A DNA stretch of 64,000 bases. It comes from Rhodocyclaceae bacterium (GTDB taxonomy: Bacteria > Pseudomonadota > Gammaproteobacteria > Burkholderiales > Rhodocyclaceae). The notes beneath the pieces are model-generated. The model searched no databases. It saw nothing but the letters and a program-made list of their open reading frames with translations, and was not told the origin of the DNA. A program made the position numbers and the translations under genes. The stretch spans positions 1 to 64,000 of the forward strand of contig JARRBR010000002.1 of the NCBI GenBank assembly GCA_029982755.1, given 5' to 3'. The first letter of the stretch is position 1; each line of letters begins with the position of its first letter. Shown in pieces: positions 1-64,000 of this stretch.

Positions 1-869
1 CGATAGAACACCTTTGATGTTGGTGCATCATTCTTGTTCTCGTGCATGCTCCGTCTCCTTCCAGGAGAAGAACTACATGACCGACTCCTTTGTCACCGAC
101 CTCATGGTCGGCCTGTCGTCTGTGCAGGAAGTGGGCACCGAAGGCCACTTCGTCATGTGGTTTGAATACTTCTCACCAGTTCGCGCAACTGGTAGTCGTC
201 GTGTGCTCGATGTGCAAAAATTCATCGATTAGAAGGTCGAGCATCGGGACGTAGGCTCGACAGTGACGCTCACGCTATCAGGGTCGTGAGAAGTTACGGT
301 TTCTGCAAAACCGTCTAGGTATGACCTGATATGCCAGCGGTCTTAGGAAGCACGAGGGGGCCGCAATCGTCGTCCAATGTCCAGCCGGACGCAGCAAACC
401 CGCACCTGTCATGCTTGCCCCGTCATCCTGATATATCGATAAAGAATCGTGCGCGGAAACGCGGTGGCCAGCGTGCGCGTTCTTCCAAAGGAGCTTGGGC
501 AGAAGGTAGCCTGTGAGTTGTGGTGCAGGCGTTCCCAGGTGGTATCCGACCTGTGCCATCACCAGAACCATCTGCCTGATCGTCTTCGCGATGATGGATG
601 CGAGGCAGACAACCGCGCGTGGGTGATGAGTTCGAGGCAGTCGCCTACGACGATGTACCGATTGTGGGTCTGGTGTGCTGAGTGCAGCTCTATGGACGTC
701 CGTGGAACTCTTTGGACGAATTTGTTGCCGAGGACGAAAAACAAGGCTACAATTGAGGTCTTCGCTGGCCACCTCGGCGAAGAAAGTGATTGGGAAACAA
801 CGACTTACTGTCCTAGTACACGTCTCGTTTCCCGCCGGCAGTGACGGAGCAACCGGCCGAAACGGTCGT

Positions 870-943
870 GGCGCGATGGCAGAGTGGTTATGCAGCGGCC
901 TGCAAAGCCGTGTACCCCGGTTCGATTCCGAGTCGCGCCTCCA
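870..943 (+). tRNA. tRNA-Cys (GCA)
   Basis: Acceptor ggcgcga/tcgcgcc, anticodon loop cctgcaaa with GCA, T-loop ggttcgattcc, encoded CCA. Confidence 0.93.
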
Positions 944-1013
944 GTAGTAAAGTGGTTTTGAAGTGGTTGCGATGCGGTGCGGAAGTTGATATATTTCGCG
1001 CCCTGTCGTCAAA

Positions 1014-1089
1014 GCGGGAATAGCTCAGTTGGTAGAGCGCAACCTTGCCAAGGTTGAGGTCGCGAGTTCGAGACTCGTTTCCCGCTCCA
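1014..1089 (+). tRNA. tRNA-Gly (GCC)
   Basis: Acceptor gcgggaa/ttcccgc, D-arm tagctcagttggtagagc, anticodon loop ttgccaa, T-loop gttcgagac, CCA end. Confidence 0.95.
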
Positions 1090-1097
1090 GAACATGA

Positions 1098-1131
1098 AGC
1101 CGGATGCGTACAATGTGCGCATCCGGCTTTT
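1098..1131 (+). terminator. Rho-independent terminator downstream of tRNA-Gly
   Basis: Perfect inverted repeat gccggatgcg...cgcatccggc followed by a T-run. Confidence 0.85.
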
Positions 1132-1189
1132 CCGTTCACCGTCCTGTTTTCAGCGCCGTCCGGCGCTGCAGCACGGTTCGTGCCCCGCC

Positions 1190-2368
1190 ATGCTCGATAT
1201 CCGCTTTCCCCTCCCCACCGGCACGGTCCTGCCCGACTACGGTGCCGACGGCCTGTACGGCCTGGCCAGCAGCCTCCGCCACTGGTTGCACGAATCCGAC
1301 GCCGCCTGGTCGTTCGGCGAAGTTGCGGCGGGCGAACGGGCGCTGGTCGTGCTGCTGGTCATCGACGGACTCGGCGATCGCTTTCTCGCCAGCGAGGGAC
1401 AGGGCTCGGCCCTGCACGCGGCGCGCCGGCGTTCGCTGACCTCGGTCTGCCCGAGCACGACCGCCAGCGCGGTCACGACCTTGATGACCGGCGTGTCGCC
1501 GGCCGTGCATGGGCTCAACGGCTGGTTCATCCACGATCACCGCTTCGGCGGCGTCGTCGCGCCGCTGCCGCTGACGCAGCGCGGCGGCCCGCCGCTCGAG
1601 GCCTTCCGCCTGCTGCCGAGGCTGTGTCCGGCGCCGTCCATGTTCCACCATGCCTGCCGGCCGGTTAATGTGGTTTCGCCGGCCGAGATCGCCTTCTCGC
1701 GCTTTTCCCGGCATCACGCCCGCGGTGCACACATCGAGCCCTACGAGGGGATGGAGGACCTCGGTGCGGCCATCGTCGCGATGGCCGACGCGCTTGCGGG
1801 GAGCGGCGGCCTGATCCACGCCTATTACCCCACCTTCGACGCGCTGAGCCACGCCTACGGCAGCCGCTCGCCCGCAACCAGGACCTGCTTCGGCCGTCTC
1901 GACGACTTGTTCGTCCGCCTGCAGCGCGCGCTGGCGGGGCGCGACGTGCGCATCGTGGTCACCGCCGACCATGGCTTCACCGATGCCGATCCCTCGCGTT
2001 GCGTGGACCTGCCGCCCGACGGCGAGGTCGCGCGCATGCTGGCAGCGCCTTTGTTCGGGGAGCGGCGGCTCGCGTTCTGCAAGGTCAGGGAAGGCGCCGC
2101 GGGCGAGTTCGAAGCCTGGGCCACCGACGCACTCGCAGGCAAGGCCGTGGCGGTATCGGGCGAGTGCGTGCTGAATTCCGGCCTGCTCGGCCCCGGCGCC
2201 CGGAATCCGAGGCTGCGTGAACGCGTCGGCACCCACGTGCTGCTGATGGAGCCCGGCTGGACGATCGTCGATCACGTCGAGGGCGAGACCGTACACGAGC
2301 TGATCGGCGTACACGGCGGGCTGAGCGCCGACGAGATGCTCGTGCCGCTGATCGTGGCGCGAACCTGA
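1190..2368 (+). CDS. alkaline phosphatase family protein (type I phosphodiesterase/nucleotide pyrophosphatase-like)
   Basis: ORF with VLLVIDGLGDRF, CPSTTASAVTTLMTGVSPAVHGLNGWF and VTADHGFTD motifs; start moved to MLDIRFPLP because the upstream ATG lies in the terminator. Confidence 0.85.
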   Translation: MLDIRFPLPTGTVLPDYGADGLYGLASSLRHWLHESDAAWSFGEVAAGERALVVLLVIDGLGDRFLASEGQGSALHAARRRSLTSVCPSTTASAVTTLMTGVSPAVHGLNGWFIHDHRFGGVVAPLPLTQRGGPPLEAFRLLPRLCPAPSMFHHACRPVNVVSPAEIAFSRFSRHHARGAHIEPYEGMEDLGAAIVAMADALAGSGGLIHAYYPTFDALSHAYGSRSPATRTCFGRLDDLFVRLQRALAGRDVRIVVTADHGFTDADPSRCVDLPPDGEVARMLAAPLFGERRLAFCKVREGAAGEFEAWATDALAGKAVAVSGECVLNSGLLGPGARNPRLRERVGTHVLLMEPGWTIVDHVEGETVHELIGVHGGLSADEMLVPLIVART

Positions 2369-2380
2369 GCGCTGCAGCGA

Positions 2381-2875
2381 TCAGTGCAGTTCGTCGTCGA
2401 GCGGCGGCACCGGCAGCACCATGATCCCTTCCTCCAGCAGTTCCTCGATCTCGTCGCGCGAGGCCGCGCCGCGGATGTCGCGCGCCTCGGCTTCGCCATG
2501 GTGGATGCGGCGCGCCTCCTCGGGCAGGTGCTCCCCCACGTCCTCCGCCGCCTTCGCCATCCGGCGCAGGGCGCCGAGCAGTTCCGCGACGGCTGCGGGC
2601 GCAAGCGTGCCTGCATCCGGAGCGGGCGAGGGCGATGCGGCGATCGCGCTCGAAGTGCGCTGGGCGGGGGCCGAGGGGCGGCCGGGTGGCGTCTCGAGCG
2701 CCGGTGCGCTGCGGGTCTGTACGTAGGGCGCGCTCGGCAGACGGCGCACTTCGGTGCCATTGCACACCGGGCAACTCACCAGTCCGCGCGCCAGCTGGCT
2801 CTCGAACGCCGCGCTGGACGCGAACCAGCCTTCGAAGCGGTGTTCGTTGGCGCAGGACAGGTCGAGGACGATCAT
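2381..2875 (-). CDS. DUF1178 family protein
   Basis: N-terminus MIVLDLSCANEHRFEGWFAS...VSCPVCNGTEVRRLPSAPYV typical of DUF1178. Confidence 0.85.
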   Translation of the reverse strand: MIVLDLSCANEHRFEGWFASSAAFESQLARGLVSCPVCNGTEVRRLPSAPYVQTRSAPALETPPGRPSAPAQRTSSAIAASPSPAPDAGTLAPAAVAELLGALRRMAKAAEDVGEHLPEEARRIHHGEAEARDIRGAASRDEIEELLEEGIMVLPVPPLDDELH

Positions 2876-2980
2876 GGCGTTCGGGCGGGGATGGATGAAT
2901 CGCCACAATTGTCGCATCCCGGCCTGCTTGCGGCCATCGCTGCGTGTTTGCGCCGCCACCGCGGTACAATGCGCGCCCCT

Positions 2981-3019
2981 GCCCGGGTGGCGAAACTGGT
3001 AAACGCAGCGGACTTAAAA
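2981..3019 (+). pseudogene. 5' half of tRNA-Leu(UAA) interrupted by element insertion (attL)
   Basis: gcccgggtggcgaaactggtaaacgcagcggacttaaaa matches acceptor, D-arm, 5' anticodon stem and loop, then stops being tRNA; joins perfectly with 13089-13132. Confidence 0.93.
3011..3019. repeat. att core direct repeat (left copy)
   Basis: gacttaaaa, identical to 13080-13088. Confidence 0.85.
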
Positions 3020-3100
3020 ACTTTCGACACCCTATAATCCTCAACAACTTAGCGCGCTGTGCGTAGTGCGGTGCGTAGTTGATCAGAGGAGGGTAGGGTG

Positions 3101-4216
3101 ATGGGCTCGATTGTCGAAAGGAAGCGCACGGACAAGGCCACCGGCAAGACGGTGACGCAGTACCGGGCACACATCCGCCGCGCTGGCTTCGCGAGCCGCT
3201 CGAAGGTTTTCGCGACCAGGCGCGAGGCTCAGGACTGGTTGCGCAACAACGAGACTGACGCCGCGCTCGAGCGGATCGCGCGACCGCGAGGCAAGACGCT
3301 AGCGGATCTGATCGAAGACTTCGTGCATGCAGGCGTCTGCAAGTACGCATCCCCCGCCCATCTGGAGTTCTGGCGCGACGAGCTTGGCGCTCGCCCGATT
3401 GCCGAGATCACCCACGGCGATATCAACGGCTGTGTGCTGACGCTCCGCACCAGGCGCGCGCATCGCCGCACCCCGGAAGGCATCAAGGCCACCGACAAGG
3501 CATTGACCCCGGCGACGATCAATCGCTATCTGGCCGCTCTGTCCGCCGTCCTCGGTTTCGCCCTGCAACATGGCGTGATCGAAAGCCACCCGATGAAGGG
3601 CGGCAAGGTCAAACGCCTGAAGGAAGGCCCGGGCCGGCAACGCATCCTCACGCCCGACGAAGAATCCCGCCTTCTGGCCGCTGCTGCCGCTGCCCGATGG
3701 GATGGTATGCATCTGTTCGTGCTGATGCTGCTGACCACGGCCGCGCGCAAGTCCGAAGTGCTGAATCTGCGCTGGCGAGACGTCGACCTGGCGCGAGGCT
3801 TTGCCATCCTCGGCAAGACGAAGAACGGGAGCCCGCGCGCCCTGCCGCTGGTGGCCGAAGTCCGAGCCAAGCTGGCGGACGCCGCCAAGGTGCGCCCGCT
3901 CGGCAGCGACTTCGTTTTCTACGACCCCAAGCACCCCGAGCGACCGAAGGACGTCGACACGGTCTGGCGCTTTGTGCGCGCTCGCGCCGGTCTCGACGAT
4001 ACCAACGACCCGCTGCACAAGGTTGTCATGCACACCACCCGCCACACTGGCGTAACGAAGGTGATCCGCAACGGCGCCAACCTGGCACAGGCCGCGCTGA
4101 TCAGCGGACACAAGACGCTCGCCATGCTAAAGCGCTACGAGCACCTGGCCGCAGACGACGTGCTCGAGCTGGCCGAGAAGGCGCTAGGCGACCCGGGCAA
4201 GAAGAACACCGCATGA
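3101..4216 (+). CDS. int: site-specific tyrosine recombinase/integrase
   Basis: TTAARKSEVLNLRWRDV (Arg box I), HTTRHTGVTKVIRNGANLAQAALISGHKTLAMLKRYEHL (HxxR...Y box II). Confidence 0.95.
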   Translation: MGSIVERKRTDKATGKTVTQYRAHIRRAGFASRSKVFATRREAQDWLRNNETDAALERIARPRGKTLADLIEDFVHAGVCKYASPAHLEFWRDELGARPIAEITHGDINGCVLTLRTRRAHRRTPEGIKATDKALTPATINRYLAALSAVLGFALQHGVIESHPMKGGKVKRLKEGPGRQRILTPDEESRLLAAAAAARWDGMHLFVLMLLTTAARKSEVLNLRWRDVDLARGFAILGKTKNGSPRALPLVAEVRAKLADAAKVRPLGSDFVFYDPKHPERPKDVDTVWRFVRARAGLDDTNDPLHKVVMHTTRHTGVTKVIRNGANLAQAALISGHKTLAMLKRYEHLAADDVLELAEKALGDPGKKNTA

Positions 4217-4310
4217 CCGCCGCCTGACGGACTCAGGCAAAAGCGAGCCGACCGAGTGCGGGAACACCTGGCCGGCTCTGACCACCACCCGATCCTAGGG
4301 AGATCGAATC

Positions 4311-4553
4311 ATGGCTATCGAGCATCTTACCAAGCACCACCCCGAACCGGACGCGCTGCAATCCGTCCTTGAGATAGACGCATGCATTGCACAGGCCCGC
4401 GCCATCGTTCGCCTGATGGGCGCGACCGGCCCGGATGAGGCCATGTCCCCGGACACCCGGCAAAACGCCGCCTGGGCTGTTTCGGACCTGCTGGCGCGTA
4501 TCGACAAGGCAACCGGCAAACTTGGCCGGCTGGCCGCTGCTCGGGAGGCGTGA
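4311..4553 (+). CDS. hypothetical protein (80 aa)
   Basis: ORF in a co-directional series, close spacing to the RadC-like ORF; no family recognised. Confidence 0.6.
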   Translation: MAIEHLTKHHPEPDALQSVLEIDACIAQARAIVRLMGATGPDEAMSPDTRQNAAWAVSDLLARIDKATGKLGRLAAAREA

Positions 4554-4555
4554 CC

Positions 4556-5032
4556 ATGAACACACTCGACCTCGCCCGCCGCGACCGCGAAGACCGCACC
4601 ATTGCGCGCGCCCTGCGCATCCTCGAGCGCCGCATGAAGTACGACGCCAAGACGACACCCCTCGTGAGTCCTGACCTTGCCCGGGACTACCTGCGCCTGC
4701 GCCTCGACGGTCTCGACCGGGAGGAGTTCTGGTGCGTCTGGCTGAATGCGGCGCACCAAGTCATTGAGGCTGAATGCATGTCGGTTGGTTCGCTGACGCA
4801 GACCCAAGTCTATTCGCGCGAGATCGTGCGCCGCGCGCTGGAGCACAACGCCGCCGCGGTGATCTTGGCGCACAACCACCCGAGCGGCAGCGCCGAGCCG
4901 AGCGACGGAGACCGGAGGCTTACCGTCGCGCTGCAATCCGCGCTCGCGCTGGTGGACGTGAACGTGCTGGATCACTTCGTAATCGGCGCCGATCCGCGCC
5001 CTGTGTCCTTTGCCGAGCTTGGCCTTCTGTGA
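4556..5032 (+). CDS. RadC-like JAB domain protein
   Basis: VSPDLARDYLRLRLDGLDREEFWCVWLNAAHQVIEAE...AAAVILAHNHPSGSAEPSDGD (HxHPSG...D metal-binding motif). Confidence 0.92.
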   Translation: MNTLDLARRDREDRTIARALRILERRMKYDAKTTPLVSPDLARDYLRLRLDGLDREEFWCVWLNAAHQVIEAECMSVGSLTQTQVYSREIVRRALEHNAAAVILAHNHPSGSAEPSDGDRRLTVALQSALALVDVNVLDHFVIGADPRPVSFAELGLL

Positions 5033-5034
5033 GG

Positions 5035-5274
5035 ATGACCACCATGACCACCGACACCGTTACTCCCGAAGCGCTCGCCGCCCTGCAAATCGATCTTGAG
5101 CGAAGCCGCTCCGACTTCAACATGCTGGCGCTCAAGGCCGGCGAGCTGGCAAGCGCCTTCGGCATCCTGCGAATGGCCATCGAAAACGAACCCGGCCCCG
5201 CCGCCGACCTCGCGCGCATTCTGGAGGAATACACCTGCGATCTGGTCGACGCAGCCCGCAAGCGAGCCGCCTGA
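5035..5274 (+). CDS. hypothetical protein (~79 aa)
   Basis: Short ORF MTTMTTDTVTPEALAALQIDLERSRSDF... in gene series. Confidence 0.6.
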   Translation: MTTMTTDTVTPEALAALQIDLERSRSDFNMLALKAGELASAFGILRMAIENEPGPAADLARILEEYTCDLVDAARKRAA

Positions 5275-5395
5275 CCCCCCCGCCCGGAGTGATCCGGGCA
5301 CCCTCACGCCGCGCCTAGGTCGGCCAACCGAAAACGGGGACACCCTGCCCCGCTGGCGCGGCACCTATCACCAGGGTTCGCCGCATGGGTGGGCG

Positions 5396-6013
5396 ATGTC
5401 CGAATTCTTCCTGATGCCTGACCGCAGGCGCCGCCTGTTGAGCGTGCTACGCAAGCACGACGCCGACCGCGCGGAATACTTCCTGAGCATGTGCGAGCGG
5501 GAGATTGTTTCCTGGCTGAAGACCTGGCCGAACATGCCACCGCCCGCCCGGGACATTCCGTCGCAACTCGAGCACGTGCGCCGCAAAGCATTCGAGCTGT
5601 TCGAGGCGGTCAACGGTCTAGACCACCAGGCAGGATGGATGCTGGCGCACTGGCTGCTATCCCACGAGGACGAAGGCAACTCCCAAGGCGTAATGCCCGC
5701 TGACGTATGGCACGCGCGTGATGCGCTGAAGTTCGATCTATTGCGCCTGGCGCGCGCCGCGCAAGACTGCCACGACCCGCACGAAGGTCCCGCGCCCCGC
5801 CGACCAGATCAAGACCTTTCCGACCGCCTCGCGCGCGCCTACACGGACATTTTCCGGGAACTGCCATCCGTGAACATGGAGGACGGCGTGTTCGCCGCGT
5901 TCTGCGAGGAACTTGCAAACGACATGCCCGAGGGCGTGACCTTCACCGTATCGCGCACCACCCTGGAGCGGTCCCGCCTGCGCTGCGCGTACCTGTTGAA
6001 CGATTCACCTTAG
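5396..6013 (+). CDS. hypothetical protein (205 aa)
   Basis: ORF MSEFFLMPDRRRRLLSVLRKHDADR...; no family recognised. Confidence 0.65.
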   Translation: MSEFFLMPDRRRRLLSVLRKHDADRAEYFLSMCEREIVSWLKTWPNMPPPARDIPSQLEHVRRKAFELFEAVNGLDHQAGWMLAHWLLSHEDEGNSQGVMPADVWHARDALKFDLLRLARAAQDCHDPHEGPAPRRPDQDLSDRLARAYTDIFRELPSVNMEDGVFAAFCEELANDMPEGVTFTVSRTTLERSRLRCAYLLNDSP

Positions 6014-6123
6014 TGAACTCGACCGTGTAAGTTTTCCCCGCAAATCGCCCGAAAAGTTGCACGAGGCTTTTCCGGCTCCCATCTGACCATGTGCGCACCA
6101 CAACCGACTAAAGGACGTGCGCA

Positions 6124-6360
6124 ATGGAAGCCCACAACCCCGCAAGCTTGCCGCTTGATGACCTGCACACGGTCGAAGAACTGGCGAGCAAGTACCCCCG
6201 CATCCTCTCGACGTACACCCTGCGTTGGCAACTGCGCGACCGGGAAAAAAACGGACTCGCGCCGGCCTGCGTTCGCGTCGGCAAAAAGCTGCTGATCAGC
6301 AAGACCCGTTACGAACAATGGCTGGCCGTCCGCGCCGGCAACGCCGCCCGCGCGGCATAA
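6124..6360 (+). CDS. excisionase/AlpA-like small DNA-binding protein (78 aa)
   Basis: LHTVEELASKYPRILSTYTLRWQLRDREKNGLAPACVRVGKKLLISKTRYEQWLA resembles a winged-helix MerR/excisionase-type fold. Confidence 0.65.
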   Translation: MEAHNPASLPLDDLHTVEELASKYPRILSTYTLRWQLRDREKNGLAPACVRVGKKLLISKTRYEQWLAVRAGNAARAA

Positions 6361-6375
6361 CGGGAGGCGCCGACC

Positions 6376-6573
6376 ATGACCGCAAAAGAAAACGCCCCGG
6401 CGATGACCGAGGCGCAAGGCGATACCTACGCCGCCGATTCTACCGCACCCGCCCCCGCGCGCGGCATGTACAACCCCCTGACCTGGCGCCCCGAGAAGCC
6501 CGCCCGATTCCGTGGCAAGGGCAAGCTCCGCACCCGCGCCGATGCCATCGCCCGCAAGCGGGGTGAGGCATGA
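6376..6573 (+). CDS. hypothetical protein (65 aa)
   Basis: Short ORF overlapping the next start by 4 bp (ATGA). Confidence 0.5.
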   Translation: MTAKENAPAMTEAQGDTYAADSTAPAPARGMYNPLTWRPEKPARFRGKGKLRTRADAIARKRGEA

Positions 6574-7142
6574 CGACTTATGCCGTTTTTCCTTCTGGCG
6601 TCGCAGAGTGCTCGCGCTGCGGATGTGACGTGATAGCCGACAACGTGGGCGCCTTTCGCCGCGTGCGCGACCTAGCGCCGAACGCTACGGTCTGCATCGT
6701 GATGTGCGCGACGTGCGCAGATGCCGAAGACGAGCGCAACGAGGCCGCGCAAGCGCCGCCCGCATCGTTGACCCTGACCCGCCGCGGCATCGGCTCGCAT
6801 CCCCGCCGGCATCCTGCGTACGGTAAGGCCCTGGCCGAGAACCCGCCGCCGCCTGACGAACCGCTTACCGTCGCTGTCGGCTGGCAGTACGCAAAGACCT
6901 TCCCGGCGCCGCTGCTGGTCGTGCTGCCCGAGGACAACCCCGTCCGCCTGCGCTTCGACGTGGCAGCCGGCCGGCGCGTGCGTGTGGCGCATCCAGACGA
7001 CGCCGACCCCGAGCGCCTGCTGAGGCTGGCACAGGCGCTTATCGACTACGGCGCACTGTACGTCGACCTGATCGAGCACCCGCCCCGCCCTGGCGCAGCC
7101 AAGCGCGAGCGCCTGCGTGTGCTGGTGGAGGCACCCCGATGA
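6570..7142 (+). CDS. hypothetical protein with Cys pairs (CSRCGCD, CATCAD)
   Basis: 190-aa ORF, ATGA overlap on both sides. Confidence 0.65.
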   Translation: MTTYAVFPSGVAECSRCGCDVIADNVGAFRRVRDLAPNATVCIVMCATCADAEDERNEAAQAPPASLTLTRRGIGSHPRRHPAYGKALAENPPPPDEPLTVAVGWQYAKTFPAPLLVVLPEDNPVRLRFDVAAGRRVRVAHPDDADPERLLRLAQALIDYGALYVDLIEHPPRPGAAKRERLRVLVEAPR

Positions 7143-8701
7143 GTTCAAAGACTCACCTGCACGTCATCGCCGCCACCAAGACACAGCCGCCGCCCCCGTC
7201 CGATCTGCCGGTGATCAAGATCGAAGACGGCAGCCTGCCCGACAACGTGCGCGCGATTGCTGCCGCGCTCGCAAGTGCGCCCGATCTGTTTACGTTCGGG
7301 GAACGGCTGGTGCGCCTGTATTCGGGCGCCAATGGTGCCGCCGTCGTGCCGGTAGAGTCGGCGCATGTTATGGAACTGGTCGGCCTGTATGCGCGCCTGA
7401 CGAAGTTCGACGGCCGAAGCGGAGCCGACCGCCAAGCCGACTGTCCGCGCCGGCTGGCAGACGCTTACATAGCCCGTCGGCATCACCCCGAACACAAGCA
7501 GTTGCATGGCGTGGTGGAGGCACCGACGATCACCGCAGACGGCCGCCTCCTTGATCGACCAGGCTACGACCCAGAGTCCGGCCTGTTCGTGGCCTGCACC
7601 CCATCCGACCTGGCGAACTACCCCGGCATCAACCCGCGCCCGGATGCCGACGACGCAAAAGCCGCGATTGAGCTACTTCTCGACGCACTCGATACCTGGC
7701 CCTTCGTGGAGGCCGGCGACCGATCCGCCGCACTCGCTGCGCTGGTCGGAACCATCGTCCGCCGCTCGATACCGGCCGCACCCATGACCGGCATCACTGC
7801 TACCGCAGCCGGCACCGGGAAAAGCCTGCTTGCCGACTGGATCAGCATCATTGCGACCGGCTCGCGCCCCGCAGTCATGAGCTTGGGCCGCAACGATGAC
7901 GAGAACGAAAAACGCCTTGCGGGCGCCTACCTGGCTGGCGATCCCGTCATCGCGCTCGACAACATCAGCTTTCCGCTTGGCTTCGATCTGTTGTGCCAAG
8001 TCTGCACCCAACCCCGCGCCCGCTTCCGGCCGCTCGGTGGATCTGCACTCGTGACCGTGCCGACGAATGCGCAACTGATCGCCACCGGCAACGCCTTGAC
8101 GATCACCGGAGACCTGAAGCGCCGCGCCCTTCTGATTCGCCTCGACGCCGGCATGGAGCGCCCCGAGCTGCGCCGCTTCGACCGTGACGCGCTCGAATAC
8201 GCACGCGCCGAACGTGGGCGCCTTATCGCCGCCGCGCTCACGATCCCGCTGGCGTACATCGCAGCAGGCTCGCCGCCCGTTGATCTGCCTCCAGTAGGAT
8301 CGTTCACCGAATGGGACCGCCTTGTCCGCCGCCCGCTGCGCTGGCTCGGGTTGCCCGATCCCCTGGCCCCTGCTGAGACATTGCGCGAATTCGATCCCGA
8401 GCTAGAGGCGTCCCGCCTGCTGCTATCGGCATGGTTCGACGCATTCAACACCAAGCCGGTAGGCGCTGCGGAAGTGGTGGCCGCTGCGCTGTCGGTTGGC
8501 GAGGCGACTGGAAACTACCGATACCCCGATCTGCGCGAGGCGTTGCAGTTGATCTGCCACGAGAAGATCACCGCGCGCCGGCTTGGTGGATGGCTGCGCG
8601 CAAACCGCGACCGGATCGTCGACGGACTGCGCGCAGTACAGGCCGGAACAGACGGTCACTCGAAAACCGGCCTGTGGTCGGTTCGACCGGAATGCGGGTA
8701 A
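7139..8701 (+). CDS. P-loop ATPase, replicative primase/helicase-associated type
   Basis: ATAAGTGKSLLADWISIIATG (Walker A), DPVIALDNIS (Walker B-like), VTVPTNAQLIATGNALTITGDLKRRALLIRLD (sensor/Arg-finger-like). Confidence 0.8.
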   Translation: MSSKTHLHVIAATKTQPPPPSDLPVIKIEDGSLPDNVRAIAAALASAPDLFTFGERLVRLYSGANGAAVVPVESAHVMELVGLYARLTKFDGRSGADRQADCPRRLADAYIARRHHPEHKQLHGVVEAPTITADGRLLDRPGYDPESGLFVACTPSDLANYPGINPRPDADDAKAAIELLLDALDTWPFVEAGDRSAALAALVGTIVRRSIPAAPMTGITATAAGTGKSLLADWISIIATGSRPAVMSLGRNDDENEKRLAGAYLAGDPVIALDNISFPLGFDLLCQVCTQPRARFRPLGGSALVTVPTNAQLIATGNALTITGDLKRRALLIRLDAGMERPELRRFDRDALEYARAERGRLIAAALTIPLAYIAAGSPPVDLPPVGSFTEWDRLVRRPLRWLGLPDPLAPAETLREFDPELEASRLLLSAWFDAFNTKPVGAAEVVAAALSVGEATGNYRYPDLREALQLICHEKITARRLGGWLRANRDRIVDGLRAVQAGTDGHSKTGLWSVRPECG

Positions 8702-8704
8702 AGC

Positions 8705-8807
8705 GGTATTTGCGGGATGTGTCTCCGCTCACGTGGGAAAAGTGTCAGTGACATATTTAGGGAATGAGTGGGAACACACCCCGCAAACACCGCAAATACC
8801 GCAACAC
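8705..8807. other. candidate iteron cluster / replication origin
   Basis: Tandem 9-mers ccgcaaaca-ccgcaaata-ccgcaacac at 8781-8807 and an inverted copy ggtatttgcgg at 8705-8715, in the gap after the ATPase gene. Confidence 0.5.
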
Positions 8808-8916
8808 CCGCGCGGAACTTGGGTCCTCCTGTGGGCAAACCACAGAGGGTACGCAGAGTCGCGGTTCCTGTGTAGTTAGGGGCTATTACAAGACTTTAAA
8901 GAAATAGGATTTCGCT

Positions 8917-9447
8917 ATGAATCAGACCGAAATGGCACATCTAGTAGGCGTGTCGCCCATGACCGTTTCCAACTGGGTCCGCGAGGGCATGCCATGCCGG
9001 CACCCTGGCGGACGGGGGCGCGCGTCGGATATCGACCTTGCCACCGCCCTCGAATGGCTGGCAAAGCGCGGCATCCGGCCGAACGTGGCGCGAGATCACG
9101 CGCTGGTGATCCCGACCGACCAGGCGCCGGAAGACGACGACAGCGCCGGCGAGGATGGCGCCGACTACAAGGCCAGCCGCGCCAAGCGCGAGCACTACGC
9201 CGCCGCACGCGAGGAAATGCGCTACCGGCAAGAGGCCGGCGAGCTGATGGTGGCTGCCGAGGTGGAAACCGCCGTAGCGGCCGCCTGCACCACCATCCGC
9301 ACCGCCCTAGAGGCGCTGCCCGACGCGCTCGCGCCACGCCTAGCCGCGATCACGGATGAAAATGAGTGTCGGAGCCTGCTTGCGGCCGAGATCGAGCACA
9401 CGCTCGAACAGTTGAGCGCCGATTTGTTGCGCGCACCCAAAGCATGA
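8917..9447 (+). CDS. phage terminase small subunit (Nu1-like)
   Basis: MNQTEMAHLVGVSPMTVSNWVREGMPCRHPGGRGRASDIDLATALEWLAKRG HTH followed by the typical helical C-terminal region. Confidence 0.85.
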   Translation: MNQTEMAHLVGVSPMTVSNWVREGMPCRHPGGRGRASDIDLATALEWLAKRGIRPNVARDHALVIPTDQAPEDDDSAGEDGADYKASRAKREHYAAAREEMRYRQEAGELMVAAEVETAVAAACTTIRTALEALPDALAPRLAAITDENECRSLLAAEIEHTLEQLSADLLRAPKA

Positions 9448-9824
9448 GCACCGAACTTGCCCGCCGCGCTGCCGCTGGCGACACCAGCCCCGAGGTCTCC
9501 CGCTGGTGGTGCGAGGCCATGCGCCGACACCTCGACGGTGACGACCTCGACCAGGCGCTAAGGCTCGACCGAGCATCGCGCCTGCGCGAGCGCAACCGGG
9601 CGTTGAAGGACGCCGCCGCCCTGCTGGCCGCCGACGATGGCCCTTGGCGCTGTGCCTGCCGCCTGGAGGCCGCGATTCGGCGCCACGAGGCCCGCATTGC
9701 GCCGCTTCTGGCGCGCGACCCGGCAACGACCCTAGCGCCGATAGACGAGGCGCTGCGCCGCGCCTTCGACACCCGGCAGCGCGTACCGACCACGGCCCGC
9801 AATCTGTTCGATCTGATCCGCTGA
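9444..9824 (+). CDS. hypothetical protein (126 aa)
   Basis: ATGA overlap with the small terminase gene. Confidence 0.65.
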   Translation: MSTELARRAAAGDTSPEVSRWWCEAMRRHLDGDDLDQALRLDRASRLRERNRALKDAAALLAADDGPWRCACRLEAAIRRHEARIAPLLARDPATTLAPIDEALRRAFDTRQRVPTTARNLFDLIR

Positions 9825-9900
9825 CGCAACACTGATGCAATAGGCCGAAAGCATCAGCAGGAAGTGGGCAGCATTGGACCGTACCCAATCGGAGACCCCC

Positions 9901-10920
9901 ATGCTGAACCACAATCCCCGCGACATCCTCGCCGCTGGCGCCGACGCCATCGCCGCCGCCTTCAACGTCCCGAACCGCACCCCGCACCCGCTTGTTGATG
10001 AACTGGCCAGCGCGCCGCTGTCGCGCCTGGCCTATGCCGCTGGCCTCGCCATCCGGCCGCAGCAGTCGCACGAAAACGACCGCGCGGTTATGGCTCGCGG
10101 AATGACCTCATCCGACTACGCCGGCCTGCTCGCTTCCGCAAGCACCACGCTTGCAAATCGCCGCTTCGCCGCCGTGGCCGAACATCGCGCGTTCTGCGCG
10201 ACCGTCGAATGCCGCGACTTCAAGCCGATGGAGATCGCCACCGCCGACGTCGACGGCGAGCTGCCCGCCGTAGGCGAGCTGCAAGAAGTCGCCTACGGTC
10301 ACGTGCTGGTTGGCAATGGCGCTACGGCGCAACTGCGCGCCTTCGCCCGTGTGCTGCGCGCCTCGCGCACGCTGATTGTCAATGACGCCGCCGGCATGCT
10401 GGCCGCTGCCGTCGAAAACCTGGGCACCGCCGCTGCGCGCACCGAGGCGCGCGAGGTGTACAGCGTTTTCGAGGCTGATGCGCCGATGGAAGATGGCGAG
10501 CTTCCGTTCCATGCCGACCACGGCAACATCGTCGCAAGTGCGCTCGATGCGACCAGTCTGGGCGCCGCAATGGCCGCGCTGCGCACGATGACGTTGATCG
10601 GTGGCAATCAAGCAGACCTGAGCGCCGCGCACCTTGTTGTTGCTGCCGGCCTCGAGCTGGCCGCCCGCAAGCTGGTGCACGAATCCGGGCTGGCAATCAC
10701 CGTGACCGCATCCGGCCGCCTGGCTACCGGCCGATGGTATCTGCTGCCGAGCCCCGAGGCCGCGCCGACCGTTGCCGTTCTGCGGCTGAAGGGCAGTACC
10801 CAGCCGGTATTGATCGAACCGTGGCAGGAGGAATTCAGCTTCGATGGCGCGGTTATGCGCGGTTCATGCGATACCGGCGCGGTGCTGGTCGCGCGGACCC
10901 TGATCCGTGGGGGAGCGTGA
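9901..10920 (+). CDS. HK97-fold phage major capsid protein
   Basis: HENDRAVMARGMTSSDYAGLLAS...LQEVAYGHVLVGNGATAQLRAFARVLRASRTLIVNDAAGML...GRWYLLPSPEAAPTVAVLRLKGSTQPVLIEPWQEEFSFDGAVMRGSCDTGAVLVARTLIRGG resembles the capsid part of protease-MCP fusion proteins. Confidence 0.85.
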   Translation: MLNHNPRDILAAGADAIAAAFNVPNRTPHPLVDELASAPLSRLAYAAGLAIRPQQSHENDRAVMARGMTSSDYAGLLASASTTLANRRFAAVAEHRAFCATVECRDFKPMEIATADVDGELPAVGELQEVAYGHVLVGNGATAQLRAFARVLRASRTLIVNDAAGMLAAAVENLGTAAARTEAREVYSVFEADAPMEDGELPFHADHGNIVASALDATSLGAAMAALRTMTLIGGNQADLSAAHLVVAAGLELAARKLVHESGLAITVTASGRLATGRWYLLPSPEAAPTVAVLRLKGSTQPVLIEPWQEEFSFDGAVMRGSCDTGAVLVARTLIRGGA

Positions 10921-11387
10921 TGTTCGAGAAATCCGCCGCCGACCGCTATCTGGCCGCCGTCAAGGTGCTGACGAAAGCCGAGGCGGCACACCGCAAGAAC
11001 CTCGACCTGCTCTATCAGGCGATGGACGCAAAGCAAGCGCACCAGGTCACGCCCCTGCGCCGGGACTGCGAACGGTCGGAGCGCGCATTGCAGGACGCAT
11101 TGCAGGCCGCGCACGATGCCCACCGCGCGTACTGGACGCAGCGCCGGGACGCCATACGCGACGAACTCGACCGCGCCGCACTGGTGATTGCCGAATTCGA
11201 CGCCTTTGCGCTGCTCGCTGGTGACCGGGCGCCACACCCGGCGCTGCGGTATCTGCAAGGCCGCGCCCTGGAAGGCCGCACCGCCGCGAACCTGCTCGAC
11301 CAGGACGTGCTGGCGACGCACGGCGTACCACAAGAGGCGCCCGATTCGGCGCTGCTGGAAGACGAGCGCGGCGCTTGGCGACCCTGA
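10920..11387 (+). CDS. hypothetical coiled-coil-type protein (155 aa)
   Basis: Start overlaps the MCP stop (TGATG); long helical, charged sequence. Confidence 0.65.
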   Translation: MFEKSAADRYLAAVKVLTKAEAAHRKNLDLLYQAMDAKQAHQVTPLRRDCERSERALQDALQAAHDAHRAYWTQRRDAIRDELDRAALVIAEFDAFALLAGDRAPHPALRYLQGRALEGRTAANLLDQDVLATHGVPQEAPDSALLEDERGAWRP

Positions 11388-11519
11388 ACACCCTGCGGGG
11401 CGTGAAAAGCCTAGCGGTAGGCACCGGGCGCGGCTGACAGGCTGAAACAGCGCGCAAGGCAGACCACCGGACGCCGATTGGAAACCGGCTGCAAGGTCTG
11501 CCACCCACCGAGACCACCT

Positions 11520-12044
11520 ATGACCTACACCCACCCGCCGCGTGCCGCCCTGGGCCGTATTCATCCGCTGGCCGACGTGCCGGCCGCGATCAAGGGCGCA
11601 TCGTTGGAGCGCACCGCGCACCACGAGGCCGGGCACGTCGTGCTGATGGAGTGGGCCGGACTGACCCCCACGAAGGCGAGTGCATCCGCTGGCAACGGCC
11701 TAGCCGAATGGGATTTGGCCGAGATCGGCGCCGACGATCCGCCCACCGACCATGACCGCCCGCTGGCCGCTGCACAGGCCGCAGCCGTGATGCACGCCGG
11801 CATCTGCGCAGAATTGATCTACGTCGGGCACCGATGGCAGGGCGTGACCGTCCGCATGCGCTCGAAGGATTGGCAGCTCGCGTGCATGCTGCTTGCGCAG
11901 CACTTCGGCCCCGGTCTGGCAGGGCACGGATTCTCACAGCGCACAGCCCTTGCGGTGCTGACGCAGCACTGGCCGCGCGTACAACAGATCGCCGCCCACC
12001 TGATCGAGCATGGCACCTGGAGACCTGAAAATGAGCAGAGCTGA
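11520..12044 (+). CDS. HEAGH-motif protein, M41/FtsH peptidase-domain-like
   Basis: LERTAHHEAGHVVLMEWAGLTP...AAAQAAAVMHAGICAELIYVG resembles the FtsH HEAGH and downstream AAE-type segment. Confidence 0.65.
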   Translation: MTYTHPPRAALGRIHPLADVPAAIKGASLERTAHHEAGHVVLMEWAGLTPTKASASAGNGLAEWDLAEIGADDPPTDHDRPLAAAQAAAVMHAGICAELIYVGHRWQGVTVRMRSKDWQLACMLLAQHFGPGLAGHGFSQRTALAVLTQHWPRVQQIAAHLIEHGTWRPENEQS

Positions 12045-12219
12045 ACGCATCATCGACGAGTGCAAGCGCCGGGAGCTGACAGTAGAGCGCACCGGCAATG
12101 TATGGCGCATCTTCGGGCGTGGCGTGGATATCCGCGTCCTGCACTTGGAACACGTCGACCTGAACGAACTGAACCCGCTGCACCCTGGCCCGCGCACCGC
12201 CTGGCGCGAAGCACGCTGA
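12031..12219 (+). CDS. hypothetical protein (62 aa)
   Basis: MSRAERIIDECKRRELTVERTGNVWRIFGRGVDIRVLHLEHVDLNELNPLHP; overlaps adjacent genes at start and stop. Confidence 0.6.
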   Translation: MSRAERIIDECKRRELTVERTGNVWRIFGRGVDIRVLHLEHVDLNELNPLHPGPRTAWREAR

Positions 12220-12518
12220 TGCGCTGCTGCGCCTGCTGCCGAATGCCCGCCCCGCTGGCTGTCGTGCATCCCGGCGAGATCCACGGCATCGGCGTGACCT
12301 TCGGCCTCTGCGCCCGCTGCGAGCTGGCAAACACCAGGCTTCCGGCCGGTACGCGGCAGAAGCGCCTCAACAGCGCCGCCGACCTGGCCGCACGCGACAC
12401 CAGCGGCCGATTCTGGACCGCTAGATTCCCCGACCAAGACGCCGCCGCACTGGCCGCACACATGCTCGCGCACCCCGACACCGCACCCGATACCGCCGCC
12501 GCCTTGGGCTGGCGGTAG
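12219..12518 (+). CDS. hypothetical protein with Cys clusters (99 aa)
   Basis: MRCCACCRMPAPLAVVHPGEIHGIGVTFGLCARC; overlaps previous stop (TGATG). Confidence 0.55.
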   Translation: MRCCACCRMPAPLAVVHPGEIHGIGVTFGLCARCELANTRLPAGTRQKRLNSAADLAARDTSGRFWTARFPDQDAAALAAHMLAHPDTAPDTAAALGWR

Positions 12519-12571
12519 TGTGCTCAAGACTGAGCGCGCCCCAACCCCCATTGGGGGATGAACCGTGGACA

Positions 12572-12601
12572 GGTGACGCCCTCGCGCGCGCGGGCTTCTC
12601 C
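12572..12601 (+). repeat. 30-bp direct repeat, copy 1
   Basis: ggtgacgccctcgcgcgcgcgggcttctcc, identical to 12633-12662. Confidence 0.95.
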
Positions 12602-12632
12602 GTTCAAGTGGGAAAAATTTCCCGCTTGATCT

Positions 12633-12662
12633 GGTGACGCCCTCGCGCGCGCGGGCTTCTCC
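12633..12662 (+). repeat. 30-bp direct repeat, copy 2
   Basis: Identical to 12572-12601, 61-bp period. Confidence 0.95.
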
Positions 12663-12820
12663 CCCAATGGGGGAAAATCCCACCGAGGCCGACGCCATCG
12701 CGCGCGTGGAGCCGAGCCGTAGCCTTTTCCTCAGACTGAGGACAAGCAACCGCCGCCACGCGCTGGAGCCTTTCCCTGCATTGCAGGTAAGGCCCGACCT
12801 CGCGCGGAGTTCTATCAAAC

Positions 12821-12904
12821 TGGTGCCCGGGACGGGACTCGAACCCGTAAGCCGTAGGCGATGGATTTTAAGTCCACTGCGGTTACCAATTTCGCCACCC
12901 GGGC
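12821..12904 (-). tRNA. complete tRNA-Leu (UAA) carried by the element
   Basis: Reverse complement gcccgggtggcgaaattggtaaccgcagtggacttaaaatccatcgcctacggcttacgggttcgagtcccgtcccgggcacca; full cloverleaf with variable arm and CCA. Confidence 0.96.
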
Positions 12905-12923
12905 AGGGCGCGCATTGTACCAA

Positions 12924-12953
12924 GTGCATAACTTCGTGCGTAAATCGTGCGTA
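12924..12953. repeat. candidate integrase arm-type sites (right end)
   Basis: gtgcata 12924, gtgcgta 12936, gtgcgta 12947 (11-12 bp spacing); matching gtgcgta copies at 3059 and 3071 on the left end. Confidence 0.55.
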
Positions 12954-13079
12954 ATCGACAGCCGCAAAGCACCTCAAATCATCACATCGAACCGCACAAG
13001 GACGAAAAGCACCACGATCAAGGACCAGTAAAACTAAGTGTTATAGCGTGATCCTATGCGCTTCGTTGTGTTCGATATT

Positions 13080-13132
13080 GACTTAAAATCCGCCGCCTCA
13101 AGGCTTACGGGTTCGACCCCCGTCCCGGGCAC
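13080..13132 (+). pseudogene. 3' half of the interrupted tRNA-Leu(UAA) (attR)
   Basis: gacttaaaatccgccgcctcaaggcttacgggttcgacccccgtcccgggcacca; anticodon stem gcgga/tccgc and acceptor gcccggg/cccgggc are only completed by 2981-3019. Confidence 0.93.
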
Positions 13133-13189
13133 CACCTTCCGCGCGTCATGTCCGGCGCGGCACAGCGGGCATCGACCGACGGGGCGCGC

Positions 13190-13774
13190 TCACTCGAGCC
13201 GCTGCGATTCCGCGATCAGCGCACCGAGCAGCTGGAACGCCTTCTCCTCGGAGAGCTTGTCGGCGGCGGAAAGGTTGAGGATGGTCTTGGCCAGCGCCTC
13301 GGCAATCGGGCCGCAGCTCCCCGCGGTCTTGTCGAAGAGCCGGTTGGACGTCGTTCGAGTGGCCGCGTCCTGAATGCTGACGTCCGGACCGATGTCCGGC
13401 TGGGAACGCTCCGGCGGCGGCGTCCGAGCGGGAGCGGCGGCACCGTCGGCACGCAGGCTTCGCCATGCCGGTTCGGGGACGTCGCCCTCGCTATGGCGCT
13501 GATCCAGCCAGCCGCGCACCAGACCCAGTGCGTCCTCGATGGCGAAGGCGAAAGGGTCCGAAACCGGCTTGCGTGCCGACGTCATCAGGCTGATGCGGCT
13601 GCCCGAGGTACCGGCCAGCTGGGCGAGGCGGTTCTTGGTTCCGCGTGCGCCGGTCAGCATGATCAGGTTCAGGCGCCGGTTCTCCAGGGTCTGCTTGCGA
13701 TCGCTCGCCGGCATCCATTCCGCGCGCTGGGCATCGGTCGTGGCCGCTACCGGGTCTTCGACGATATTGGTCAT
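13190..13774 (-). CDS. hypothetical protein (194 aa)
   Basis: MTNIVEDPVAATTDAQRAEWMPASDRKQTLENRRLNLIMLTGARGTKNRLAQLAGTSGSRISLMTS...; no firm family. Confidence 0.65.
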   Translation of the reverse strand: MTNIVEDPVAATTDAQRAEWMPASDRKQTLENRRLNLIMLTGARGTKNRLAQLAGTSGSRISLMTSARKPVSDPFAFAIEDALGLVRGWLDQRHSEGDVPEPAWRSLRADGAAAPARTPPPERSQPDIGPDVSIQDAATRTTSNRLFDKTAGSCGPIAEALAKTILNLSAADKLSEEKAFQLLGALIAESQRLE

Positions 13775-13978
13775 GGAAATCGTGGGCCTGGACGCCCGTC
13801 TTGACGATAGGTGCCGTCGCACTTCAGTGAGGTTCGTCGACGAGCCGCAGGCCGTTCCGGCGCGGGTTTGTCGACCCGGCATCGAGTCTGCATCGCGGCC
13901 TGCACGAGGTCAAGGTTTCGCGGCGTTGCGTCAAGTTACCGAAGATTTACATGACCGACGAGCCTGATGGGATCTTCG

Positions 13979-14752
13979 TCATCGGTTCGCATCGTCGAGG
14001 TCGAACTCGTGATCTAGAACTACCGAGAGGTGGCGCAGCTCGTCGGTGGTGGCGGCAACTTCGGCACGGATGGCGGGGATGTCCCGGCGATCCAGGGCGC
14101 GTTGCAGCCGTCCGAGGCACTCGTCGAGCCTGTCGGCGCCGATCATGGCTGCGGTACCGGTCAGGGTCTGGCACCACGCCTGCAGGTCGCGGTGATCGAG
14201 CGTGCGCGAGGCCAGTTCGAGCCGGGCGATGCGGTCGGGGGCGAGCTCGTAGAACTGGCGCGCGATCTCGCGCTGCAATTGCCAGTCGGGACCGACGAAA
14301 GCCTCGAAGGAGGGGGCGTCGAAGCCCGACGGCGCAGGCTTGGGCGGTGTGGCGCCGGCATCCGGAAGGATCTGCCGGATGAGCTTCTTCAGCAGCGCGG
14401 GGCGTAAGGGCTTGGTGAACACATGGACCTGCGGCAGATTCAGCAGCGGGCGCATGCTCTCGTGGCTGGCCGCACTGACGACCAGGATCGGCACCTCGAC
14501 CAGGCCGTACTTGCGCTTGACGATGTCGAGGAATTCGAAACCATCGAAGCCCGGCATGTGCAGGTCGAGGATGACGAGGTCGGGCCAGTTCTGCGCCAGG
14601 TAGAGCAGGGCATCGTAGCCGTTCTCCGCGCTCGCGATGCTGATGCCGGGCACCGCCGAGAGCAGCGTCTCGCGGTAGAAGGTCGCGTAGAGCGGATCGT
14701 CCTCGACCACGAGGGCCCGCGGTTGGTCGCTTGCGGTGCTCGGCCTGTCCAT
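13979..14752 (-). CDS. response regulator with C-terminal Hpt-like domain
   Basis: ALVVEDDPLYATFYRETLL...DLVILDLHMPGFDGFEFL...FTKPLRP receiver motifs. Confidence 0.88.
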   Translation of the reverse strand: MDRPSTASDQPRALVVEDDPLYATFYRETLLSAVPGISIASAENGYDALLYLAQNWPDLVILDLHMPGFDGFEFLDIVKRKYGLVEVPILVVSAASHESMRPLLNLPQVHVFTKPLRPALLKKLIRQILPDAGATPPKPAPSGFDAPSFEAFVGPDWQLQREIARQFYELAPDRIARLELASRTLDHRDLQAWCQTLTGTAAMIGADRLDECLGRLQRALDRRDIPAIRAEVAATTDELRHLSVVLDHEFDLDDANR

Positions 14753-14770
14753 GCTTGCTGGATACCTGGT

Positions 14771-15532
14771 CTAGTGGGAGGGGCCGACGGCTGCGGTGCC
14801 GCCGTCGAGTTGATCCGCAGTCGTACGCTTGTCGATCCGCTTTCGCAGCGCCACGAGCTGGGGAAATTGCGTGACCGTGACGTCCACGATGGCGGGGTCG
14901 AAGTGCGATCCGCGGCCAGCCTTGATCATGGACAGCACCTCATCCTCGCCGAGTGCCGGGCGGTAGCAGCGGTCCATCATCAGCGCATCGAGGAAATCCG
15001 CGACCGCCACGATGCGGGCGCACAGCGGAATCTCCAGCTCGAGGACGCCGGAGGGATAGCCGCTGCCGTTCCAGCGCTCATGGTGGCCCAGCGCGATCTC
15101 GGCGGCCATCTGCAGCACCGGAACGTCGGTGCCGCCGAGGATCTGGGCGCCGATCAGCGAGTGGGTTTCCATGATCCTGCGCTCGTCCGTGGTCAGCGGA
15201 CCGGGCTTCTTGAGGATGTGGTCGGGAATGCCGATCTTGCTGACGTCGTGCATCGGCGCCGCCTGGACGATCAGTTCGCACCACTCGGCAGCTTGCCCGA
15301 GCGCCTGCGCGAGCACGCCGGACAGCGCGCCGATGCGCTCGATGTGGGCGCCCGTATCCCCGTCCTTGTACTCGGCAGCGAGCGCCAGCTTCGACAGGGT
15401 GATCCGGTGGGCATGTGCGAGCCGCCGGTAGGCCTGCTCCCGCTGCTTGCGCAGCTGGTGCATGTCCTGCACGTAGCGCAGCAGCTGGGACTGGTCGAGA
15501 TCGCTGGCCGGGGATGGGGAAGGGGCTTCCAT
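14771..15532 (-). CDS. HD-GYP domain protein (cyclic-di-GMP phosphodiesterase-type)
   Basis: GDTGAHIERIG...APMHDVSKIGIPDHILKKPGPLT...LGHHERWNGSGYP. Confidence 0.92.
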   Translation of the reverse strand: MEAPSPSPASDLDQSQLLRYVQDMHQLRKQREQAYRRLAHAHRITLSKLALAAEYKDGDTGAHIERIGALSGVLAQALGQAAEWCELIVQAAPMHDVSKIGIPDHILKKPGPLTTDERRIMETHSLIGAQILGGTDVPVLQMAAEIALGHHERWNGSGYPSGVLELEIPLCARIVAVADFLDALMMDRCYRPALGEDEVLSMIKAGRGSHFDPAIVDVTVTQFPQLVALRKRIDKRTTADQLDGGTAAVGPSH

Positions 15533-15538
15533 GCGGGA

Positions 15539-18493
15539 TCAGGTGGACGGGGTGATCTGGGTATCGTGATGCGCGGTCCGCATGTCTTCGACGTGAGCGG
15601 GGGCGAGCGGGAACCATAGGGTAACGCAGGTGCCGACGTCCGGGACGCTTTCGAGGGTCACGCTGCCGCCGTGGACCGTCATGATCTCCTTGACCAGCGG
15701 CAGGCCAAGGCCGGTGCCCGGGATGTGTCCGGAGCGATCGCTGCGGTAGAAGCGTTCGAAGGCGTGGCTGCAGTCCTCGGCATTCATGCCGAGGCCGTGG
15801 TCGCGCACCGCCACACCGATGAAGCCCAGCCCCTCCGGGTGTTCGGTGTGGACGGCGAGTTCGATGTCGCCCCCGCCCGGCGAGAACTTGCAGGCGTTGG
15901 AGAGCAGGTTGAGCAGCGCCTGCTGGAACTTCGCCCGGTCCATGCGGATCGTCGGCAGCTCCGGCGGCAGTTCGAGCACCAGCCGGTGGGTGTCGTCGGG
16001 GATCAGGAAGGCGGCAAGCGCTTCATCGATCGCCTGGCGCAGCGGCACGTCGTCGAAGCGGAAGCTCTCCGCGCGCCGTGCCTCGATCCGGGCGAGGTCG
16101 AGCAGATCGGTCAGCAGGTCGGTGAGCCGGTGCGCCTGGCGATTGATGGTGGCGAGCAGTTCCCGCGTCTTGTCCTCGTCGTACCGGCGCATCATCAGCA
16201 GCTCGGAGAAGCCCATGATGCTGGACATCGGGGTGCGCAGTTCGTGGGCCGCGGTGTTCAGAAACTCGCTCTTCATGCGGTCGAGCTCCGCTTCGCGGGT
16301 GACGTCGCGGTAATAGAGCACCAGCGAGGCCGAGCTCGCCCCGCAATAGCGGTAGGTCTGGCGCAGCATGCAGGGCTTGGGCCGGACGATCCGGAGGAGG
16401 CTGTCCTGGGCGAGATCGTCCCCGCTCCTGGCCGCATCGGGCGCAGGGTCGGGAAGGCGGAGCAAACCATGGCCGTTCTCGAGCAGGCCGCTGACATGCG
16501 CGCCGAATTCGGCGATCGTGATGCCGGTGAGTGCGCCGATGCTGGTGCCGAAAATGCGTTCGGCGGCGGCGTTCACGTAGCTGAGCCGCCCGTCCTTGTC
16601 GAAGCAGACCAGCGGGTCGGGGCTGAGGGTGAACACCGCATCGAAGCGTGACAGCCATTCGAGCAGCAGATCTTCGGTCCGACGCCGCTCGGTGATGTCG
16701 CTCTGCACGCCGACGTAGTGCGTCACCTCGCCGCTGAGCGGATTGACCAGAGGCGAGATGGACAGCTCGTTCCAGTACAGGGCGCCGTCCTTGCGGTAGT
16801 TGCGCAGCGTCACCGCACAGGCCTGGCGTGCGGCCACCGCCTCGTCCAGCTGTGCGAGCTCGGGCTGGTCGCGGTCGTCGCGATGGAGCAGACGCGGATT
16901 CCTTCCGGCCACCTCGGCGAAGCTGTAACCGGTGATGTCCTCGAAGGCGCGGTTGACGTAGATGATCGGATTGTCCGGCTGCTGCAGGTCGGTGATGACG
17001 ATGCCGTTCTGCACGGCCTGCAGCGCCCGGTCGCGCAGGGCGATGGCCAGACTGGTTTCATGGCGCCGGGTGACGTCTGTGACCAGAACGATGGCGTGCG
17101 GCACCTGCTCGGCGTCGTCGACCGTCATGGGCGAGATCGAGATCTCGATGAACGCTTCGCTGTCGTCGGCGCGCCGATGCGTCAGCAGGATCGGTTCGCC
17201 GAAGCCGCGTTCCGCTTCGATAGCCGTCCCGGCGCTGCCCGGAAAGACTTCCGCGGGCCACAGGGCACCGACCACCTCGGCGGCGGCGAAGCCGGTGATG
17301 TGAAGGAAGGCGGAATTGGCGTAATGCACGCGCTGGCCGTCATCGACCTGGCGCAGGATCAACACCCCGCTTTCCGTCGACGCCAGCGCCTGTTCCTTGA
17401 GCATGCGCTCGCGTTCCGAGTGGGCGACCTCGCTGGTACGGGCCTCGAGCGTGGCAGCGAGCTGGCGCTGGGTGTCGCGGAGTGCGGCGATCATGCGATA
17501 GACGGTGGCGGTGAGCAGCCGGAAGCGGTCCCCGTCGCCGGGGATCTCGGTGACCGCCGGCAGCGCGTCGAGTTCGCCCGCGGCGACCCGGGCTGCGGTG
17601 TGCTCGAGCTCGCTGAGCGGCTCGGCGATGATCAGCGCGAGGCGACGGCTCTGCCACGCCACCAGGGCGAAGATGCCGACGCCGATCGCGAGGAAGGCGG
17701 CCATCAGCCAGTAGATCGGGCGATTGGCGAGCTGGCGGTCCATCGCGACTTCGATGGCGAGCGGCAGATTCGAGCCGGCGACGGCGGACAGGGGGGCCAG
17801 ATGGGCGAGTTCGTCGTGTTCGCCGGCGGCGCCGCTTCCTGCGCCGGCGCTCGCGTCGGTCCGTTTCAGGCGCACGGCGTAGCGTCCATCGACCGCCTTC
17901 GTCGCTGCCGCGAACACGCCCTCGAGATCGAGGTCGGCCACGAGCGCGCCTTCGAAACTGCCGGTCGGAAGAAAGGCGATGGGTGCGGCGAGGCTGAGAT
18001 GCAGCGCGTGATCCGGGCTGGCCGGCGTGAGCGTGACGTGACCCTCCTCGATGATTCGCTGCAGCTGTTGGCCTTGTTCGGCGCGCCAGCGTTGTTCCCG
18101 GTCGCTGCCCTGCTCGAGCAGCTGCCCGCGGAAATCGGTCAGCACCAGCGTGGTGATGGCGGGGGAGGCGTCACAGATATCCTGCAGGATCGGCTGGATG
18201 TATCGACTGCGCTCACCCGAGTCGGACAGTGCGTTGCTGAAGATCGTCTGCTTCGAGGCCGAAGCGATCTTGTCGACGAGTGCATCGAGCCGGGTCTCGA
18301 AGGCGAAGCGGACCACGGTGGCCGATTCGCGCAGATCGGCCTCGATCTTGCCGGTCATCAGCGAATGCAGGGCCGCGTAGGACAGGATCAGCACCGGCAC
18401 CATGACACCCGCCGTCAGCAGTGCCGACAGCATGGTGATGCGGGCCGCCAGGCCGGCGCGTCTCCAGCGCCTGGAGCGGGTGAATGGGATCAA
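15539..18493 (-). CDS. PAS-domain sensor histidine kinase
   Basis: Multiple PAS segments (NSAFLHITGF, NRAFEDITGYSFAEV), FLNTAAHELRTPMSSIMGFSELL H-box, GTGLGLPLVKEIMTVHGG G-box. Start uncertain; TTG overlapping the upstream stop assumed. Confidence 0.88.
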   Translation of the reverse strand: MIPFTRSRRWRRAGLAARITMLSALLTAGVMVPVLILSYAALHSLMTGKIEADLRESATVVRFAFETRLDALVDKIASASKQTIFSNALSDSGERSRYIQPILQDICDASPAITTLVLTDFRGQLLEQGSDREQRWRAEQGQQLQRIIEEGHVTLTPASPDHALHLSLAAPIAFLPTGSFEGALVADLDLEGVFAAATKAVDGRYAVRLKRTDASAGAGSGAAGEHDELAHLAPLSAVAGSNLPLAIEVAMDRQLANRPIYWLMAAFLAIGVGIFALVAWQSRRLALIIAEPLSELEHTAARVAAGELDALPAVTEIPGDGDRFRLLTATVYRMIAALRDTQRQLAATLEARTSEVAHSERERMLKEQALASTESGVLILRQVDDGQRVHYANSAFLHITGFAAAEVVGALWPAEVFPGSAGTAIEAERGFGEPILLTHRRADDSEAFIEISISPMTVDDAEQVPHAIVLVTDVTRRHETSLAIALRDRALQAVQNGIVITDLQQPDNPIIYVNRAFEDITGYSFAEVAGRNPRLLHRDDRDQPELAQLDEAVAARQACAVTLRNYRKDGALYWNELSISPLVNPLSGEVTHYVGVQSDITERRRTEDLLLEWLSRFDAVFTLSPDPLVCFDKDGRLSYVNAAAERIFGTSIGALTGITIAEFGAHVSGLLENGHGLLRLPDPAPDAARSGDDLAQDSLLRIVRPKPCMLRQTYRYCGASSASLVLYYRDVTREAELDRMKSEFLNTAAHELRTPMSSIMGFSELLMMRRYDEDKTRELLATINRQAHRLTDLLTDLLDLARIEARRAESFRFDDVPLRQAIDEALAAFLIPDDTHRLVLELPPELPTIRMDRAKFQQALLNLLSNACKFSPGGGDIELAVHTEHPEGLGFIGVAVRDHGLGMNAEDCSHAFERFYRSDRSGHIPGTGLGLPLVKEIMTVHGGSVTLESVPDVGTCVTLWFPLAPAHVEDMRTAHHDTQITPST

Positions 18494-19737
18494 GGCCAAC
18501 GCGACGACCTCTTGACCTCGGCCGGGACGAGGCGGCCGCTCGGCTCGAAGCGACAGAGCAGCACGTCGCCGACATCGAGCGCCTCGTGGCGCGCGCGCGT
18601 GAACGCGGGGGCGAAGCGGCGGACTACGCCCGAGTGCGCGGGCAGGTGCTCGAGGGCTTCGTGGATCGCTGGCCGGCGCGTGCTGCCGGCCTGGTCGATG
18701 GCGAGCGCGAGCAGGCCGACAAGGTCGTATGCGGGGCCGATGGCGGTCGCCGAGGGTACCTGGAGCGGATCGTCGACACCGAAATGCGCCGCCGCAAGCT
18801 GCGCCAGGCGGGTGCCGCGGGCGCCCTGCGCACGGGCGAAGCTGAAGGACTGCACGACCTCCAGGTCCACCTCCGCGAGGGCTGGCCCACACAGCTCGGA
18901 GAAATGGCCGCCGGTGATGCCCCAGTGGCTGAAGATCGGCCGGCGGTCGGCGACCCGCATCTGCGCCAGCGCCTTCACCAGCGTGGCACCCTCCCGTTCG
19001 TTGGCCACCAGCAGGATGGCCTCGGCGCCCTTCTCGCGCAGGCTGCGATAGCTCTCGTCGATCAGCCGGTCGCTTCCCCAGCGATGCCATTCGACGCCCA
19101 CCACCGTCAGGGCAAAATCCGGGTCGAGCGTGAGCCTGCGTTCGGCGAAGAACAGACAGCGCCGCCCCCAGGCCGTGGTGGGCAGGATGAGTCCGATCCT
19201 GCGCAGCCCCCGGGCGGCGATCGTTTCCAGCAGGGCCTGCATGGCGATGCTGTCGCGCAGGCCGAGGCGAAAGGCGTAGTTGGGCGAGCGATGGTTGTCG
19301 ACGATCGCATCCGCCGCCGACCCGGGCGCGAGCAAGGGCAGTTGGAGGTCGTGGATGTGCGGCAATTGCTCGAGCGCGACCGTCGAGAATCTGCTGCATA
19401 CGTAGGCCGTCATGTCGGGCAGGCCCGCCAGGTACTCCACGTTGGCGACCCCGCGCGCCGGCACGCTGCGGTTGTCGGTGGTCACGAGCTGCAGCGGTCG
19501 CCCACCGAGCACGCCGCCCGCGGCGTTGATGTCGTCGATGGCGGTCTGCGCACCGAAACGAATGCCATCATCCGCGGTGCTGCTGCGGTCGGAAAACTCC
19601 GCATCCAGCCCGATCAGTACCGGCGCCGCCCTGCCGAAGGCGCGGGGAGGAAGGCTGAGCGCCAGCAGCGCGGCGCATCCTGCCCGCAGGATGCCGCGGC
19701 GGTAGGACGACGGCGTGGGCATCGGCTTGCGGGGCAC
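18490..19737 (-). CDS. ABC-type amino-acid/urea-like periplasmic substrate-binding protein
   Basis: VLIGLDAEFSDRSSTADDGIRFGAQTAIDDINAAGGVLGGRPLQLVTTDNRSVPARGVANVEYLA. Confidence 0.88.
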   Translation of the reverse strand: MPRKPMPTPSSYRRGILRAGCAALLALSLPPRAFGRAAPVLIGLDAEFSDRSSTADDGIRFGAQTAIDDINAAGGVLGGRPLQLVTTDNRSVPARGVANVEYLAGLPDMTAYVCSRFSTVALEQLPHIHDLQLPLLAPGSAADAIVDNHRSPNYAFRLGLRDSIAMQALLETIAARGLRRIGLILPTTAWGRRCLFFAERRLTLDPDFALTVVGVEWHRWGSDRLIDESYRSLREKGAEAILLVANEREGATLVKALAQMRVADRRPIFSHWGITGGHFSELCGPALAEVDLEVVQSFSFARAQGARGTRLAQLAAAHFGVDDPLQVPSATAIGPAYDLVGLLALAIDQAGSTRRPAIHEALEHLPAHSGVVRRFAPAFTRARHEALDVGDVLLCRFEPSGRLVPAEVKRSSRWP

Positions 19738-20118
19738 TCAGCTCACAGTGGTGCCGGTGAGGCGTTCGACGGTCTCGATCAGTTGCAGCGGGCTGAACGG
19801 TTTGGTCAGGTACGCGGTGCACCCGGCGCGCCGTCCGGCCTCGATGTCCGCCTGCTGGCCGCGCGCGGTGAGCATGACGATCGGCGTCGCGGCAAGTTCG
19901 GGTTCGGCGCGAACGCGCTCGCACACCTGAAAGCCATCGAGCCTGCCCGGCATCATGACGTCGAGCAGCACGATGTCCGGGTGCAGTGCCTTGATCATCT
20001 TGAGGGCCGCTTCGCCATTGTCCGCCTCGTGGACCTCGAAGCCGTCGTAGTCCATGGTCATGCAGATCAGCTTGCGGATCTCGGGCTGATCCTCGACGAC
20101 GAGAATGATCCTGTTCAT
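19738..20118 (-). CDS. single-domain response regulator
   Basis: IILVVEDQPEIRKLICMTMDYDGFEV...DIVLLDVMMPGRLDGFQVC...YLTKPFSPLQLIE. Confidence 0.92.
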   Translation of the reverse strand: MNRIILVVEDQPEIRKLICMTMDYDGFEVHEADNGEAALKMIKALHPDIVLLDVMMPGRLDGFQVCERVRAEPELAATPIVMLTARGQQADIEAGRRAGCTAYLTKPFSPLQLIETVERLTGTTVS

Positions 20119-20416
20119 GTTCGGGACTGGTTGTGCGAGTTACGGGTGGAAAAACGTAAGATTACCGTTGGCAACCCTGCGAGCCCCCCTCACGGGGCTG
20201 GGGCCACATGGGGGCGGCTCGCAGGCCGGAATTCTAGCGGCACCTGAAGACTCGACCCGTTAAATACTGCCTGAAGGGGAGGATTGGTCCGCCCGAACCC
20301 GATCCGGATCGGAGCGGGCCAGGGGGCAGTGTTCGATCGGCGAGGACCTGCCTTGCTGGCGGCGAGCACGCCCGCGAGCTCTGCGCGTCGTCCGGGCCGC
20401 TTCAGGCAGCGCCGGG

Positions 20417-21346
20417 TCACCCGCGCCGATCGGACGCGGCGGTGGACTGCCGCGCCGACCCGCGGACCGTCAACGGCATGGGCAGCTCGATCTGGCGCCA
20501 CCACGAGCAGGCTTCGTCCGCGCCGGGGAAGGCGCTGCGGCTCTCGGCCGCGAGCGCCCGGATCTGCGCCAGGCGGGGACGCAGCACGCACATCGCACGC
20601 ACCACGCGGGGATCGAACTGCGCCCCGCTGGCCAGGCGCAGCAGGGTGAAGATGCGCTCCTCATCCACGCCGGCACGACCATGGGCCTCGATGGCCAGGG
20701 AGTCGACGAAATCGGCCACCGCGACGATTCGTGCCGCCGAGGGAATGTTCGCGCCCCGGCGCCGTGCCGGGTAGCCGCTGCCATCCCATTTCTCGTGGTG
20801 GTTGAGTGCGATCTGCGCGGCCATCTGCTGGATCGGGCTGTGCGCGCTGTCGAGCAGCTTCGCGCCGGCGATCGGGTGGTCGCGCACCACCGCCCACTCG
20901 TGCGCCGTCAGCGGTCCCTGGCGGTAGAGGATGGCGTCCGGCACCGCGACGTTGCCGATGTCGTGTGCGGCCGCGGCCTCGCACAACATGTCGCACCAGG
21001 TCTCGGACTTGCCGAGCATCCTCGCCAGCAGGGCGGAGATGGCGCCAACGCGCAGGCAGTGTTCGAGCCCGCCGGCTTCGCGCTGCGCGGCGACGAGGAC
21101 GAGATGGCGCATGGCCTGCCGCTGTGCCGCCCGCACCGCACCCAAAGCACGGTTCCTCTCCCCGATCAGGGTCTTGAGGTCGCTGCTGATACGGAACATC
21201 TGCTGGTAGGCCGCGCTGAGTTCCTTCGCATGCCCGCGTGCGTGGGGCCGATCGTGGCTGCTGCTCGATCGGCCCGGCCTGAGCGGGCGTGATGCCGGGC
21301 CGTGGTGAAGCGGGTTTGCAGCATCGGTTTGCGGGGGCAGGTCCAT
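20417..21346 (-). CDS. HD-GYP/HD domain protein
   Basis: EAAAAHDIGNVAVPDAILYRQGPLTAHEWAVVRDHPIAGAKLL...LNHHEKWDGSGYP. Confidence 0.9.
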   Translation of the reverse strand: MDLPPQTDAANPLHHGPASRPLRPGRSSSSHDRPHARGHAKELSAAYQQMFRISSDLKTLIGERNRALGAVRAAQRQAMRHLVLVAAQREAGGLEHCLRVGAISALLARMLGKSETWCDMLCEAAAAHDIGNVAVPDAILYRQGPLTAHEWAVVRDHPIAGAKLLDSAHSPIQQMAAQIALNHHEKWDGSGYPARRRGANIPSAARIVAVADFVDSLAIEAHGRAGVDEERIFTLLRLASGAQFDPRVVRAMCVLRPRLAQIRALAAESRSAFPGADEACSWWRQIELPMPLTVRGSARQSTAASDRRG

Positions 21347-21563
21347 GGCGGCGGAGGGGGCGGAGTGGGGATGCAAGGAACCAACAGGTGATGTTGCAAT
21401 TTTCAAGAAAGAGGTAAAGATTACGCAATGGACGCCGAGGGCCGAGCGTGATCCAGCACACGCGCAGGCGCTCGCGACGAGACGGCTCCGATGCTGCAAA
21501 TGCCACGGCCGCTGATGGACGAAGCCCATATGATGCGAGCCGCCGTACTGATCGAGAAACGTG

Positions 21564-23330
21564 ATGACTATTGCAGGGACCGGGGCGAACGAGCGCAATG
21601 AGGCAGGCACCAGGGTGCCGCAGGGCACGGCTGCGATCCGCAGCGGGTCCGCGGACGGCGGCGAGTCGTTCGCGGACGGACGCTGGTCGTTGTGGTCGAT
21701 CGCCGCGATCGGCCTGCTGTTGATCGTGAGCTTGTGGACCGCGGTCAGCCTGAAGATCTCCTCAGAGGCGGCCGCCGAGGAGCAGCTGATCCAGCAGCGC
21801 ACGATGAGCCTGGCCCGGGTGTTCGAGGAGCACACGATCCGTACGCTGGCCAGCGTCGATCAGGCGCTGCTGTTCGTGAAGTTCCAGTACGAGGCGATCG
21901 GCGACGCGCTCGACATCGGGTCGGCGGTCAGGCAGGGCATGATCGTCAGCAACCTGTTCAATCAGGTCGGGATCATCAACGCCGACGGCATCTACCACAA
22001 ATCCAATCTGGCGGACTTCGCGCGTGTCGACCTCAAGGATCGCGAGCATTTCCGGGTGCACAAGGATGCCGACACCGGCCAGGTCTTCGTCAGCAAGCCG
22101 GTCCTCGGCCGCGCCACCGGCAAGTGGTCGATCCAGTTGACGCGCCGGATCAATCGCCCGGATGGCAGCTTCGGCGGGGTGGCGGTGATCTCGATCGATC
22201 CTTTCTACTTCATCAGTTTCTACAACGAGGTGGATATCGGAAAGCGCGGCGTCGTCACCCTGGCCGGCCTCGATGGCGTCGTGCGCGCGCGTCGTGCGGG
22301 GGAGTCCACCGCGATCGGACAGGACCTGTCCCAGGGGCCGCTGTTCCGCGGCCTCGCGGAGTCGCCGACGGGCTACTACTCGGCGACCAGCGTGGTCGAC
22401 GGTGTGGTGCGCTCGGTGAGCTACCGCAAGGTGCGCGACCTGCCCCTGGCCGTGCTGGTGGGCGTCGATCGCGAGGAGGCGCTGGCCGGATGGCGCTCGC
22501 GACGCGGGAGCTATCTGGTTTTTGCGGGCGGCATGAGCGTGGTGATCGTCGCCTTCAGCGCGCTCGCGATCGGCCTGCTGCAGCGCCAGCGCCGCATCTC
22601 GGCCGGGCTGCATGACCTGAAGACGCGTGCGGAATCGGCCAACCGGCTCAAGACCGAGTTCCTCGCCGCGGTGTCACACGAACTGCGCACGCCGCTCAAT
22701 GGCGTCATCGCCTATGCCGAGCTGCTGTCGGAGACGCAGGAGAGCGAGGACAACCGCGGCTTTGCGAAAGTGATCGTGGAGAACAGCCAGCATCTGCTCG
22801 CCCTGCTGAACTCCATCCTGGACATGGCGCGGGTGGAGGCGGGCGAGATGCGCCTGCGGCCCGCCGACGTGGAGCTGAGGTCGGTGGTCGAGGACGTGTG
22901 TTCGACCTACCGGCCGATCGCACAGGGAAAGGGGGTCGAACTGGTGTGCTCGGCCAGGGAGACCGTCACGCTGCATTGCGACCGCACGCGGGTGACGCAG
23001 GTGCTGAACAACCTGGTGCACAACGCCTTGAAGTTCACCGATCACGGGCGCGTCAGCGTCGAGGCGGGGCGGGAAGGGGACGACTGCGTGTTCGAGGTCA
23101 GCGACACCGGCTGTGGCATCGATTCGAGCCAGCACGAGCTCATCTTCGAGCGTTTCCGCCAGGCGGATTCGTTCGAGACCCGGCAGCACGGCGGCGCCGG
23201 GCTCGGGCTGGCCTTGTGCCGTGAACTGGCCGAACTGATGGGCGGCGGCATCACCGTGCGCTCGACGCCGGGCGAAGGCAGCGTGTTCCGCTTCTGGATC
23301 CCGGTGGATGCGGGTCAGCGGAATGCATGA
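21564..23330 (+). CDS. sensor histidine kinase with extracellular Cache-like domain
   Basis: N-terminal TM plus Cache-like region, FLAAVSHELRTPLNGVIAYAELL H-box, GGAGLGLALCRELAELMGGGI G-box. Confidence 0.92.
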   Translation: MTIAGTGANERNEAGTRVPQGTAAIRSGSADGGESFADGRWSLWSIAAIGLLLIVSLWTAVSLKISSEAAAEEQLIQQRTMSLARVFEEHTIRTLASVDQALLFVKFQYEAIGDALDIGSAVRQGMIVSNLFNQVGIINADGIYHKSNLADFARVDLKDREHFRVHKDADTGQVFVSKPVLGRATGKWSIQLTRRINRPDGSFGGVAVISIDPFYFISFYNEVDIGKRGVVTLAGLDGVVRARRAGESTAIGQDLSQGPLFRGLAESPTGYYSATSVVDGVVRSVSYRKVRDLPLAVLVGVDREEALAGWRSRRGSYLVFAGGMSVVIVAFSALAIGLLQRQRRISAGLHDLKTRAESANRLKTEFLAAVSHELRTPLNGVIAYAELLSETQESEDNRGFAKVIVENSQHLLALLNSILDMARVEAGEMRLRPADVELRSVVEDVCSTYRPIAQGKGVELVCSARETVTLHCDRTRVTQVLNNLVHNALKFTDHGRVSVEAGREGDDCVFEVSDTGCGIDSSQHELIFERFRQADSFETRQHGGAGLGLALCRELAELMGGGITVRSTPGEGSVFRFWIPVDAGQRNA

Positions 23331-23381
23331 GGCGCCCGGCGCCCGGCGGCGCGCCGGCCGGGCGTCGGGGTCTGTGGAAGG

Positions 23382-23642
23382 TCAGGGCTTCTGCTCGGGG
23401 AGCACGATATTGACTTCCAGCACGTCCATGTTGTCCTGCTTGTCGAGCTGGACCTTGATGTCGTCGGGATTGACCGCGACGTACTTGGAGATGACCTCGA
23501 TCAGCTCGCGCTGAAGTGCGGGGAGGAAGTCCGCGGTCGGGCTGCCGCCCGCGCGCTCGTGGGCGATCAGCAGCGACAGGCGGTTCTTGGCGATCTCCGC
23601 GGTCTTCTTCTTCTCGCCGAACAGCTTGGACAGGAAGGACAT
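23382..23642 (-). CDS. minE: cell division topological specificity factor MinE
   Basis: [30 protein letters not shown]...[16 protein letters not shown]; adjacent to minD. Confidence 0.96.
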
Positions 23643-23643
23643 G

Positions 23644-24456
23644 TCACTTCCCTCCGAACAGGCGCTTGATCAGGCCGGGCTTCTCGTAACTGACGAAGCG
23701 CAGCGGGCGTTCTTCGCCGAGGAAGCGGCTGACCACGTCGGCGTAGGCCTCGGCGACGTCGGTGCCCTTGAGGTGGATGGCCGGCGTGCCCTGGTTGGAC
23801 GCATGCAGCACCGATTCGGACTCGGGGATCACGCCGATCAGCGGCACGCGCAGCAGCTCCTGGACGTCCTTGTACGACAGCATCTCGCCGTCATCGACGC
23901 GCTTGGGCGAGTAGCGGGTGAGCAGCAGGTGCTCCTTGACCGGTTCGCCGCCGTCGCGCGCGCGCTTGGACTTGCTCTGCAGGATGCCGAGGATGCGGTC
24001 GGAGTCGCGCACCGACGAAACCTCCGGGTTCGTGGTGACGATGGCCTCGTCGGCGAAGGTCAGCGCCATCACCGCGCCGCGCTCGATGCCCGCGGGCGAG
24101 TCGCACACCACGTACTCGAAGCCCATGTGCTCGAGCTCCTCCAGCACCTTCTCGACGCCTTCCTCGGTCAGGGCGTCCTTGTCGCGCGTCTGCGAGGCGG
24201 GGAGGACGAAGAGGTTCTCGCAGTGCCTGTCCTTGATCAGCGCCTGGTTCAGGCGCGCTTCGCCGTTGACGACGTTCACCAGGTCGTACACGACGCGGCG
24301 TTCGCAGCCCATGATCAGGTCGAGGTTTCGCAGGCCGACGTCGAAGTCGATGACCGCGGTCTTGAAGCCGCGCAGGGCGAGCCCGGAGGCGAAGGCCGCA
24401 CTGGTGGTGGTCTTGCCCACACCGCCCTTGCCGGAGGTTACGACGATGACTTTCAC
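23644..24456 (-). CDS. minD: septum site-determining protein MinD
   Basis: [58 protein letters not shown]. Confidence 0.98.
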
Positions 24457-24487
24457 GGTTTCCCCTTGTTGATGCTGTATGGCTGGC

Positions 24488-25276
24488 TCAGTCGAGTTGC
24501 AGCGCGTCGATGTTGAGAGTGTGGTCGGCGCCGCTCAGGCGCACCTGGGTCGGCTTGCCGGCGCAGCTTTCCGGGATGCCGCGCTCGAAGGTGCGATACA
24601 CCCCGGCGATGGAAACGAGTTCGGGGCCGAAGTTGCTGGCCAGGATGCGCGCGCCATGGTCGCCCTGGGCGCCGGCGATCGCGCGGCCGCGCAGCGGGCC
24701 GTAGCAGTGGATGCTGCCGTCGGCGATGACCTCCGCGCCGGGACTCACGCCAGCCATCAGCACCAGGTCGGCGCCGCGCGCATAGACCTGCTGGCCCGAG
24801 CGCAGCGGGCGGTCGACGAACATCGTCGGCGTTGCCGTTGCGGGGGAGGGCGCAGGCGCGGGTGCCGGTGCCTGCTGCGGCGCGGCGGGCACCGGAGCCG
24901 GCGCGGCGGCAGCGGCGGGTCGGCGGGTTTCGGCCGGCGGCTGGGCGGCGAGCTGTGCCGGATCGATCAGCGCGAGGCCGGCACGACGGGCGGATTCGTG
25001 ATGCGCTTCGGGCAGGCGGATGACGCCGATCGGCTGCAGTCGATAGCGCCGCAGCAGCGACTGCAGTCCGGGCCAGTCGAGGCGCTCGGGCATGCTGGCG
25101 ACGCCGCCGAAATCGAGGATCACCGTCTCGCCGTTGAAGAAGTCCGGCATGCCGCCGAGCATCTTGTGCATCGCATCGGCCAGCGTCGTGGGTTCGGCGG
25201 CCTGCATCACGGCGAGGGTTGCGCCAAGCGTCGTGTTGCGGAACTCGATCGGGCGTGCGGACGCGTTGGCGGACAT
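24488..25276 (-). CDS. minC: septum site-determining protein MinC
   Basis: C-terminal PLRSGQQVYARGADLVLMAGVSPGAEVIADGSIHCYGPLRGRAIAGAQGDHGARI; upstream of minDE. Confidence 0.95.
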   Translation of the reverse strand: MSANASARPIEFRNTTLGATLAVMQAAEPTTLADAMHKMLGGMPDFFNGETVILDFGGVASMPERLDWPGLQSLLRRYRLQPIGVIRLPEAHHESARRAGLALIDPAQLAAQPPAETRRPAAAAAPAPVPAAPQQAPAPAPAPSPATATPTMFVDRPLRSGQQVYARGADLVLMAGVSPGAEVIADGSIHCYGPLRGRAIAGAQGDHGARILASNFGPELVSIAGVYRTFERGIPESCAGKPTQVRLSGADHTLNIDALQLD

Positions 25277-25383
25277 GGGCGGAAGGGTCTTCAAAATCAA
25301 AGAAGTGTACTGATCGACGGGCGATCGGGCAAGGGCGGCAACGGTCACGCGAGGCGCATGGACAGGGCCGTCCGCGCAGGCGG

Positions 25384-26247
25384 TCAATGCAGCGTCGGCG
25401 GGCGGAACAGCGCGTCCACGTCGACCGCGTCGAAGTGGTAGCTGTGGTTGGAGAGGTCGTCGTGGACCACGATCTCGCCGTGCTCGGCCAGTATCGCGCG
25501 CACCTCGTCCTCGCCAAGCGCGCGCAGCATGCTCGCGACCTTCTCCGGATCGGCCGGCCAGTCGTGGGTGACCGCCCGGGCGTCGAACAGGCGCACGTTC
25601 TCTTCGGCGAACAGGCGGCGCAGGATCTCGGGGGCGTCCAGGCCGAGCAACTCGTCGTCGCGCACCGTGTGGGCGAGCTGCTGCACGCGCGACCAGCCGT
25701 CGAGGTCCTTGAGGTCGGCGCCGGGCAGCTTCTGCACGAAGAGCGCGACCGCAGCCTCCGGGCTGCAGGCCAGCCACAGGCCGGCGGGCTGCTGTTCGGA
25801 CTGCGCGAGGTAGTGCTCGAAGACCTCGCCGATGCTGTCGCCCTCGAGCGGTACCAGGCTCTGGTAGGGCTGGTCCAGGCCCTCGATGTCGAGCGAGAGC
25901 TGCAGGCGGCCGTCGCCGACGAGTTCGGCCAGGGTGCCGCCGGTCGGCACGGCGTCGGCCTTGGCGTAGCCGCGCAGGTTCAGCGTCTCGGCGCAGTCGA
26001 CGACCAGCAGGCTCACCGGACCGTGACCGGTGATCTGGAAGGTCAGGCGACCGGGCTGCTTCAGGTTGCCGGCGATCACCGCCGACACCGCGCCCATCTC
26101 GCCGAGCAGGCGCGCCACCACCTGGGGGTAGTCGCGCCCGGACTGCATGGCCTGCCAGACGTCGGTCAGGCGCACCACGGCGCCGCGGATGTCGAGGTCT
26201 TCCAGCAGGAAGCGCTGGACGTAGCTGGTGGGGAGGGTGTCGCTCAT
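25384..26247 (-). CDS. hslO: Hsp33-family chaperonin, apparently lacking the zinc cysteines
   Basis: [27 protein letters not shown]...[48 protein letters not shown]. Confidence 0.85.
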
Positions 26248-26275
26248 TCGATTTCGCTCCAAGGGGGCGGTGGCG

Positions 26276-26626
26276 CTATGCAGTTCGGGCGGCGAAGGCA
26301 TCGGGGTCGAAGCCGACGACGAGTCCGCCCTCGCCGAAGTCGATCACCGGGCGGCGGATCAGGCTGGGCTGGGCCTGCATCAGCGCGATCGCCGCTTTGC
26401 CGTCGGCGATGGCCTGCTGCTCGGGCGTGAGCTTGCGCCAGGTGGTGCCGCGCTTGTTGACCAGCGCCTCCCAGCCGAGCGCTTCGCACCAGCGTGCGAG
26501 CGTGGCCGCATCGATGCCGGATTTCTTGTAGTCGTGGAAGCCGTAAGCGACACCGGCGCCTTCGAACCAGGCGAAGGTCTTCTTCATGGTGTCGCAGCTC
26601 TTGATGCCGTAGATCGTGGGGGACAT
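26276..26626 (-). CDS. ArsC/Spx-family (YffB-like) reductase
   Basis: [62 protein letters not shown]. Confidence 0.9.
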
Positions 26627-26628
26627 GG

Positions 26629-28983
<2,355 letters not shown>

Positions 28984-29208
28984 GAGGATGAGGCGGTGTT
29001 GCGAAAGGGAAGGGCCGGATAGTGCAGCAAGCCGCGTGGCGAGATCAACCCGCGACGCAAGGCGGGCAGCGCGTGCCGATCGCAATCGCGGCTGCCGCCG
29101 CCTGCGCCTCGCATGCTGCCTTGCCGGGGGCGGAGAACCCGTGATCCGGGGAAGGAAAGGACGTTGCCGGTGGCGCGCGGCGGGTGCCGCACCCGCGCCG
29201 TGCCCGGG

Positions 29209-30057
29209 TCAGAGCGCCACCAGGGTCTGGCGTCCCCACCAGCTTTCGCCGGCCGACAGGCGCACCGGCGCGCGCGCGGCGGCGGCTTCCACGCACAGCA
29301 TGCGACGGAAGGCATCGTCGGGGAGATCGGCGATCGCGGCGCTGCGTTCGACCCAGGGGTTCCACACCACAACGTCCGGGAAACCGTCGGCGTTGATCCC
29401 CAGGCTGCGGTCGTATTCGCGCAGCAGCAGGGGGCGCTTGACGTCGTGATAGACGCGGTCGGTCTCGGCCTCGATCAGCAGCACGTCGCCGCTGTCGCGC
29501 TTGATGCGGTTGGCGTCGGCCTTGTCGCGGTACTCGAAGCCGTGCAGGCCTTCGAGGCGGGACTCCTCGACCTCGCGCACCGCGAGATAGGTGTGCAGCG
29601 CGGCGGTGAACGCCAGCGCCTGATCGCCGGTGTTCTCGATCTCCAGCTCCAGATCGAGGCGGCTGTCCTCGATCAGGATGCCGAGCTCGGCACGGAAGGG
29701 ATGCGGCCAGGCCGCGCGCCGCGCCTCGTCGTCGGTGAGCGCCAGCGTCAGCAATGCGAAATCGGCCCCGGTGCGCTCGGTGACCACCGACCAGGTGGCG
29801 GTGCGCGTGAAGCCGTGCGCCGGCAGCGCACCGAGGTCGGCGAACTGCGGGAAGCACACCGGAATGCCGCCGCGGATCGGCGTCCTGCCGTCGAAGACGG
29901 CCTGCGGACTCAGGTACAGCCGCTCGCCGCCGCCGGGTGGCGACCACGACAGCACCTGCGCACCGTACAGGCCGACCACGGCCGCGGCCCCGCCTGCGGT
30001 GCGCAGGCGCATGGCGGGCAGGCCGTGGAAGTCGATGTGTTCGATCGTCGCCGGCAT
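29209..30057 (-). CDS. D-hexose-6-phosphate mutarotase
   Basis: GAQVLSWSPPGGGERLYLSPQAVFDGRTPIRGGIPVCFPQFADLGALPAHGFTRTATWSV. Confidence 0.92.
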   Translation of the reverse strand: MPATIEHIDFHGLPAMRLRTAGGAAAVVGLYGAQVLSWSPPGGGERLYLSPQAVFDGRTPIRGGIPVCFPQFADLGALPAHGFTRTATWSVVTERTGADFALLTLALTDDEARRAAWPHPFRAELGILIEDSRLDLELEIENTGDQALAFTAALHTYLAVREVEESRLEGLHGFEYRDKADANRIKRDSGDVLLIEAETDRVYHDVKRPLLLREYDRSLGINADGFPDVVVWNPWVERSAAIADLPDDAFRRMLCVEAAAARAPVRLSAGESWWGRQTLVAL

Positions 30058-30060
30058 CGT

Positions 30061-32748
30061 TCAGTCCTGCAGTGCGAGCACGCCCAGCTTGACCGAGCTG
30101 TCCTCGGGGTCGTTGCTGAGCACGAAGCCGAGCTTCTGCACGAACTTGAGCATGCGCTCGTTGTTGGCGAGGAACACGCCGGTCATGTACTGGATCCCGC
30201 GGCTGCGCGCGGTCTCGATCAGCACGCCCATCAGCTTGCGGGCGAGGCCGCGGTGCTGCCAGTCGTCGGCCACGACGACCGCGAACTCGCAGGACTCGCC
30301 GTCCGGGTTCACCGCGTAGCGGCAGACGCCGATCTCCTGATCAACGCCGTCGACGTCGAGGGTCGCGACGAAGGCCATCTCGCGGTCGTAGTCGATCTGG
30401 GTCAGGCGCGCCACCATCGCCGGCGGCAGCTCGCGCATGGTGTTCATGAAGCGGTAGTACTTGGTCTCGGCCGAAAGCCTGCGCACGAAGTCGACCTCGA
30501 GCTCGGCGTCCTCGGGCTTGATCGGACGGATCGTCACCGTGGTGCCGTCGGGCACCGTCCACGTGCTGATCAGATGCGACGGATACGGGTGGATCGCCAT
30601 GTGGTCGTAGCGGTCCGCGGTCGGCGACACGTTGTCCACGGTGATGCTGGCATCCACCGCGACCACGCCGTTCTCGTCGACGATCAGCGGGTTGATCTCC
30701 ATCTCGGTGATCCACGGCAGCTCGCACACCATCTCGGAGATGCGCAGCAGCACCAGCTCGAGCGCGTTCATGTCCACCGCGGGCATGTTGCGGAACTCGC
30801 CGAGGCGGGTGGCGATGTGCGTGGAGCGGATCATGTCCGCGACCAGGAAGCTGTTGAGGGGCGGCAGCGCCACCGCGATGTCGCGGTTGGCTTCGACCTC
30901 GTTGCCGCCCTCGCCGAAGGTGATCGCGGGGCCGAACACCGGGTCGCGCTTGACCGCGACCACGAGCTCGCGGCCGTTGCGCTTCTGGATCATCGGCTCG
31001 ATCGCGATGCCGTTGATGATCGCGTCGGGCTGCACCCGCTTCACCTCGTCCAGGATTTCCTGGTAGGTCGAGCGCACGGCGGCCAGGCTGCGGATGTTCA
31101 GGCGCACGCCACCGACGTCCGACTTGTGCACGATGCTCGGCGAGTCGATCTTCATCACCACCGGCAGGCCGATCTCGGCCGACAGCACCATGGCCTCGGC
31201 GGCGGAGCGCGCGACCACGGTCTGTGCGATCGGGATGCGGAAGGCGGCCAGCAGCGCCTTCGACTCCATCTCGTTGAGCTTCTTGCGGCGCTCGGACAGG
31301 GCCATCTCGATCACCAGGCGCGCGCTCTCGATCGAGGGCGGCGGCAGGTGCGACAGCGAGGCCGGCGTCTGCATCAGCAGCTTCTGGTTCTGGTAGTAGG
31401 CCGAGATGTGGCTGAACAGCTCGACCGCCGGCTCGGGCGTGCGGAAGTTGGGGATGCCGGCGAGGTTGAACTTCTGCCGCGCCTCGCTGACCAGTTCCTC
31501 GCCCATCCAGCAGGTGACGACCGGCTTGTCGGCGGTTTTCTCGAGCTCGATCACTGCCTCGGCCACCCCGGTCGGGTTGCTCATCGCCTGCGGCGTCAGC
31601 ATGACCATGACGCCATCGACGTTGGGGCCCTCGAGCACCGCGCGCAGCGCCTTCTGGTAGCGCTCGGGGTCGGCGTCGCCGAGGATGTCGATCGGGTTGC
31701 CGTGCGACCAGCCTGCGGGCAGCACTGCGTTGAGCTTCTCGATCGTGCCTTCCGAGAGCTCGGCGAGCGGGATGCCGATGTCGGAGGCGCGGTCGGCGGC
31801 CATGACGCCCGGTCCGCCGCCATTGGTGATGATGGCCAGGCGATTGCCGCGCGGACGGAAGTGCGAGAACAGCGCGTTGGCGGCGGCGAACAGCTGGCCC
31901 ATGTTGTACAGGCGGATCACGCCGGACCGACGCAGCGCGGCGTCGAACACCGCGTCGTCACCGAGGGGCGCGCCGCTGTGCGACAGGATCGCGCGCGAGG
32001 CGTTGGGGTGGCGGCCGGCCTTGATCAGCAGCACCGGCTTGACGCGCGCGGCGCCGCGCAGCGCGCTCATGAAGCGGCGCGCGTCGCGGATGCCTTCGAC
32101 GTAGAGGAAGATGCTCTCGGTGCGCGGGTCCGAGATCATGTATTCGAGCACCTCGCCGAAGTCGATGTCGGACGAGGAGCCCAGCGACACCACCGCCGAG
32201 AAGCCGACGTTGTTGGGCTTGGCCCAGTCGAGGATGGCCGCGCACAGCGCGCCCGACTGCGAGATCAGGCCGATGCTGCCCTTGAGCGCGCTGGCGTGGG
32301 CGAAGGTGGCATTGACGCCGAGCTGCGGGCGCATGATGCCCAGGCAGTTGGGGCCGAGCAGGCGGATGCGGTGGCGATGGGCGGCCTCGATGACCTGGCG
32401 CTCGAGCAGCGCGCCGCGCGGACCGGCTTCCGAGAAGCCCGAGGACAGCAGGATCGCGGCCTTGACGCCGGCGCGACCGCAGGCATCGACGATGGCGGGG
32501 GCCTTCTCGGCGCGCACCGCGATCACCACGAGGTCGAGACGCTGCGGCACGTCCTCGACCGACTTGTAGCAGGTCACCCCATGCACCTTGTCGTGCTTGG
32601 GGTTGATCGCGAACAGCTTGCCCTTGTAGCCGGCGCTGAGCATGTTCCGCATCAGCACGTCGCCGAGCGAGGCCTCGCGTTCGCTGGCGCCGATGATCCC
32701 GACGGAGCGCGGTTCCAGCAGCGGAGTGAGGTAGTGCTTGTCTTTCAT
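30061..32748 (-). CDS. acyl-CoA synthetase (NDP-forming) fused to GNAT acetyltransferase
   Basis: PRSVGIIGASEREASLGDVLMRNMLSAGYKGKLFAINPKHDKVHG...; C-terminal GNAT VVADDWQHRGLARKLMGVLIETARSRG. Confidence 0.93.
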   Translation of the reverse strand: MKDKHYLTPLLEPRSVGIIGASEREASLGDVLMRNMLSAGYKGKLFAINPKHDKVHGVTCYKSVEDVPQRLDLVVIAVRAEKAPAIVDACGRAGVKAAILLSSGFSEAGPRGALLERQVIEAAHRHRIRLLGPNCLGIMRPQLGVNATFAHASALKGSIGLISQSGALCAAILDWAKPNNVGFSAVVSLGSSSDIDFGEVLEYMISDPRTESIFLYVEGIRDARRFMSALRGAARVKPVLLIKAGRHPNASRAILSHSGAPLGDDAVFDAALRRSGVIRLYNMGQLFAAANALFSHFRPRGNRLAIITNGGGPGVMAADRASDIGIPLAELSEGTIEKLNAVLPAGWSHGNPIDILGDADPERYQKALRAVLEGPNVDGVMVMLTPQAMSNPTGVAEAVIELEKTADKPVVTCWMGEELVSEARQKFNLAGIPNFRTPEPAVELFSHISAYYQNQKLLMQTPASLSHLPPPSIESARLVIEMALSERRKKLNEMESKALLAAFRIPIAQTVVARSAAEAMVLSAEIGLPVVMKIDSPSIVHKSDVGGVRLNIRSLAAVRSTYQEILDEVKRVQPDAIINGIAIEPMIQKRNGRELVVAVKRDPVFGPAITFGEGGNEVEANRDIAVALPPLNSFLVADMIRSTHIATRLGEFRNMPAVDMNALELVLLRISEMVCELPWITEMEINPLIVDENGVVAVDASITVDNVSPTADRYDHMAIHPYPSHLISTWTVPDGTTVTIRPIKPEDAELEVDFVRRLSAETKYYRFMNTMRELPPAMVARLTQIDYDREMAFVATLDVDGVDQEIGVCRYAVNPDGESCEFAVVVADDWQHRGLARKLMGVLIETARSRGIQYMTGVFLANNERMLKFVQKLGFVLSNDPEDSSVKLGVLALQD

Positions 32749-33099
32749 GATTGGAACCCGACTGGCTAGGTGAATTCGGTAGGGCCAGCGGAGCGCGACG
32801 AGGCGCGTCAGTCCACTGGATCAAGTCAAAATTATACTGCGGTGCACAATCCGCCCGCCTGCTATTTGTAGCATTTCCGACAATTTCTCACGACTGGCCA
32901 CACGGCGCCGGCCGACGCCGCCGCGCGATGCCGTCATTCTAGGCCAGTGGTCGACGGGAAAGGGCAAGCGTACGCCCATGGCGGGGTTGCCGCGCATAAA
33001 ATGCGGGCCAGCGCCGGGCCGGGGGGCGTACCCCGATTCGAACGCTTGCCGGCAAGGCGCTCCGCCCGCCTCCGAAATCCCTTCCATCAGGTCACAACC

Positions 33100-33693
33100 A
33101 TGCCCGCCACGCCCTCCGTTCCGCCCCTGTCCGCGCTGAGCGCGCTCGACGCCGCCCAACCGGCGCTGCCCGCGCCGTCGGCGTGGGTCGTGCGCTTCGC
33201 GTCGCTGCTCGCGCCGGGGGCGCGGGTGCTCGATTACGCCTGCGGCAGCGGCCGCCACGCCCGCTGGCTGGCCGGGCAGGGCATGGAGGTCGATGCGGTC
33301 GATCGCGACCCGGCGGCGCTTGCCGCGCTGCGGGGCGTGGACGGCGTCCGGGCGCGCCAACTGGATCTGGAGGGGGAGAACTGGCCGCTCGCCGGCGAGC
33401 GCTACGACGCGGTGGTGGTCACCAACTACCTGCATCGGCCGCGCTTCGATGCGCTGCTGGCCTTGCTCGCGCCCGGCGGGGTGCTGATCTACGAGACCTT
33501 CATGGCCGGCAACGAGCGCTTCGGCAAGCCCTCGAGCCCGGCCTTCCTGCTCCAGCCCGGCGAGTTGATCGCGCGCCTGCTCGCGGGCTGGATGCCGGTC
33601 GCCTTCGAGCAGGGCGAGATTGCCGTCCCCCGCCCGGCGGTGGTGCAGCGCCTGTGCGCGGTGAAGGGCGGGGCGGTGGTGCGGCTGCCCTGA
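33100..33693 (+). CDS. class I SAM-dependent methyltransferase
   Basis: GARVLDYACGSGRHARWLAGQGMEVDAVDRDPAAL. Confidence 0.88.
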   Translation: MPATPSVPPLSALSALDAAQPALPAPSAWVVRFASLLAPGARVLDYACGSGRHARWLAGQGMEVDAVDRDPAALAALRGVDGVRARQLDLEGENWPLAGERYDAVVVTNYLHRPRFDALLALLAPGGVLIYETFMAGNERFGKPSSPAFLLQPGELIARLLAGWMPVAFEQGEIAVPRPAVVQRLCAVKGGAVVRLP

Positions 33694-33726
33694 ACGGAGG
33701 CACCGCCGGCGCGTTCCGGCGCGCGT

Positions 33727-34806
33727 TCAGCCCGTCGCTTCGGGCGTGCCGGCGCGGGCCGCGCCCAACGCCAGAATGTCGGCGGCCAGGCGCCGGATGC
33801 CCGACTCGCTGAGGTCGTCGGTGGCGACCCGCGGCGCGTCGGCGTAGGCGGCGTAGTTGCCGTTCTGCGAGCGGCGATACAAGGGGTCGTAGTGCAGGTC
33901 GATGAGTTCGCCGAACAGTTCCGGCAGCGCATGCCCTGCGGCGAGCGTCTTCCAGCGCGCGAGCGTCTCGTGGCTCTGGTGCTCGCGCAGGCGGTGGAGC
34001 TTGTCCTGCAGCGCGGCCACGTCGTCGCCGAGGTAGGCGTAGTCGCGCACCAGGAACGCCAGGCGCGCGTCGCGGCTGGCGTCGATCATGATGCAGGGCG
34101 AGCGCCGCATCGCCATGATCAGCGGTTCGGGCACGAAGACGAGGCCGATCTTGCGGCTTTCGGCCTCGACATATACCGGGCGCGCGGGATCCAGCAGGCG
34201 CAAGCGTGCCCACAGCTGGGTCTCGAAGTGCTTCTGCGCCGGCTGCGGACGGTCGGGCAGGGCGCCCAGCACCGAACCCTTGTGCGCCGCGAGATCCTCC
34301 AGGTCCAGCACCTGCGCGCCCTGCGCGGCGAGCGCCTCGAGCACCCGCGTCTTGGCGCTGCCGGTGGGGCCGGAGACGATGCGCAGGTCGAGCGTGGGCA
34401 CGATGCGCTCGATCTCCGCGATGACCAGGTGGCGGAAGGCCTTGTAGCCGCCCTCGAGCTGGCAGGCGTCCCAGCCCACCATGCGCAGCCAGGTGGTGAA
34501 CGAGCCGCTGCGCTGGCCGCCGCGCCAGCAGTAGATCAGCGGGCGCCAGTTCTTCGGCCTGTCCTTCAGCACCTCGAGCATGTACCGCGAGATGTTGGCC
34601 GCCACCAGCGCCCCACCGAGGCGGCGGGCGTCGAAGGCGGACTGCTGCTTGTACATGGTGCCGACGACGACGCGCTGCTCGTTGTCGAGCACCGGCAGGT
34701 TGATCGCGCCCGGGATGTGGTCCTCGGCGAACTCGGCGGGCGTGCGCGCGTCGATGATCTCGTCAAAGCCGGACAGCTGTGCTACGGTCGCGACGCCTTT
34801 TTGCAT
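33727..34806 (-). CDS. selU: tRNA 2-selenouridine synthase
   Basis: Rhodanese-like IDARTPAEFAEDHIPGAINLPVL...LIYCWRGGQRSGSF then P-loop VSGPTGSAKTRVLEAL; divergent to selD. Confidence 0.94.
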   Translation of the reverse strand: MQKGVATVAQLSGFDEIIDARTPAEFAEDHIPGAINLPVLDNEQRVVVGTMYKQQSAFDARRLGGALVAANISRYMLEVLKDRPKNWRPLIYCWRGGQRSGSFTTWLRMVGWDACQLEGGYKAFRHLVIAEIERIVPTLDLRIVSGPTGSAKTRVLEALAAQGAQVLDLEDLAAHKGSVLGALPDRPQPAQKHFETQLWARLRLLDPARPVYVEAESRKIGLVFVPEPLIMAMRRSPCIMIDASRDARLAFLVRDYAYLGDDVAALQDKLHRLREHQSHETLARWKTLAAGHALPELFGELIDLHYDPLYRRSQNGNYAAYADAPRVATDDLSESGIRRLAADILALGAARAGTPEATG

Positions 34807-34864
34807 GATGTTGACACGACGCGCGGTGCTCCTTGCGCCGCGCGTCGCTTTCTCCTTCGGAAAC

Positions 34865-35905
34865 ATGAACGAAATCAGACTGACCGAATTCTCCCACGGC
34901 GGTGGCTGCGGCTGCAAAATCGCCCCCGGCGTGCTCTCCGAGCTGCTCGCCACCATGCCCGCCGGGCTGGTGCCGCCCGAGCTGCTGGTCGGCACCGACA
35001 CCGCCGACGATGCCGCGGTGTACAAGCTCAACGAGCGCCAGGCCGTCGTCGCCACCACCGACTTCTTCACCCCGATCGTGGACAACCCGCGCGACTTCGG
35101 CCGCATCGCCGCCACCAACGCGCTGTCCGACGTCTATGCGATGGGCGGCACGCCGATCATGGCGCTGGCCATCGTCGGCATGCCGCTCGACAAGCTGCCG
35201 CCCGAGGTGATCGGCGAGATCCTCAAGGGCGGGGCCGAGGTCTGCCGCGAGGCCGGCATCCCGGTCGCGGGGGGGCACTCGATCGACGTGCTCGAGCCGA
35301 TCTATGGCCTGGTCGGCCTCGGCGTGGTCGACCCCGCCCGGGTGCGCACCAACGCCGGCGCGAAGGCGGGCGACGTGCTGATCCTGACCAAGCCGCTGGG
35401 CATCGGCATCCTGTCGGCGGGGCTCAAGAAGGGCCGGCTGTCGGCCGACGGCTACGCGCAGATGATCCGCTGGACCACCACGCTCAACCGTGTCGGCGCC
35501 AGGCTCGCCGGCATCGACGGCGTGCATGCGGTGACCGACGTCACCGGCTTCGGCCTCGCCGGCCACCTGCTGGAGATGTGCCGCGGCGCCGGGCTGACCG
35601 GCACCGTCCGCTTCGACGCGCTGCCGGTCATCGAGGAGGCGCGTGCGCTGGTGCAGGACGGCGTCGCCACCGGCGCGTCGGCGCGCAACTGGGCGAGCTA
35701 CGGCGCGGACGTCGAGCTGGCGGCGGATGCGCCGGAGTGGCAGCGCAAGCTGGTCACCGATCCGCAGACCTCCGGCGGCCTGCTGATCGCCTGCACAGCG
35801 GACACGGTCGATGCCGTGCAGGCCGCGATCCGCGAGCTGCAGGGCGAGGCCGGCACGCTGATCGGCGCGATGCAGCCCGGTCCGGCGCGCGTCGTCGTCG
35901 CCTGA
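34865..35905 (+). CDS. selD: selenide, water dikinase (Cys active site)
   Basis: LTEFSHGGGCGCKIAPGVLSELL...GTDTADDAAVYKLNERQAVVATTDFFTPIVDNPRDFGRIAATNALSDVYAMGG. Confidence 0.97.
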   Translation: MNEIRLTEFSHGGGCGCKIAPGVLSELLATMPAGLVPPELLVGTDTADDAAVYKLNERQAVVATTDFFTPIVDNPRDFGRIAATNALSDVYAMGGTPIMALAIVGMPLDKLPPEVIGEILKGGAEVCREAGIPVAGGHSIDVLEPIYGLVGLGVVDPARVRTNAGAKAGDVLILTKPLGIGILSAGLKKGRLSADGYAQMIRWTTTLNRVGARLAGIDGVHAVTDVTGFGLAGHLLEMCRGAGLTGTVRFDALPVIEEARALVQDGVATGASARNWASYGADVELAADAPEWQRKLVTDPQTSGGLLIACTADTVDAVQAAIRELQGEAGTLIGAMQPGPARVVVA

Positions 35906-35915
35906 GCCTCGAGAC

Positions 35916-36534
35916 TCACCTGCGCGCCGACTTCGCGCCTTCCGCGGCAAGCAGCGGCTTCAGCTTCGCCCACACGTTGTCTAGGATCAGGGCCTGGGCC
36001 TCAGCGGTCGGGTGGATGCCGTCGGGGAGGAACATCTCGGGGCGGTCGGCAAAGCCCTCCATCAGGAAGGGTACCAGCGGCAGTTCCTCGCGCTCGGCCA
36101 GGTCGCGATACACCGCGCTGAAGCGGCGGGTGTAGGCCGGACCGTAGTTCGGTGGCATCTGCATGCCGACCAGCAGTACGCGCGCACCGGCACCGGTCGC
36201 CTCGGCAATCATCGCCTTCAGGTTGTCGGCAAGCAGTTTCGGCGGCAGGCCGCGCAGGCCGTCGTTGGCGCCGAGCTCCAGGATCACCACCTGGGGCGCA
36301 TGCTCGGCGAGCGCATCGGGCAGGCGCGTCCTGCCACCCGACGAGGTCTCGCCGGATACACTGCCGTTGACGACTACATGGCGGAACCCTTCGGCCTGCA
36401 GACGCGTCTGCAACAGGGCGGGCCATTCCTGGCCCTTTTCGAGTCCGTAGCCGGCCGACAGGCTGTCGCCCCACACCAGGATGGTGTCGGCGCGGGCGAG
36501 GGCGGCGACGAAGAACATGAACACGAAGGGAACG

Positions 36535-36551
<17 letters not shown>
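35916..36551 (-). CDS. tesA: SGNH arylesterase / TesA-like lysophospholipase
   Basis: ILVWGDSLSAGYGL...ILELGANDGLRG...DGIHPTAEAQ. Confidence 0.93.
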
Positions 36552-37247
<696 letters not shown>

Positions 37248-37251
<4 letters not shown>

Positions 37252-38078
37252 CCGAAGATGTCGAGGATCCCGTCCAGCCCGGTGTGATCCAGGCAGCAGT
37301 GCGCGACGTCGCGCAGCACCGGCTTGGCATGGAAGGCGACGCCAAAACCGGCTGCGCGGAGCATTGGAATGTCGTTGGCGCCGTCGCCGGCCGCGATCAC
37401 CTGTTCCGGCTTGAGGCCCAGTTCGTCGCGCACGCGCTGCAGATGCGCAGCCTTGGCTTCGCCGTCGACGATGTCCCCCATCACCTTGCCGGTGAGCTTG
37501 CCGTCGAGGACTTCGAGTTCGTTGGCGTAGGCGTAGTCGAAGCCGAGACTGGCCTTCAGTCGTTCGGTGAAGAAGGTGAAGCCGCCCGACACCAGCATCG
37601 TGCGGATGCCCGCGCGCCGCAGGCCCTGCAGCAGGCGCTCGGCCCCCGGGTTGAGCTGCAGGCGATGGTCGAAGACCTCGGCGAGCGCGCTCTCCGGCAG
37701 CCCGGCCAGCAGACCCACGCGCCGCGTCAGCGACTCGCGGAAGTCGATCTCGCCCTGCATCGCCGCCTCGGTGATCGCCGCCACCTCGCGCTTGAGGCCC
37801 TGCATGTCGGCGATCTCGTCTATGCACTCGATGTTGATCAGCGTCGAGTCCATGTCGGTGACGAAGAGCCCGAAGTCGCTCAGCGTGCGGCCCTCGGGCA
37901 GCCAGACGTGGTCCAGCCCGCCCTCGGCGCAGGTGGCGACCAGGGCTTCGTGCGGCTTGGCGCCGACGAGGCGGAACGAGCGCGTGGTGATCTGCTCGAT
38001 CTCTCGCGTTTCGGTGAGCTTGGCGACGTTCTTCAGCGCGACGCTGTCGACGTCGGCGGCCAGCACGACCAGGTTCAT
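37248..38078 (-). CDS. serB: phosphoserine phosphatase
   Basis: FVTDMDSTLINIECIDEIADMQGLK...IAAGDGANDIPMLRAAGFGVAFHAKP. Confidence 0.96.
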
Positions 38079-39154
38079 GCGCGCCGCTCCCGGTTCGGCA
38101 ACACCTCGCGCAGCACGGCGGCCGACTTGCGGATCATCTCTTCTGTGGTGTCCCAGCCCACGCAGGCGTCGGTCACCGAGCAGCCATACTTCAACTGCGA
38201 CAGGTCGGCCGGAATCGGCTGGTTGCCGGCCTCGATGTTGCTCTCGATCATCAGGCCGACCACCGACTGGTTGCCCTCGCGGATCTGGTGCATCACGTCC
38301 TTCATCACCAGCGGCTGGTACTCGGGCTTCTTCCACGAGTTGGCGTGCGAGCAATCGACGACGATGTTCCGGGGCAACTTGGCCTTGGCCAGCGCCTGCT
38401 CGGCGAGCGAGATCGACACCGTGTCGTAGTTCGGACGACCGCCGCCGCCGCGCAGCACAACGTGGCCATACCGGTTGCCGCGCGTGCGGGTGACCGCCGA
38501 CTGGCCCTGGCTGTTGATGCCGAGGAAGCTGTGCGGGCTGGCCGCCGAGATGATGGCGTTGATCGCCACGTCCATGTCGCCGTCGGTGGCGTTCTTGAAG
38601 CCGACCGGCGTGGACAGGCCCGAAGCCATCTCGCGGTGGGTCTGCGACTCCGAGGTGCGCGCGCCGATCGCGGTCCAGGAGATGAGGTCGCCGTAGTACT
38701 GCGGGGCGATCGGGTCGAGCGCCTCGGTGGCGGTGGGCAGGCCGATCTCGCACACGTCGAGCAGGAACTTGCGCGCGCGCTCCATGCCGACGTCGATGCG
38801 GAAGGAGTCGTCCATGAACGGATCGTTGATGAAGCCCTTCCAGCCGGTGGAGGTGCGCGGCTTCTCGAAATAGACCCGCATCACCAGCAGCAGGGTGTCG
38901 GAGACCTCGTCGGCCAGCTTCTTCAGCCGGCGCGCATAGTCCAGACCGGCCACCGGATCGTGGATCGAGCACGGTCCGACCACCACGAACACGCGCGGGT
39001 CCTTGCGGTCGAGGATGTCCATCACCGCCTTGCGGCCCGCGACCACCGAAGCCGCCGCGCGCTCGGTGAGCGGCACGCGCGCCTTGATCTCCTCGGGGGA
39101 GGGCATGTGGTCGAAGGCGAGGACGTTGAGGTTTTCGGTCTGGGTGAGCGGCAT
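38075..39154 (-). CDS. 3-deoxy-7-phosphoheptulonate synthase (AroG/F/H-type)
   Basis: VVVGPCSIHDPVAGLDYARRLKKL...RVYFEKPRTSTGWKGFINDPFMD...VDCSHANSWKKPEYQ. Confidence 0.97.
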   Translation of the reverse strand: MPLTQTENLNVLAFDHMPSPEEIKARVPLTERAAASVVAGRKAVMDILDRKDPRVFVVVGPCSIHDPVAGLDYARRLKKLADEVSDTLLLVMRVYFEKPRTSTGWKGFINDPFMDDSFRIDVGMERARKFLLDVCEIGLPTATEALDPIAPQYYGDLISWTAIGARTSESQTHREMASGLSTPVGFKNATDGDMDVAINAIISAASPHSFLGINSQGQSAVTRTRGNRYGHVVLRGGGGRPNYDTVSISLAEQALAKAKLPRNIVVDCSHANSWKKPEYQPLVMKDVMHQIREGNQSVVGLMIESNIEAGNQPIPADLSQLKYGCSVTDACVGWDTTEEMIRKSAAVLREVLPNRERRA

Positions 39155-39272
39155 TGCTGGGGGCTCCGGTTGCGGCCTGGAAAGCCTGCAATTGTAACGC
39201 CCGCGGTGGGTGCTGTCGTTGCGGATTTGGCCGCGGCCGCGCTGCCGCCCCGCATGCTGCGGGCGGCCCGTC

Positions 39273-39875
39273 TCATGCGCCCGTGTGCACGGCCCTGACC
39301 AGCTTGTCGGTGTCGAAACCCTTGGCGCGCAGGCGCTGCAGCAGCGCCTCGTAGTCCGCCGGGGCGACCCGCGGGCTTCGCGACAGCACCCACAGGTAGG
39401 TCCGCGTCGGCTCGCTGATCGCGACCAGTTCATAGGCCGGGTCGAGATCGACGATCCAGTAGTCGCCCCACACCGCCGGGATGAACGAGAGCCAGGCGGG
39501 CGCGAAGCGCACTTCCAGCCGGGGCGAGGTCGGGCCGCCGATCTGACGGGCTTCGCCCACGGCTTCGGAGATCCCCCCGTCTTCCTCGCGGCAGCGGTTG
39601 ACCACCCGCAGCCTGCCGTTGTCCTTGAGGCTGTACTCGGCACGCGTATCGCCGACGCATTGCCGCTGGAAGCGGTTCTCGTAACGGGCGATCTCGAACC
39701 ACTCCCCCATGTAGCGCGGCACGTCCAGCGCGGCGATGGTGGTCAGGGGTTCGGCGCCGGCGCCCGAGGATGCTGAGGAGGGCACGGGGAGGCCAAGGGC
39801 AATCAAGGCGAGCAGGCTTGCGAGCATGGGTCTGGGAGTGGGTCTGGGAGTGGGTCTGGGCATGGGTCTGGGCAC
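39273..39875 (-). CDS. lipocalin-family protein (Blc-like)
   Basis: LDVPRYMGEWFEIARYENRFQRQCVGDTRAEYSL; start may be the internal Met at 39827. Confidence 0.85.
   Translation of the reverse strand: MPRPMPRPTPRPTPRPMLASLLALIALGLPVPSSASSGAGAEPLTTIAALDVPRYMGEWFEIARYENRFQRQCVGDTRAEYSLKDNGRLRVVNRCREEDGGISEAVGEARQIGGPTSPRLEVRFAPAWLSFIPAVWGDYWIVDLDPAYELVAISEPTRTYLWVLSRSPRVAPADYEALLQRLRAKGFDTDKLVRAVHTGA
39828..39875. repeat. 4 x 12-bp tandem repeat
   Basis: gggtctgggagt x2, gggtctgggcat, gggtctgggcac. Confidence 0.9.
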
Positions 39876-39894
39876 GGGGGTTCCTGGCGTGTGG

Positions 39895-40398
39895 TCAGTC
39901 TGAAGTCTCGATCCCGATCGCCCGGATCGCGAGTGCGAATGGACCGTCCTGCCCGTCGGCGATCATCAGGCCGGCCTGGCGGACGCAGGCAGGGTCGAGC
40001 GGTGGCGCGCCGGCCACGACGCGGCCGCGCCAGCTCGGCAGGAAATCGGCGCAGGACAGTCGGCACGTCGTCCAGGCCCCGGCAGGCGGGGTGAATCGGC
40101 ACTGGTAATTGATCCCGTCGAAGCGGGCGTCGGTGCGCAGGTTGAACTTGTACGCCTTGCCGTCCCCGTACACCTCGAGCAGGTAGGCGATCACGTGTGC
40201 CCTGCCCAGTGTGTCGGGTGCGCGGCGCACGGATGCGAAGCCGCCGTTGTTCTCGAACGAGACCTGACCCGAAAAGACAGCATGGCCCGTCGGGTCGAAG
40301 GCGAGGCGACTGCGCGATCTGCCGCCCATCACGACATCGTCGACCGGTGTCCACCGCGCGATCTCCATCGGGTCGGAAAAGTCGGTGAGCGTGATCAT
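39895..40398 (-). CDS. CIA30-family protein
   Basis: TLTDFSDPMEIARWTPVDDVVMGGRSRSRLAFDPTGHAVFSGQVSFENNGGFASVR. Confidence 0.88.
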   Translation of the reverse strand: MITLTDFSDPMEIARWTPVDDVVMGGRSRSRLAFDPTGHAVFSGQVSFENNGGFASVRRAPDTLGRAHVIAYLLEVYGDGKAYKFNLRTDARFDGINYQCRFTPPAGAWTTCRLSCADFLPSWRGRVVAGAPPLDPACVRQAGLMIADGQDGPFALAIRAIGIETSD

Positions 40399-40547
40399 GG
40401 GCGCGTCGTCTGTCTGTCGGAGGCGGGCTGTGGCGGTTCGGTTGCCTTGCATCCAGTGTGCGTCGCCGCAGGCGCGGCGCCGCAGCGCTGGCGGAAGACC
40501 GCTCCGGGCGGGTGATGTGCGTGTGTTCGAACTGTGCCCTGTGATCG

Positions 40548-40697
40548 TCAGGCGGTCGCCGAGTTCTCGCGGCCTGACGGTGGCACCGGGCAGTGTTTGG
40601 TGAAGTCCGGGGCCAACTGCACGCTGCCGCCCATCATCCGCTCGTCAGTCTGCGCCAACGTGCCCGTGATGCGGACTTCGTCATGACGGCGGTTCAT
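40548..40697 (-). CDS. putative small protein (49 aa)
   Basis: MNRRHDEVRITGTLAQTDERMMGGSVQLAPDFTKHCPVPPSGRENSATA; start overlaps stop of the upstream gene by 4 bp. Confidence 0.4.
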   Translation of the reverse strand: MNRRHDEVRITGTLAQTDERMMGGSVQLAPDFTKHCPVPPSGRENSATA

Positions 40698-42034
40698 GCG
40701 GCAGCGCCGCTCCTTCCTGTGGCGAGATCGTTCGTGCCGGCCACGAACACCGGCGCAAAGCCCCCGCCGGGCGTGCGAAAGTTGGTCGTCTGTCCCCTGT
40801 ACAGCCGCGCCGCGACCAGGCGGATGGCGCCGGCGTACGCATAGGCACGGACATCGAGCTTCAGGTCGCTGCTCTGTCCGTCGAGCGCGACCCGTCGCTC
40901 CGAGGGGAGGGCGAGGCTCTGCGCCACGTAGCCGCCGGCGAGAATCTCCTTCCAGACACGCTTCGTGAGCTTGTCCCCGCGGTAGGTCGCGCGACTGCCG
41001 AAACCCGCAAAGGGTTTGAAGAACAGGCTGCGCCGGGCCGCCCACAAGGCGTCCGCACGCGCTGGCGTGACCTCGACCGTGCGGGGAATGCCGGCGAGCA
41101 GGCGAACGATGATGGGCTGCGGGACGCCGAGCTCCGCAAGCCGCGCGGCATCGCTCAGCACGCTGAGATTGCGCTTGTCCGCATACAGCGCATGGGCGCG
41201 CGGGTGCGGGGTGAGCACGATCGCACCCGTCTCGTAGGCGGCGCGCAGGGGCGCCAGTGCCGCGGTCTGGAGGTAGAAATCGGTCAGGCGGTTGTAGACC
41301 AGATCGATCGGCACGCCGCCATGCATCAGGCGGCCCGATTCGAATGACAGCTCGGCGGGGTCGCAGATCACGGCCTCGATGCCGGCGTTGCGGAACAGGT
41401 GGCGAAAGAGCAGGAACTCGGGGTACAGGTACTGAGCGGCGGGATGCTCGTCGACGATGGCGACACGGGCGGGCATGCCGCTGCGCCCCTGCAGCGACCA
41501 TTCGGCCAGGAAGTCGTCCACCCAGCGCTGGTCGAGCGTCTCGAGCTCGGCGGTAGGTCGCAGGAAGGGCCGGATCTGCTCGCAGCAGGCCCTCTGCGCA
41601 CGCGCCAGGACACCGTTGAGCACGGCGCCGCCGGCGTTGGTGTTGATCTCGATGAGCTGAGGCCCGGCTTCGCCCAGGTGGAAGTCGAACCCCATGAAGA
41701 CTGATCTCGGCCCGTGGTCGATACGGGCGATCGGTGGCGCGCGATCGAGCGCCGTGGCCTGATAGGCGGGCAGGGCGAGGACCGACTCGATCGCGGCGAG
41801 CATGTCTGCCATGGCCCGGAGCGTTTCGGGCGCGATGAACACGGCGGTTGCCGAGAACAGGTGCGGACGGCTGCGTCCGATCTCGGCGGCCAGCCCGAAC
41901 AGGCCGGGCTCCGCCTCGAGTTGCAGGCGCAGACGTTCCGGATCGAGGCTGCGGCAGTCGCAGGCGCGGTTGATCGCCTCCGCGACCCGGCGCGCGCCGA
42001 CCTGTCTGGTGAAACTGAAGTCGCCCGCGTCCAT
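40694..42034 (-). CDS. ATP-grasp-like protein of unknown function
   Basis: GFDFHLGEAGPQLIEINTNAGGAVLNGVLARAQ...FFKPFAGFGSRATYRGDKLTKRVWKEIL. Confidence 0.75.
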   Translation of the reverse strand: MDAGDFSFTRQVGARRVAEAINRACDCRSLDPERLRLQLEAEPGLFGLAAEIGRSRPHLFSATAVFIAPETLRAMADMLAAIESVLALPAYQATALDRAPPIARIDHGPRSVFMGFDFHLGEAGPQLIEINTNAGGAVLNGVLARAQRACCEQIRPFLRPTAELETLDQRWVDDFLAEWSLQGRSGMPARVAIVDEHPAAQYLYPEFLLFRHLFRNAGIEAVICDPAELSFESGRLMHGGVPIDLVYNRLTDFYLQTAALAPLRAAYETGAIVLTPHPRAHALYADKRNLSVLSDAARLAELGVPQPIIVRLLAGIPRTVEVTPARADALWAARRSLFFKPFAGFGSRATYRGDKLTKRVWKEILAGGYVAQSLALPSERRVALDGQSSDLKLDVRAYAYAGAIRLVAARLYRGQTTNFRTPGGGFAPVFVAGTNDLATGRSGAAA

Positions 42035-42042
42035 GTTCGTCC

Positions 42043-42999
42043 CTATTGCGCGGCTTCGAGGCGCAGGTAGGCGCGGCTCACATTGCCTCGATGGAGCTCG
42101 CCGTAGTTGGCGAGGCGCGCGAACTGGGTCGCGTCGCCCAGCTGCGCGACCGCCTCGTCGACACCCACCATGTCGCCGGCGAGCGGCCTGACGCCATTGA
42201 CGATGAAGGCGAGGTAATCGCCGGTGTCGGCCCGTGCCCTGGCCAGATCGCTCACGGAGCCGTGACCCGGGACGATCCGTTGCGGACCGAGCGCCGCGAG
42301 CGCCTCGAAGGCGGCAAGCCAGGTCTCGGCGTTGCTCTGCGGCAGGATCCCGAGCAGGCGATCCACGTAGACGTGATCGCCGGCGAAGAGGATGCGCTCC
42401 TCCGGCAGCCAGACGACCACATCGCCCGGGAAGTGGGCATCGGCGAAGTAACGGATCTCGATCTGCCGGCCGCCGAGAGTCAGCCTCGTATGTGCGCCTT
42501 CGAGAAGGCGGTCGGCGGTGACCGCTTCGGTGCCATCGAGCCGCTCCTTGAGCACCGGGCGCAGGCTGTCGAGTTGCGCCCGGGCATTGCGTTGCTGCGT
42601 CGCGGCGGTGAGTGTGTGAGCGATTATCTGGACGCCGCGATCGCGGAAATGCCCATTGCCCAACCAGCGGTGATCCTGGGCGCCGGTGTTGATGACCCAG
42701 CGTACCGGCTTGCCGGTGAGCCGGGACGCCTCGGCTTCGAGCAGGCGGGCGCCTTGCTGCGATGCGCCGCTGTCGATCAGCACCGCGCCGTCGGTGGTGT
42801 CGATGACCCCGAAGTTCGCATTCAGACCGTGATTCTCGTAGCTCCGTGCGCCCGTGGGGCCGATCAGGGCGTGGACGCCGTGCGTGATCTCCTCGTGTGC
42901 GAGCTTGAAGTCCTGGTCGGCAAGCGCTGGCGAACCGAGGCAAAACACCAGCAGGAGGCTGACGAAGCGCCGTGTCAGCGCGTGAATGGGAAATGTCAT
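42043..42999 (-). CDS. MBL-fold metallo-hydrolase with signal peptide
   Basis: GVIDTTDGAVLIDSGASQQGARLLEAEASRLTGKPVRWVINTGAQDHRWLGNGHF...IVPGHGSVSD (HxxxDH altered to QDHRW). Confidence 0.85.
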   Translation of the reverse strand: MTFPIHALTRRFVSLLLVFCLGSPALADQDFKLAHEEITHGVHALIGPTGARSYENHGLNANFGVIDTTDGAVLIDSGASQQGARLLEAEASRLTGKPVRWVINTGAQDHRWLGNGHFRDRGVQIIAHTLTAATQQRNARAQLDSLRPVLKERLDGTEAVTADRLLEGAHTRLTLGGRQIEIRYFADAHFPGDVVVWLPEERILFAGDHVYVDRLLGILPQSNAETWLAAFEALAALGPQRIVPGHGSVSDLARARADTGDYLAFIVNGVRPLAGDMVGVDEAVAQLGDATQFARLANYGELHRGNVSRAYLRLEAAQ

Positions 43000-43170
43000 C
43001 GGTTCGAAAGGTGGGTTCGGCAGTTTCGTGAGTGTAGTCGTGCGGGGCGTGGACGAGGGCGCCTGGATCGGCCTGGTGCAGCGGTGTCGTCACGTCATCT
43101 TCATCTTTCCTTCACAATTTGGGTTCTATAATTCAAGCCTTCTAAAAATATTAACTTGTTGGAGCGTGAC

Positions 43171-44214
43171 ATGAGAGTTGGGATCAACGGCATGGGCCGC
43201 ATCGGGCGGCTGGCGCTGCGGGCGGCGATGGGCGCGGCCGAGCGGCAGGCGGACGATCCGCGCGCAGGCAACCGGCTGGAGGTCGTGCATCTCAATGAGC
43301 TTAAGGGCGGCGCGGCGGCGACCGCGCACCTGCTCGCCTTCGACAGCGTGCAGGGCAAGTGGCGCGCCGACATCCGCGCCGAGGGCGAGGACACGATCCG
43401 CATCGACGAGCGCAAGCTGTCGTTCTCGTCGCACGCCACCGCCGCCGAGATCCCCTGGGGCGAACTGGGTGTGGACGTGGTGCTGGAATGCACTGGCAAG
43501 TTCCTGACCCCCGAGACCCTCCAGGGCCACCTCGACCGCGGCGCCAAGCGGGTGATCGTCGCCGCGCCGGTCAAGACCGGCGGCGTGCTCAACATCGTGG
43601 TCGGCATCAACCACGAGCTCTACGACCCGGCGCGCGACCGCATCGTCACGGCGGCCTCGTGCACCACCAACTGCCTCGCGCCGGTGGTCAAGGTCGTGCA
43701 CGAGAGCCTGGGCATCCGCCACGGCCAGATCACCACCATCCACGACCCCACCAACACCAACCTGGTGGTCGACGCGCCGCACAAGGACCTGCGCCGCGCG
43801 CGCAGCTCGCTGATGAGCCTGGCGCCCACCACCACCGGCAGCGCGACCGCGATCGCGCTGATCTACCCCGAGCTCAAGGGCAAGCTGAACGGCCACGCGG
43901 TGCGCGCGCCGGTGTTGAACGCCTCGCTGACCGACTGCGTGTTCGAGTTGCAGCGCGCCACCACGGTGGAGGAAGTGAACGCGTTGTTCAAGGCGGCAGC
44001 GGAAGGCGAACTCGCCGGCATCCTCGGCTACGAGGAGCGCCCGCTGGTCAGCGTCGATTACGCCCGCGACACCCACAGTTCGATCGTCGATGCGCTGTCC
44101 ACCATGGTCACCGACGGCACGCTGCTGAAGGTGTACGCCTGGTACGACAACGAGATGGGCTATGCCTGCCGCATGGTCGACCTCGCCTGCCACATGGAAG
44201 CTGTGGGCATCTGA
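43171..44214 (+). CDS. ArsJ-associated glyceraldehyde-3-phosphate dehydrogenase
   Basis: [18 protein letters not shown]...[23 protein letters not shown]; directly upstream of arsJ. Confidence 0.95.
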
Positions 44215-44219
44215 AGACC

Positions 44220-45485
44220 ATGCAACACGCCGCGCGCAACTACGCCATCGTCACCGCCGCCTACTGGGGCTTCACGCTCACCGACGGCGCGCTGCGCATG
44301 CTGGTGCTGCTGCACTTCTACGGCCTGGGCTACTCGCCGTTCACGCTCGCCTTCCTGTTCCTGCTCTACGAGGCGGCGGGCGTGCTTGCGAACCTGGTGG
44401 GCGGCTGGCTGGCGACGCACTACGGCATCGCGCGCATGCTCACGGTTGGCCTGGTGACGCAGATCATCGGCTTCGTGCTGCTTTCGCTCCTGGACCCCGG
44501 GTGGACGGCGGCGATGGCGGTAGCGTGGGTGGTGGTGGCGCAGGGCATCTGCGGCGTGGCCAAGGACCTGACCAAGACCGCGAGCAAGTCGGCGATCAAG
44601 CTCACTCAGGCCCAGGTCCAGGCCGAGGTGAAGGAGCAGGCGCATGGTGGAAGCCAGGGCCAGCTCTTCAAGTGGGTGGCGTGGTTCACCGGCAGCAAGA
44701 ATGCGATGAAGGGCATCGGCTTCTTCCTTGGTGGCCTGCTGCTGGAAACCCTGGGCTTTCGCGGCGCGCTGTGGGCGATGGCGGGGCTGCTGGCGCTGGT
44801 GCTGGTCGGCGTTGTCGCCTCGCTGCCGCCGATGATGGGGAAGAAAAAGGCCTCGAAGTCGGTGCGCGAGCTGTTCGCCAAGAACCCTGGCATCAACGCG
44901 CTGGCCGCCGCGCGGGTGGTACTGTTCGGTGCGCGCGACGTGTGGTTCGTGGTCGGCGTGCCGGTGTTCCTGTATTCGGCGGGGTGGACCTTCACCATGG
45001 TCGGCACCTTCCTTGCCGTATGGACCATCGCCTACGGCCTGGTGCAGGCGCTGGCGCCGCACATCGTGCGCCGCAGCGCCGACGGCCTGAGCCGTGAAGT
45101 GCCGGCCGCGCGCCTGTGGTCGGCCTTGCTCGCGCTGATCCCGGCTGCGCTCGCGGTCGCGGTGTGGCTGCAGGCACCGAATCTGGAATGGGTGGTGGTC
45201 GGCGGGCTCGGGCTGTTCGGTTTTGCATTCGCGGTCAACTCCTCGGTGCACTCCTACCTGGTGCTGGCCTACGCCGGCTCGGAGAAGGCGGCCGAGGACG
45301 TCGGCTTCTACTACGCCGCCAACGCGCTCGGCCGCTTCATCGGCACGCTGCTGTCGGGGCTGCTGTACCAGTGGGGCGGGCTGTTTTACGCGCTCGTCGG
45401 TTCGGCCGTGATGTTGCTGCTGTGCTGGCTGGCGACGCTGGCCTTGCCGCTGGCGCGTCACGACGCCGTCCGCTCCGCACCCTGA
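44220..45485 (+). CDS. arsJ: organoarsenical efflux MFS transporter ArsJ
   Basis: MQHAARNYAIVTAAYWGFTLTDGALRMLVLLHFYGLGYSPFTLAFLFLLYEAAGVLANL; paired with GAPDH. Confidence 0.94.
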   Translation: MQHAARNYAIVTAAYWGFTLTDGALRMLVLLHFYGLGYSPFTLAFLFLLYEAAGVLANLVGGWLATHYGIARMLTVGLVTQIIGFVLLSLLDPGWTAAMAVAWVVVAQGICGVAKDLTKTASKSAIKLTQAQVQAEVKEQAHGGSQGQLFKWVAWFTGSKNAMKGIGFFLGGLLLETLGFRGALWAMAGLLALVLVGVVASLPPMMGKKKASKSVRELFAKNPGINALAAARVVLFGARDVWFVVGVPVFLYSAGWTFTMVGTFLAVWTIAYGLVQALAPHIVRRSADGLSREVPAARLWSALLALIPAALAVAVWLQAPNLEWVVVGGLGLFGFAFAVNSSVHSYLVLAYAGSEKAAEDVGFYYAANALGRFIGTLLSGLLYQWGGLFYALVGSAVMLLLCWLATLALPLARHDAVRSAP

Positions 45486-45507
45486 GCCGCTGGTCTGGAG
45501 AACGAAC

Positions 45508-45840
45508 ATGGAAAAGAACGCGGCACTGCCGATCTTCGAAGCGCTGTCCTCGGGCATCCGTCTGGACGTCTTTCGCCTGCTGGTGCGCGTCGGCCCCGCG
45601 GGCATGGTGGCAGGCGAGCTGTCGACCGCGCTCGACATCCCGCCCACCAACCTGTCCTTCCACCTCAAAACCCTGGCGCATGCCGGCCTGGTGTCGGCGG
45701 AGCAGGAAGGCCGCTTTCAGCGCTACCGCGCCAACATGGCGCTGATGCGCGAGCTGATCGCCTACCTGACCGAGGAATGCTGTGCCGGGGCGCCCGAGCT
45801 TTGCGGCATCGACGCCTGCGCCTCGGGTTTGAACTGCTGA
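45508..45840 (+). CDS. arsR: ArsR-family transcriptional regulator
   Basis: IFEALSSGIRLDVFRLLVRVGPAGMVAGELSTALDIPPTNLSFHLKTLAHAGLV. Confidence 0.92.
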   Translation: MEKNAALPIFEALSSGIRLDVFRLLVRVGPAGMVAGELSTALDIPPTNLSFHLKTLAHAGLVSAEQEGRFQRYRANMALMRELIAYLTEECCAGAPELCGIDACASGLNC

Positions 45841-45886
45841 ATTGAACGACCGCCCGATCGGGCTCATGACGACGAAGGATCCTCCC

Positions 45887-46393
45887 ATGTCCGACAAGAT
45901 CTACAACGTGCTCTTCCTGTGCTCGGCCAACTCGGCGCGCAGCATCATCGCCGAGGTCGTGCTCAATCAGCTCGGCAAGGGCCGCTTTCGCGCCTTCAGC
46001 GCCGGCAGTCAGCCCAGCGCTGCGGTGCATCCGTTGACGCTTCAGGTGCTGCAGGGCCAGGGTTACGACACCGGTGCGCTGCGCAGCAAGAGCTGGGAGG
46101 AGTTCGCCCGCCCCGATGCACCCCGGATGGACTTCGTGTTCACCGTGTGCGACCAGACCGCTGGCGAAGTCTGCCCGGTGTGGCCCGGCCAGCCGCTGAC
46201 CGCGCATTGGGGCTTTGCCGACCCGGTCAAGGTCGAAGGCGACGAGCAGCGTCGGATCGACGCCTTCAGCCGGATCCAGTGCCAGATTGCCAACCGCCTG
46301 CGGCTGTTCCTGAGCCTGCCGCTGGCCAAGCTCGACCGGCTGGCGATCAAGCACGAGATCGACCGCATCGGCCAGACCGCGGAAGAGGGCTGA
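45887..46393 (+). CDS. arsC: arsenate reductase, low-molecular-weight phosphatase type
   Basis: [21 protein letters not shown]...[31 protein letters not shown]. Confidence 0.93.
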
Positions 46394-46394
46394 C

Positions 46395-47459
46395 ATGGGA
46401 CTGTTCGAGCGTTATCTGACCGTCTGGGTCGCACTCGGGATCCTCGCCGGCGTCGGCCTGGGGCTGGTCGCGCCGGGCGCCTTCCAGCGCATCGCGGGCC
46501 TCGAGTTCGCCCAGGTCAATCTGGTGGTGGCGGTGTTCATCTGGGTGATGATCTACCCGATGATGATCCAGATCGACTGGCACGCGGTCCGGGACGTGGG
46601 CAGGAAACCCCGCGGCCTGGTGCTGACCCTGGTCGTGAACTGGCTCATCAAGCCCTTCACGATGGCCGCGCTCGGCGTGCTGTTCTTCCAGTACGTCTTC
46701 GCTCCCTGGGTTGATCCAGCTTCGGCCAGCGAGTACATCGCCGGCATGATCCTGCTCGGCGTGGCGCCATGCACCGCGATGGTGTTCGTGTGGAGCCAGC
46801 TGGTGAAGGGCGATCCCAACTACACCCTGGTGCAGGTGTCGGTGAACGACCTCATCATGATCTTCGCCTTCGCCCCGATCGCCGCCTTCCTGCTCGGCGT
46901 CACCGACCTCACCGTGCCGTGGGAGACGCTGCTGCTGTCGACCGTGCTCTACGTGGTGCTGCCGCTCGCGGCCGGCATGGCGACGCGGCACGCGCTGGAA
47001 CGGCGCTCGCCGACCGCGGTGTCGGAGTTCGTCGGCCGCCTCAAGCCCTGGTCCATCGTCGGCCTGATCGCCACCGTGGTGCTGCTGTTCGGCTTCCAGG
47101 CGCGTACCATCGTCGAGCAACCGCTTGTGATCGGCCTGATCGCGGTGCCGCTGCTGGTGCAGAGCTACGGCATCTTCCTGATCGCCTACATCGCCGCGAA
47201 GGCGCTGAAGCTGCCGCACAACGTGGCCGGCCCGGCGTGCCTGATCGGCACCTCGAACTTCTTCGAACTGGCGGTGGCAGTGGCGATCTCGCTGTTCGGC
47301 CTCAACTCGGGCGCCGCGCTGGCGACCGTGGTCGGCGTGCTGGTGGAAGTGCCGGTGATGCTGTCGCTGGTGGCGATCGTCAATCGCACGCAGCACTGGT
47401 TCGCGCCCGCCGCGGTCCCGGTGGGGCAGGGCACCATCAGAGGGGAAGCACGCCGATGA
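46395..47459 (+). CDS. ACR3-family arsenite efflux transporter
   Basis: [49 protein letters not shown]...[16 protein letters not shown]. Confidence 0.97.
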
Positions 47460-47878
47460 GCGACATCACGATCTACCACAACCCGCGCTGCGGCACCTCG
47501 CGCAACACGCTCGCGATGATCCGCAACAGCGGCGAAGAGCCGACCGTCATCGAATACCTCAAGACTCCGCCGAGCCGCGAACGGCTCGTCGAGCTGATCG
47601 CCGCAGCGGGCCTTGGCGTGCGCGGCATCATGCGCGCGAAGGAGGCGCTCTTCACCGAGCTCGGCCTCACCGACCCGGCGAAGACCGACGACGAGCTGAT
47701 GGACGCGATGATGGCGCACCCCGTGCTGATCAACCGCCCGATCGTCGTCACGCCGCTCGGCACGCGCCTGTGCCGGCCGTCCGAGGTGGTGCTGGACATC
47801 CTGCCGCAGCCGCAGCGCGGCGCCTTCGCCAAGGAGGACGGCGAGCAGGTGGTCGATGCGGAGGGGCGTCGTGTCTGA
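47456..47878 (+). CDS. arsC: arsenate reductase, glutaredoxin-dependent type
   Basis: [41 protein letters not shown]. Confidence 0.95.
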
Positions 47879-48608
47879 GTCCGCTCAGCGTGTGCAAGCC
47901 ACCGATCTGCCCAACGTCGATCCGGCGCTGTTCCGCGTGCCCGATCCGGTGCAATTGCGCGCCGTGCAGCCATCCACCCATCCGCCGCGCATCGTCCTGC
48001 TCTACGGTTCGTTGCGTGCGCGCTCCTTCAGCCGCCTGCTCGCCGAAGAGGCCGCACGCCTGCTGCGCGCGATGGGGACCGAGGCACGCATTTTCAACCC
48101 CAGCGGCCTGCCGCTGCCGGATGACGCGCCCGACACCCATCCCAAGGTCGTCGAGCTGCGCGAGCTCACGCAGTGGGCCGAAGGCATGGTGTGGTGCTCG
48201 CCCGAGCGCCATGGCGCCATGACCGGGATCATGAAGACGCAGATCGACTGGATCCCGCTGTCGGTCGGCGCCGTGCGTCCGACCCAGGGCAAGACGCTGG
48301 CCGTCATGCAGGTGTGCGGCGGCTCGCAATCCTTCAACGCGGTCAACCAGATGCGGGTGCTCGGGCGCTGGATGCGCATGCTGACCATCCCCAATCAGTC
48401 CTCCGTGGCCAAGGCGTTTCTCGAGTTCGACGACAACGACCGCATGAAGCCTTCGGCTTACTACGATCGTGTCGTCGATGTGATGGAGGAACTGGTGAAG
48501 TTCACGCTGCTTACACGCGACATCGCGCCTTACCTGGTCGACCGCTACAGTGAACGCAAGGAGAGCGCGGCCGAACTGTCGGCGCGGGTGAACCAGGCGT
48601 CGATCTGA
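47856..48608 (+). CDS. arsH: ArsH organoarsenical oxidase/NADPH-dependent FMN reductase
   Basis: [54 protein letters not shown]...[25 protein letters not shown]; start could be GTG at 47871. Confidence 0.95.
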
Positions 48609-48634
48609 CTTCGACTGCCCCGCCCGCGCTTTCC

Positions 48635-49216
48635 TTGCCGAACGATCAAGGATTGCCTTCGAAAGAGCGCCCCAAGGTGACGGTCCCCTGTCTGCTCGAT
48701 GCGTGGTCGGCGCACGAAGCCGAACTGCTGCGCTACCTGCGCCACCACGTCCGCCCGCCCGCGGAGGCGGAGGATGTGCTGCACGACCTTTTCCTCAAGG
48801 CCTTGCGCCAGGGCGAGCGTTTCTGCGCCGTGAACAATCCTCGTGCGTGGCTGTTCGAGGTGGCACGCAACGTCCTTGTCGATCGCGCACGCGGGGGCCG
48901 CAACAACGAACCGTTGCCGGACGATCTGGCGGCGCCCGAGGTCGAGCTTGCGGCGGTCGACGGCCTGTCGGCCTGCCTGCCACGAGTACTGCGCGAGCTT
49001 GCTGCGGAGGATCGCGAAGCCATCGAACTGTGCGATCTCGGCGACATGACCCAGGGGCGTTTCGCTGAACTGAAGGGCTTGTCGCTGCCCGGGGCAAAGT
49101 CGCGTGTCCAGCGCGCACGCCAGCGCCTGCGGGCACAATTGCTGCGGTCCTGCCAGGTGCGGTTCGACGAAGCCGGCGCTGTGTGCTGCTTCGTGCCGCG
49201 GTCGCCGCCCGGCTGA
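48635..49216 (+). CDS. ECF-type RNA polymerase sigma factor (SigZ-like)
   Basis: HEAELLRYLRHHVRPPAEAEDVLHDLFLKALRQGERFCAVNNPRAWLFEVARNVLVDRARG...SRVQRARQRLRAQLL. Confidence 0.88.
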   Translation: MPNDQGLPSKERPKVTVPCLLDAWSAHEAELLRYLRHHVRPPAEAEDVLHDLFLKALRQGERFCAVNNPRAWLFEVARNVLVDRARGGRNNEPLPDDLAAPEVELAAVDGLSACLPRVLRELAAEDREAIELCDLGDMTQGRFAELKGLSLPGAKSRVQRARQRLRAQLLRSCQVRFDEAGAVCCFVPRSPPG

Positions 49217-49355
49217 AGTCCGGGTCGTTCGTGCATCCATTCCGGCCCGGCTGCGTCATCATCGTCGGGGCTGCGCCGCGCTGCCGGGGAGGTTCGCGGG
49301 AGGCGGACGATAAGGGCGCGACGGTCCGCGCCGATGCAGGAGAACCAACTCGATC

Positions 49356-52190
49356 ATGGCCAGGGAATGCACGTGCACCGATGCCAGCCGGCTCGGCGTT
49401 GCCGAGATTGCGCGGGCCTTGCGCACGGACTGCGAGAACGGTCTGGGCGCAGCCGAAGCCGCGCAGCGCCTGGCCCGAGGTGGCCCCAACGCGCTACGCA
49501 GCGTGCCCCCGACGCCGGCATGGCGGCGCCTGCTGGCGCAGTTCCATGACCCCCTGATCTACCTGCTGCTGGGCGCGATCGTGGTCACGCTCGTGGTGTG
49601 GGAGATCGAGGGGCAAGCGGGCTGGCCGTTCGACGCGATCGCGATCGCGCTGATCGTCGTGCTGAACGCGATCCTCGGCTTCGTGCAGGAGGCGCGGGCA
49701 GAGAATGCCGCGGCCGCATTGGCGAAGCTGAGCGAGGTGAGCGTCAGCGTCATCCGCGACGGTCAATTGCAGCGCATTCCGAGCACCGGCCTGGTGTGCG
49801 GCGACCTGCTGGTGCTGGCGGAAGGCGATGCGGTCGGTGCCGATGCCCGCCTCGTTCGCACGGCGACGCTCTTCGTGCAGGAGGCGTCGCTCACCGGCGA
49901 GAGCGAGCCGGTGCTCAAGGACGCGGCAACCCTGGCCAGCGCGGTGGCGGTGGCGGATCAGCGCAACATGGTGTTCAAGGGTACGGCGGTCGTGCGCGGC
50001 AACGGCCTCGCGCTGGTCACGGCGACCGGCATGGACACGCAGATGGGCGCGATCGCCGCCCTGCTCGAGCGCACCGAGGAAGATCCGACCCCGCTGCAGC
50101 GGGAGGTCGCGCGCATCGGGCGCATGCTCGGCACGGCCGTCCTCGTCATCGCGGTCGTCGTGGTCGCGTCGGTCGTGCTGGAGTCGGAGATCCGCAGCGC
50201 GCGCGACCTGCTCGACGTGCTGCTGCTCGGGGTGTCGCTCGCCGTCGCGGCGGTGCCGGAAGGGCTGCCTGCGGTGCTGTCAATCGTGCTCGCGATCGGC
50301 GTGCAGCGCATGGCGGCGCGGAACGCCATCGTCAAGCGGCTGTCTTCGGTGGAGACGCTCGGCTCGGCCTCGGTGATCTGCTCGGACAAGACCGGCACCC
50401 TGACGCGCTCCGAAATGACCATCGTGCGCGTGGCCACGCTGTCGGGCACGACCGAGGTCAGCGGCGTGGGCTATGCGCCCGAGGGCGAGGTTCATCAGGC
50501 GGGCAGGGTGCTGTCGCAGGGGCCGGCGCACGCGGAGCATGTCGTCGTGCTCTCCGGCGGCAGCCTCGCCGGCAATGCCGACCTGAGCCAGGCCGAGGAC
50601 GGCAGCTGGCAGATTCAGGGCGACCCGACCGAGGCGGCCTTTCTGGTCGCCGAGCGCAAGCTCGGCGTGCATGAGCGCCGTGCCCGCCGCTTCGAGCGCG
50701 TCGCCGAAGTGCCGTTCACCTCCGAGCGCAAGATGATGTCGGTGATCGCCATCGATCACGAGCACGACGATAGCCTCGTGGTGATCGCCAAGGGCGCGCC
50801 GGACGTGCTGCTGGGGCGGTGCACGCGGGCGCGAATCGGACTCGATGTGGTGGCGCTCGACGACGCGATGCGGGCGCGCGTCCTGGCCGATGTCGACGCG
50901 ATGTCCGACGCTGCGCTTCGTACCCTGGCGGTGGCCTATCGGCCGTTGAGCGGCGCAGAGGATGCCCGGACGGGCGAAGCGCTGGAACGGGACCTCGTCT
51001 TCGTCGGTACGGTCGGCATCATCGATCCGCCTCGGGAGGAGGCGAAACAGGCGATAGGCGACGCGCTGCGCGCGGGCATCCGCGTGATCATGATCACCGG
51101 CGATCATCCGCGCACCGCGGCGCGCATTGCGGCCGACCTCGGCATCGTCGAGCCGGGCGCAACCGCGATCACGGGCGCGGAGATCGATGCGATGGACGAC
51201 GCGGCCTTTGCCGATGCGGTCAGGACGACCTCGGTCTTCGCCCGCGTCGCGCCCGCGCACAAGCTGCGCATCGTCGATGCGCTGCAGGCCGACAGGCACG
51301 TGGTTGCCATGACCGGGGACGGCGTCAATGACGCACCGGCGCTGAAGTCGGCCGACATCGGCGTGGCGATGGGGGGCACCGGAACGGAGGTGACGAAGGA
51401 GGCGGCAAAGATGATCCTGGCCGACGACAACTTCGCCACCATCGTTGCGGCCGTGCGCGAGGGGCGGGGCATCTTCGACAACATCGAGAAGTTCCTGCGC
51501 TACCTGCTGTCTTCGAACATGGGCGAAGTGCTGACGATCTTCCTTGGCGTGCTCGGCGCCGGCGTGATCGGCCTGCAGGAAGGCGGCGCGACGCTGGTGC
51601 TGCCGCTGCTGGCGACACAGATCCTCTGGATCAATCTGCTCACCGACTCCTGGCCGGCGATGGCGATGGGCGTCGATCCCCACACCGACGACGTCATGGC
51701 CCGGCGGCCGCGGCGTCCGGACCAGCGCGTCATCGACGTGCGGATGTGGATGGGTGTCGTGCAGATCGGCCTGGTGATGGCAGCCGCCACCTTGCTGACC
51801 ATCGACCTGTTCCTGCCCGGCGGCTTGATCCAGGGTACCCACGACCTCGACACCGCCCGCACGGCCGGATTCACGGTGCTGGTGTTCGCCCAGCTGTTCA
51901 ACTGCTTCAATGCGCGCTCTGCGACAAGCAGCGCATTCCATCGGCCCTTCGCCAATCCCTGGTTGTGGGCGGCGGTCGGCGTTTCGGTGCTGTTGCAGGT
52001 GGCGGTCGTCCACGTCGAGCTCTTGAACCGGGTGTTCGGGACCGTGCCGCTGACGGCGGAGCAATGGCTGTTCTGCGTGGGGATGGCCAGTGCGGTGTTG
52101 TGGTTCGGAGAACTGCGCAAGTTCTGGCTGCGCGTCGGGCGCACGTCCGTGCCTGCATCCTTTTCGTCGCATGAACGTCATCGTTCATGA
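49356..52190 (+). CDS. cation-transporting P-type ATPase (PMCA/SERCA-like P2)
   Basis: SVICSDKTGTLTRSEMT, TGDGVNDAPALKSADIGVAMG. Confidence 0.95.
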   Translation: MARECTCTDASRLGVAEIARALRTDCENGLGAAEAAQRLARGGPNALRSVPPTPAWRRLLAQFHDPLIYLLLGAIVVTLVVWEIEGQAGWPFDAIAIALIVVLNAILGFVQEARAENAAAALAKLSEVSVSVIRDGQLQRIPSTGLVCGDLLVLAEGDAVGADARLVRTATLFVQEASLTGESEPVLKDAATLASAVAVADQRNMVFKGTAVVRGNGLALVTATGMDTQMGAIAALLERTEEDPTPLQREVARIGRMLGTAVLVIAVVVVASVVLESEIRSARDLLDVLLLGVSLAVAAVPEGLPAVLSIVLAIGVQRMAARNAIVKRLSSVETLGSASVICSDKTGTLTRSEMTIVRVATLSGTTEVSGVGYAPEGEVHQAGRVLSQGPAHAEHVVVLSGGSLAGNADLSQAEDGSWQIQGDPTEAAFLVAERKLGVHERRARRFERVAEVPFTSERKMMSVIAIDHEHDDSLVVIAKGAPDVLLGRCTRARIGLDVVALDDAMRARVLADVDAMSDAALRTLAVAYRPLSGAEDARTGEALERDLVFVGTVGIIDPPREEAKQAIGDALRAGIRVIMITGDHPRTAARIAADLGIVEPGATAITGAEIDAMDDAAFADAVRTTSVFARVAPAHKLRIVDALQADRHVVAMTGDGVNDAPALKSADIGVAMGGTGTEVTKEAAKMILADDNFATIVAAVREGRGIFDNIEKFLRYLLSSNMGEVLTIFLGVLGAGVIGLQEGGATLVLPLLATQILWINLLTDSWPAMAMGVDPHTDDVMARRPRRPDQRVIDVRMWMGVVQIGLVMAAATLLTIDLFLPGGLIQGTHDLDTARTAGFTVLVFAQLFNCFNARSATSSAFHRPFANPWLWAAVGVSVLLQVAVVHVELLNRVFGTVPLTAEQWLFCVGMASAVLWFGELRKFWLRVGRTSVPASFSSHERHRS

Positions 52191-52280
52191 GAGCGCTTGT
52201 CGTCGAACGGACTCTCCGCTAGCTTTGGCCAGGTTCAGGCTTGGCAGCAGGATCATTCCTTTCTCGCCGGAGTTCGCATC

Positions 52281-53750
52281 ATGGACACCCTGACTTCCTG
52301 GGTTTTGCCCGTCCTCCACGGCGGCCTGGGCAACCTCGCCGCCTACCTTGCGGCGCACGTGCTGCTGTGCCTGCTGCCGGCCTTCTTCATCGCCGGCGCG
52401 ATGTCGGCGCTGATCCCCAAGGAGACCATCACCCGCTTCCTCGGGCGCAACTCCAGCAAGACCGTGTCCTACCCGGCCGCCGCTGCCGCCGGCTCGCTGC
52501 TCGCGGTGTGCTCGTGCACCATCGTTCCGCTCTTTGCCGGCATCTACAAGAAAGGCGCGGGCCTGGGGCCGGCGATCACCTTCCTGTTCTTCGCGCCGGC
52601 GGCCAACATCCTCGCCCTCGTCTATACCGGTGGCATCATCGGCCCCGACCTGGCGGTGGCGCGCTTCGTCCTGTCGCTCACCTTCGGCATCGGCATCGGG
52701 CTGATCATGGCGCTGATCTTCCGCGCCGATGACGCCGCGCACGACCTCGCCACCGACAGCGCCTTCGGTGCGCAGGGTGCCGGCATGGGGCGGATGGCGC
52801 TGGTGTTCCTGTTCGTGTGGGTGGCGCTGCTGCTGGCCGGGACGCTGAAGCTCGACGTGCTGACCGGAACCTACCTGAGCTTCGAACTGCCGATCGGCGA
52901 CGCCCAGGGCTGGCAGGCCGCGCTCGACCGCCTGGTGCCCTATGACGCAGCCAAGGGCGAGGAGGGCGTGTCGGTGCAGGGCGTGGTCCTGATAGCGCTG
53001 CTGGCCTCGATCGGCTATTCCGCCTGGTGCGGCTTCGAGAACATCGCCGACGGGGCCAACGCGTGGACCTGGATCAGCCTCGCGCTGATCGCGGCGACGC
53101 TGCTGGTGGCCGCGCTGGCGGTGCAGCCGGTGGCGGACGGGCTGCGCATCGGTCTGACCGGCAAGTTCTTCGCGGTCGCCGCGGCACTCGCGGCGCTGCA
53201 CGGGATCGTGCGCCATCGCCTGAGCGAGGACGAACTGCGCGACTGGCTGTGGGAGTCCTGGCGCTTCGTGAAGCAGATCTTCCCGCTGCTGGTGGTGGGC
53301 GTGTTCATCGTCGGCATGATCCGCGTGCTGATCCGCCCGGAGTGGATCGAGATGCTGGCCGGCACCAACTCGCTCACCGGCAACCTGGCGGGCGTGGTGT
53401 TCGGCGTGTTCATGTACTTCCCGACCCTGGTCGAGGTGCCGATCGCCAAGATGTTCCTCGACCTCGGCATGCACCGCGGCCCGCTGCTCGCCTACCTGAT
53501 GTCCGACCCCGAGCTGTCGCTGCAGAGCATCCTGATCATCTCGGCGATCATCGGCCGCAGGAAGACCTTCACCTACGTCGGCCTGGTGGCGCTGTTCAGC
53601 GCAGCCGCGGGTCTCATCTACGGCGCCTGGATCGACGGCGCCTCGCTGTTCGCGCTCGCGCTCTACCTGGCGGGCTTCATCGCCGTGCTCACGGTGTTGC
53701 TGGCGGTTGCCAGCCGCCGTGCGACTGCCTCTTCACTCAAAGGAGTCTGA
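52281..53750 (+). CDS. DUF318-type permease, ArsP-like
   Basis: VLLCLLPAFFIAGAMSALIPKETITRFLGRNSSKTVSYPAAAAAGSLLAVCSCTIVPLFAGIYKKGAGLGPAITFLFFAPAANILALVYTG. Confidence 0.88.
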   Translation: MDTLTSWVLPVLHGGLGNLAAYLAAHVLLCLLPAFFIAGAMSALIPKETITRFLGRNSSKTVSYPAAAAAGSLLAVCSCTIVPLFAGIYKKGAGLGPAITFLFFAPAANILALVYTGGIIGPDLAVARFVLSLTFGIGIGLIMALIFRADDAAHDLATDSAFGAQGAGMGRMALVFLFVWVALLLAGTLKLDVLTGTYLSFELPIGDAQGWQAALDRLVPYDAAKGEEGVSVQGVVLIALLASIGYSAWCGFENIADGANAWTWISLALIAATLLVAALAVQPVADGLRIGLTGKFFAVAAALAALHGIVRHRLSEDELRDWLWESWRFVKQIFPLLVVGVFIVGMIRVLIRPEWIEMLAGTNSLTGNLAGVVFGVFMYFPTLVEVPIAKMFLDLGMHRGPLLAYLMSDPELSLQSILIISAIIGRRKTFTYVGLVALFSAAAGLIYGAWIDGASLFALALYLAGFIAVLTVLLAVASRRATASSLKGV

Positions 53751-53752
53751 TC

Positions 53753-53992
53753 ATGCTCAGCATCAAGGTTCTCGGTCCCGGCTGCGCCAACTGCCGCAAG
53801 CTGGAAGAAATCGTGCACGAGGCGCTCGCCGCCACCGGCGTCGAGGCGGAAGTGCTAAAGGTCACCGACATGGGGCAGATCGTCGCCTACGACGTGCTGA
53901 AGACGCCGGGCCTGGTGATCAACGAGAAGCTGGTGTCGTCGGGCCGCATCCCGACGGCGGCGACGATCGCGGAGTGGATTCGCGCGGCCTGA
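53753..53992 (+). CDS. thioredoxin-family small redox-active disulfide protein
   Basis: MLSIKVLGPGCANCRKLEEIVHEAL...TPGLVINEKLVSSGRIPTAATIAEWI. Confidence 0.92.
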   Translation: MLSIKVLGPGCANCRKLEEIVHEALAATGVEAEVLKVTDMGQIVAYDVLKTPGLVINEKLVSSGRIPTAATIAEWIRAA

Positions 53993-54156
53993 CGTGTCGC
54001 CGGACCGAGCCCGACGGCAATGAGGTCTGGGGAGCTGAAGCCTGCAATCGGGTCGAGGGGCCGCAGCGACATCAGTCGGAGCCGCGCGGTTCTGCGACCG
54101 GGAAAACGACGATAATGGCGCCCAATTCATTTTGAGCGCCGCGTCTGCATTCCCTC

Positions 54157-56352
54157 ATGGAAATCAAGGTCAACTTTCTCGACAAGCTTCGTCTCGAAGC
54201 CAAGTTCGACGACTTCACGGTCATCGCCGATCAGCCCATCCGCTACAAGGGCGATGGCTCGGCACCCGGTCCGTTCGATTATTTTCTGGCGTCGTCGGCC
54301 TTGTGCGCGGCCTACTTCGTGAAGCTGTACTGCGACACGCGCAATATCGCCACCGACAACATCCGCCTGTCGCAAAACAACATCGTCGATCCGGAAAACC
54401 GCTACAAGCAGATCTTCAAGATCCAGATCGAGTTGCCGGCCGATATCTCCGACAAGGACCGCCAGGGCATCCTGCGCTCGATCGAGCGGTGCACGGTGAA
54501 GAGGGTGGTGCAGACCGGGCCCGAATTCGTCATCGAGGAGGTGGAGAACCTGGACGCCGACGCCCAGGCCCTGCTGACGCTGAATCCGGATCCGGACGCC
54601 CACACCTACATCCTCGGCAAGGATCTGCCGCTGGAGCAGACGATCGCCAACATGTCCAAGGTGCTGGCGGACCTGGGCATCAAGATCGAGATCGCGTCGT
54701 GGCGCAATCTCGTGCCCAACGTGTGGTCGCTGCATATCCGCGATGCGCATTCGCCGATGTGCTTCACCAATGGCAAGGGCGCCAGCAAGGAAAGCGCCTT
54801 GGCGTCGGCATTGGGCGAATACATCGAACGCCTGAATTTCAACCACTTCTACAACGACCAGTTCTGGGGCGAGGACATCGCCAACGCGCCCTTCGTGCAT
54901 TATCCGGACGAGCGCTGGTTCAAGCCCGGCCCCGGAGATGCGCTGCCGGCCGGAATTCTCGACGAGTACTGCCTGGAGATCTACGACCCCGATGGCGAGC
55001 TGCGTGGCTCGCACTTGTACGACACCAACTCCGGCAATATCGAGCGCGGCATCTGCGCACTGCCCTATGTGCGCCAGTCCGACGGCGCGGTGGTGTATTT
55101 CCCGACCAACCTCACCGACAACCTGTTCCTCAGCAATGGCATGAGTGCCGGCAATACGCTGGCCGAGGCGCAGGTACAGTGCCTGTCGGAGATCTTCGAG
55201 CGCGCGGTGAAGCGCGAGATCATCGAGGGCGAGATCGCGCTGCCCGACGTGCCGCAGGAGGTGCTGGCGAAGTATCCCGGCATCGTGGCGGGCATCGAGG
55301 AGCTGGAGCGGCAGGGCTTCCCGGTGCTGGTGAAGGATGCGTCGCTGGGCGGGGTCTATCCGGTGATGTGCGTCGCCCTGATGAACCCGCGCACCGGCGG
55401 CGTGTTCGTGTCGTTCGGTGCCCATCCGAGCATGGAGGTGGCGCTGGAGCGCAGCCTGACCGAGTTGCTGCAGGGGCGCAGCTTCGAGGGCCTGAACGAC
55501 CTGCCGCCGCCCACCTTCGAGACCGCCGTCGTCACCGACCCGCACAACTACGTCGAGCACTTCATCGATTCCAGCGGCGTGGTGTCGTGGCGCTTCTTCA
55601 GCGCCCGCGCCGATCATGAATTCGTCGAGTGGGATTTCTCCGGCCACGGCGAGAATTCCAACGCCGACGAGGCCGCGACCCTGTTCGGCATCCTCGCGGA
55701 CATGGGCAAGGAGGCGTACGTGGCGGTGCGCGACCAGCTCGGCGCCATCGCCTGCCGCATCCTGGTGCCGGGGTATTCCGAGGTCTATCCGGTGGACGAC
55801 CTGATCTGGGACAACACCAACAAGGCGCTGCGCTTCCGGGAAGACATCCTGAACCTGCACCGCCTCGACGACGACGCCCTGGAAGCCTTGCTCGAGCGCC
55901 TGGAAGAGAGCGAACTCGACGACTACACCGACATCATCACCCTGATCGGCATCGAGTTCGACGAGAACACGGTGTGGGGCCAGCTGACGATTCTGGAGCT
56001 GAAGCTGCTGATCAACCTCGCCCTGCAGCAGCTCGAGGAGGCGAAGGAGCGCGTCGAGGCCTTCCTGCAGTACAACGAGAACACGGTCGAGCGCGTGCTG
56101 TTCTATCAGGCCCTGAACGTGGTGCTGGAGGTGGTGCTGGACGACGAGCTGGAACTGGACGATTACGTCGCCAATTTCCGCCGCATGTTCGGCAACGAGC
56201 GGATGGACGCGGTGCTGGGCTCGGTGGACGGCAGCGTGCGCTTCTTCGGGCTGACGCCGACGAGCATGAAGCTGGAAGGGCTCGACCGGCACCAGCGCCT
56301 GATCGACAGCTACAGGAAGCTTCACCGGGCGCGAGCGGGCGTGGCGGCTTGA
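54157..56352 (+). CDS. OsmC-domain/YcaO-domain fusion protein
   Basis: N-terminal OsmC-like YKGDGSAPGPFDYFLASSALCAAYFVKLYC; central/C-terminal YcaO-like GKGASKESALASALGEYIERL...EIFERAVKREIIEGEIALP. Confidence 0.93.
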   Translation: MEIKVNFLDKLRLEAKFDDFTVIADQPIRYKGDGSAPGPFDYFLASSALCAAYFVKLYCDTRNIATDNIRLSQNNIVDPENRYKQIFKIQIELPADISDKDRQGILRSIERCTVKRVVQTGPEFVIEEVENLDADAQALLTLNPDPDAHTYILGKDLPLEQTIANMSKVLADLGIKIEIASWRNLVPNVWSLHIRDAHSPMCFTNGKGASKESALASALGEYIERLNFNHFYNDQFWGEDIANAPFVHYPDERWFKPGPGDALPAGILDEYCLEIYDPDGELRGSHLYDTNSGNIERGICALPYVRQSDGAVVYFPTNLTDNLFLSNGMSAGNTLAEAQVQCLSEIFERAVKREIIEGEIALPDVPQEVLAKYPGIVAGIEELERQGFPVLVKDASLGGVYPVMCVALMNPRTGGVFVSFGAHPSMEVALERSLTELLQGRSFEGLNDLPPPTFETAVVTDPHNYVEHFIDSSGVVSWRFFSARADHEFVEWDFSGHGENSNADEAATLFGILADMGKEAYVAVRDQLGAIACRILVPGYSEVYPVDDLIWDNTNKALRFREDILNLHRLDDDALEALLERLEESELDDYTDIITLIGIEFDENTVWGQLTILELKLLINLALQQLEEAKERVEAFLQYNENTVERVLFYQALNVVLEVVLDDELELDDYVANFRRMFGNERMDAVLGSVDGSVRFFGLTPTSMKLEGLDRHQRLIDSYRKLHRARAGVAA

Positions 56353-56354
56353 AG

Positions 56355-56942
56355 ATGCCCCAGCGCTGCGCCTGGTGTGGCGCCGATCCGCTGTACGTCG
56401 CCTATCACGACACCGAGTGGGGCGTTCCCAATCACGACGACCGTCACCTGTTCGAGATGCTGGTGCTGGAGGGCGCACAGGCGGGGCTGAGCTGGATCAC
56501 CATCCTGAGGAAGCGCGAGAACTACCGCCGCGCCTTCGACGGCTTCGACGCCGAGCGGGTCGCGCGCTACACGGACGAGGACGTCGCGCGCCTGCTCGCC
56601 GACCCGGGCATCGTGCGCAACCGGCTGAAGGTGGAGGCGGCGATCGCCAATGCGCGCGCGACGCTGGCGGTGCGCGAGCGCTTCGGTTCGCTCGACGCCT
56701 TGCTGTGGACGTTCGTCGATGGCGTGCCGCGTGACGGCGCCCGCGGCACGCTGGCCGATGTCCCGGCCGAGACGGCCGAGTCTCAGGCGATGAGTCGCGA
56801 GCTGAAGCGGCTGGGCTTTCGCTTCGTCGGGCCGACGGTGTGCTACGCCTTCATGCAGGCGGTGGGCATGGTGAATGACCACGTCGCGGATTGCTTCCGT
56901 CATCGCGAGATTCTCGCCGTTCGGGGGGCGGCGGGGTCTTGA
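56355..56942 (+). CDS. tag: DNA-3-methyladenine glycosylase I
   Basis: RCAWCGADPLYVAYHDTEWGVPNHDDRHLFEMLVLEGAQAGLSWITILRKRENYRRAF. Confidence 0.97.
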   Translation: MPQRCAWCGADPLYVAYHDTEWGVPNHDDRHLFEMLVLEGAQAGLSWITILRKRENYRRAFDGFDAERVARYTDEDVARLLADPGIVRNRLKVEAAIANARATLAVRERFGSLDALLWTFVDGVPRDGARGTLADVPAETAESQAMSRELKRLGFRFVGPTVCYAFMQAVGMVNDHVADCFRHREILAVRGAAGS

Positions 56943-56996
56943 GGCTTTGCCCGGGCTATACTCCGCGCCGGCACTTCACACCGGACCCCGAACAAC

Positions 56997-57626
56997 ATGA
57001 CCGTCGAACAGAGTCTCTTCGCCTTCACCCTGGCGGCCATCGTGCTCGCCGCCACGCCCGGCATCGATACGGCGCTGGTGCTGCGCATGTCGATTTCGGC
57101 CGGTGCGCGGCGGGGGCTGAGCGCGGCCGTGGGCATCGCGGCCGGATGTCTGCTGTGGGGGGCGGTGGTGGCGACCGGGCTGGGGGCACTGCTGGCGGCC
57201 TCCGGCACGCTGTTCACCGCGGTGAAGTTTCTCGGCGCGGCCTATCTGGTGTGGCAGGGCGTGTTGCTGCTGCGCAGCCGCGGCGAGCGGGCCGATGCAC
57301 CGCTGAGCGCGGCGAGCAGTGAGACTGCCGGTTCGGCCTTCGCCAAGGGCTTCCTGACCAATGCGCTCAACCCCAAGGTCGGTATCTTCTATCTGACCCT
57401 GCTGCCGCAGTTCGTGCCGGCCGGCGTCGAGGTCGCGACCTTCAGTTTCCTGCTCGCCTCGATCCACGTCGCGATGTCGCTGCTGTGGTTCGTGCTGCTG
57501 ATCGCGCTCACGCGGCGCTCGGTGCGCTTCCTGCAGAAACCGTCCGTGGTCGCCGCGCTCGACCGGCTCACCGGGGTGGTGTTCCTCGGCTTCGGGCTGA
57601 AGCTGGCGGTGTCCCAGCCGGTGTAG
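56997..57626 (+). CDS. LysE/RhtB-family transporter
   Basis: LAATPGIDTALVLRMSISAGARRGLSAAVGIAAGCL...FLTNALNPKVGIFYLTLLPQF. Confidence 0.94.
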   Translation: MTVEQSLFAFTLAAIVLAATPGIDTALVLRMSISAGARRGLSAAVGIAAGCLLWGAVVATGLGALLAASGTLFTAVKFLGAAYLVWQGVLLLRSRGERADAPLSAASSETAGSAFAKGFLTNALNPKVGIFYLTLLPQFVPAGVEVATFSFLLASIHVAMSLLWFVLLIALTRRSVRFLQKPSVVAALDRLTGVVFLGFGLKLAVSQPV

Positions 57627-57629
57627 CGG

Positions 57630-57656
57630 CCCTGTTCGCCGCGCGGGCGAACAGGG
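57630..57656. terminator. inverted repeat between convergent genes, possible bidirectional terminator
   Basis: ccctgttcgcc...ggcgaacaggg; no clear T-run. Confidence 0.5.
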
Positions 57657-57665
57657 TCGTGCGGC

Positions 57666-59000
57666 TTATTTCACTACCCCCCAGGCCTTGAGCCGGTTGT
57701 AGGAATACTGCGCGGCGTTGCCCTGCTGGCTCTGGCGCAGGTAGGCGACATATTGCTGGGCGGCGGCCTGGCGGTCCCCCATGCCTTCGAGCGAGATGCC
57801 CTTGAGGAAGGTGATGCCGGCGTCGCCGGGGAGCAGGCGGTCGAAGCGGTCGAGGTTCTGGAAGGCGCGGCCGGCGTCGCGCTGCTGCAGGGCGAGCACG
57901 CCGGCAAGCTTGTAGGCCTGCGCTTCCTGCGGGTAGATCTCGCGCGCGTTGTCGGCGTAGCTCACCGCCTTCGCGGTCTGGCCCTGGGCCTGCAGGCACT
58001 GCGCCATGCGCAGGTTGCTGGCGTAGTCGCGCGGGGTTTTCGTCAGTGCGGTCTGGAATTCGGCCTGGGCCTTGGCGTACTGCTTCGCCGCCATCGCGGT
58101 CTCGCCGTTCTTGCAGGCGTCGATGGTGGGGCGGATGCGGCGCAGGCTGGCGGTGCTGTCCATGAAGCGTTCGCGACGCGCGTCCAGGCCGTTGCTGATG
58201 CGGTAGCGCGAGTCGGCCGCGGCCTGCGCGGCATCCATGCGCTCGCGGCTCATCGGGTGGGTGGAGAACATCGTCTGCAGCAACGAGGGGGCGGATTTCT
58301 CCTCGGAAACCAGCAGTTGATGCAGCCGCACCATGCCGGTGGCGGGGTAGCCGGCCTTGACCAGGTATTCCTGGCCGAGGGCGTCGGCCTCGCGCTCGTG
58401 CTCGCGCGAGTAGCCGGCGAGCAGGGCGCTGGCGCCGATCTGCCCGCCCATGCTCATGAGCCCGCCCCAGTCGGAGTTCTGCGCCGCCACGTTGAGGCCG
58501 GCGAGCGCCGCCTGCGCGAGCATGGTCTGCCCCTGGCGCTGGGCGGCGTGGCGGGCATTGACGTGGCCGAGCTCGTGGCCGAGCAGCGCGGCCAGCTGGG
58601 CCTCGTCGTTGAGGTCGGCGAGGATGCCGCGGGTCACGCCCATCGCGCCGCCGGGGAAAGTGTAGGCGTTGACGTAGTTGGCGTTGAGCACGCGGTAGGA
58701 GTAGGGCATCTGCGGGCGATGGGTGAGCAGCCCCATACGCTGGCCGATGTCGGCGACGTAGCGGTTGACCGCTTCGTCCTGGATGGCGCCGAGGTCCTGC
58801 GAGAACTGGTGCGGCGCGACCTGGGCGTCGGTCTGCTTCTCCTGTGCCTCGCTCATGCCGACGAGGATGGTCTCCCCGGTGACGGGGGAGGTGGCGCAGC
58901 CCGATAGGCTCGCAGCACCTGCGCCGAGCAGCCAGAGCGCCTGGCGGCGGGTGATGCGGTTGCGTTCGAGGCTGCGTGCGAGGTCGTCGAATAAGCTCAT
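57666..59000 (-). CDS. M48-family metalloprotease lipoprotein with TPR repeats (BepA-like)
   Basis: LLGHELGHVNARHAAQRQ HExxH-type motif plus C-terminal TPR-like region. Confidence 0.92.
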   Translation of the reverse strand: MSLFDDLARSLERNRITRRQALWLLGAGAASLSGCATSPVTGETILVGMSEAQEKQTDAQVAPHQFSQDLGAIQDEAVNRYVADIGQRMGLLTHRPQMPYSYRVLNANYVNAYTFPGGAMGVTRGILADLNDEAQLAALLGHELGHVNARHAAQRQGQTMLAQAALAGLNVAAQNSDWGGLMSMGGQIGASALLAGYSREHEREADALGQEYLVKAGYPATGMVRLHQLLVSEEKSAPSLLQTMFSTHPMSRERMDAAQAAADSRYRISNGLDARRERFMDSTASLRRIRPTIDACKNGETAMAAKQYAKAQAEFQTALTKTPRDYASNLRMAQCLQAQGQTAKAVSYADNAREIYPQEAQAYKLAGVLALQQRDAGRAFQNLDRFDRLLPGDAGITFLKGISLEGMGDRQAAAQQYVAYLRQSQQGNAAQYSYNRLKAWGVVK

Positions 59001-59066
59001 GGCGTTCGCTCGTCTAAGGACATGACGGGATTGTAGCCACGCAGCGGGGCGCGGGAAGCCGCGAAC

Positions 59067-60032
59067 CTACAGCCACCTCGCCTTGCGGAATCGCCACCAC
59101 AGGAAGGCGCTGGCGCCGACGATGACGCCGAGCCCGGCGAAATAGCCGTATTCCCATTCCAGTTCGGGCATGTGGCTGAAGTTCATCCCCCAGATGCCGG
59201 CGAAGGCGGTGGCGACGGCGAAGATGCCGGCCCAGGCCGCCAGGCGTTTGCTGACCTCGGTCTGGTCGATGGTGACCAGCGAGATGTTGACCTGGATCGC
59301 CGTACCGATGGTGTCGCGGATGCTGTCGAGCGAGGCGTTGATGCGGGTCAGGTGGTCGTAGACGTCGCGGAAGTAGTGCCGGCTCTTGGCGCAGACCTCG
59401 GGCACGCGCCCGCTGTGCAGCTTGCCGGCGGCTTCCATCAGCGGCAGCACGGCGTGCTTGAGGAGGGTGACCTTGCGCTTGAGGCGGTACAGGCGGCGCA
59501 TGTTCGAATTGCCCGCGCCCTTGGTGAAGATGCGCTCCTCGAGCGCCTCGACCTCGTTCTCCAGCTTCTCGATGAGCGGGAAGTAGCGGTCCACCACCGC
59601 GTCCATCAGCGCGTAGAGTACGAAGCCGGCGCCCTTGGCGAGCATCTTCGGCTCGCGTTCGCAGCGCGCACGCACGCCGAGGAAGTCGCGCGCGCTGTTG
59701 TTGCGCACCGACAGGATGTAGTTGGCGCCGACGAAGACGTGCACCTCGCCGACCTCGAGCTTGCCTTCGCGCTCCTCGACCAGGTGCATGACCACGAAGA
59801 GTTCGTCGTCGTATTCCTCGACCTTGGGGCGCTGATGGCCGTGGTTGGCGTCCTCGACGGCGAGCTCGTGCAGGCCGAACTCTTCCTTCATCACCGCCAG
59901 CTCGTCCGGCGTGGCGTCCTTGAGCGCGACCCAGACGAAGGTGTCGGGCTGCTGCAGGTAGTCGCTGATGTCCTCGACCGGGATGTCGGCGAGCTTGCGG
60001 CCGTGCTGGTAGGCGGTGCAGTTGATGAGCAT
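59067..60032 (-). CDS. corA: magnesium/cobalt transporter CorA
   Basis: C-terminal IWGMNFSHMPELEWEYGYFAGLGVIVGASAFLWWRFRKARWL (GMN motif). Confidence 0.95.
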   Translation of the reverse strand: MLINCTAYQHGRKLADIPVEDISDYLQQPDTFVWVALKDATPDELAVMKEEFGLHELAVEDANHGHQRPKVEEYDDELFVVMHLVEEREGKLEVGEVHVFVGANYILSVRNNSARDFLGVRARCEREPKMLAKGAGFVLYALMDAVVDRYFPLIEKLENEVEALEERIFTKGAGNSNMRRLYRLKRKVTLLKHAVLPLMEAAGKLHSGRVPEVCAKSRHYFRDVYDHLTRINASLDSIRDTIGTAIQVNISLVTIDQTEVSKRLAAWAGIFAVATAFAGIWGMNFSHMPELEWEYGYFAGLGVIVGASAFLWWRFRKARWL

Positions 60033-60047
60033 CGCGGTCCTTCCTCG

Positions 60048-63000
60048 TCAGGCCTTCACCGCGTCGAGCAGGTCCTTCACCGCCTTCACCCGCTCCTTCA
60101 GGTTGGGCAGGCTGGCGCGGCGCACCAGCTTCTCGGGCCCGGCCATCTTGGTGCTGCGGTCCTTCTGGATCAGGAAGATGACCTTGACCGGGTCGATCGG
60201 CGCGTCCTTGGCGAACTGCACGCTGATCTGCGCATCGGACGCGTCCAGCTTGTTGACCCCGTAGTCCTTCACCAGCATGCGCAGGCGGTGAGTCTCGATC
60301 AGCGCGGCGGTCTGCGGCGGGAGCTCGCCGAAGCGGTCGATCAGTTCTTCCTGCAGCGCGCGCAAGTCTTCCTCCGTGTCGCAGTTGGCCAGGCGCTTGT
60401 ACAGCGTTAGGCGCTCCTGCACGTCGGGGCAATAGTCGGTGGGCAGCAGCGCTGGGGTGTGCAGGTTGATCTCGGACACCACCTCCAGCGGTTGCGACAG
60501 GTCGGGCTCCTTGCCGGCCTGCAGGTCCTTGACCGCGCGCTTCAACATCTCGGTGTACAGGCTGAAACCGACCTGCTGGATCTCGCCCGACTGGTTCTCG
60601 CCCAGCACCTCGCCGGCGCCGCGAATCTCGAGGTCGTGCATCGCCAGGTAGAAGCCGGAGCCGAGGTCTTCCATCATCGCAATGGCTTCGAGCCTTTTCT
60701 GCGCCTGCGCGGTGGGTTTGGCGCCGGGCATGGTCAGCAGGTAGGCATAGGCCTGGTGGTGGCTGCGGCCGACGCGGCCGCGCAGCTGGTGCAGCTGGGC
60801 CAGGCCGAAGCGGTCGGCGCGGTTGATGATGATGGTGTTGGCGGTGGGGATGTTGATGCCGGTCTCGATGATCGTGGTGCACAGCAGCAGGTTGGCGCGC
60901 TGCTGGGTGAAGTCGCGCATCACACGCTCGAGCTCGCGTTCGGGCAACTGGCCGTGGCCGACCACGATGCGCGCCTCGGGCAGCAGCTCCTCGAGGTCGT
61001 TCTTCATGTTGTCGATGGTGTCGACCTCGTTGTGCAGGAAGTACACCTGGCCGCCGCGCTTGAATTCGCGCAGCACCGCCTCGCGGATCACGCCGCGGCT
61101 GGAGGGCTGCACGAAGGTCTTGATCGACAGACGCTTTTGCGGCGGCGTGGCGATGACCGAGAACTCGCGCAGACCCTCCATCGCCAGGCCCAGAGTGCGC
61201 GGGATCGGGGTGGCGGTGAGGGTGAGGATGTCGACCTCGGAGCGCAGCTGCTTCAAGGCCTCCTTCTGGCGGACGCCGAAGCGGTGCTCCTCGTCGATGA
61301 TCACCAGGCCGAGGCGCTTGAAGACCACATCCTTCTGCAGCAGGCGGTGGGTGCCGATGATGATGTCGACCTTGCCTTCGGACAGCAGCTGCAGCGCCTC
61401 GGCCTGTTCCTTGGCCGACTTGAAGCGCGACAGCTCGGCGATCTTGATCGGCCAGTCGGTGAAGCGATCGGCGAAGGTCTGGTAGTGCTGTTCGGCGAGC
61501 AGCGTGGTCGGGCACAGCACCACCACCTGCTTGCCGTCGGCCACGGCGATGAAGGCGGCGCGCAGCGCGACCTCGGTCTTGCCGAAGCCGACGTCGCCGC
61601 ACACCAGGCGGTCCATCGGCCGGCCGGACTTCATGTCGCCGACGACCGCATCGATGGCGGCCTGCTGGTCGGGCGTGGTCTCGAAGCCGAAACCCTCGGC
61701 AAAGGCCTCCAGATCGTGCTGCTTGAAGTCGAAACGGTGGCCGGGGCGGGCGGCGCGCTGGGCGTAGAGCGCGAGCAGCTCGGCGGCGGTGTCGCGCACC
61801 TGCATCGCGGCCTTCTTCTTGGCCTTCTCCCACTGGCCGGAGCCCAGGCGGTGGAGGTCGACCGCTTCCGGGTCGGCCCCGGCGTAGCGGGTGATCACGT
61901 GCAGCTGCGACACCGGCACGTAGAGCTTGTCGCCGCCGTTGTATTCCAGGTGCAGGAACTCGGTGTCGCCTTCGCCGAGGTTCATGTGGATGAGGCCGAG
62001 GTAGCGGCCGATGCCGTGCGACACATGCACCACCGGATCGCCGATCTTCAGTTCCGAGAGGTCGCGCAGCCAGCCTTCCATGGTGGCCGCCTTGCGCGCG
62101 TCGCGGCGGGCGCGGGTGCGGGCGGTGGCGGCGTAGAGCTCGGTCTCGGTGAGCACCGCGAGCTTCGCCGCGGGCAGCACGAAGCCGCGCGCGAGCGGGG
62201 CGACGCCGAGCGCCAGGCGGGCGTCGGAGTCGAGGAAGGCGCCGAAGTCGGCGCTGGCCTCGGGGCGGACGTCGTATTCGGCGAAGAACTCGGCCATCGT
62301 TTCGCGCCGGCCGGGCGAGTCCGACAGCAGCAGCACGCGGCCGTCGAAGCCCGCGAGGAAGGCCTTCAGCTTGTGCAGCGGGTCGCTTGCCTTGCGCTCG
62401 ACCGCGACCTCGGGCGGCGGCAGGGCGAGCGCATCCGCCATGTCGGCGGCGGCTTCGGCGCCCGCTTCTGCTCCAATGGCGAGGCGCGGCAGGTTCTTCA
62501 GCGCGATGAAGAAGGCCTCGTCGGTCAGGAAGAGCTGCTCGGGCGGGAGCACCGGCCGGCTGCGGTCGCCCTTCAGCAGGTCGTAGCGCGAACGGGTGTC
62601 CTTCCAGAACTCGGCGATCGCGGCAGGGACGTCGCGGTGCAGCAGCACCGCGGTGTCGGCGGGCAGGTAGTCGAGCAGGGTCGCGGTGTCGTCGAAGAAC
62701 AGTGGCAGGTAGTACTCGATGCCGGCCGGGGCGATGCCGTTGGAGACGTCCTTGTAGATCGAGGCGCGCGTCGGGTCGCCCTCGAAGGTCTCGCGGAAGC
62801 GGCTGCGAAAGCGCGTGCGCCCCTTGTCGTCGAGCGGGAACTCGCGCGCCGGCAGCAGGCGGATCTCCTTGGTCGGATACACCGTGCGCTGGGTGTCGGG
62901 GTCGAAGGTCTTGATGCTCTCGACCTCGTCGTCGAAGAGGTCGATGCGGAAGGGCAGCGGCGAGCCCATCGGGAACAGGTCCACCAGCCCGCCGCGCACC

Positions 63001-63509
63001 GAGAATTCGCCCGGGCTCACCACCTGGGTCACGTGCGCGTAGCCGGCGAGCGCCATCTGCGCCTTGAACTGCTCGACATCGAGCTTCTCGCCCTGCTTGA
63101 GGAAGAAGGTGTAGGCGGCGAGATAGCTCGGCGGCGCCATGCGGTAGAGCGCCGTCGAGGCCGGCACCAGCACGAGGTCGGTCTCGCCGCGTGAGATCGC
63201 ATAGAGCGTCGACAGGCGCTCGGAGATCAGGTCCTGGTGGGGCGAGAAGCTGTCGTAGGGCAGGGTCTCCCAGTCGGGCAGCAGGTGCGCGCGCAGCCCG
63301 GGCGCGACCCAGGCGATCTCCTCCTGCAGGCGCTGGGCGTCGAGCGGGTTGGCGGTGATCACCACCAGCATGCGGCCGCGGCTGGCGAGCTGGCTGATGG
63401 CGAGCGCGTCGGCCGAGCCGGCGAGGGGGTCGAGATCGAGGCGGGCACCGGGCTTGGGCAGCTTCTGGAGCGCGAGCCGGGCGAGTAGCGAATCGAGGGA
63501 AGTGGGCAT
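60048..63509 (-). CDS. mfd: transcription-repair coupling factor Mfd
   Basis: DRLVCGDVGFGKTEVALRAAFIA, DEEHRFGVRQKE, TATPIPRTLGLAMEGLREFSVIATPP. Confidence 0.98.
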   Translation of the reverse strand: MPTSLDSLLARLALQKLPKPGARLDLDPLAGSADALAISQLASRGRMLVVITANPLDAQRLQEEIAWVAPGLRAHLLPDWETLPYDSFSPHQDLISERLSTLYAISRGETDLVLVPASTALYRMAPPSYLAAYTFFLKQGEKLDVEQFKAQMALAGYAHVTQVVSPGEFSVRGGLVDLFPMGSPLPFRIDLFDDEVESIKTFDPDTQRTVYPTKEIRLLPAREFPLDDKGRTRFRSRFRETFEGDPTRASIYKDVSNGIAPAGIEYYLPLFFDDTATLLDYLPADTAVLLHRDVPAAIAEFWKDTRSRYDLLKGDRSRPVLPPEQLFLTDEAFFIALKNLPRLAIGAEAGAEAAADMADALALPPPEVAVERKASDPLHKLKAFLAGFDGRVLLLSDSPGRRETMAEFFAEYDVRPEASADFGAFLDSDARLALGVAPLARGFVLPAAKLAVLTETELYAATARTRARRDARKAATMEGWLRDLSELKIGDPVVHVSHGIGRYLGLIHMNLGEGDTEFLHLEYNGGDKLYVPVSQLHVITRYAGADPEAVDLHRLGSGQWEKAKKKAAMQVRDTAAELLALYAQRAARPGHRFDFKQHDLEAFAEGFGFETTPDQQAAIDAVVGDMKSGRPMDRLVCGDVGFGKTEVALRAAFIAVADGKQVVVLCPTTLLAEQHYQTFADRFTDWPIKIAELSRFKSAKEQAEALQLLSEGKVDIIIGTHRLLQKDVVFKRLGLVIIDEEHRFGVRQKEALKQLRSEVDILTLTATPIPRTLGLAMEGLREFSVIATPPQKRLSIKTFVQPSSRGVIREAVLREFKRGGQVYFLHNEVDTIDNMKNDLEELLPEARIVVGHGQLPERELERVMRDFTQQRANLLLCTTIIETGINIPTANTIIINRADRFGLAQLHQLRGRVGRSHHQAYAYLLTMPGAKPTAQAQKRLEAIAMMEDLGSGFYLAMHDLEIRGAGEVLGENQSGEIQQVGFSLYTEMLKRAVKDLQAGKEPDLSQPLEVVSEINLHTPALLPTDYCPDVQERLTLYKRLANCDTEEDLRALQEELIDRFGELPPQTAALIETHRLRMLVKDYGVNKLDASDAQISVQFAKDAPIDPVKVIFLIQKDRSTKMAGPEKLVRRASLPNLKERVKAVKDLLDAVKA

Positions 63510-63713
63510 GGGGCGGGAGGAAAGCACGGCGGGACAGGGGCGACAGGCGCGCATGTCCGGCATTCGAAGGCCTCAATTATAGGAGAGCGGCTGGCCGCTC
63601 ATGCGGGCTTGTTTCGTCCGGCAGCGTTGACGTTAACGTCACATCGATCCACCATTCGACGCCCCACTTCGGCCGGCTGCCGCCGCAGCCGGCCCCGACA
63701 GAAAGGTTCGAAC

Positions 63714-64000
63714 ATGACGACATCCCTCCAGTCCGCAGTCGATGAGGTCATCACCGGCCGCTACTCTTGCCGCGCCTTCCTGCCGCAACCGGTGGCGCGG
63801 GAAACGGTCGCCGAGATCCTGTCGGTGGCCGCGCGCGCGCCCTCGGGCACCAACATCCAGCCCTGGAAAGCCTGGGTATTGAGCGGCGACACCAGGGCCC
63901 GGGTCAGCGAGCGCCTGCTCGCTGCCTTCGACGATCCGGAGGAGGCGGCGACGCACTCGGACCCGTACCAGTACTACCCGAAACAGTGGGTTTCGCCCTA
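63714..64000 (+). CDS. nitroreductase-family protein (truncated by window end)
   Basis: VDEVITGRYSCRAFLPQPVARETVAEILSVAARAPSGTNIQPWKAWVLSG. Confidence 0.92.
   Translation, partial: MTTSLQSAVDEVITGRYSCRAFLPQPVARETVAEILSVAARAPSGTNIQPWKAWVLSGDTRARVSERLLAAFDDPEEAATHSDPYQYYPKQWVSP

Follow-up and report, generated by a model that had tools for sequence, protein, structure and literature searches.

The integrated element at positions 3011-13079 of the window, the 64,000-nucleotide stretch of Rhodocyclaceae DNA that was analysed, appears to be a functional phage satellite of a poorly known type and not a broken virus, since its small set of genes is found again in other bacteria. Its distinguishing feature is a cassette of five genes that encode, in order, a small terminase subunit (TerS), a protein of unknown function (u126), a lone HK97-fold major capsid protein (MCP), a helical protein (h155) and an M41/FtsH-like peptidase. 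The reading favoured here, with a probability of roughly 0.6, is an integrated satellite that replicates itself, tags its DNA through its own TerS, builds or co-builds its own shell, and borrows a large terminase (TerL), portal and tail; no helper was found and no experiment has been performed. Such a satellite had been proposed in an earlier note made from the sequence letters, and the proposal is supported by the conserved cassette, purifying selection, exact element ends and lack of TerL and portal. The M41-like gene, the int-alpA RNA, the replacement of the tRNA and the tape-measure form of the element had not been noticed there. Function remains an inference, both for TerS redirecting packaging and for the MCP making the satellite's own shell, and neither the size of that shell nor the use of helper parts has been shown.

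Element boundaries and gene complement

The exact ends of the element were obtained from an empty site in a genome of the same genus (G407), where the joined flanks find an intact match (92% identity over 475 bases) that contains a complete tRNA-Leu(UAA). They enclose 10,069 bp, in agreement with the length of about 10 kb given in the earlier note. The insertion point is the anticodon loop of the host tRNA-Leu(UAA), and the host gene is split; the tRNA-Leu site named earlier thus stands, refined to a split anticodon loop with a complete copy of the gene on the element itself. The features of the element are as follows.

3011..3019, plus strand: left att core GACTTAAAA, the end of the 5' half of the host tRNA-Leu(UAA), a half that starts at about 2981 (sequence; empty site in G407)
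3098..4216, plus strand: tyrosine integrase, 372 aa (Pfam Phage_integrase 1.1e-22; phrog_1 7.1e-52)
4311..4553, plus strand: unknown protein, 80 aa (ORF; no family)
4550..5032, plus strand: RadC-like JAB-domain protein (Pfam RadC 8.6e-41)
5044..5274, plus strand: unknown protein, 76 aa (ORF; weak relative in G416)
5308..5376, plus strand: int-alpA RNA (Rfam RF02996, 65.6 bits against a gathering threshold of 35.8)
5396..6013, plus strand: unknown protein, 205 aa (ORF; no family)
6124..6360, plus strand: AlpA-like small DNA-binding protein, putative excisionase or regulator (weak HTH match; position beside the int-alpA RNA)
6376..6573, plus strand: unknown protein, 65 aa (ORF; no family)
6570..7142, plus strand: zinc-finger-like protein of unknown function, 190 aa (ORF; 61% identical in G416)
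7139..8701, plus strand: replication ATPase, C-terminal part of the DNA polymerase/primase family (phrog_29234 8.2e-113; phrog_19930 DNA polymerase/primase 2.4e-23)
8694..8811, no strand: 9-bp iterons (ACCGCAAAT-like) in inverted clusters, putative origin of replication (repeats)
8837..8916, plus strand: conserved noncoding block of about 80 nt ahead of terS, candidate TerS/cos site or late promoter (conserved with G409)
8917..9447, plus strand: TerS, Nu1-type, 176 aa (phrog_57 terminase small subunit 1.3e-37; Pfam Nu1 1.5e-7)
9444..9824, plus strand: u126, capsid-cassette protein of unknown function (no family)
9901..10920, plus strand: MCP, HK97 fold, without protease half (Pfam Phage_capsid_4 1.8e-24; phrog_4523 2.4e-36)
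10920..11387, plus strand: h155, long helical-hairpin protein, possibly scaffold-like (AlphaFold; conserved)
11520..12044, plus strand: M41/FtsH-like HEAGH metallopeptidase domain, 174 aa (PDB profile matches, HExxH pattern)
12031..12219, plus strand: unknown protein, 62 aa (ORF; relative in G416)
12219..12518, plus strand: right-end protein of 99 aa with Cys pairs, conserved (identity 72-73% in G409 and G401, 70% in G416)
12821..12904, minus strand: complete tRNA-Leu(UAA) carried by the element (ARAGORN, Rfam tRNA)
13080..13134, plus strand: right att core and 3' half of the host tRNA-Leu(UAA)

The tRNA-Leu(UAA) carried by the element has a 16-nt upstream sequence identical to that of the host gene and is the sole intact copy found in the assembly (86% complete), in which the next-best match is a tRNA-Leu with the anticodon CAA. 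It substitutes for the split host gene, and the host is expected to rely on the element for this tRNA. By splitting and replacing an essential tRNA gene, such elements offer an example of a host that depends on a satellite. The element of G416 (locus L173, about 5830-17680, tRNA at 6006-6089) likewise interrupts its host tRNA-Leu(UAA) in the anticodon loop and leaves the gene unrestored; in both elements, a complete but diverged tRNA-Leu(UAA) lies in the opposite orientation, preceded by an upstream region of its own. Two near-identical 45-nt repeats (GGTGACGCCCTCGCGCGCGCGGGCTTCTCC...), to which no role was assigned, lie ahead of the tRNA at 12572-12677.

All 16 ORFs are on the plus strand, and the recognised products are the tyrosine integrase, the RadC-like protein, the replication ATPase, the Nu1-type TerS, the MCP and the M41/FtsH-like HEAGH protein. 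Among the mobility and replication genes read earlier from the letters, the integrase and replication ATPase are borne out by protein families, and the excisionase-like gene has only weak support of this kind. Its product is 85% identical in G416, its best PHROG HTH match has E=0.24, and the weak assignment as AlpA rests on its position and the adjacent int-alpA RNA. This RNA, located between int and the AlpA-like gene and also present in L173 and L131, owes its identity to the Rfam model, single-sequence folding of the region being uninformative (z=0.1). Within the group, the regulatory RNA near int/alpA and the replication genes is either int-alpA RNA or a P4-type C4 antisense RNA (sites at 5308-5376 in the window, 4299-4384 in L033 and 14183-14267 in L025), with C4 RNA occurring in the sister elements G409 and L025; this alternation hints that int-alpA RNA acts as an immunity or activation switch. 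In addition, a sub-threshold match to the SymR/PtaRNA1 antisense RNAs (39.6 bits versus 61) lies on the minus strand at 4242-4316, opposite the start of the ORF at 4311-4553, which is possibly an antisense-controlled small gene. The element of G409 has another iteron sequence at the equivalent place; different iterons in each element would fit origins that are each recognised by the replication protein of the same element, although this is an inference. Promoter and terminator scans performed no better on the element than on shuffled sequences.

The capsid cassette and its relatives

The earlier note had described an operon of four genes, namely a Nu1-like TerS (8917-9447), an unknown 126-aa protein, an MCP (9901-10920) and a 155-aa helical protein (10920-11387), all of which were recovered at these places, and the cassette extends to a fifth gene, the M41/FtsH-like one at 11520-12044. 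The close coupling described for the operon also holds, as TerS and u126 overlap in ATGA style, MCP and h155 share one base, and 76 nt separate u126 from MCP. In 8 of the 9 elements of the main lone-MCP branch, u126 is encoded directly upstream of the lone MCP. Across 400 genomes of the order it gave three strong matches, each adjoining a lone MCP, and one further weak match (G219, E=3.6e-4) that has no neighbouring MCP; no relative was found in IMG/VR, and it was not detected in the viral contig L118, which has an MCP. For h155, AlphaFold predicts helices at residues 6-36 and 40-99 with a mean pLDDT of 75. The PDB profile matches of the M41-like protein all belong to the FtsH/YME1 family (E from 0.0014 down to 0.64), Pfam M41 is matched weakly in relatives (3.5e-4), and the HExxH pattern is invariant. 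None of u126, h155 and the M41-like peptidase had a match in 50,697 phage records. The M41-like peptidase was considered as a replacement capsid protease; this proposal is weak because the gene is absent from the MCP-bearing elements L131 and L132 and occurs in L117 and L119, which have no MCP in the sequence examined.

The identification of the third gene as an HK97-like MCP, first made from the letters, is confirmed at high confidence by structure prediction (mean pLDDT 92.8, pTM 0.87, 65-sequence alignment), with Foldseek returning HK97 Head II, phiCD508, the SaPI1 capsid and encapsulin shells at E values of about 1e-8 to 1e-7 and modest TM-scores of 0.4-0.5. The protein aligns only to C-terminal profile positions (298-633 of 644 in phrog_4523; 277-621 of 634 in NCBIfam NF045541), indicating that the missing part is the protease half of these fusion families. 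In 78 of 80 IMG/VR loci with this MCP family, the frame is open over 627-828 aa; in the remaining two it is truncated by a contig end. In a phylum-wide sample, the strongest family matches are likewise long fusion frames, and the few short frames lie mostly at contig ends. A lone MCP is thus the exception in phages; the protease-MCP fusions of complete phages are diverged, with 20-30% identity to the window MCP.

Pfam and PHROGs searches of the 16 ORFs revealed no TerL, portal or structural tail gene, and custom profiles for TerL, portal and ClpP protease, which detect 70, 75 and 78 of 89 phage loci, respectively, found nothing in the element. The absence of TerL and portal reported earlier is therefore upheld by all three approaches, and that of tail genes by Pfam and PHROGs. 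The discovery of TerL or portal among the unknown ORFs, set beforehand as an outcome that would refute the satellite, did not occur; nor was the MCP fold rejected, another such outcome. A hidden TerL or portal is rejected on ORF size together with these searches. PHROGs detected no head-tail connector, although the small unknown ORFs could still conceal one; a ClpP/S14 search found no head maturation protease, and the M41-like peptidase that is present has no assigned role. In related lone-MCP elements, the TerL, portal and ClpP profiles likewise found nothing credible. A weak TerL-profile match in the G167 element (13757-14059, 101 aa, E=0.0014) was judged to be a zinc-finger match. The one exception among the elements searched is L117, a viral contig of 13,293 bp that has TerL, a tape-measure gene, the M41-like gene, a primase and a TerS-like gene, with no MCP in the sequence examined.

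The window is assigned to a genome of the genus Thauera, as its nearest MCP relative in a named collection is that of Thauera propionica (77% identity), whose element (G401) is located at a tRNA-Val. The element of G409, at a tRNA-Arg, is closer in MCP (82%), TerS (93%) and u126 (94%), whereas those of G324 and G167, both at a tRNA-Ser, have MCPs of 36-39% identity. The order u126-MCP-h155-M41-like gene is kept in all four, and integrases differ among the cassette-bearing elements wherever the integrase end is in the available sequence. The nearest MCP homologues (77-82% identity within the genus and 36-38% in other families) are without exception lone MCPs carried by small elements, so that a further potential refutation, homologues occurring only in complete prophages, also fails to hold. 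At a greater distance, G663, G699 and the viral contig L116 likewise have a lone MCP accompanied by u126. In the MCP tree, nine lone-MCP elements lie on one side of a branch, apart from the fusion phages; however, the grouping of all nine together has a support of only 71, from a quick method and with several long branches. A second lone-MCP branch (L025 of G270, 9250-10902, and L026 of G056, 8839-10493), with a coiled-coil gene just before the MCP and a phrog_57 TerS, is nested among the fusion phages, suggesting that protease-less satellite MCPs probably arose at least twice. The MCP is under purifying selection (dN 0.13-0.16, dS 0.6-0.7, dN/dS about 0.2; dN 0.13 and dS 0.60 between window and G409), and constraint is likewise seen in TerS, u126 and h155.

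The DNA match to G409 spans 8837-12028 (85%), from 80 bases before terS, thus including the noncoding block and nothing further upstream, to the inside of the M41-like gene, whereas the integration parts (2977-4319, 6085-7120 and 12821-13134) match the G416 element at 70-82% nucleotide identity, which indicates that the capsid cassette moves as a unit. The G416 element has the same split tRNA-Leu, its own tRNA-Leu and an integrase 90% identical to that of the window element, and in place of the capsid cassette it encodes TerS and a 1,029-aa tape-measure protein, with no MCP, TerL or portal. It is thus the tail-module counterpart of the window satellite. G167 and G663 have genes for an MCP as well as for a tape-measure protein.

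Competing readings and a possible mode of action

The main rival to an own shell is interference, in which the MCP would co-assemble with or poison the helper shell, by resizing or in a dominant-negative manner, and the satellite would travel in mixed or helper-built heads. This reading is unlikely yet has to be taken seriously, given that redirection of helper capsids is the usual strategy of known satellites (P4 Sid, SaPI CpmB, PLE TcaP; PMC12409344, PMC10945586) and that an MCP lacking protease half and portal cannot alone make a packaging-competent head. However, the protein is full-length, strongly constrained and confidently folded, its 20-30% identity to the phage MCPs of the family makes co-assembly with a helper MCP unlikely, and the cassette stays with its own partners u126 and h155. 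That divergence, together with the tight link to the satellite-only u126, h155 and M41-like gene, leads us to favour an own shell, which remains unproven.

The other readings survive less well. An encapsulin-like compartment unrelated to DNA transfer would account for the encapsulins returned by Foldseek and for an element without portal and TerL, but it is improbable, as the MCP is coupled to a packaging TerS in one cassette, its sequence relatives are phage MCPs, and elements of one kind carry MCP and tape-measure modules either alternately or together. Even less credence can be given to a divergent capsid-forming PICI (cf-PICI) with TerL, portal and protease beyond detection: cf-PICIs do make their own capsids (PMC10690885) and several ORFs lack a known family, but these unassigned ORFs encode only 62-205 aa, when a TerL would need about 450-700 aa and a portal about 450-530 aa, and the custom profiles find neither in MCP-bearing elements. 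A decayed prophage retaining terS and a capsid gene by chance is hardly tenable despite the abundance of MCP homologues in complete phages, because the cassette and its order recur at different tRNA genes and in different host families, selection is purifying, integrase and ATPase are intact, lone MCPs cluster apart from fusion MCPs, and exact attachment sites and an empty site exist; the element does not show the marks of a defective prophage, whose genes would be broken, whose selection would be relaxed and whose relatives would all be in complete phages.

If the element is a satellite with its own shell, the growth of a cos-type helper phage in the cell would be the trigger, upon which Int and AlpA would excise the element and replication would proceed from its iterons. 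The Nu1-type TerS would then bind a site on the satellite DNA and deliver it to a GpA-type large terminase of the helper, while the MCP would form a shell, probably a smaller one, on the helper portal, assisted in assembly by the satellite-only proteins u126 and h155, and helper tails would complete the particle. The element's tRNA-Leu(UAA) would keep the host alive after the splitting of its gene. Over its C-terminal 103 aa, TerS is 44% identical to its counterpart in a complete prophage of G417, a same-genus genome; this prophage also encodes TerL, portal, protease and a separate lambda gpE-like MCP. On sequence similarity alone, this suggests the kind of motor that may be borrowed, not which phage is the helper. 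As the prophage MCP is gpE-like and not of the window MCP family, a helper with a portal fitting the satellite shell is a guess. Neither a GpA terminase nor a PF05136 portal was found in the host assembly (86% complete), and no GpA terminase in eight other carrier genomes tested, the single match being G417, the prophage genome.

A broader scenario, offered only tentatively, is that such satellites swap parts, combining an interchangeable backbone (int, int-alpA or C4 RNA, AlpA, replicase and TerS) with cassettes replacing only those virion parts that set contents or dimensions, whereas motor, portal and tail are borrowed. TerS would determine which DNA is packaged, the MCP the head size and the tape-measure protein the tail length; the window element would be the MCP version, G416 the tape-measure version, and G167 and G663 would have both.

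Comparison with known satellites

The window MCP belongs to the same family as that of phages with a ClpP-like protease/MCP fusion (phrog_4523, NF045541), but is without the protease half. Tycheposons of marine cyanobacteria are tRNA-linked elements with a tyrosine recombinase, some of which are satellite-like, with packaging or capsid genes, and carry tRNAs. Since some of them have such genes and tRNAs, and tycheposon and VEIME data were not compared, priority cannot be claimed for the present element.

With Gram-negative PICIs (int, alpA, primase/rep, terS), the element shares the backbone, the size of about 10 kb, the tRNA site with direct repeats and the Nu1-type TerS, and thereby meets their criteria for integrase, AlpA (weakly), replication gene and TerS. 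However, these PICIs are described as redirecting helper capsids and having no MCP, a criterion that the capsid cassette violates. P4-like satellites resemble it in AlpA and the replication ATPase/primase, and through the C4 RNA of the sister elements G409 and L025. The window element, however, has int-alpA RNA instead of C4 and its own TerS and MCP; no family match to Sid, Psu or Delta was found in it, so the P4-like criteria are not met. Nor are those of PICMI, which are about 6-7 kb long with int-alpA-prim, are located at fis and lack a capsid gene, in contrast to 10 kb, tRNA-Leu and an MCP here.

cf-PICIs carry MCP, maturation protease, portal, connectors, TerL, TerS and HNH (PMC10690885), in accordance with the fuller head module ascribed to them in the earlier note. 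The element is similar to them as an integrated satellite of about 10-14 kb with its own MCP and TerS that would use helper tails, but only MCP and TerS are recognisable. It meets the requirement for an own MCP and fails the cf-PICI definition, which demands TerL, portal/connectors and head maturation protease. The Streptomyces satellites MulchRoom and MiniFlayer also have their own capsid genes; unlike the window element, they carry TerL, portal, scaffold and adapter and are without replication genes (PMC10690885).

Present satellite finders would file this group as PICI or miss it, whereas a protease-less MCP right behind u126 provides a search signature. Satellites described so far either remodel the helper shell or carry a whole head module, and a type with TerS and MCP fits neither. 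If true, an element with only TerS and MCP, or only TerS and a tape measure, would be an intermediate between the two and would offer a direct test of how freely the portals, motors and tails of one phage accept a foreign shell.

Follow-up and report, generated by a model that had tools for sequence, protein, structure and literature searches.

In the window (the whole 64,000-nt stretch of Rhodocyclaceae bacterium contig JARRBR010000002.1 that was analysed), the gap between the last late gene of a satellite-like provirus and an inverted rescue tRNA-Leu(UAA) gene is filled by an array of short DNA dyads interleaved with a GC-rich motif. We tentatively interpret this array as a bidirectional terminator and insulator made of hairpins without U-tracts, conserved in shape only, that would shield what is apparently the cell's single intact copy of tRNA-Leu(UAA). 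The case for a function of the array is positional, and it may serve in the putative role of ending transcription. This reading is the most economical because the slot is convergent, borders an apparently needed tRNA and holds terminators in several relatives, and an element read as hairpins fits because position and folding on both strands are conserved and the letters are not. The features on which the argument draws are as follows.

3011 to 3019, plus strand: left att core GACTTAAAA (9 nt), in the split host tRNA-Leu gene; the uninterrupted site is present in G194
8694 to 8811, no strand: 22-nt inverted repeat of CCGCAAATACCGC type, origin candidate, between the primase-like gene and terS
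12219 to 12518, plus strand: last late gene, encoding a 99-aa Cys-rich protein, common to G139, G279, G400 and G048
12519 to 12820, no strand: dyad array, filling the whole gap from the last late gene to the inverted rescue tRNA; delimited by dyad count against shuffles and by fold z
12522 to 12535, no strand: dyad 1, gctcaagactgagc, 5-bp arms and 4-nt centre
12545 to 12557, no strand: dyad 2, cccccattggggg, matching dyad 4 in reverse complement
12575 to 12593, plus strand: motif copy 1, GACGCCCTCGCGCGCGCGG, within an identical 30-nt context (12572-12601)
12604 to 12629, no strand: dyad 3, tcaagtgggaaaaatttcccgcttga, 26 nt, one position mismatched, at the middle of the large nested hairpin
12636 to 12654, plus strand: motif copy 2, identical to copy 1
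12660 to 12674, no strand: dyad 4, tcccccaatggggga, a 13-mer extending to 15
12691 to 12709, plus strand: motif copy 3, GACGCCATCGCGCGCGTGG
12728 to 12742, no strand: dyad 5, tcctcagactgagga
12755 to 12770, plus strand: degenerate motif copy 4 (gccacgcgctggagcc), read by eye and missed by the repeat tool
12775 to 12787, no strand: dyad 6, cctgcattgcagg
12821 to 12904, minus strand: rescue copy, an intact inverted tRNA-Leu(UAA) (ARAGORN and Rfam)
12914 to 12919, minus strand: TACAAT box upstream of the rescue tRNA, read by eye; also in three other elements
12935 to 12954, plus strand: CGTGCGTAA repeats, possible integrase arm sites, read by eye; the tRNA separates them from the array
13080 to 13134, plus strand: right att core (13080-13088) and the 3' half of the split host tRNA-Leu

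One end of a satellite-like provirus of ~10 kb (3020-13088) carries the array; the provirus splits the tRNA-Leu(UAA) gene in its anticodon loop, the 9-nt core bounding both ends, and in the related genome G194, with matching flanks, this tRNA gene is uninterrupted. The element carries genes for an integrase, a RadC-like protein, a 78-aa AlpA-like protein (so called from its position after the int-alpA RNA, as it has no library match), a primase/helicase-like protein, TerS (phrog_57) and a Phage_capsid_4 head protein, as well as several short late genes, a set that, judged from gene content, resembles that of a phage satellite; no helper phage was identified for it. The last of these genes, for the 99-aa Cys-rich protein, had zero Pfam or PHROG matches, and proteins of its family (MRCCACCRMPAP...; L126-L130, L195-L197) are encoded by the final gene in several distinct integrated elements of the bacterial family. 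Because this gene lies on the plus strand and the rescue tRNA, with its TACAAT box, on the minus strand, the late genes and the rescue tRNA converge on the array, a layout read from gene orientation and the promoter-like box. The rescue copy is the sole intact tRNA-Leu(UAA) found in G000 (86% complete) and in G139 (one contig); the complete genomes that were checked hold one close intact match to it each, and further matches at 73-77% are taken to be other leucine tRNAs.

The same target is used more widely. In elements with related integrases from three genera (that of the window; L121, L054, L122/L124), the break in tRNA-Leu(UAA) falls in the anticodon loop, and a complete tRNA copy, inverted and preceded by a TACAAT box, lies within the right end. 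A further locus (G291:C1:2623115-2662919; L207-L209) has the two halves of tRNA-Leu(UAA) separated by ~40 kb and, between them in the same orientation, a tRNA copy that is intact, more divergent and without an adjoining dyad array; it is a different element at the same target.

Evaluating the array itself, we found all six dyads that the earlier note had reported between 12522 and 12787, in numbers far above those of dinucleotide shuffles. Perfect dyads with arms of at least 6 (centres of 0-5 nt allowed) number five against 0.6 expected, a count reached in 0 of 1000 shuffles in one run and 2 of 1000 in another. As predictions from sequence rather than in-cell structure (a qualification that applies to dyad counts as well), the fold z values of the 302-nt gap taken as a single strand are -7.5 (plus) and -7.4 (minus) for RNA and -7.3 for DNA, with 0 shuffles folding as well. 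No stretch of the element folds better, on either strand: among its 250-nt windows (mean z -0.3, sd 1.5) the lowest value, -6.0, belongs to the array and the runner-up, -5.6 at 8651, to the origin candidate. The dyads at 12545 and 12660 are exact reverse-complement copies over 14 nt, and in the predicted fold can pair with each other, placing the 26-nt dyad at the centre of a single large nested hairpin. For the 13- and 15-mers with 1-nt centres the predicted folds are stems of 5-6 bp closed by 3-nt loops, which means that such centres do not exclude RNA hairpins; the contrary statement of the earlier note was wrong, and its dismissal of a terminator on this ground was unjustified. Several GC-rich stems of 5-12 bp are present, giving the hairpins of at least 5 bp expected of intrinsic terminators, and predicted hairpins are available from either strand, as expected of convergent terminators, whereas a terminator scan detected no U-tract directly 3' of a stem on either strand of the array. 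No Rfam match was obtained for the array at the gathering score, the window's matches being the tRNA, sX8 and int-alpA only.

The GC-rich spacers between the dyads proved to be true direct repeats of one motif, with 12572-12616 and 12633-12677 being 87% identical, GACGCCMTCGCGCGCGYGG present at 12575, 12636 and 12691, and GGTGACGCCCTCGCGCGCGCGGGCTTCTCC standing identical ahead of two different dyads. The array is thus better described as 3-5 tandem units of motif plus dyad in which the motif precedes the dyad, so that of the proposal that dyads are followed by similar spacers, the likeness held and the order is better reversed. The reading as a dispersed genomic repeat was rejected, because a search of the array's genome (86% complete) returned the array itself as sole match and the other motif matches examined lacked dyad arrays. 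A scan of 85,462 genomes for the two-motif-copy pattern gave 13 matches, the one that was read (L116, a two-match locus) being a tandem repeat within coding sequence; applied to IMG/VR, the pattern gave zero matches, a looser one-copy scan gave two chance-like ones, and similarity searches against phage and plasmid records matched the tRNA alone. Locus L141 looked suggestive and on inspection is not an array, and the other dyad-dense places in the window (29.6 kb and 36.3 kb) overlap long reading frames.

Comparison with relatives, drawn from genome searches that sampled the bacterial family (up to ~400 genomes each), is based on four arrays, two of them full and two partial. The second full array lies in the same slot of G139 element A (L121), from the same genus, whose integrase, AlpA-like protein, last gene and rescue tRNA are 90%, 85%, 71% and 95% identical to those of the window's element. 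Its gap holds the dyads ccggaattccgg, agcaggaactcctgct, ctctgcagatctgcagag (twice) and tctggtctacgaccaga together with repeated GCCATCGGGTGCGCGGGGG, amounting to five dyads versus 0.34 in shuffles; fold z is -7.6 and -8.3 on the two strands, nowhere else in that element is folding as strong, and the terminator scan found no U-tract terminator in it. The two arrays have no 9-mer in common (cgccatcg matches, at 8 nt only), and their dyads do not align, although their flanks do so readily. The claim that sequence varies while symmetry is kept is supported by this pair, which folds equally well; it may reflect selection or a mutational process that rebuilds palindromes. Two arrays of similar shape and unrelated letters make a natural pair for asking whether selection or template switching maintains the palindromes. 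As a separate difference between the two elements, whose ends match on both sides, a 1029-aa reading frame in G139 element A (L121 8856-11945), standing where the window's element has its capsid gene, looks like a tail tape-measure protein.

The partial arrays are found in G400, which has one motif copy and a 10-bp dyad after the same last gene in a gap that as a whole is not unusually structured, and at a second G139 locus (L192, L198; G139:C1 about 1264900), where a fragment of the last gene is followed by CCGGAATTCCGG and ATACCCAggattTGGGTAT, both resembling the dyads of element A, with gacggta repeats adjoining. Four other relatives sharing the last gene (G279-C10, G048, G264 and G139-B) possess U-tract hairpin terminators in or near the slot, that of G139-B lying beyond the presumed att repeats and so near the slot rather than inside it, and G279-C56, with this last gene too, has a single 10-bp hairpin with short A/T flanks in or near the slot. 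A 16S fragment in G048 looks like that of Rhodocyclaceae, a lead to the family of the host. G026 and G144 (integrases 59% and 76% identical) have the integrase family, the target and the inverted tRNA in common with the window's element and not the last gene, and no dyads or hairpin were found in their gaps. Genome searches with the primase-like and capsid proteins reached elements that have no array at this slot, L100 among them, and IMG/VR returned no relatives of the last gene, integrase or capsid.

To connect these observations, we infer that the array would act as the 3'-end and insulation zone between the late operon on its left and the inverted rescue tRNA-Leu(UAA) on its right. Transcription of either strand would make an RNA hairpin from each palindrome, a series of such hairpins lacking U-tracts would cause polymerases to pause, and head-on collision and/or Rho might then end both transcripts within the array. 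Readthrough from the late operon would thereby be kept from going antisense over the apparently indispensable tRNA gene, and, were folding ability alone to matter, arm sequences would be free to change, perhaps as template switching rebuilds the palindromes. In favour of this scheme are the convergent layout, the TACAAT box conserved in four elements and fold z values near -7.5 on both strands of both arrays, and a structural study of converging E. coli polymerases describes nascent-transcript hairpins that position head-on collisions and bidirectional termination sites (PMC13082048). Against it, there is no U-tract on either strand of either array, one hairpin would suffice, leaving five or six dyads and a repeated GC-rich motif unexplained, the dyads are palindromic almost to the centre as RNA hairpins need not be, and G026 and G144 have the inverted tRNA with no hairpin found in the gap. 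If both transcripts do end in the array, an element that breaks an apparently essential tRNA gene would keep late transcription off its replacement copy by means of hairpins that lack U-tracts.

Among known systems, the array is best filed as a possible variant of the convergent bidirectional terminator (PMC13082048 and work cited there), with which it shares hairpin-forming DNA between facing genes that would act from either strand, its relatives carrying ordinary terminators in or near the slot; it differs in having not one hairpin but five or six palindromes in tandem, accompanied by a repeated GC-rich motif and lacking a U-tract, and termination by it is a prediction. Intrinsic (Rho-independent) terminators (PMC5381666) are likewise GC-rich operon-end hairpins whose stems evolve by compensatory change, letters changing and pairing being kept, whereas the array is without a U-tract and none of its hairpins passes the terminator scan. 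REP/BIME elements also have a short motif followed by a palindrome in tandem, and unlike them the array is not dispersed in the genome (86% complete) and varies in palindrome sequence between units. As for the element, islands that restore a split tRNA gene (Islander database, PMC4383910) similarly combine an integrase, a tRNA target and element-borne sequence that repairs the broken gene, whereas here the element brings a complete, inverted replacement gene, equipped with a promoter-like box, and the split falls in the anticodon loop. No family in the libraries searched matches such an array, nor does any paper found by a few queries of the open-licence literature.

A serious, if rather unlikely, alternative to termination is that the array has no function and is maintained by mutation, with template switching at replication, which is able to create and repair stems (PMC8794818), perfecting imperfect inverted repeats and copying them in inverse orientation in a stretch that tolerates change. 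The exact reverse complementarity of the dyads at 12545 and 12660, the two motif copies identical over 30 nt with unrelated dyads after them, the 18-mer dyad present twice in G139 element A and dyads perfect nearly to the centre are all consistent with such a process, as are the relatives that manage without any array. However, two elements with no 9-mer in common here have both retained five dyads and a z near -7.5, and each element has its extreme at the array, where a neutral process should leave palindromes elsewhere too.

We consider it unlikely that the array is instead a DNA-level cis site of the excised element, used in packaging, replication, partition or maintenance and recognised by the shape of the cruciforms or single-strand hairpins that its palindromes would extrude next to a conserved GC-rich motif. 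Most dyads are symmetric to centres of 0-2 nt, the gap folds as DNA with z -7.3, and the motif (GCCMTCG-GCGCG) partly survives in G139 element A and G400 where the dyads do not, all of which would suit such a site. The origin suggested in the earlier note is disfavoured, since ~3.8 kb separate the array from the primase-like gene, the dyads lack conservation, and the inverted repeat at 8694-8811, which has a similarly arranged counterpart in the sister element, is a better candidate; the array resembles iteron-type origins of phage satellites and plasmids in having dyad-symmetric, intergenic repeats in a satellite-like element, and differs in this lack of conservation and in the better iteron-like candidate beside the primase-like gene and terS. 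Attachment is disfavoured because G026 and G144, with related integrases and the same target, are without the array, and the integrase-arm-like repeats, whose CGTGCGTAA-like counterparts occur in other elements too, here adjoin the att core, with the tRNA between them and the array. Cos sites of the lambda type are found close to terS, and the distance of ~3 kb from terS to the array weighs against the suggested packaging site; nothing ties the array to TerS, and other TerS- or capsid-bearing relatives are without an array at this slot.

It is likewise doubtful, if conceivable, that the array represents a new kind of phage-satellite cis-element, with motif-plus-palindrome units conserved in shape and hypervariable in sequence, selected on DNA or RNA symmetry alone, that would either insulate the rescue tRNA or be recognised by shape during mobilisation. 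A structured small RNA acting on the host or a helper phage, such as a stable piece from the 3' end of the tRNA transcript or the late one, is very improbable, for although both arrays fold strongly as RNA on both strands and the window's array immediately follows both the rescue tRNA and the late operon in their directions of transcription, there is no Rfam match, folding is equal on the two strands with neither favoured, and the two arrays have no conserved loop or seed between them.

Apart from the array, iteron-like inverted repeats were observed between the primase-like gene and terS in both elements, namely those of CCGCAAATACCGC type in the window (8694-8811) and AACACCCGCAACACCCGC in G139 element A (L121, about 13040-13310), and likewise in G150 (L100 10380-10575), where CCTAGG repeats stand just upstream of a TerS-like gene. 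We interpret these three regions as likely origins.
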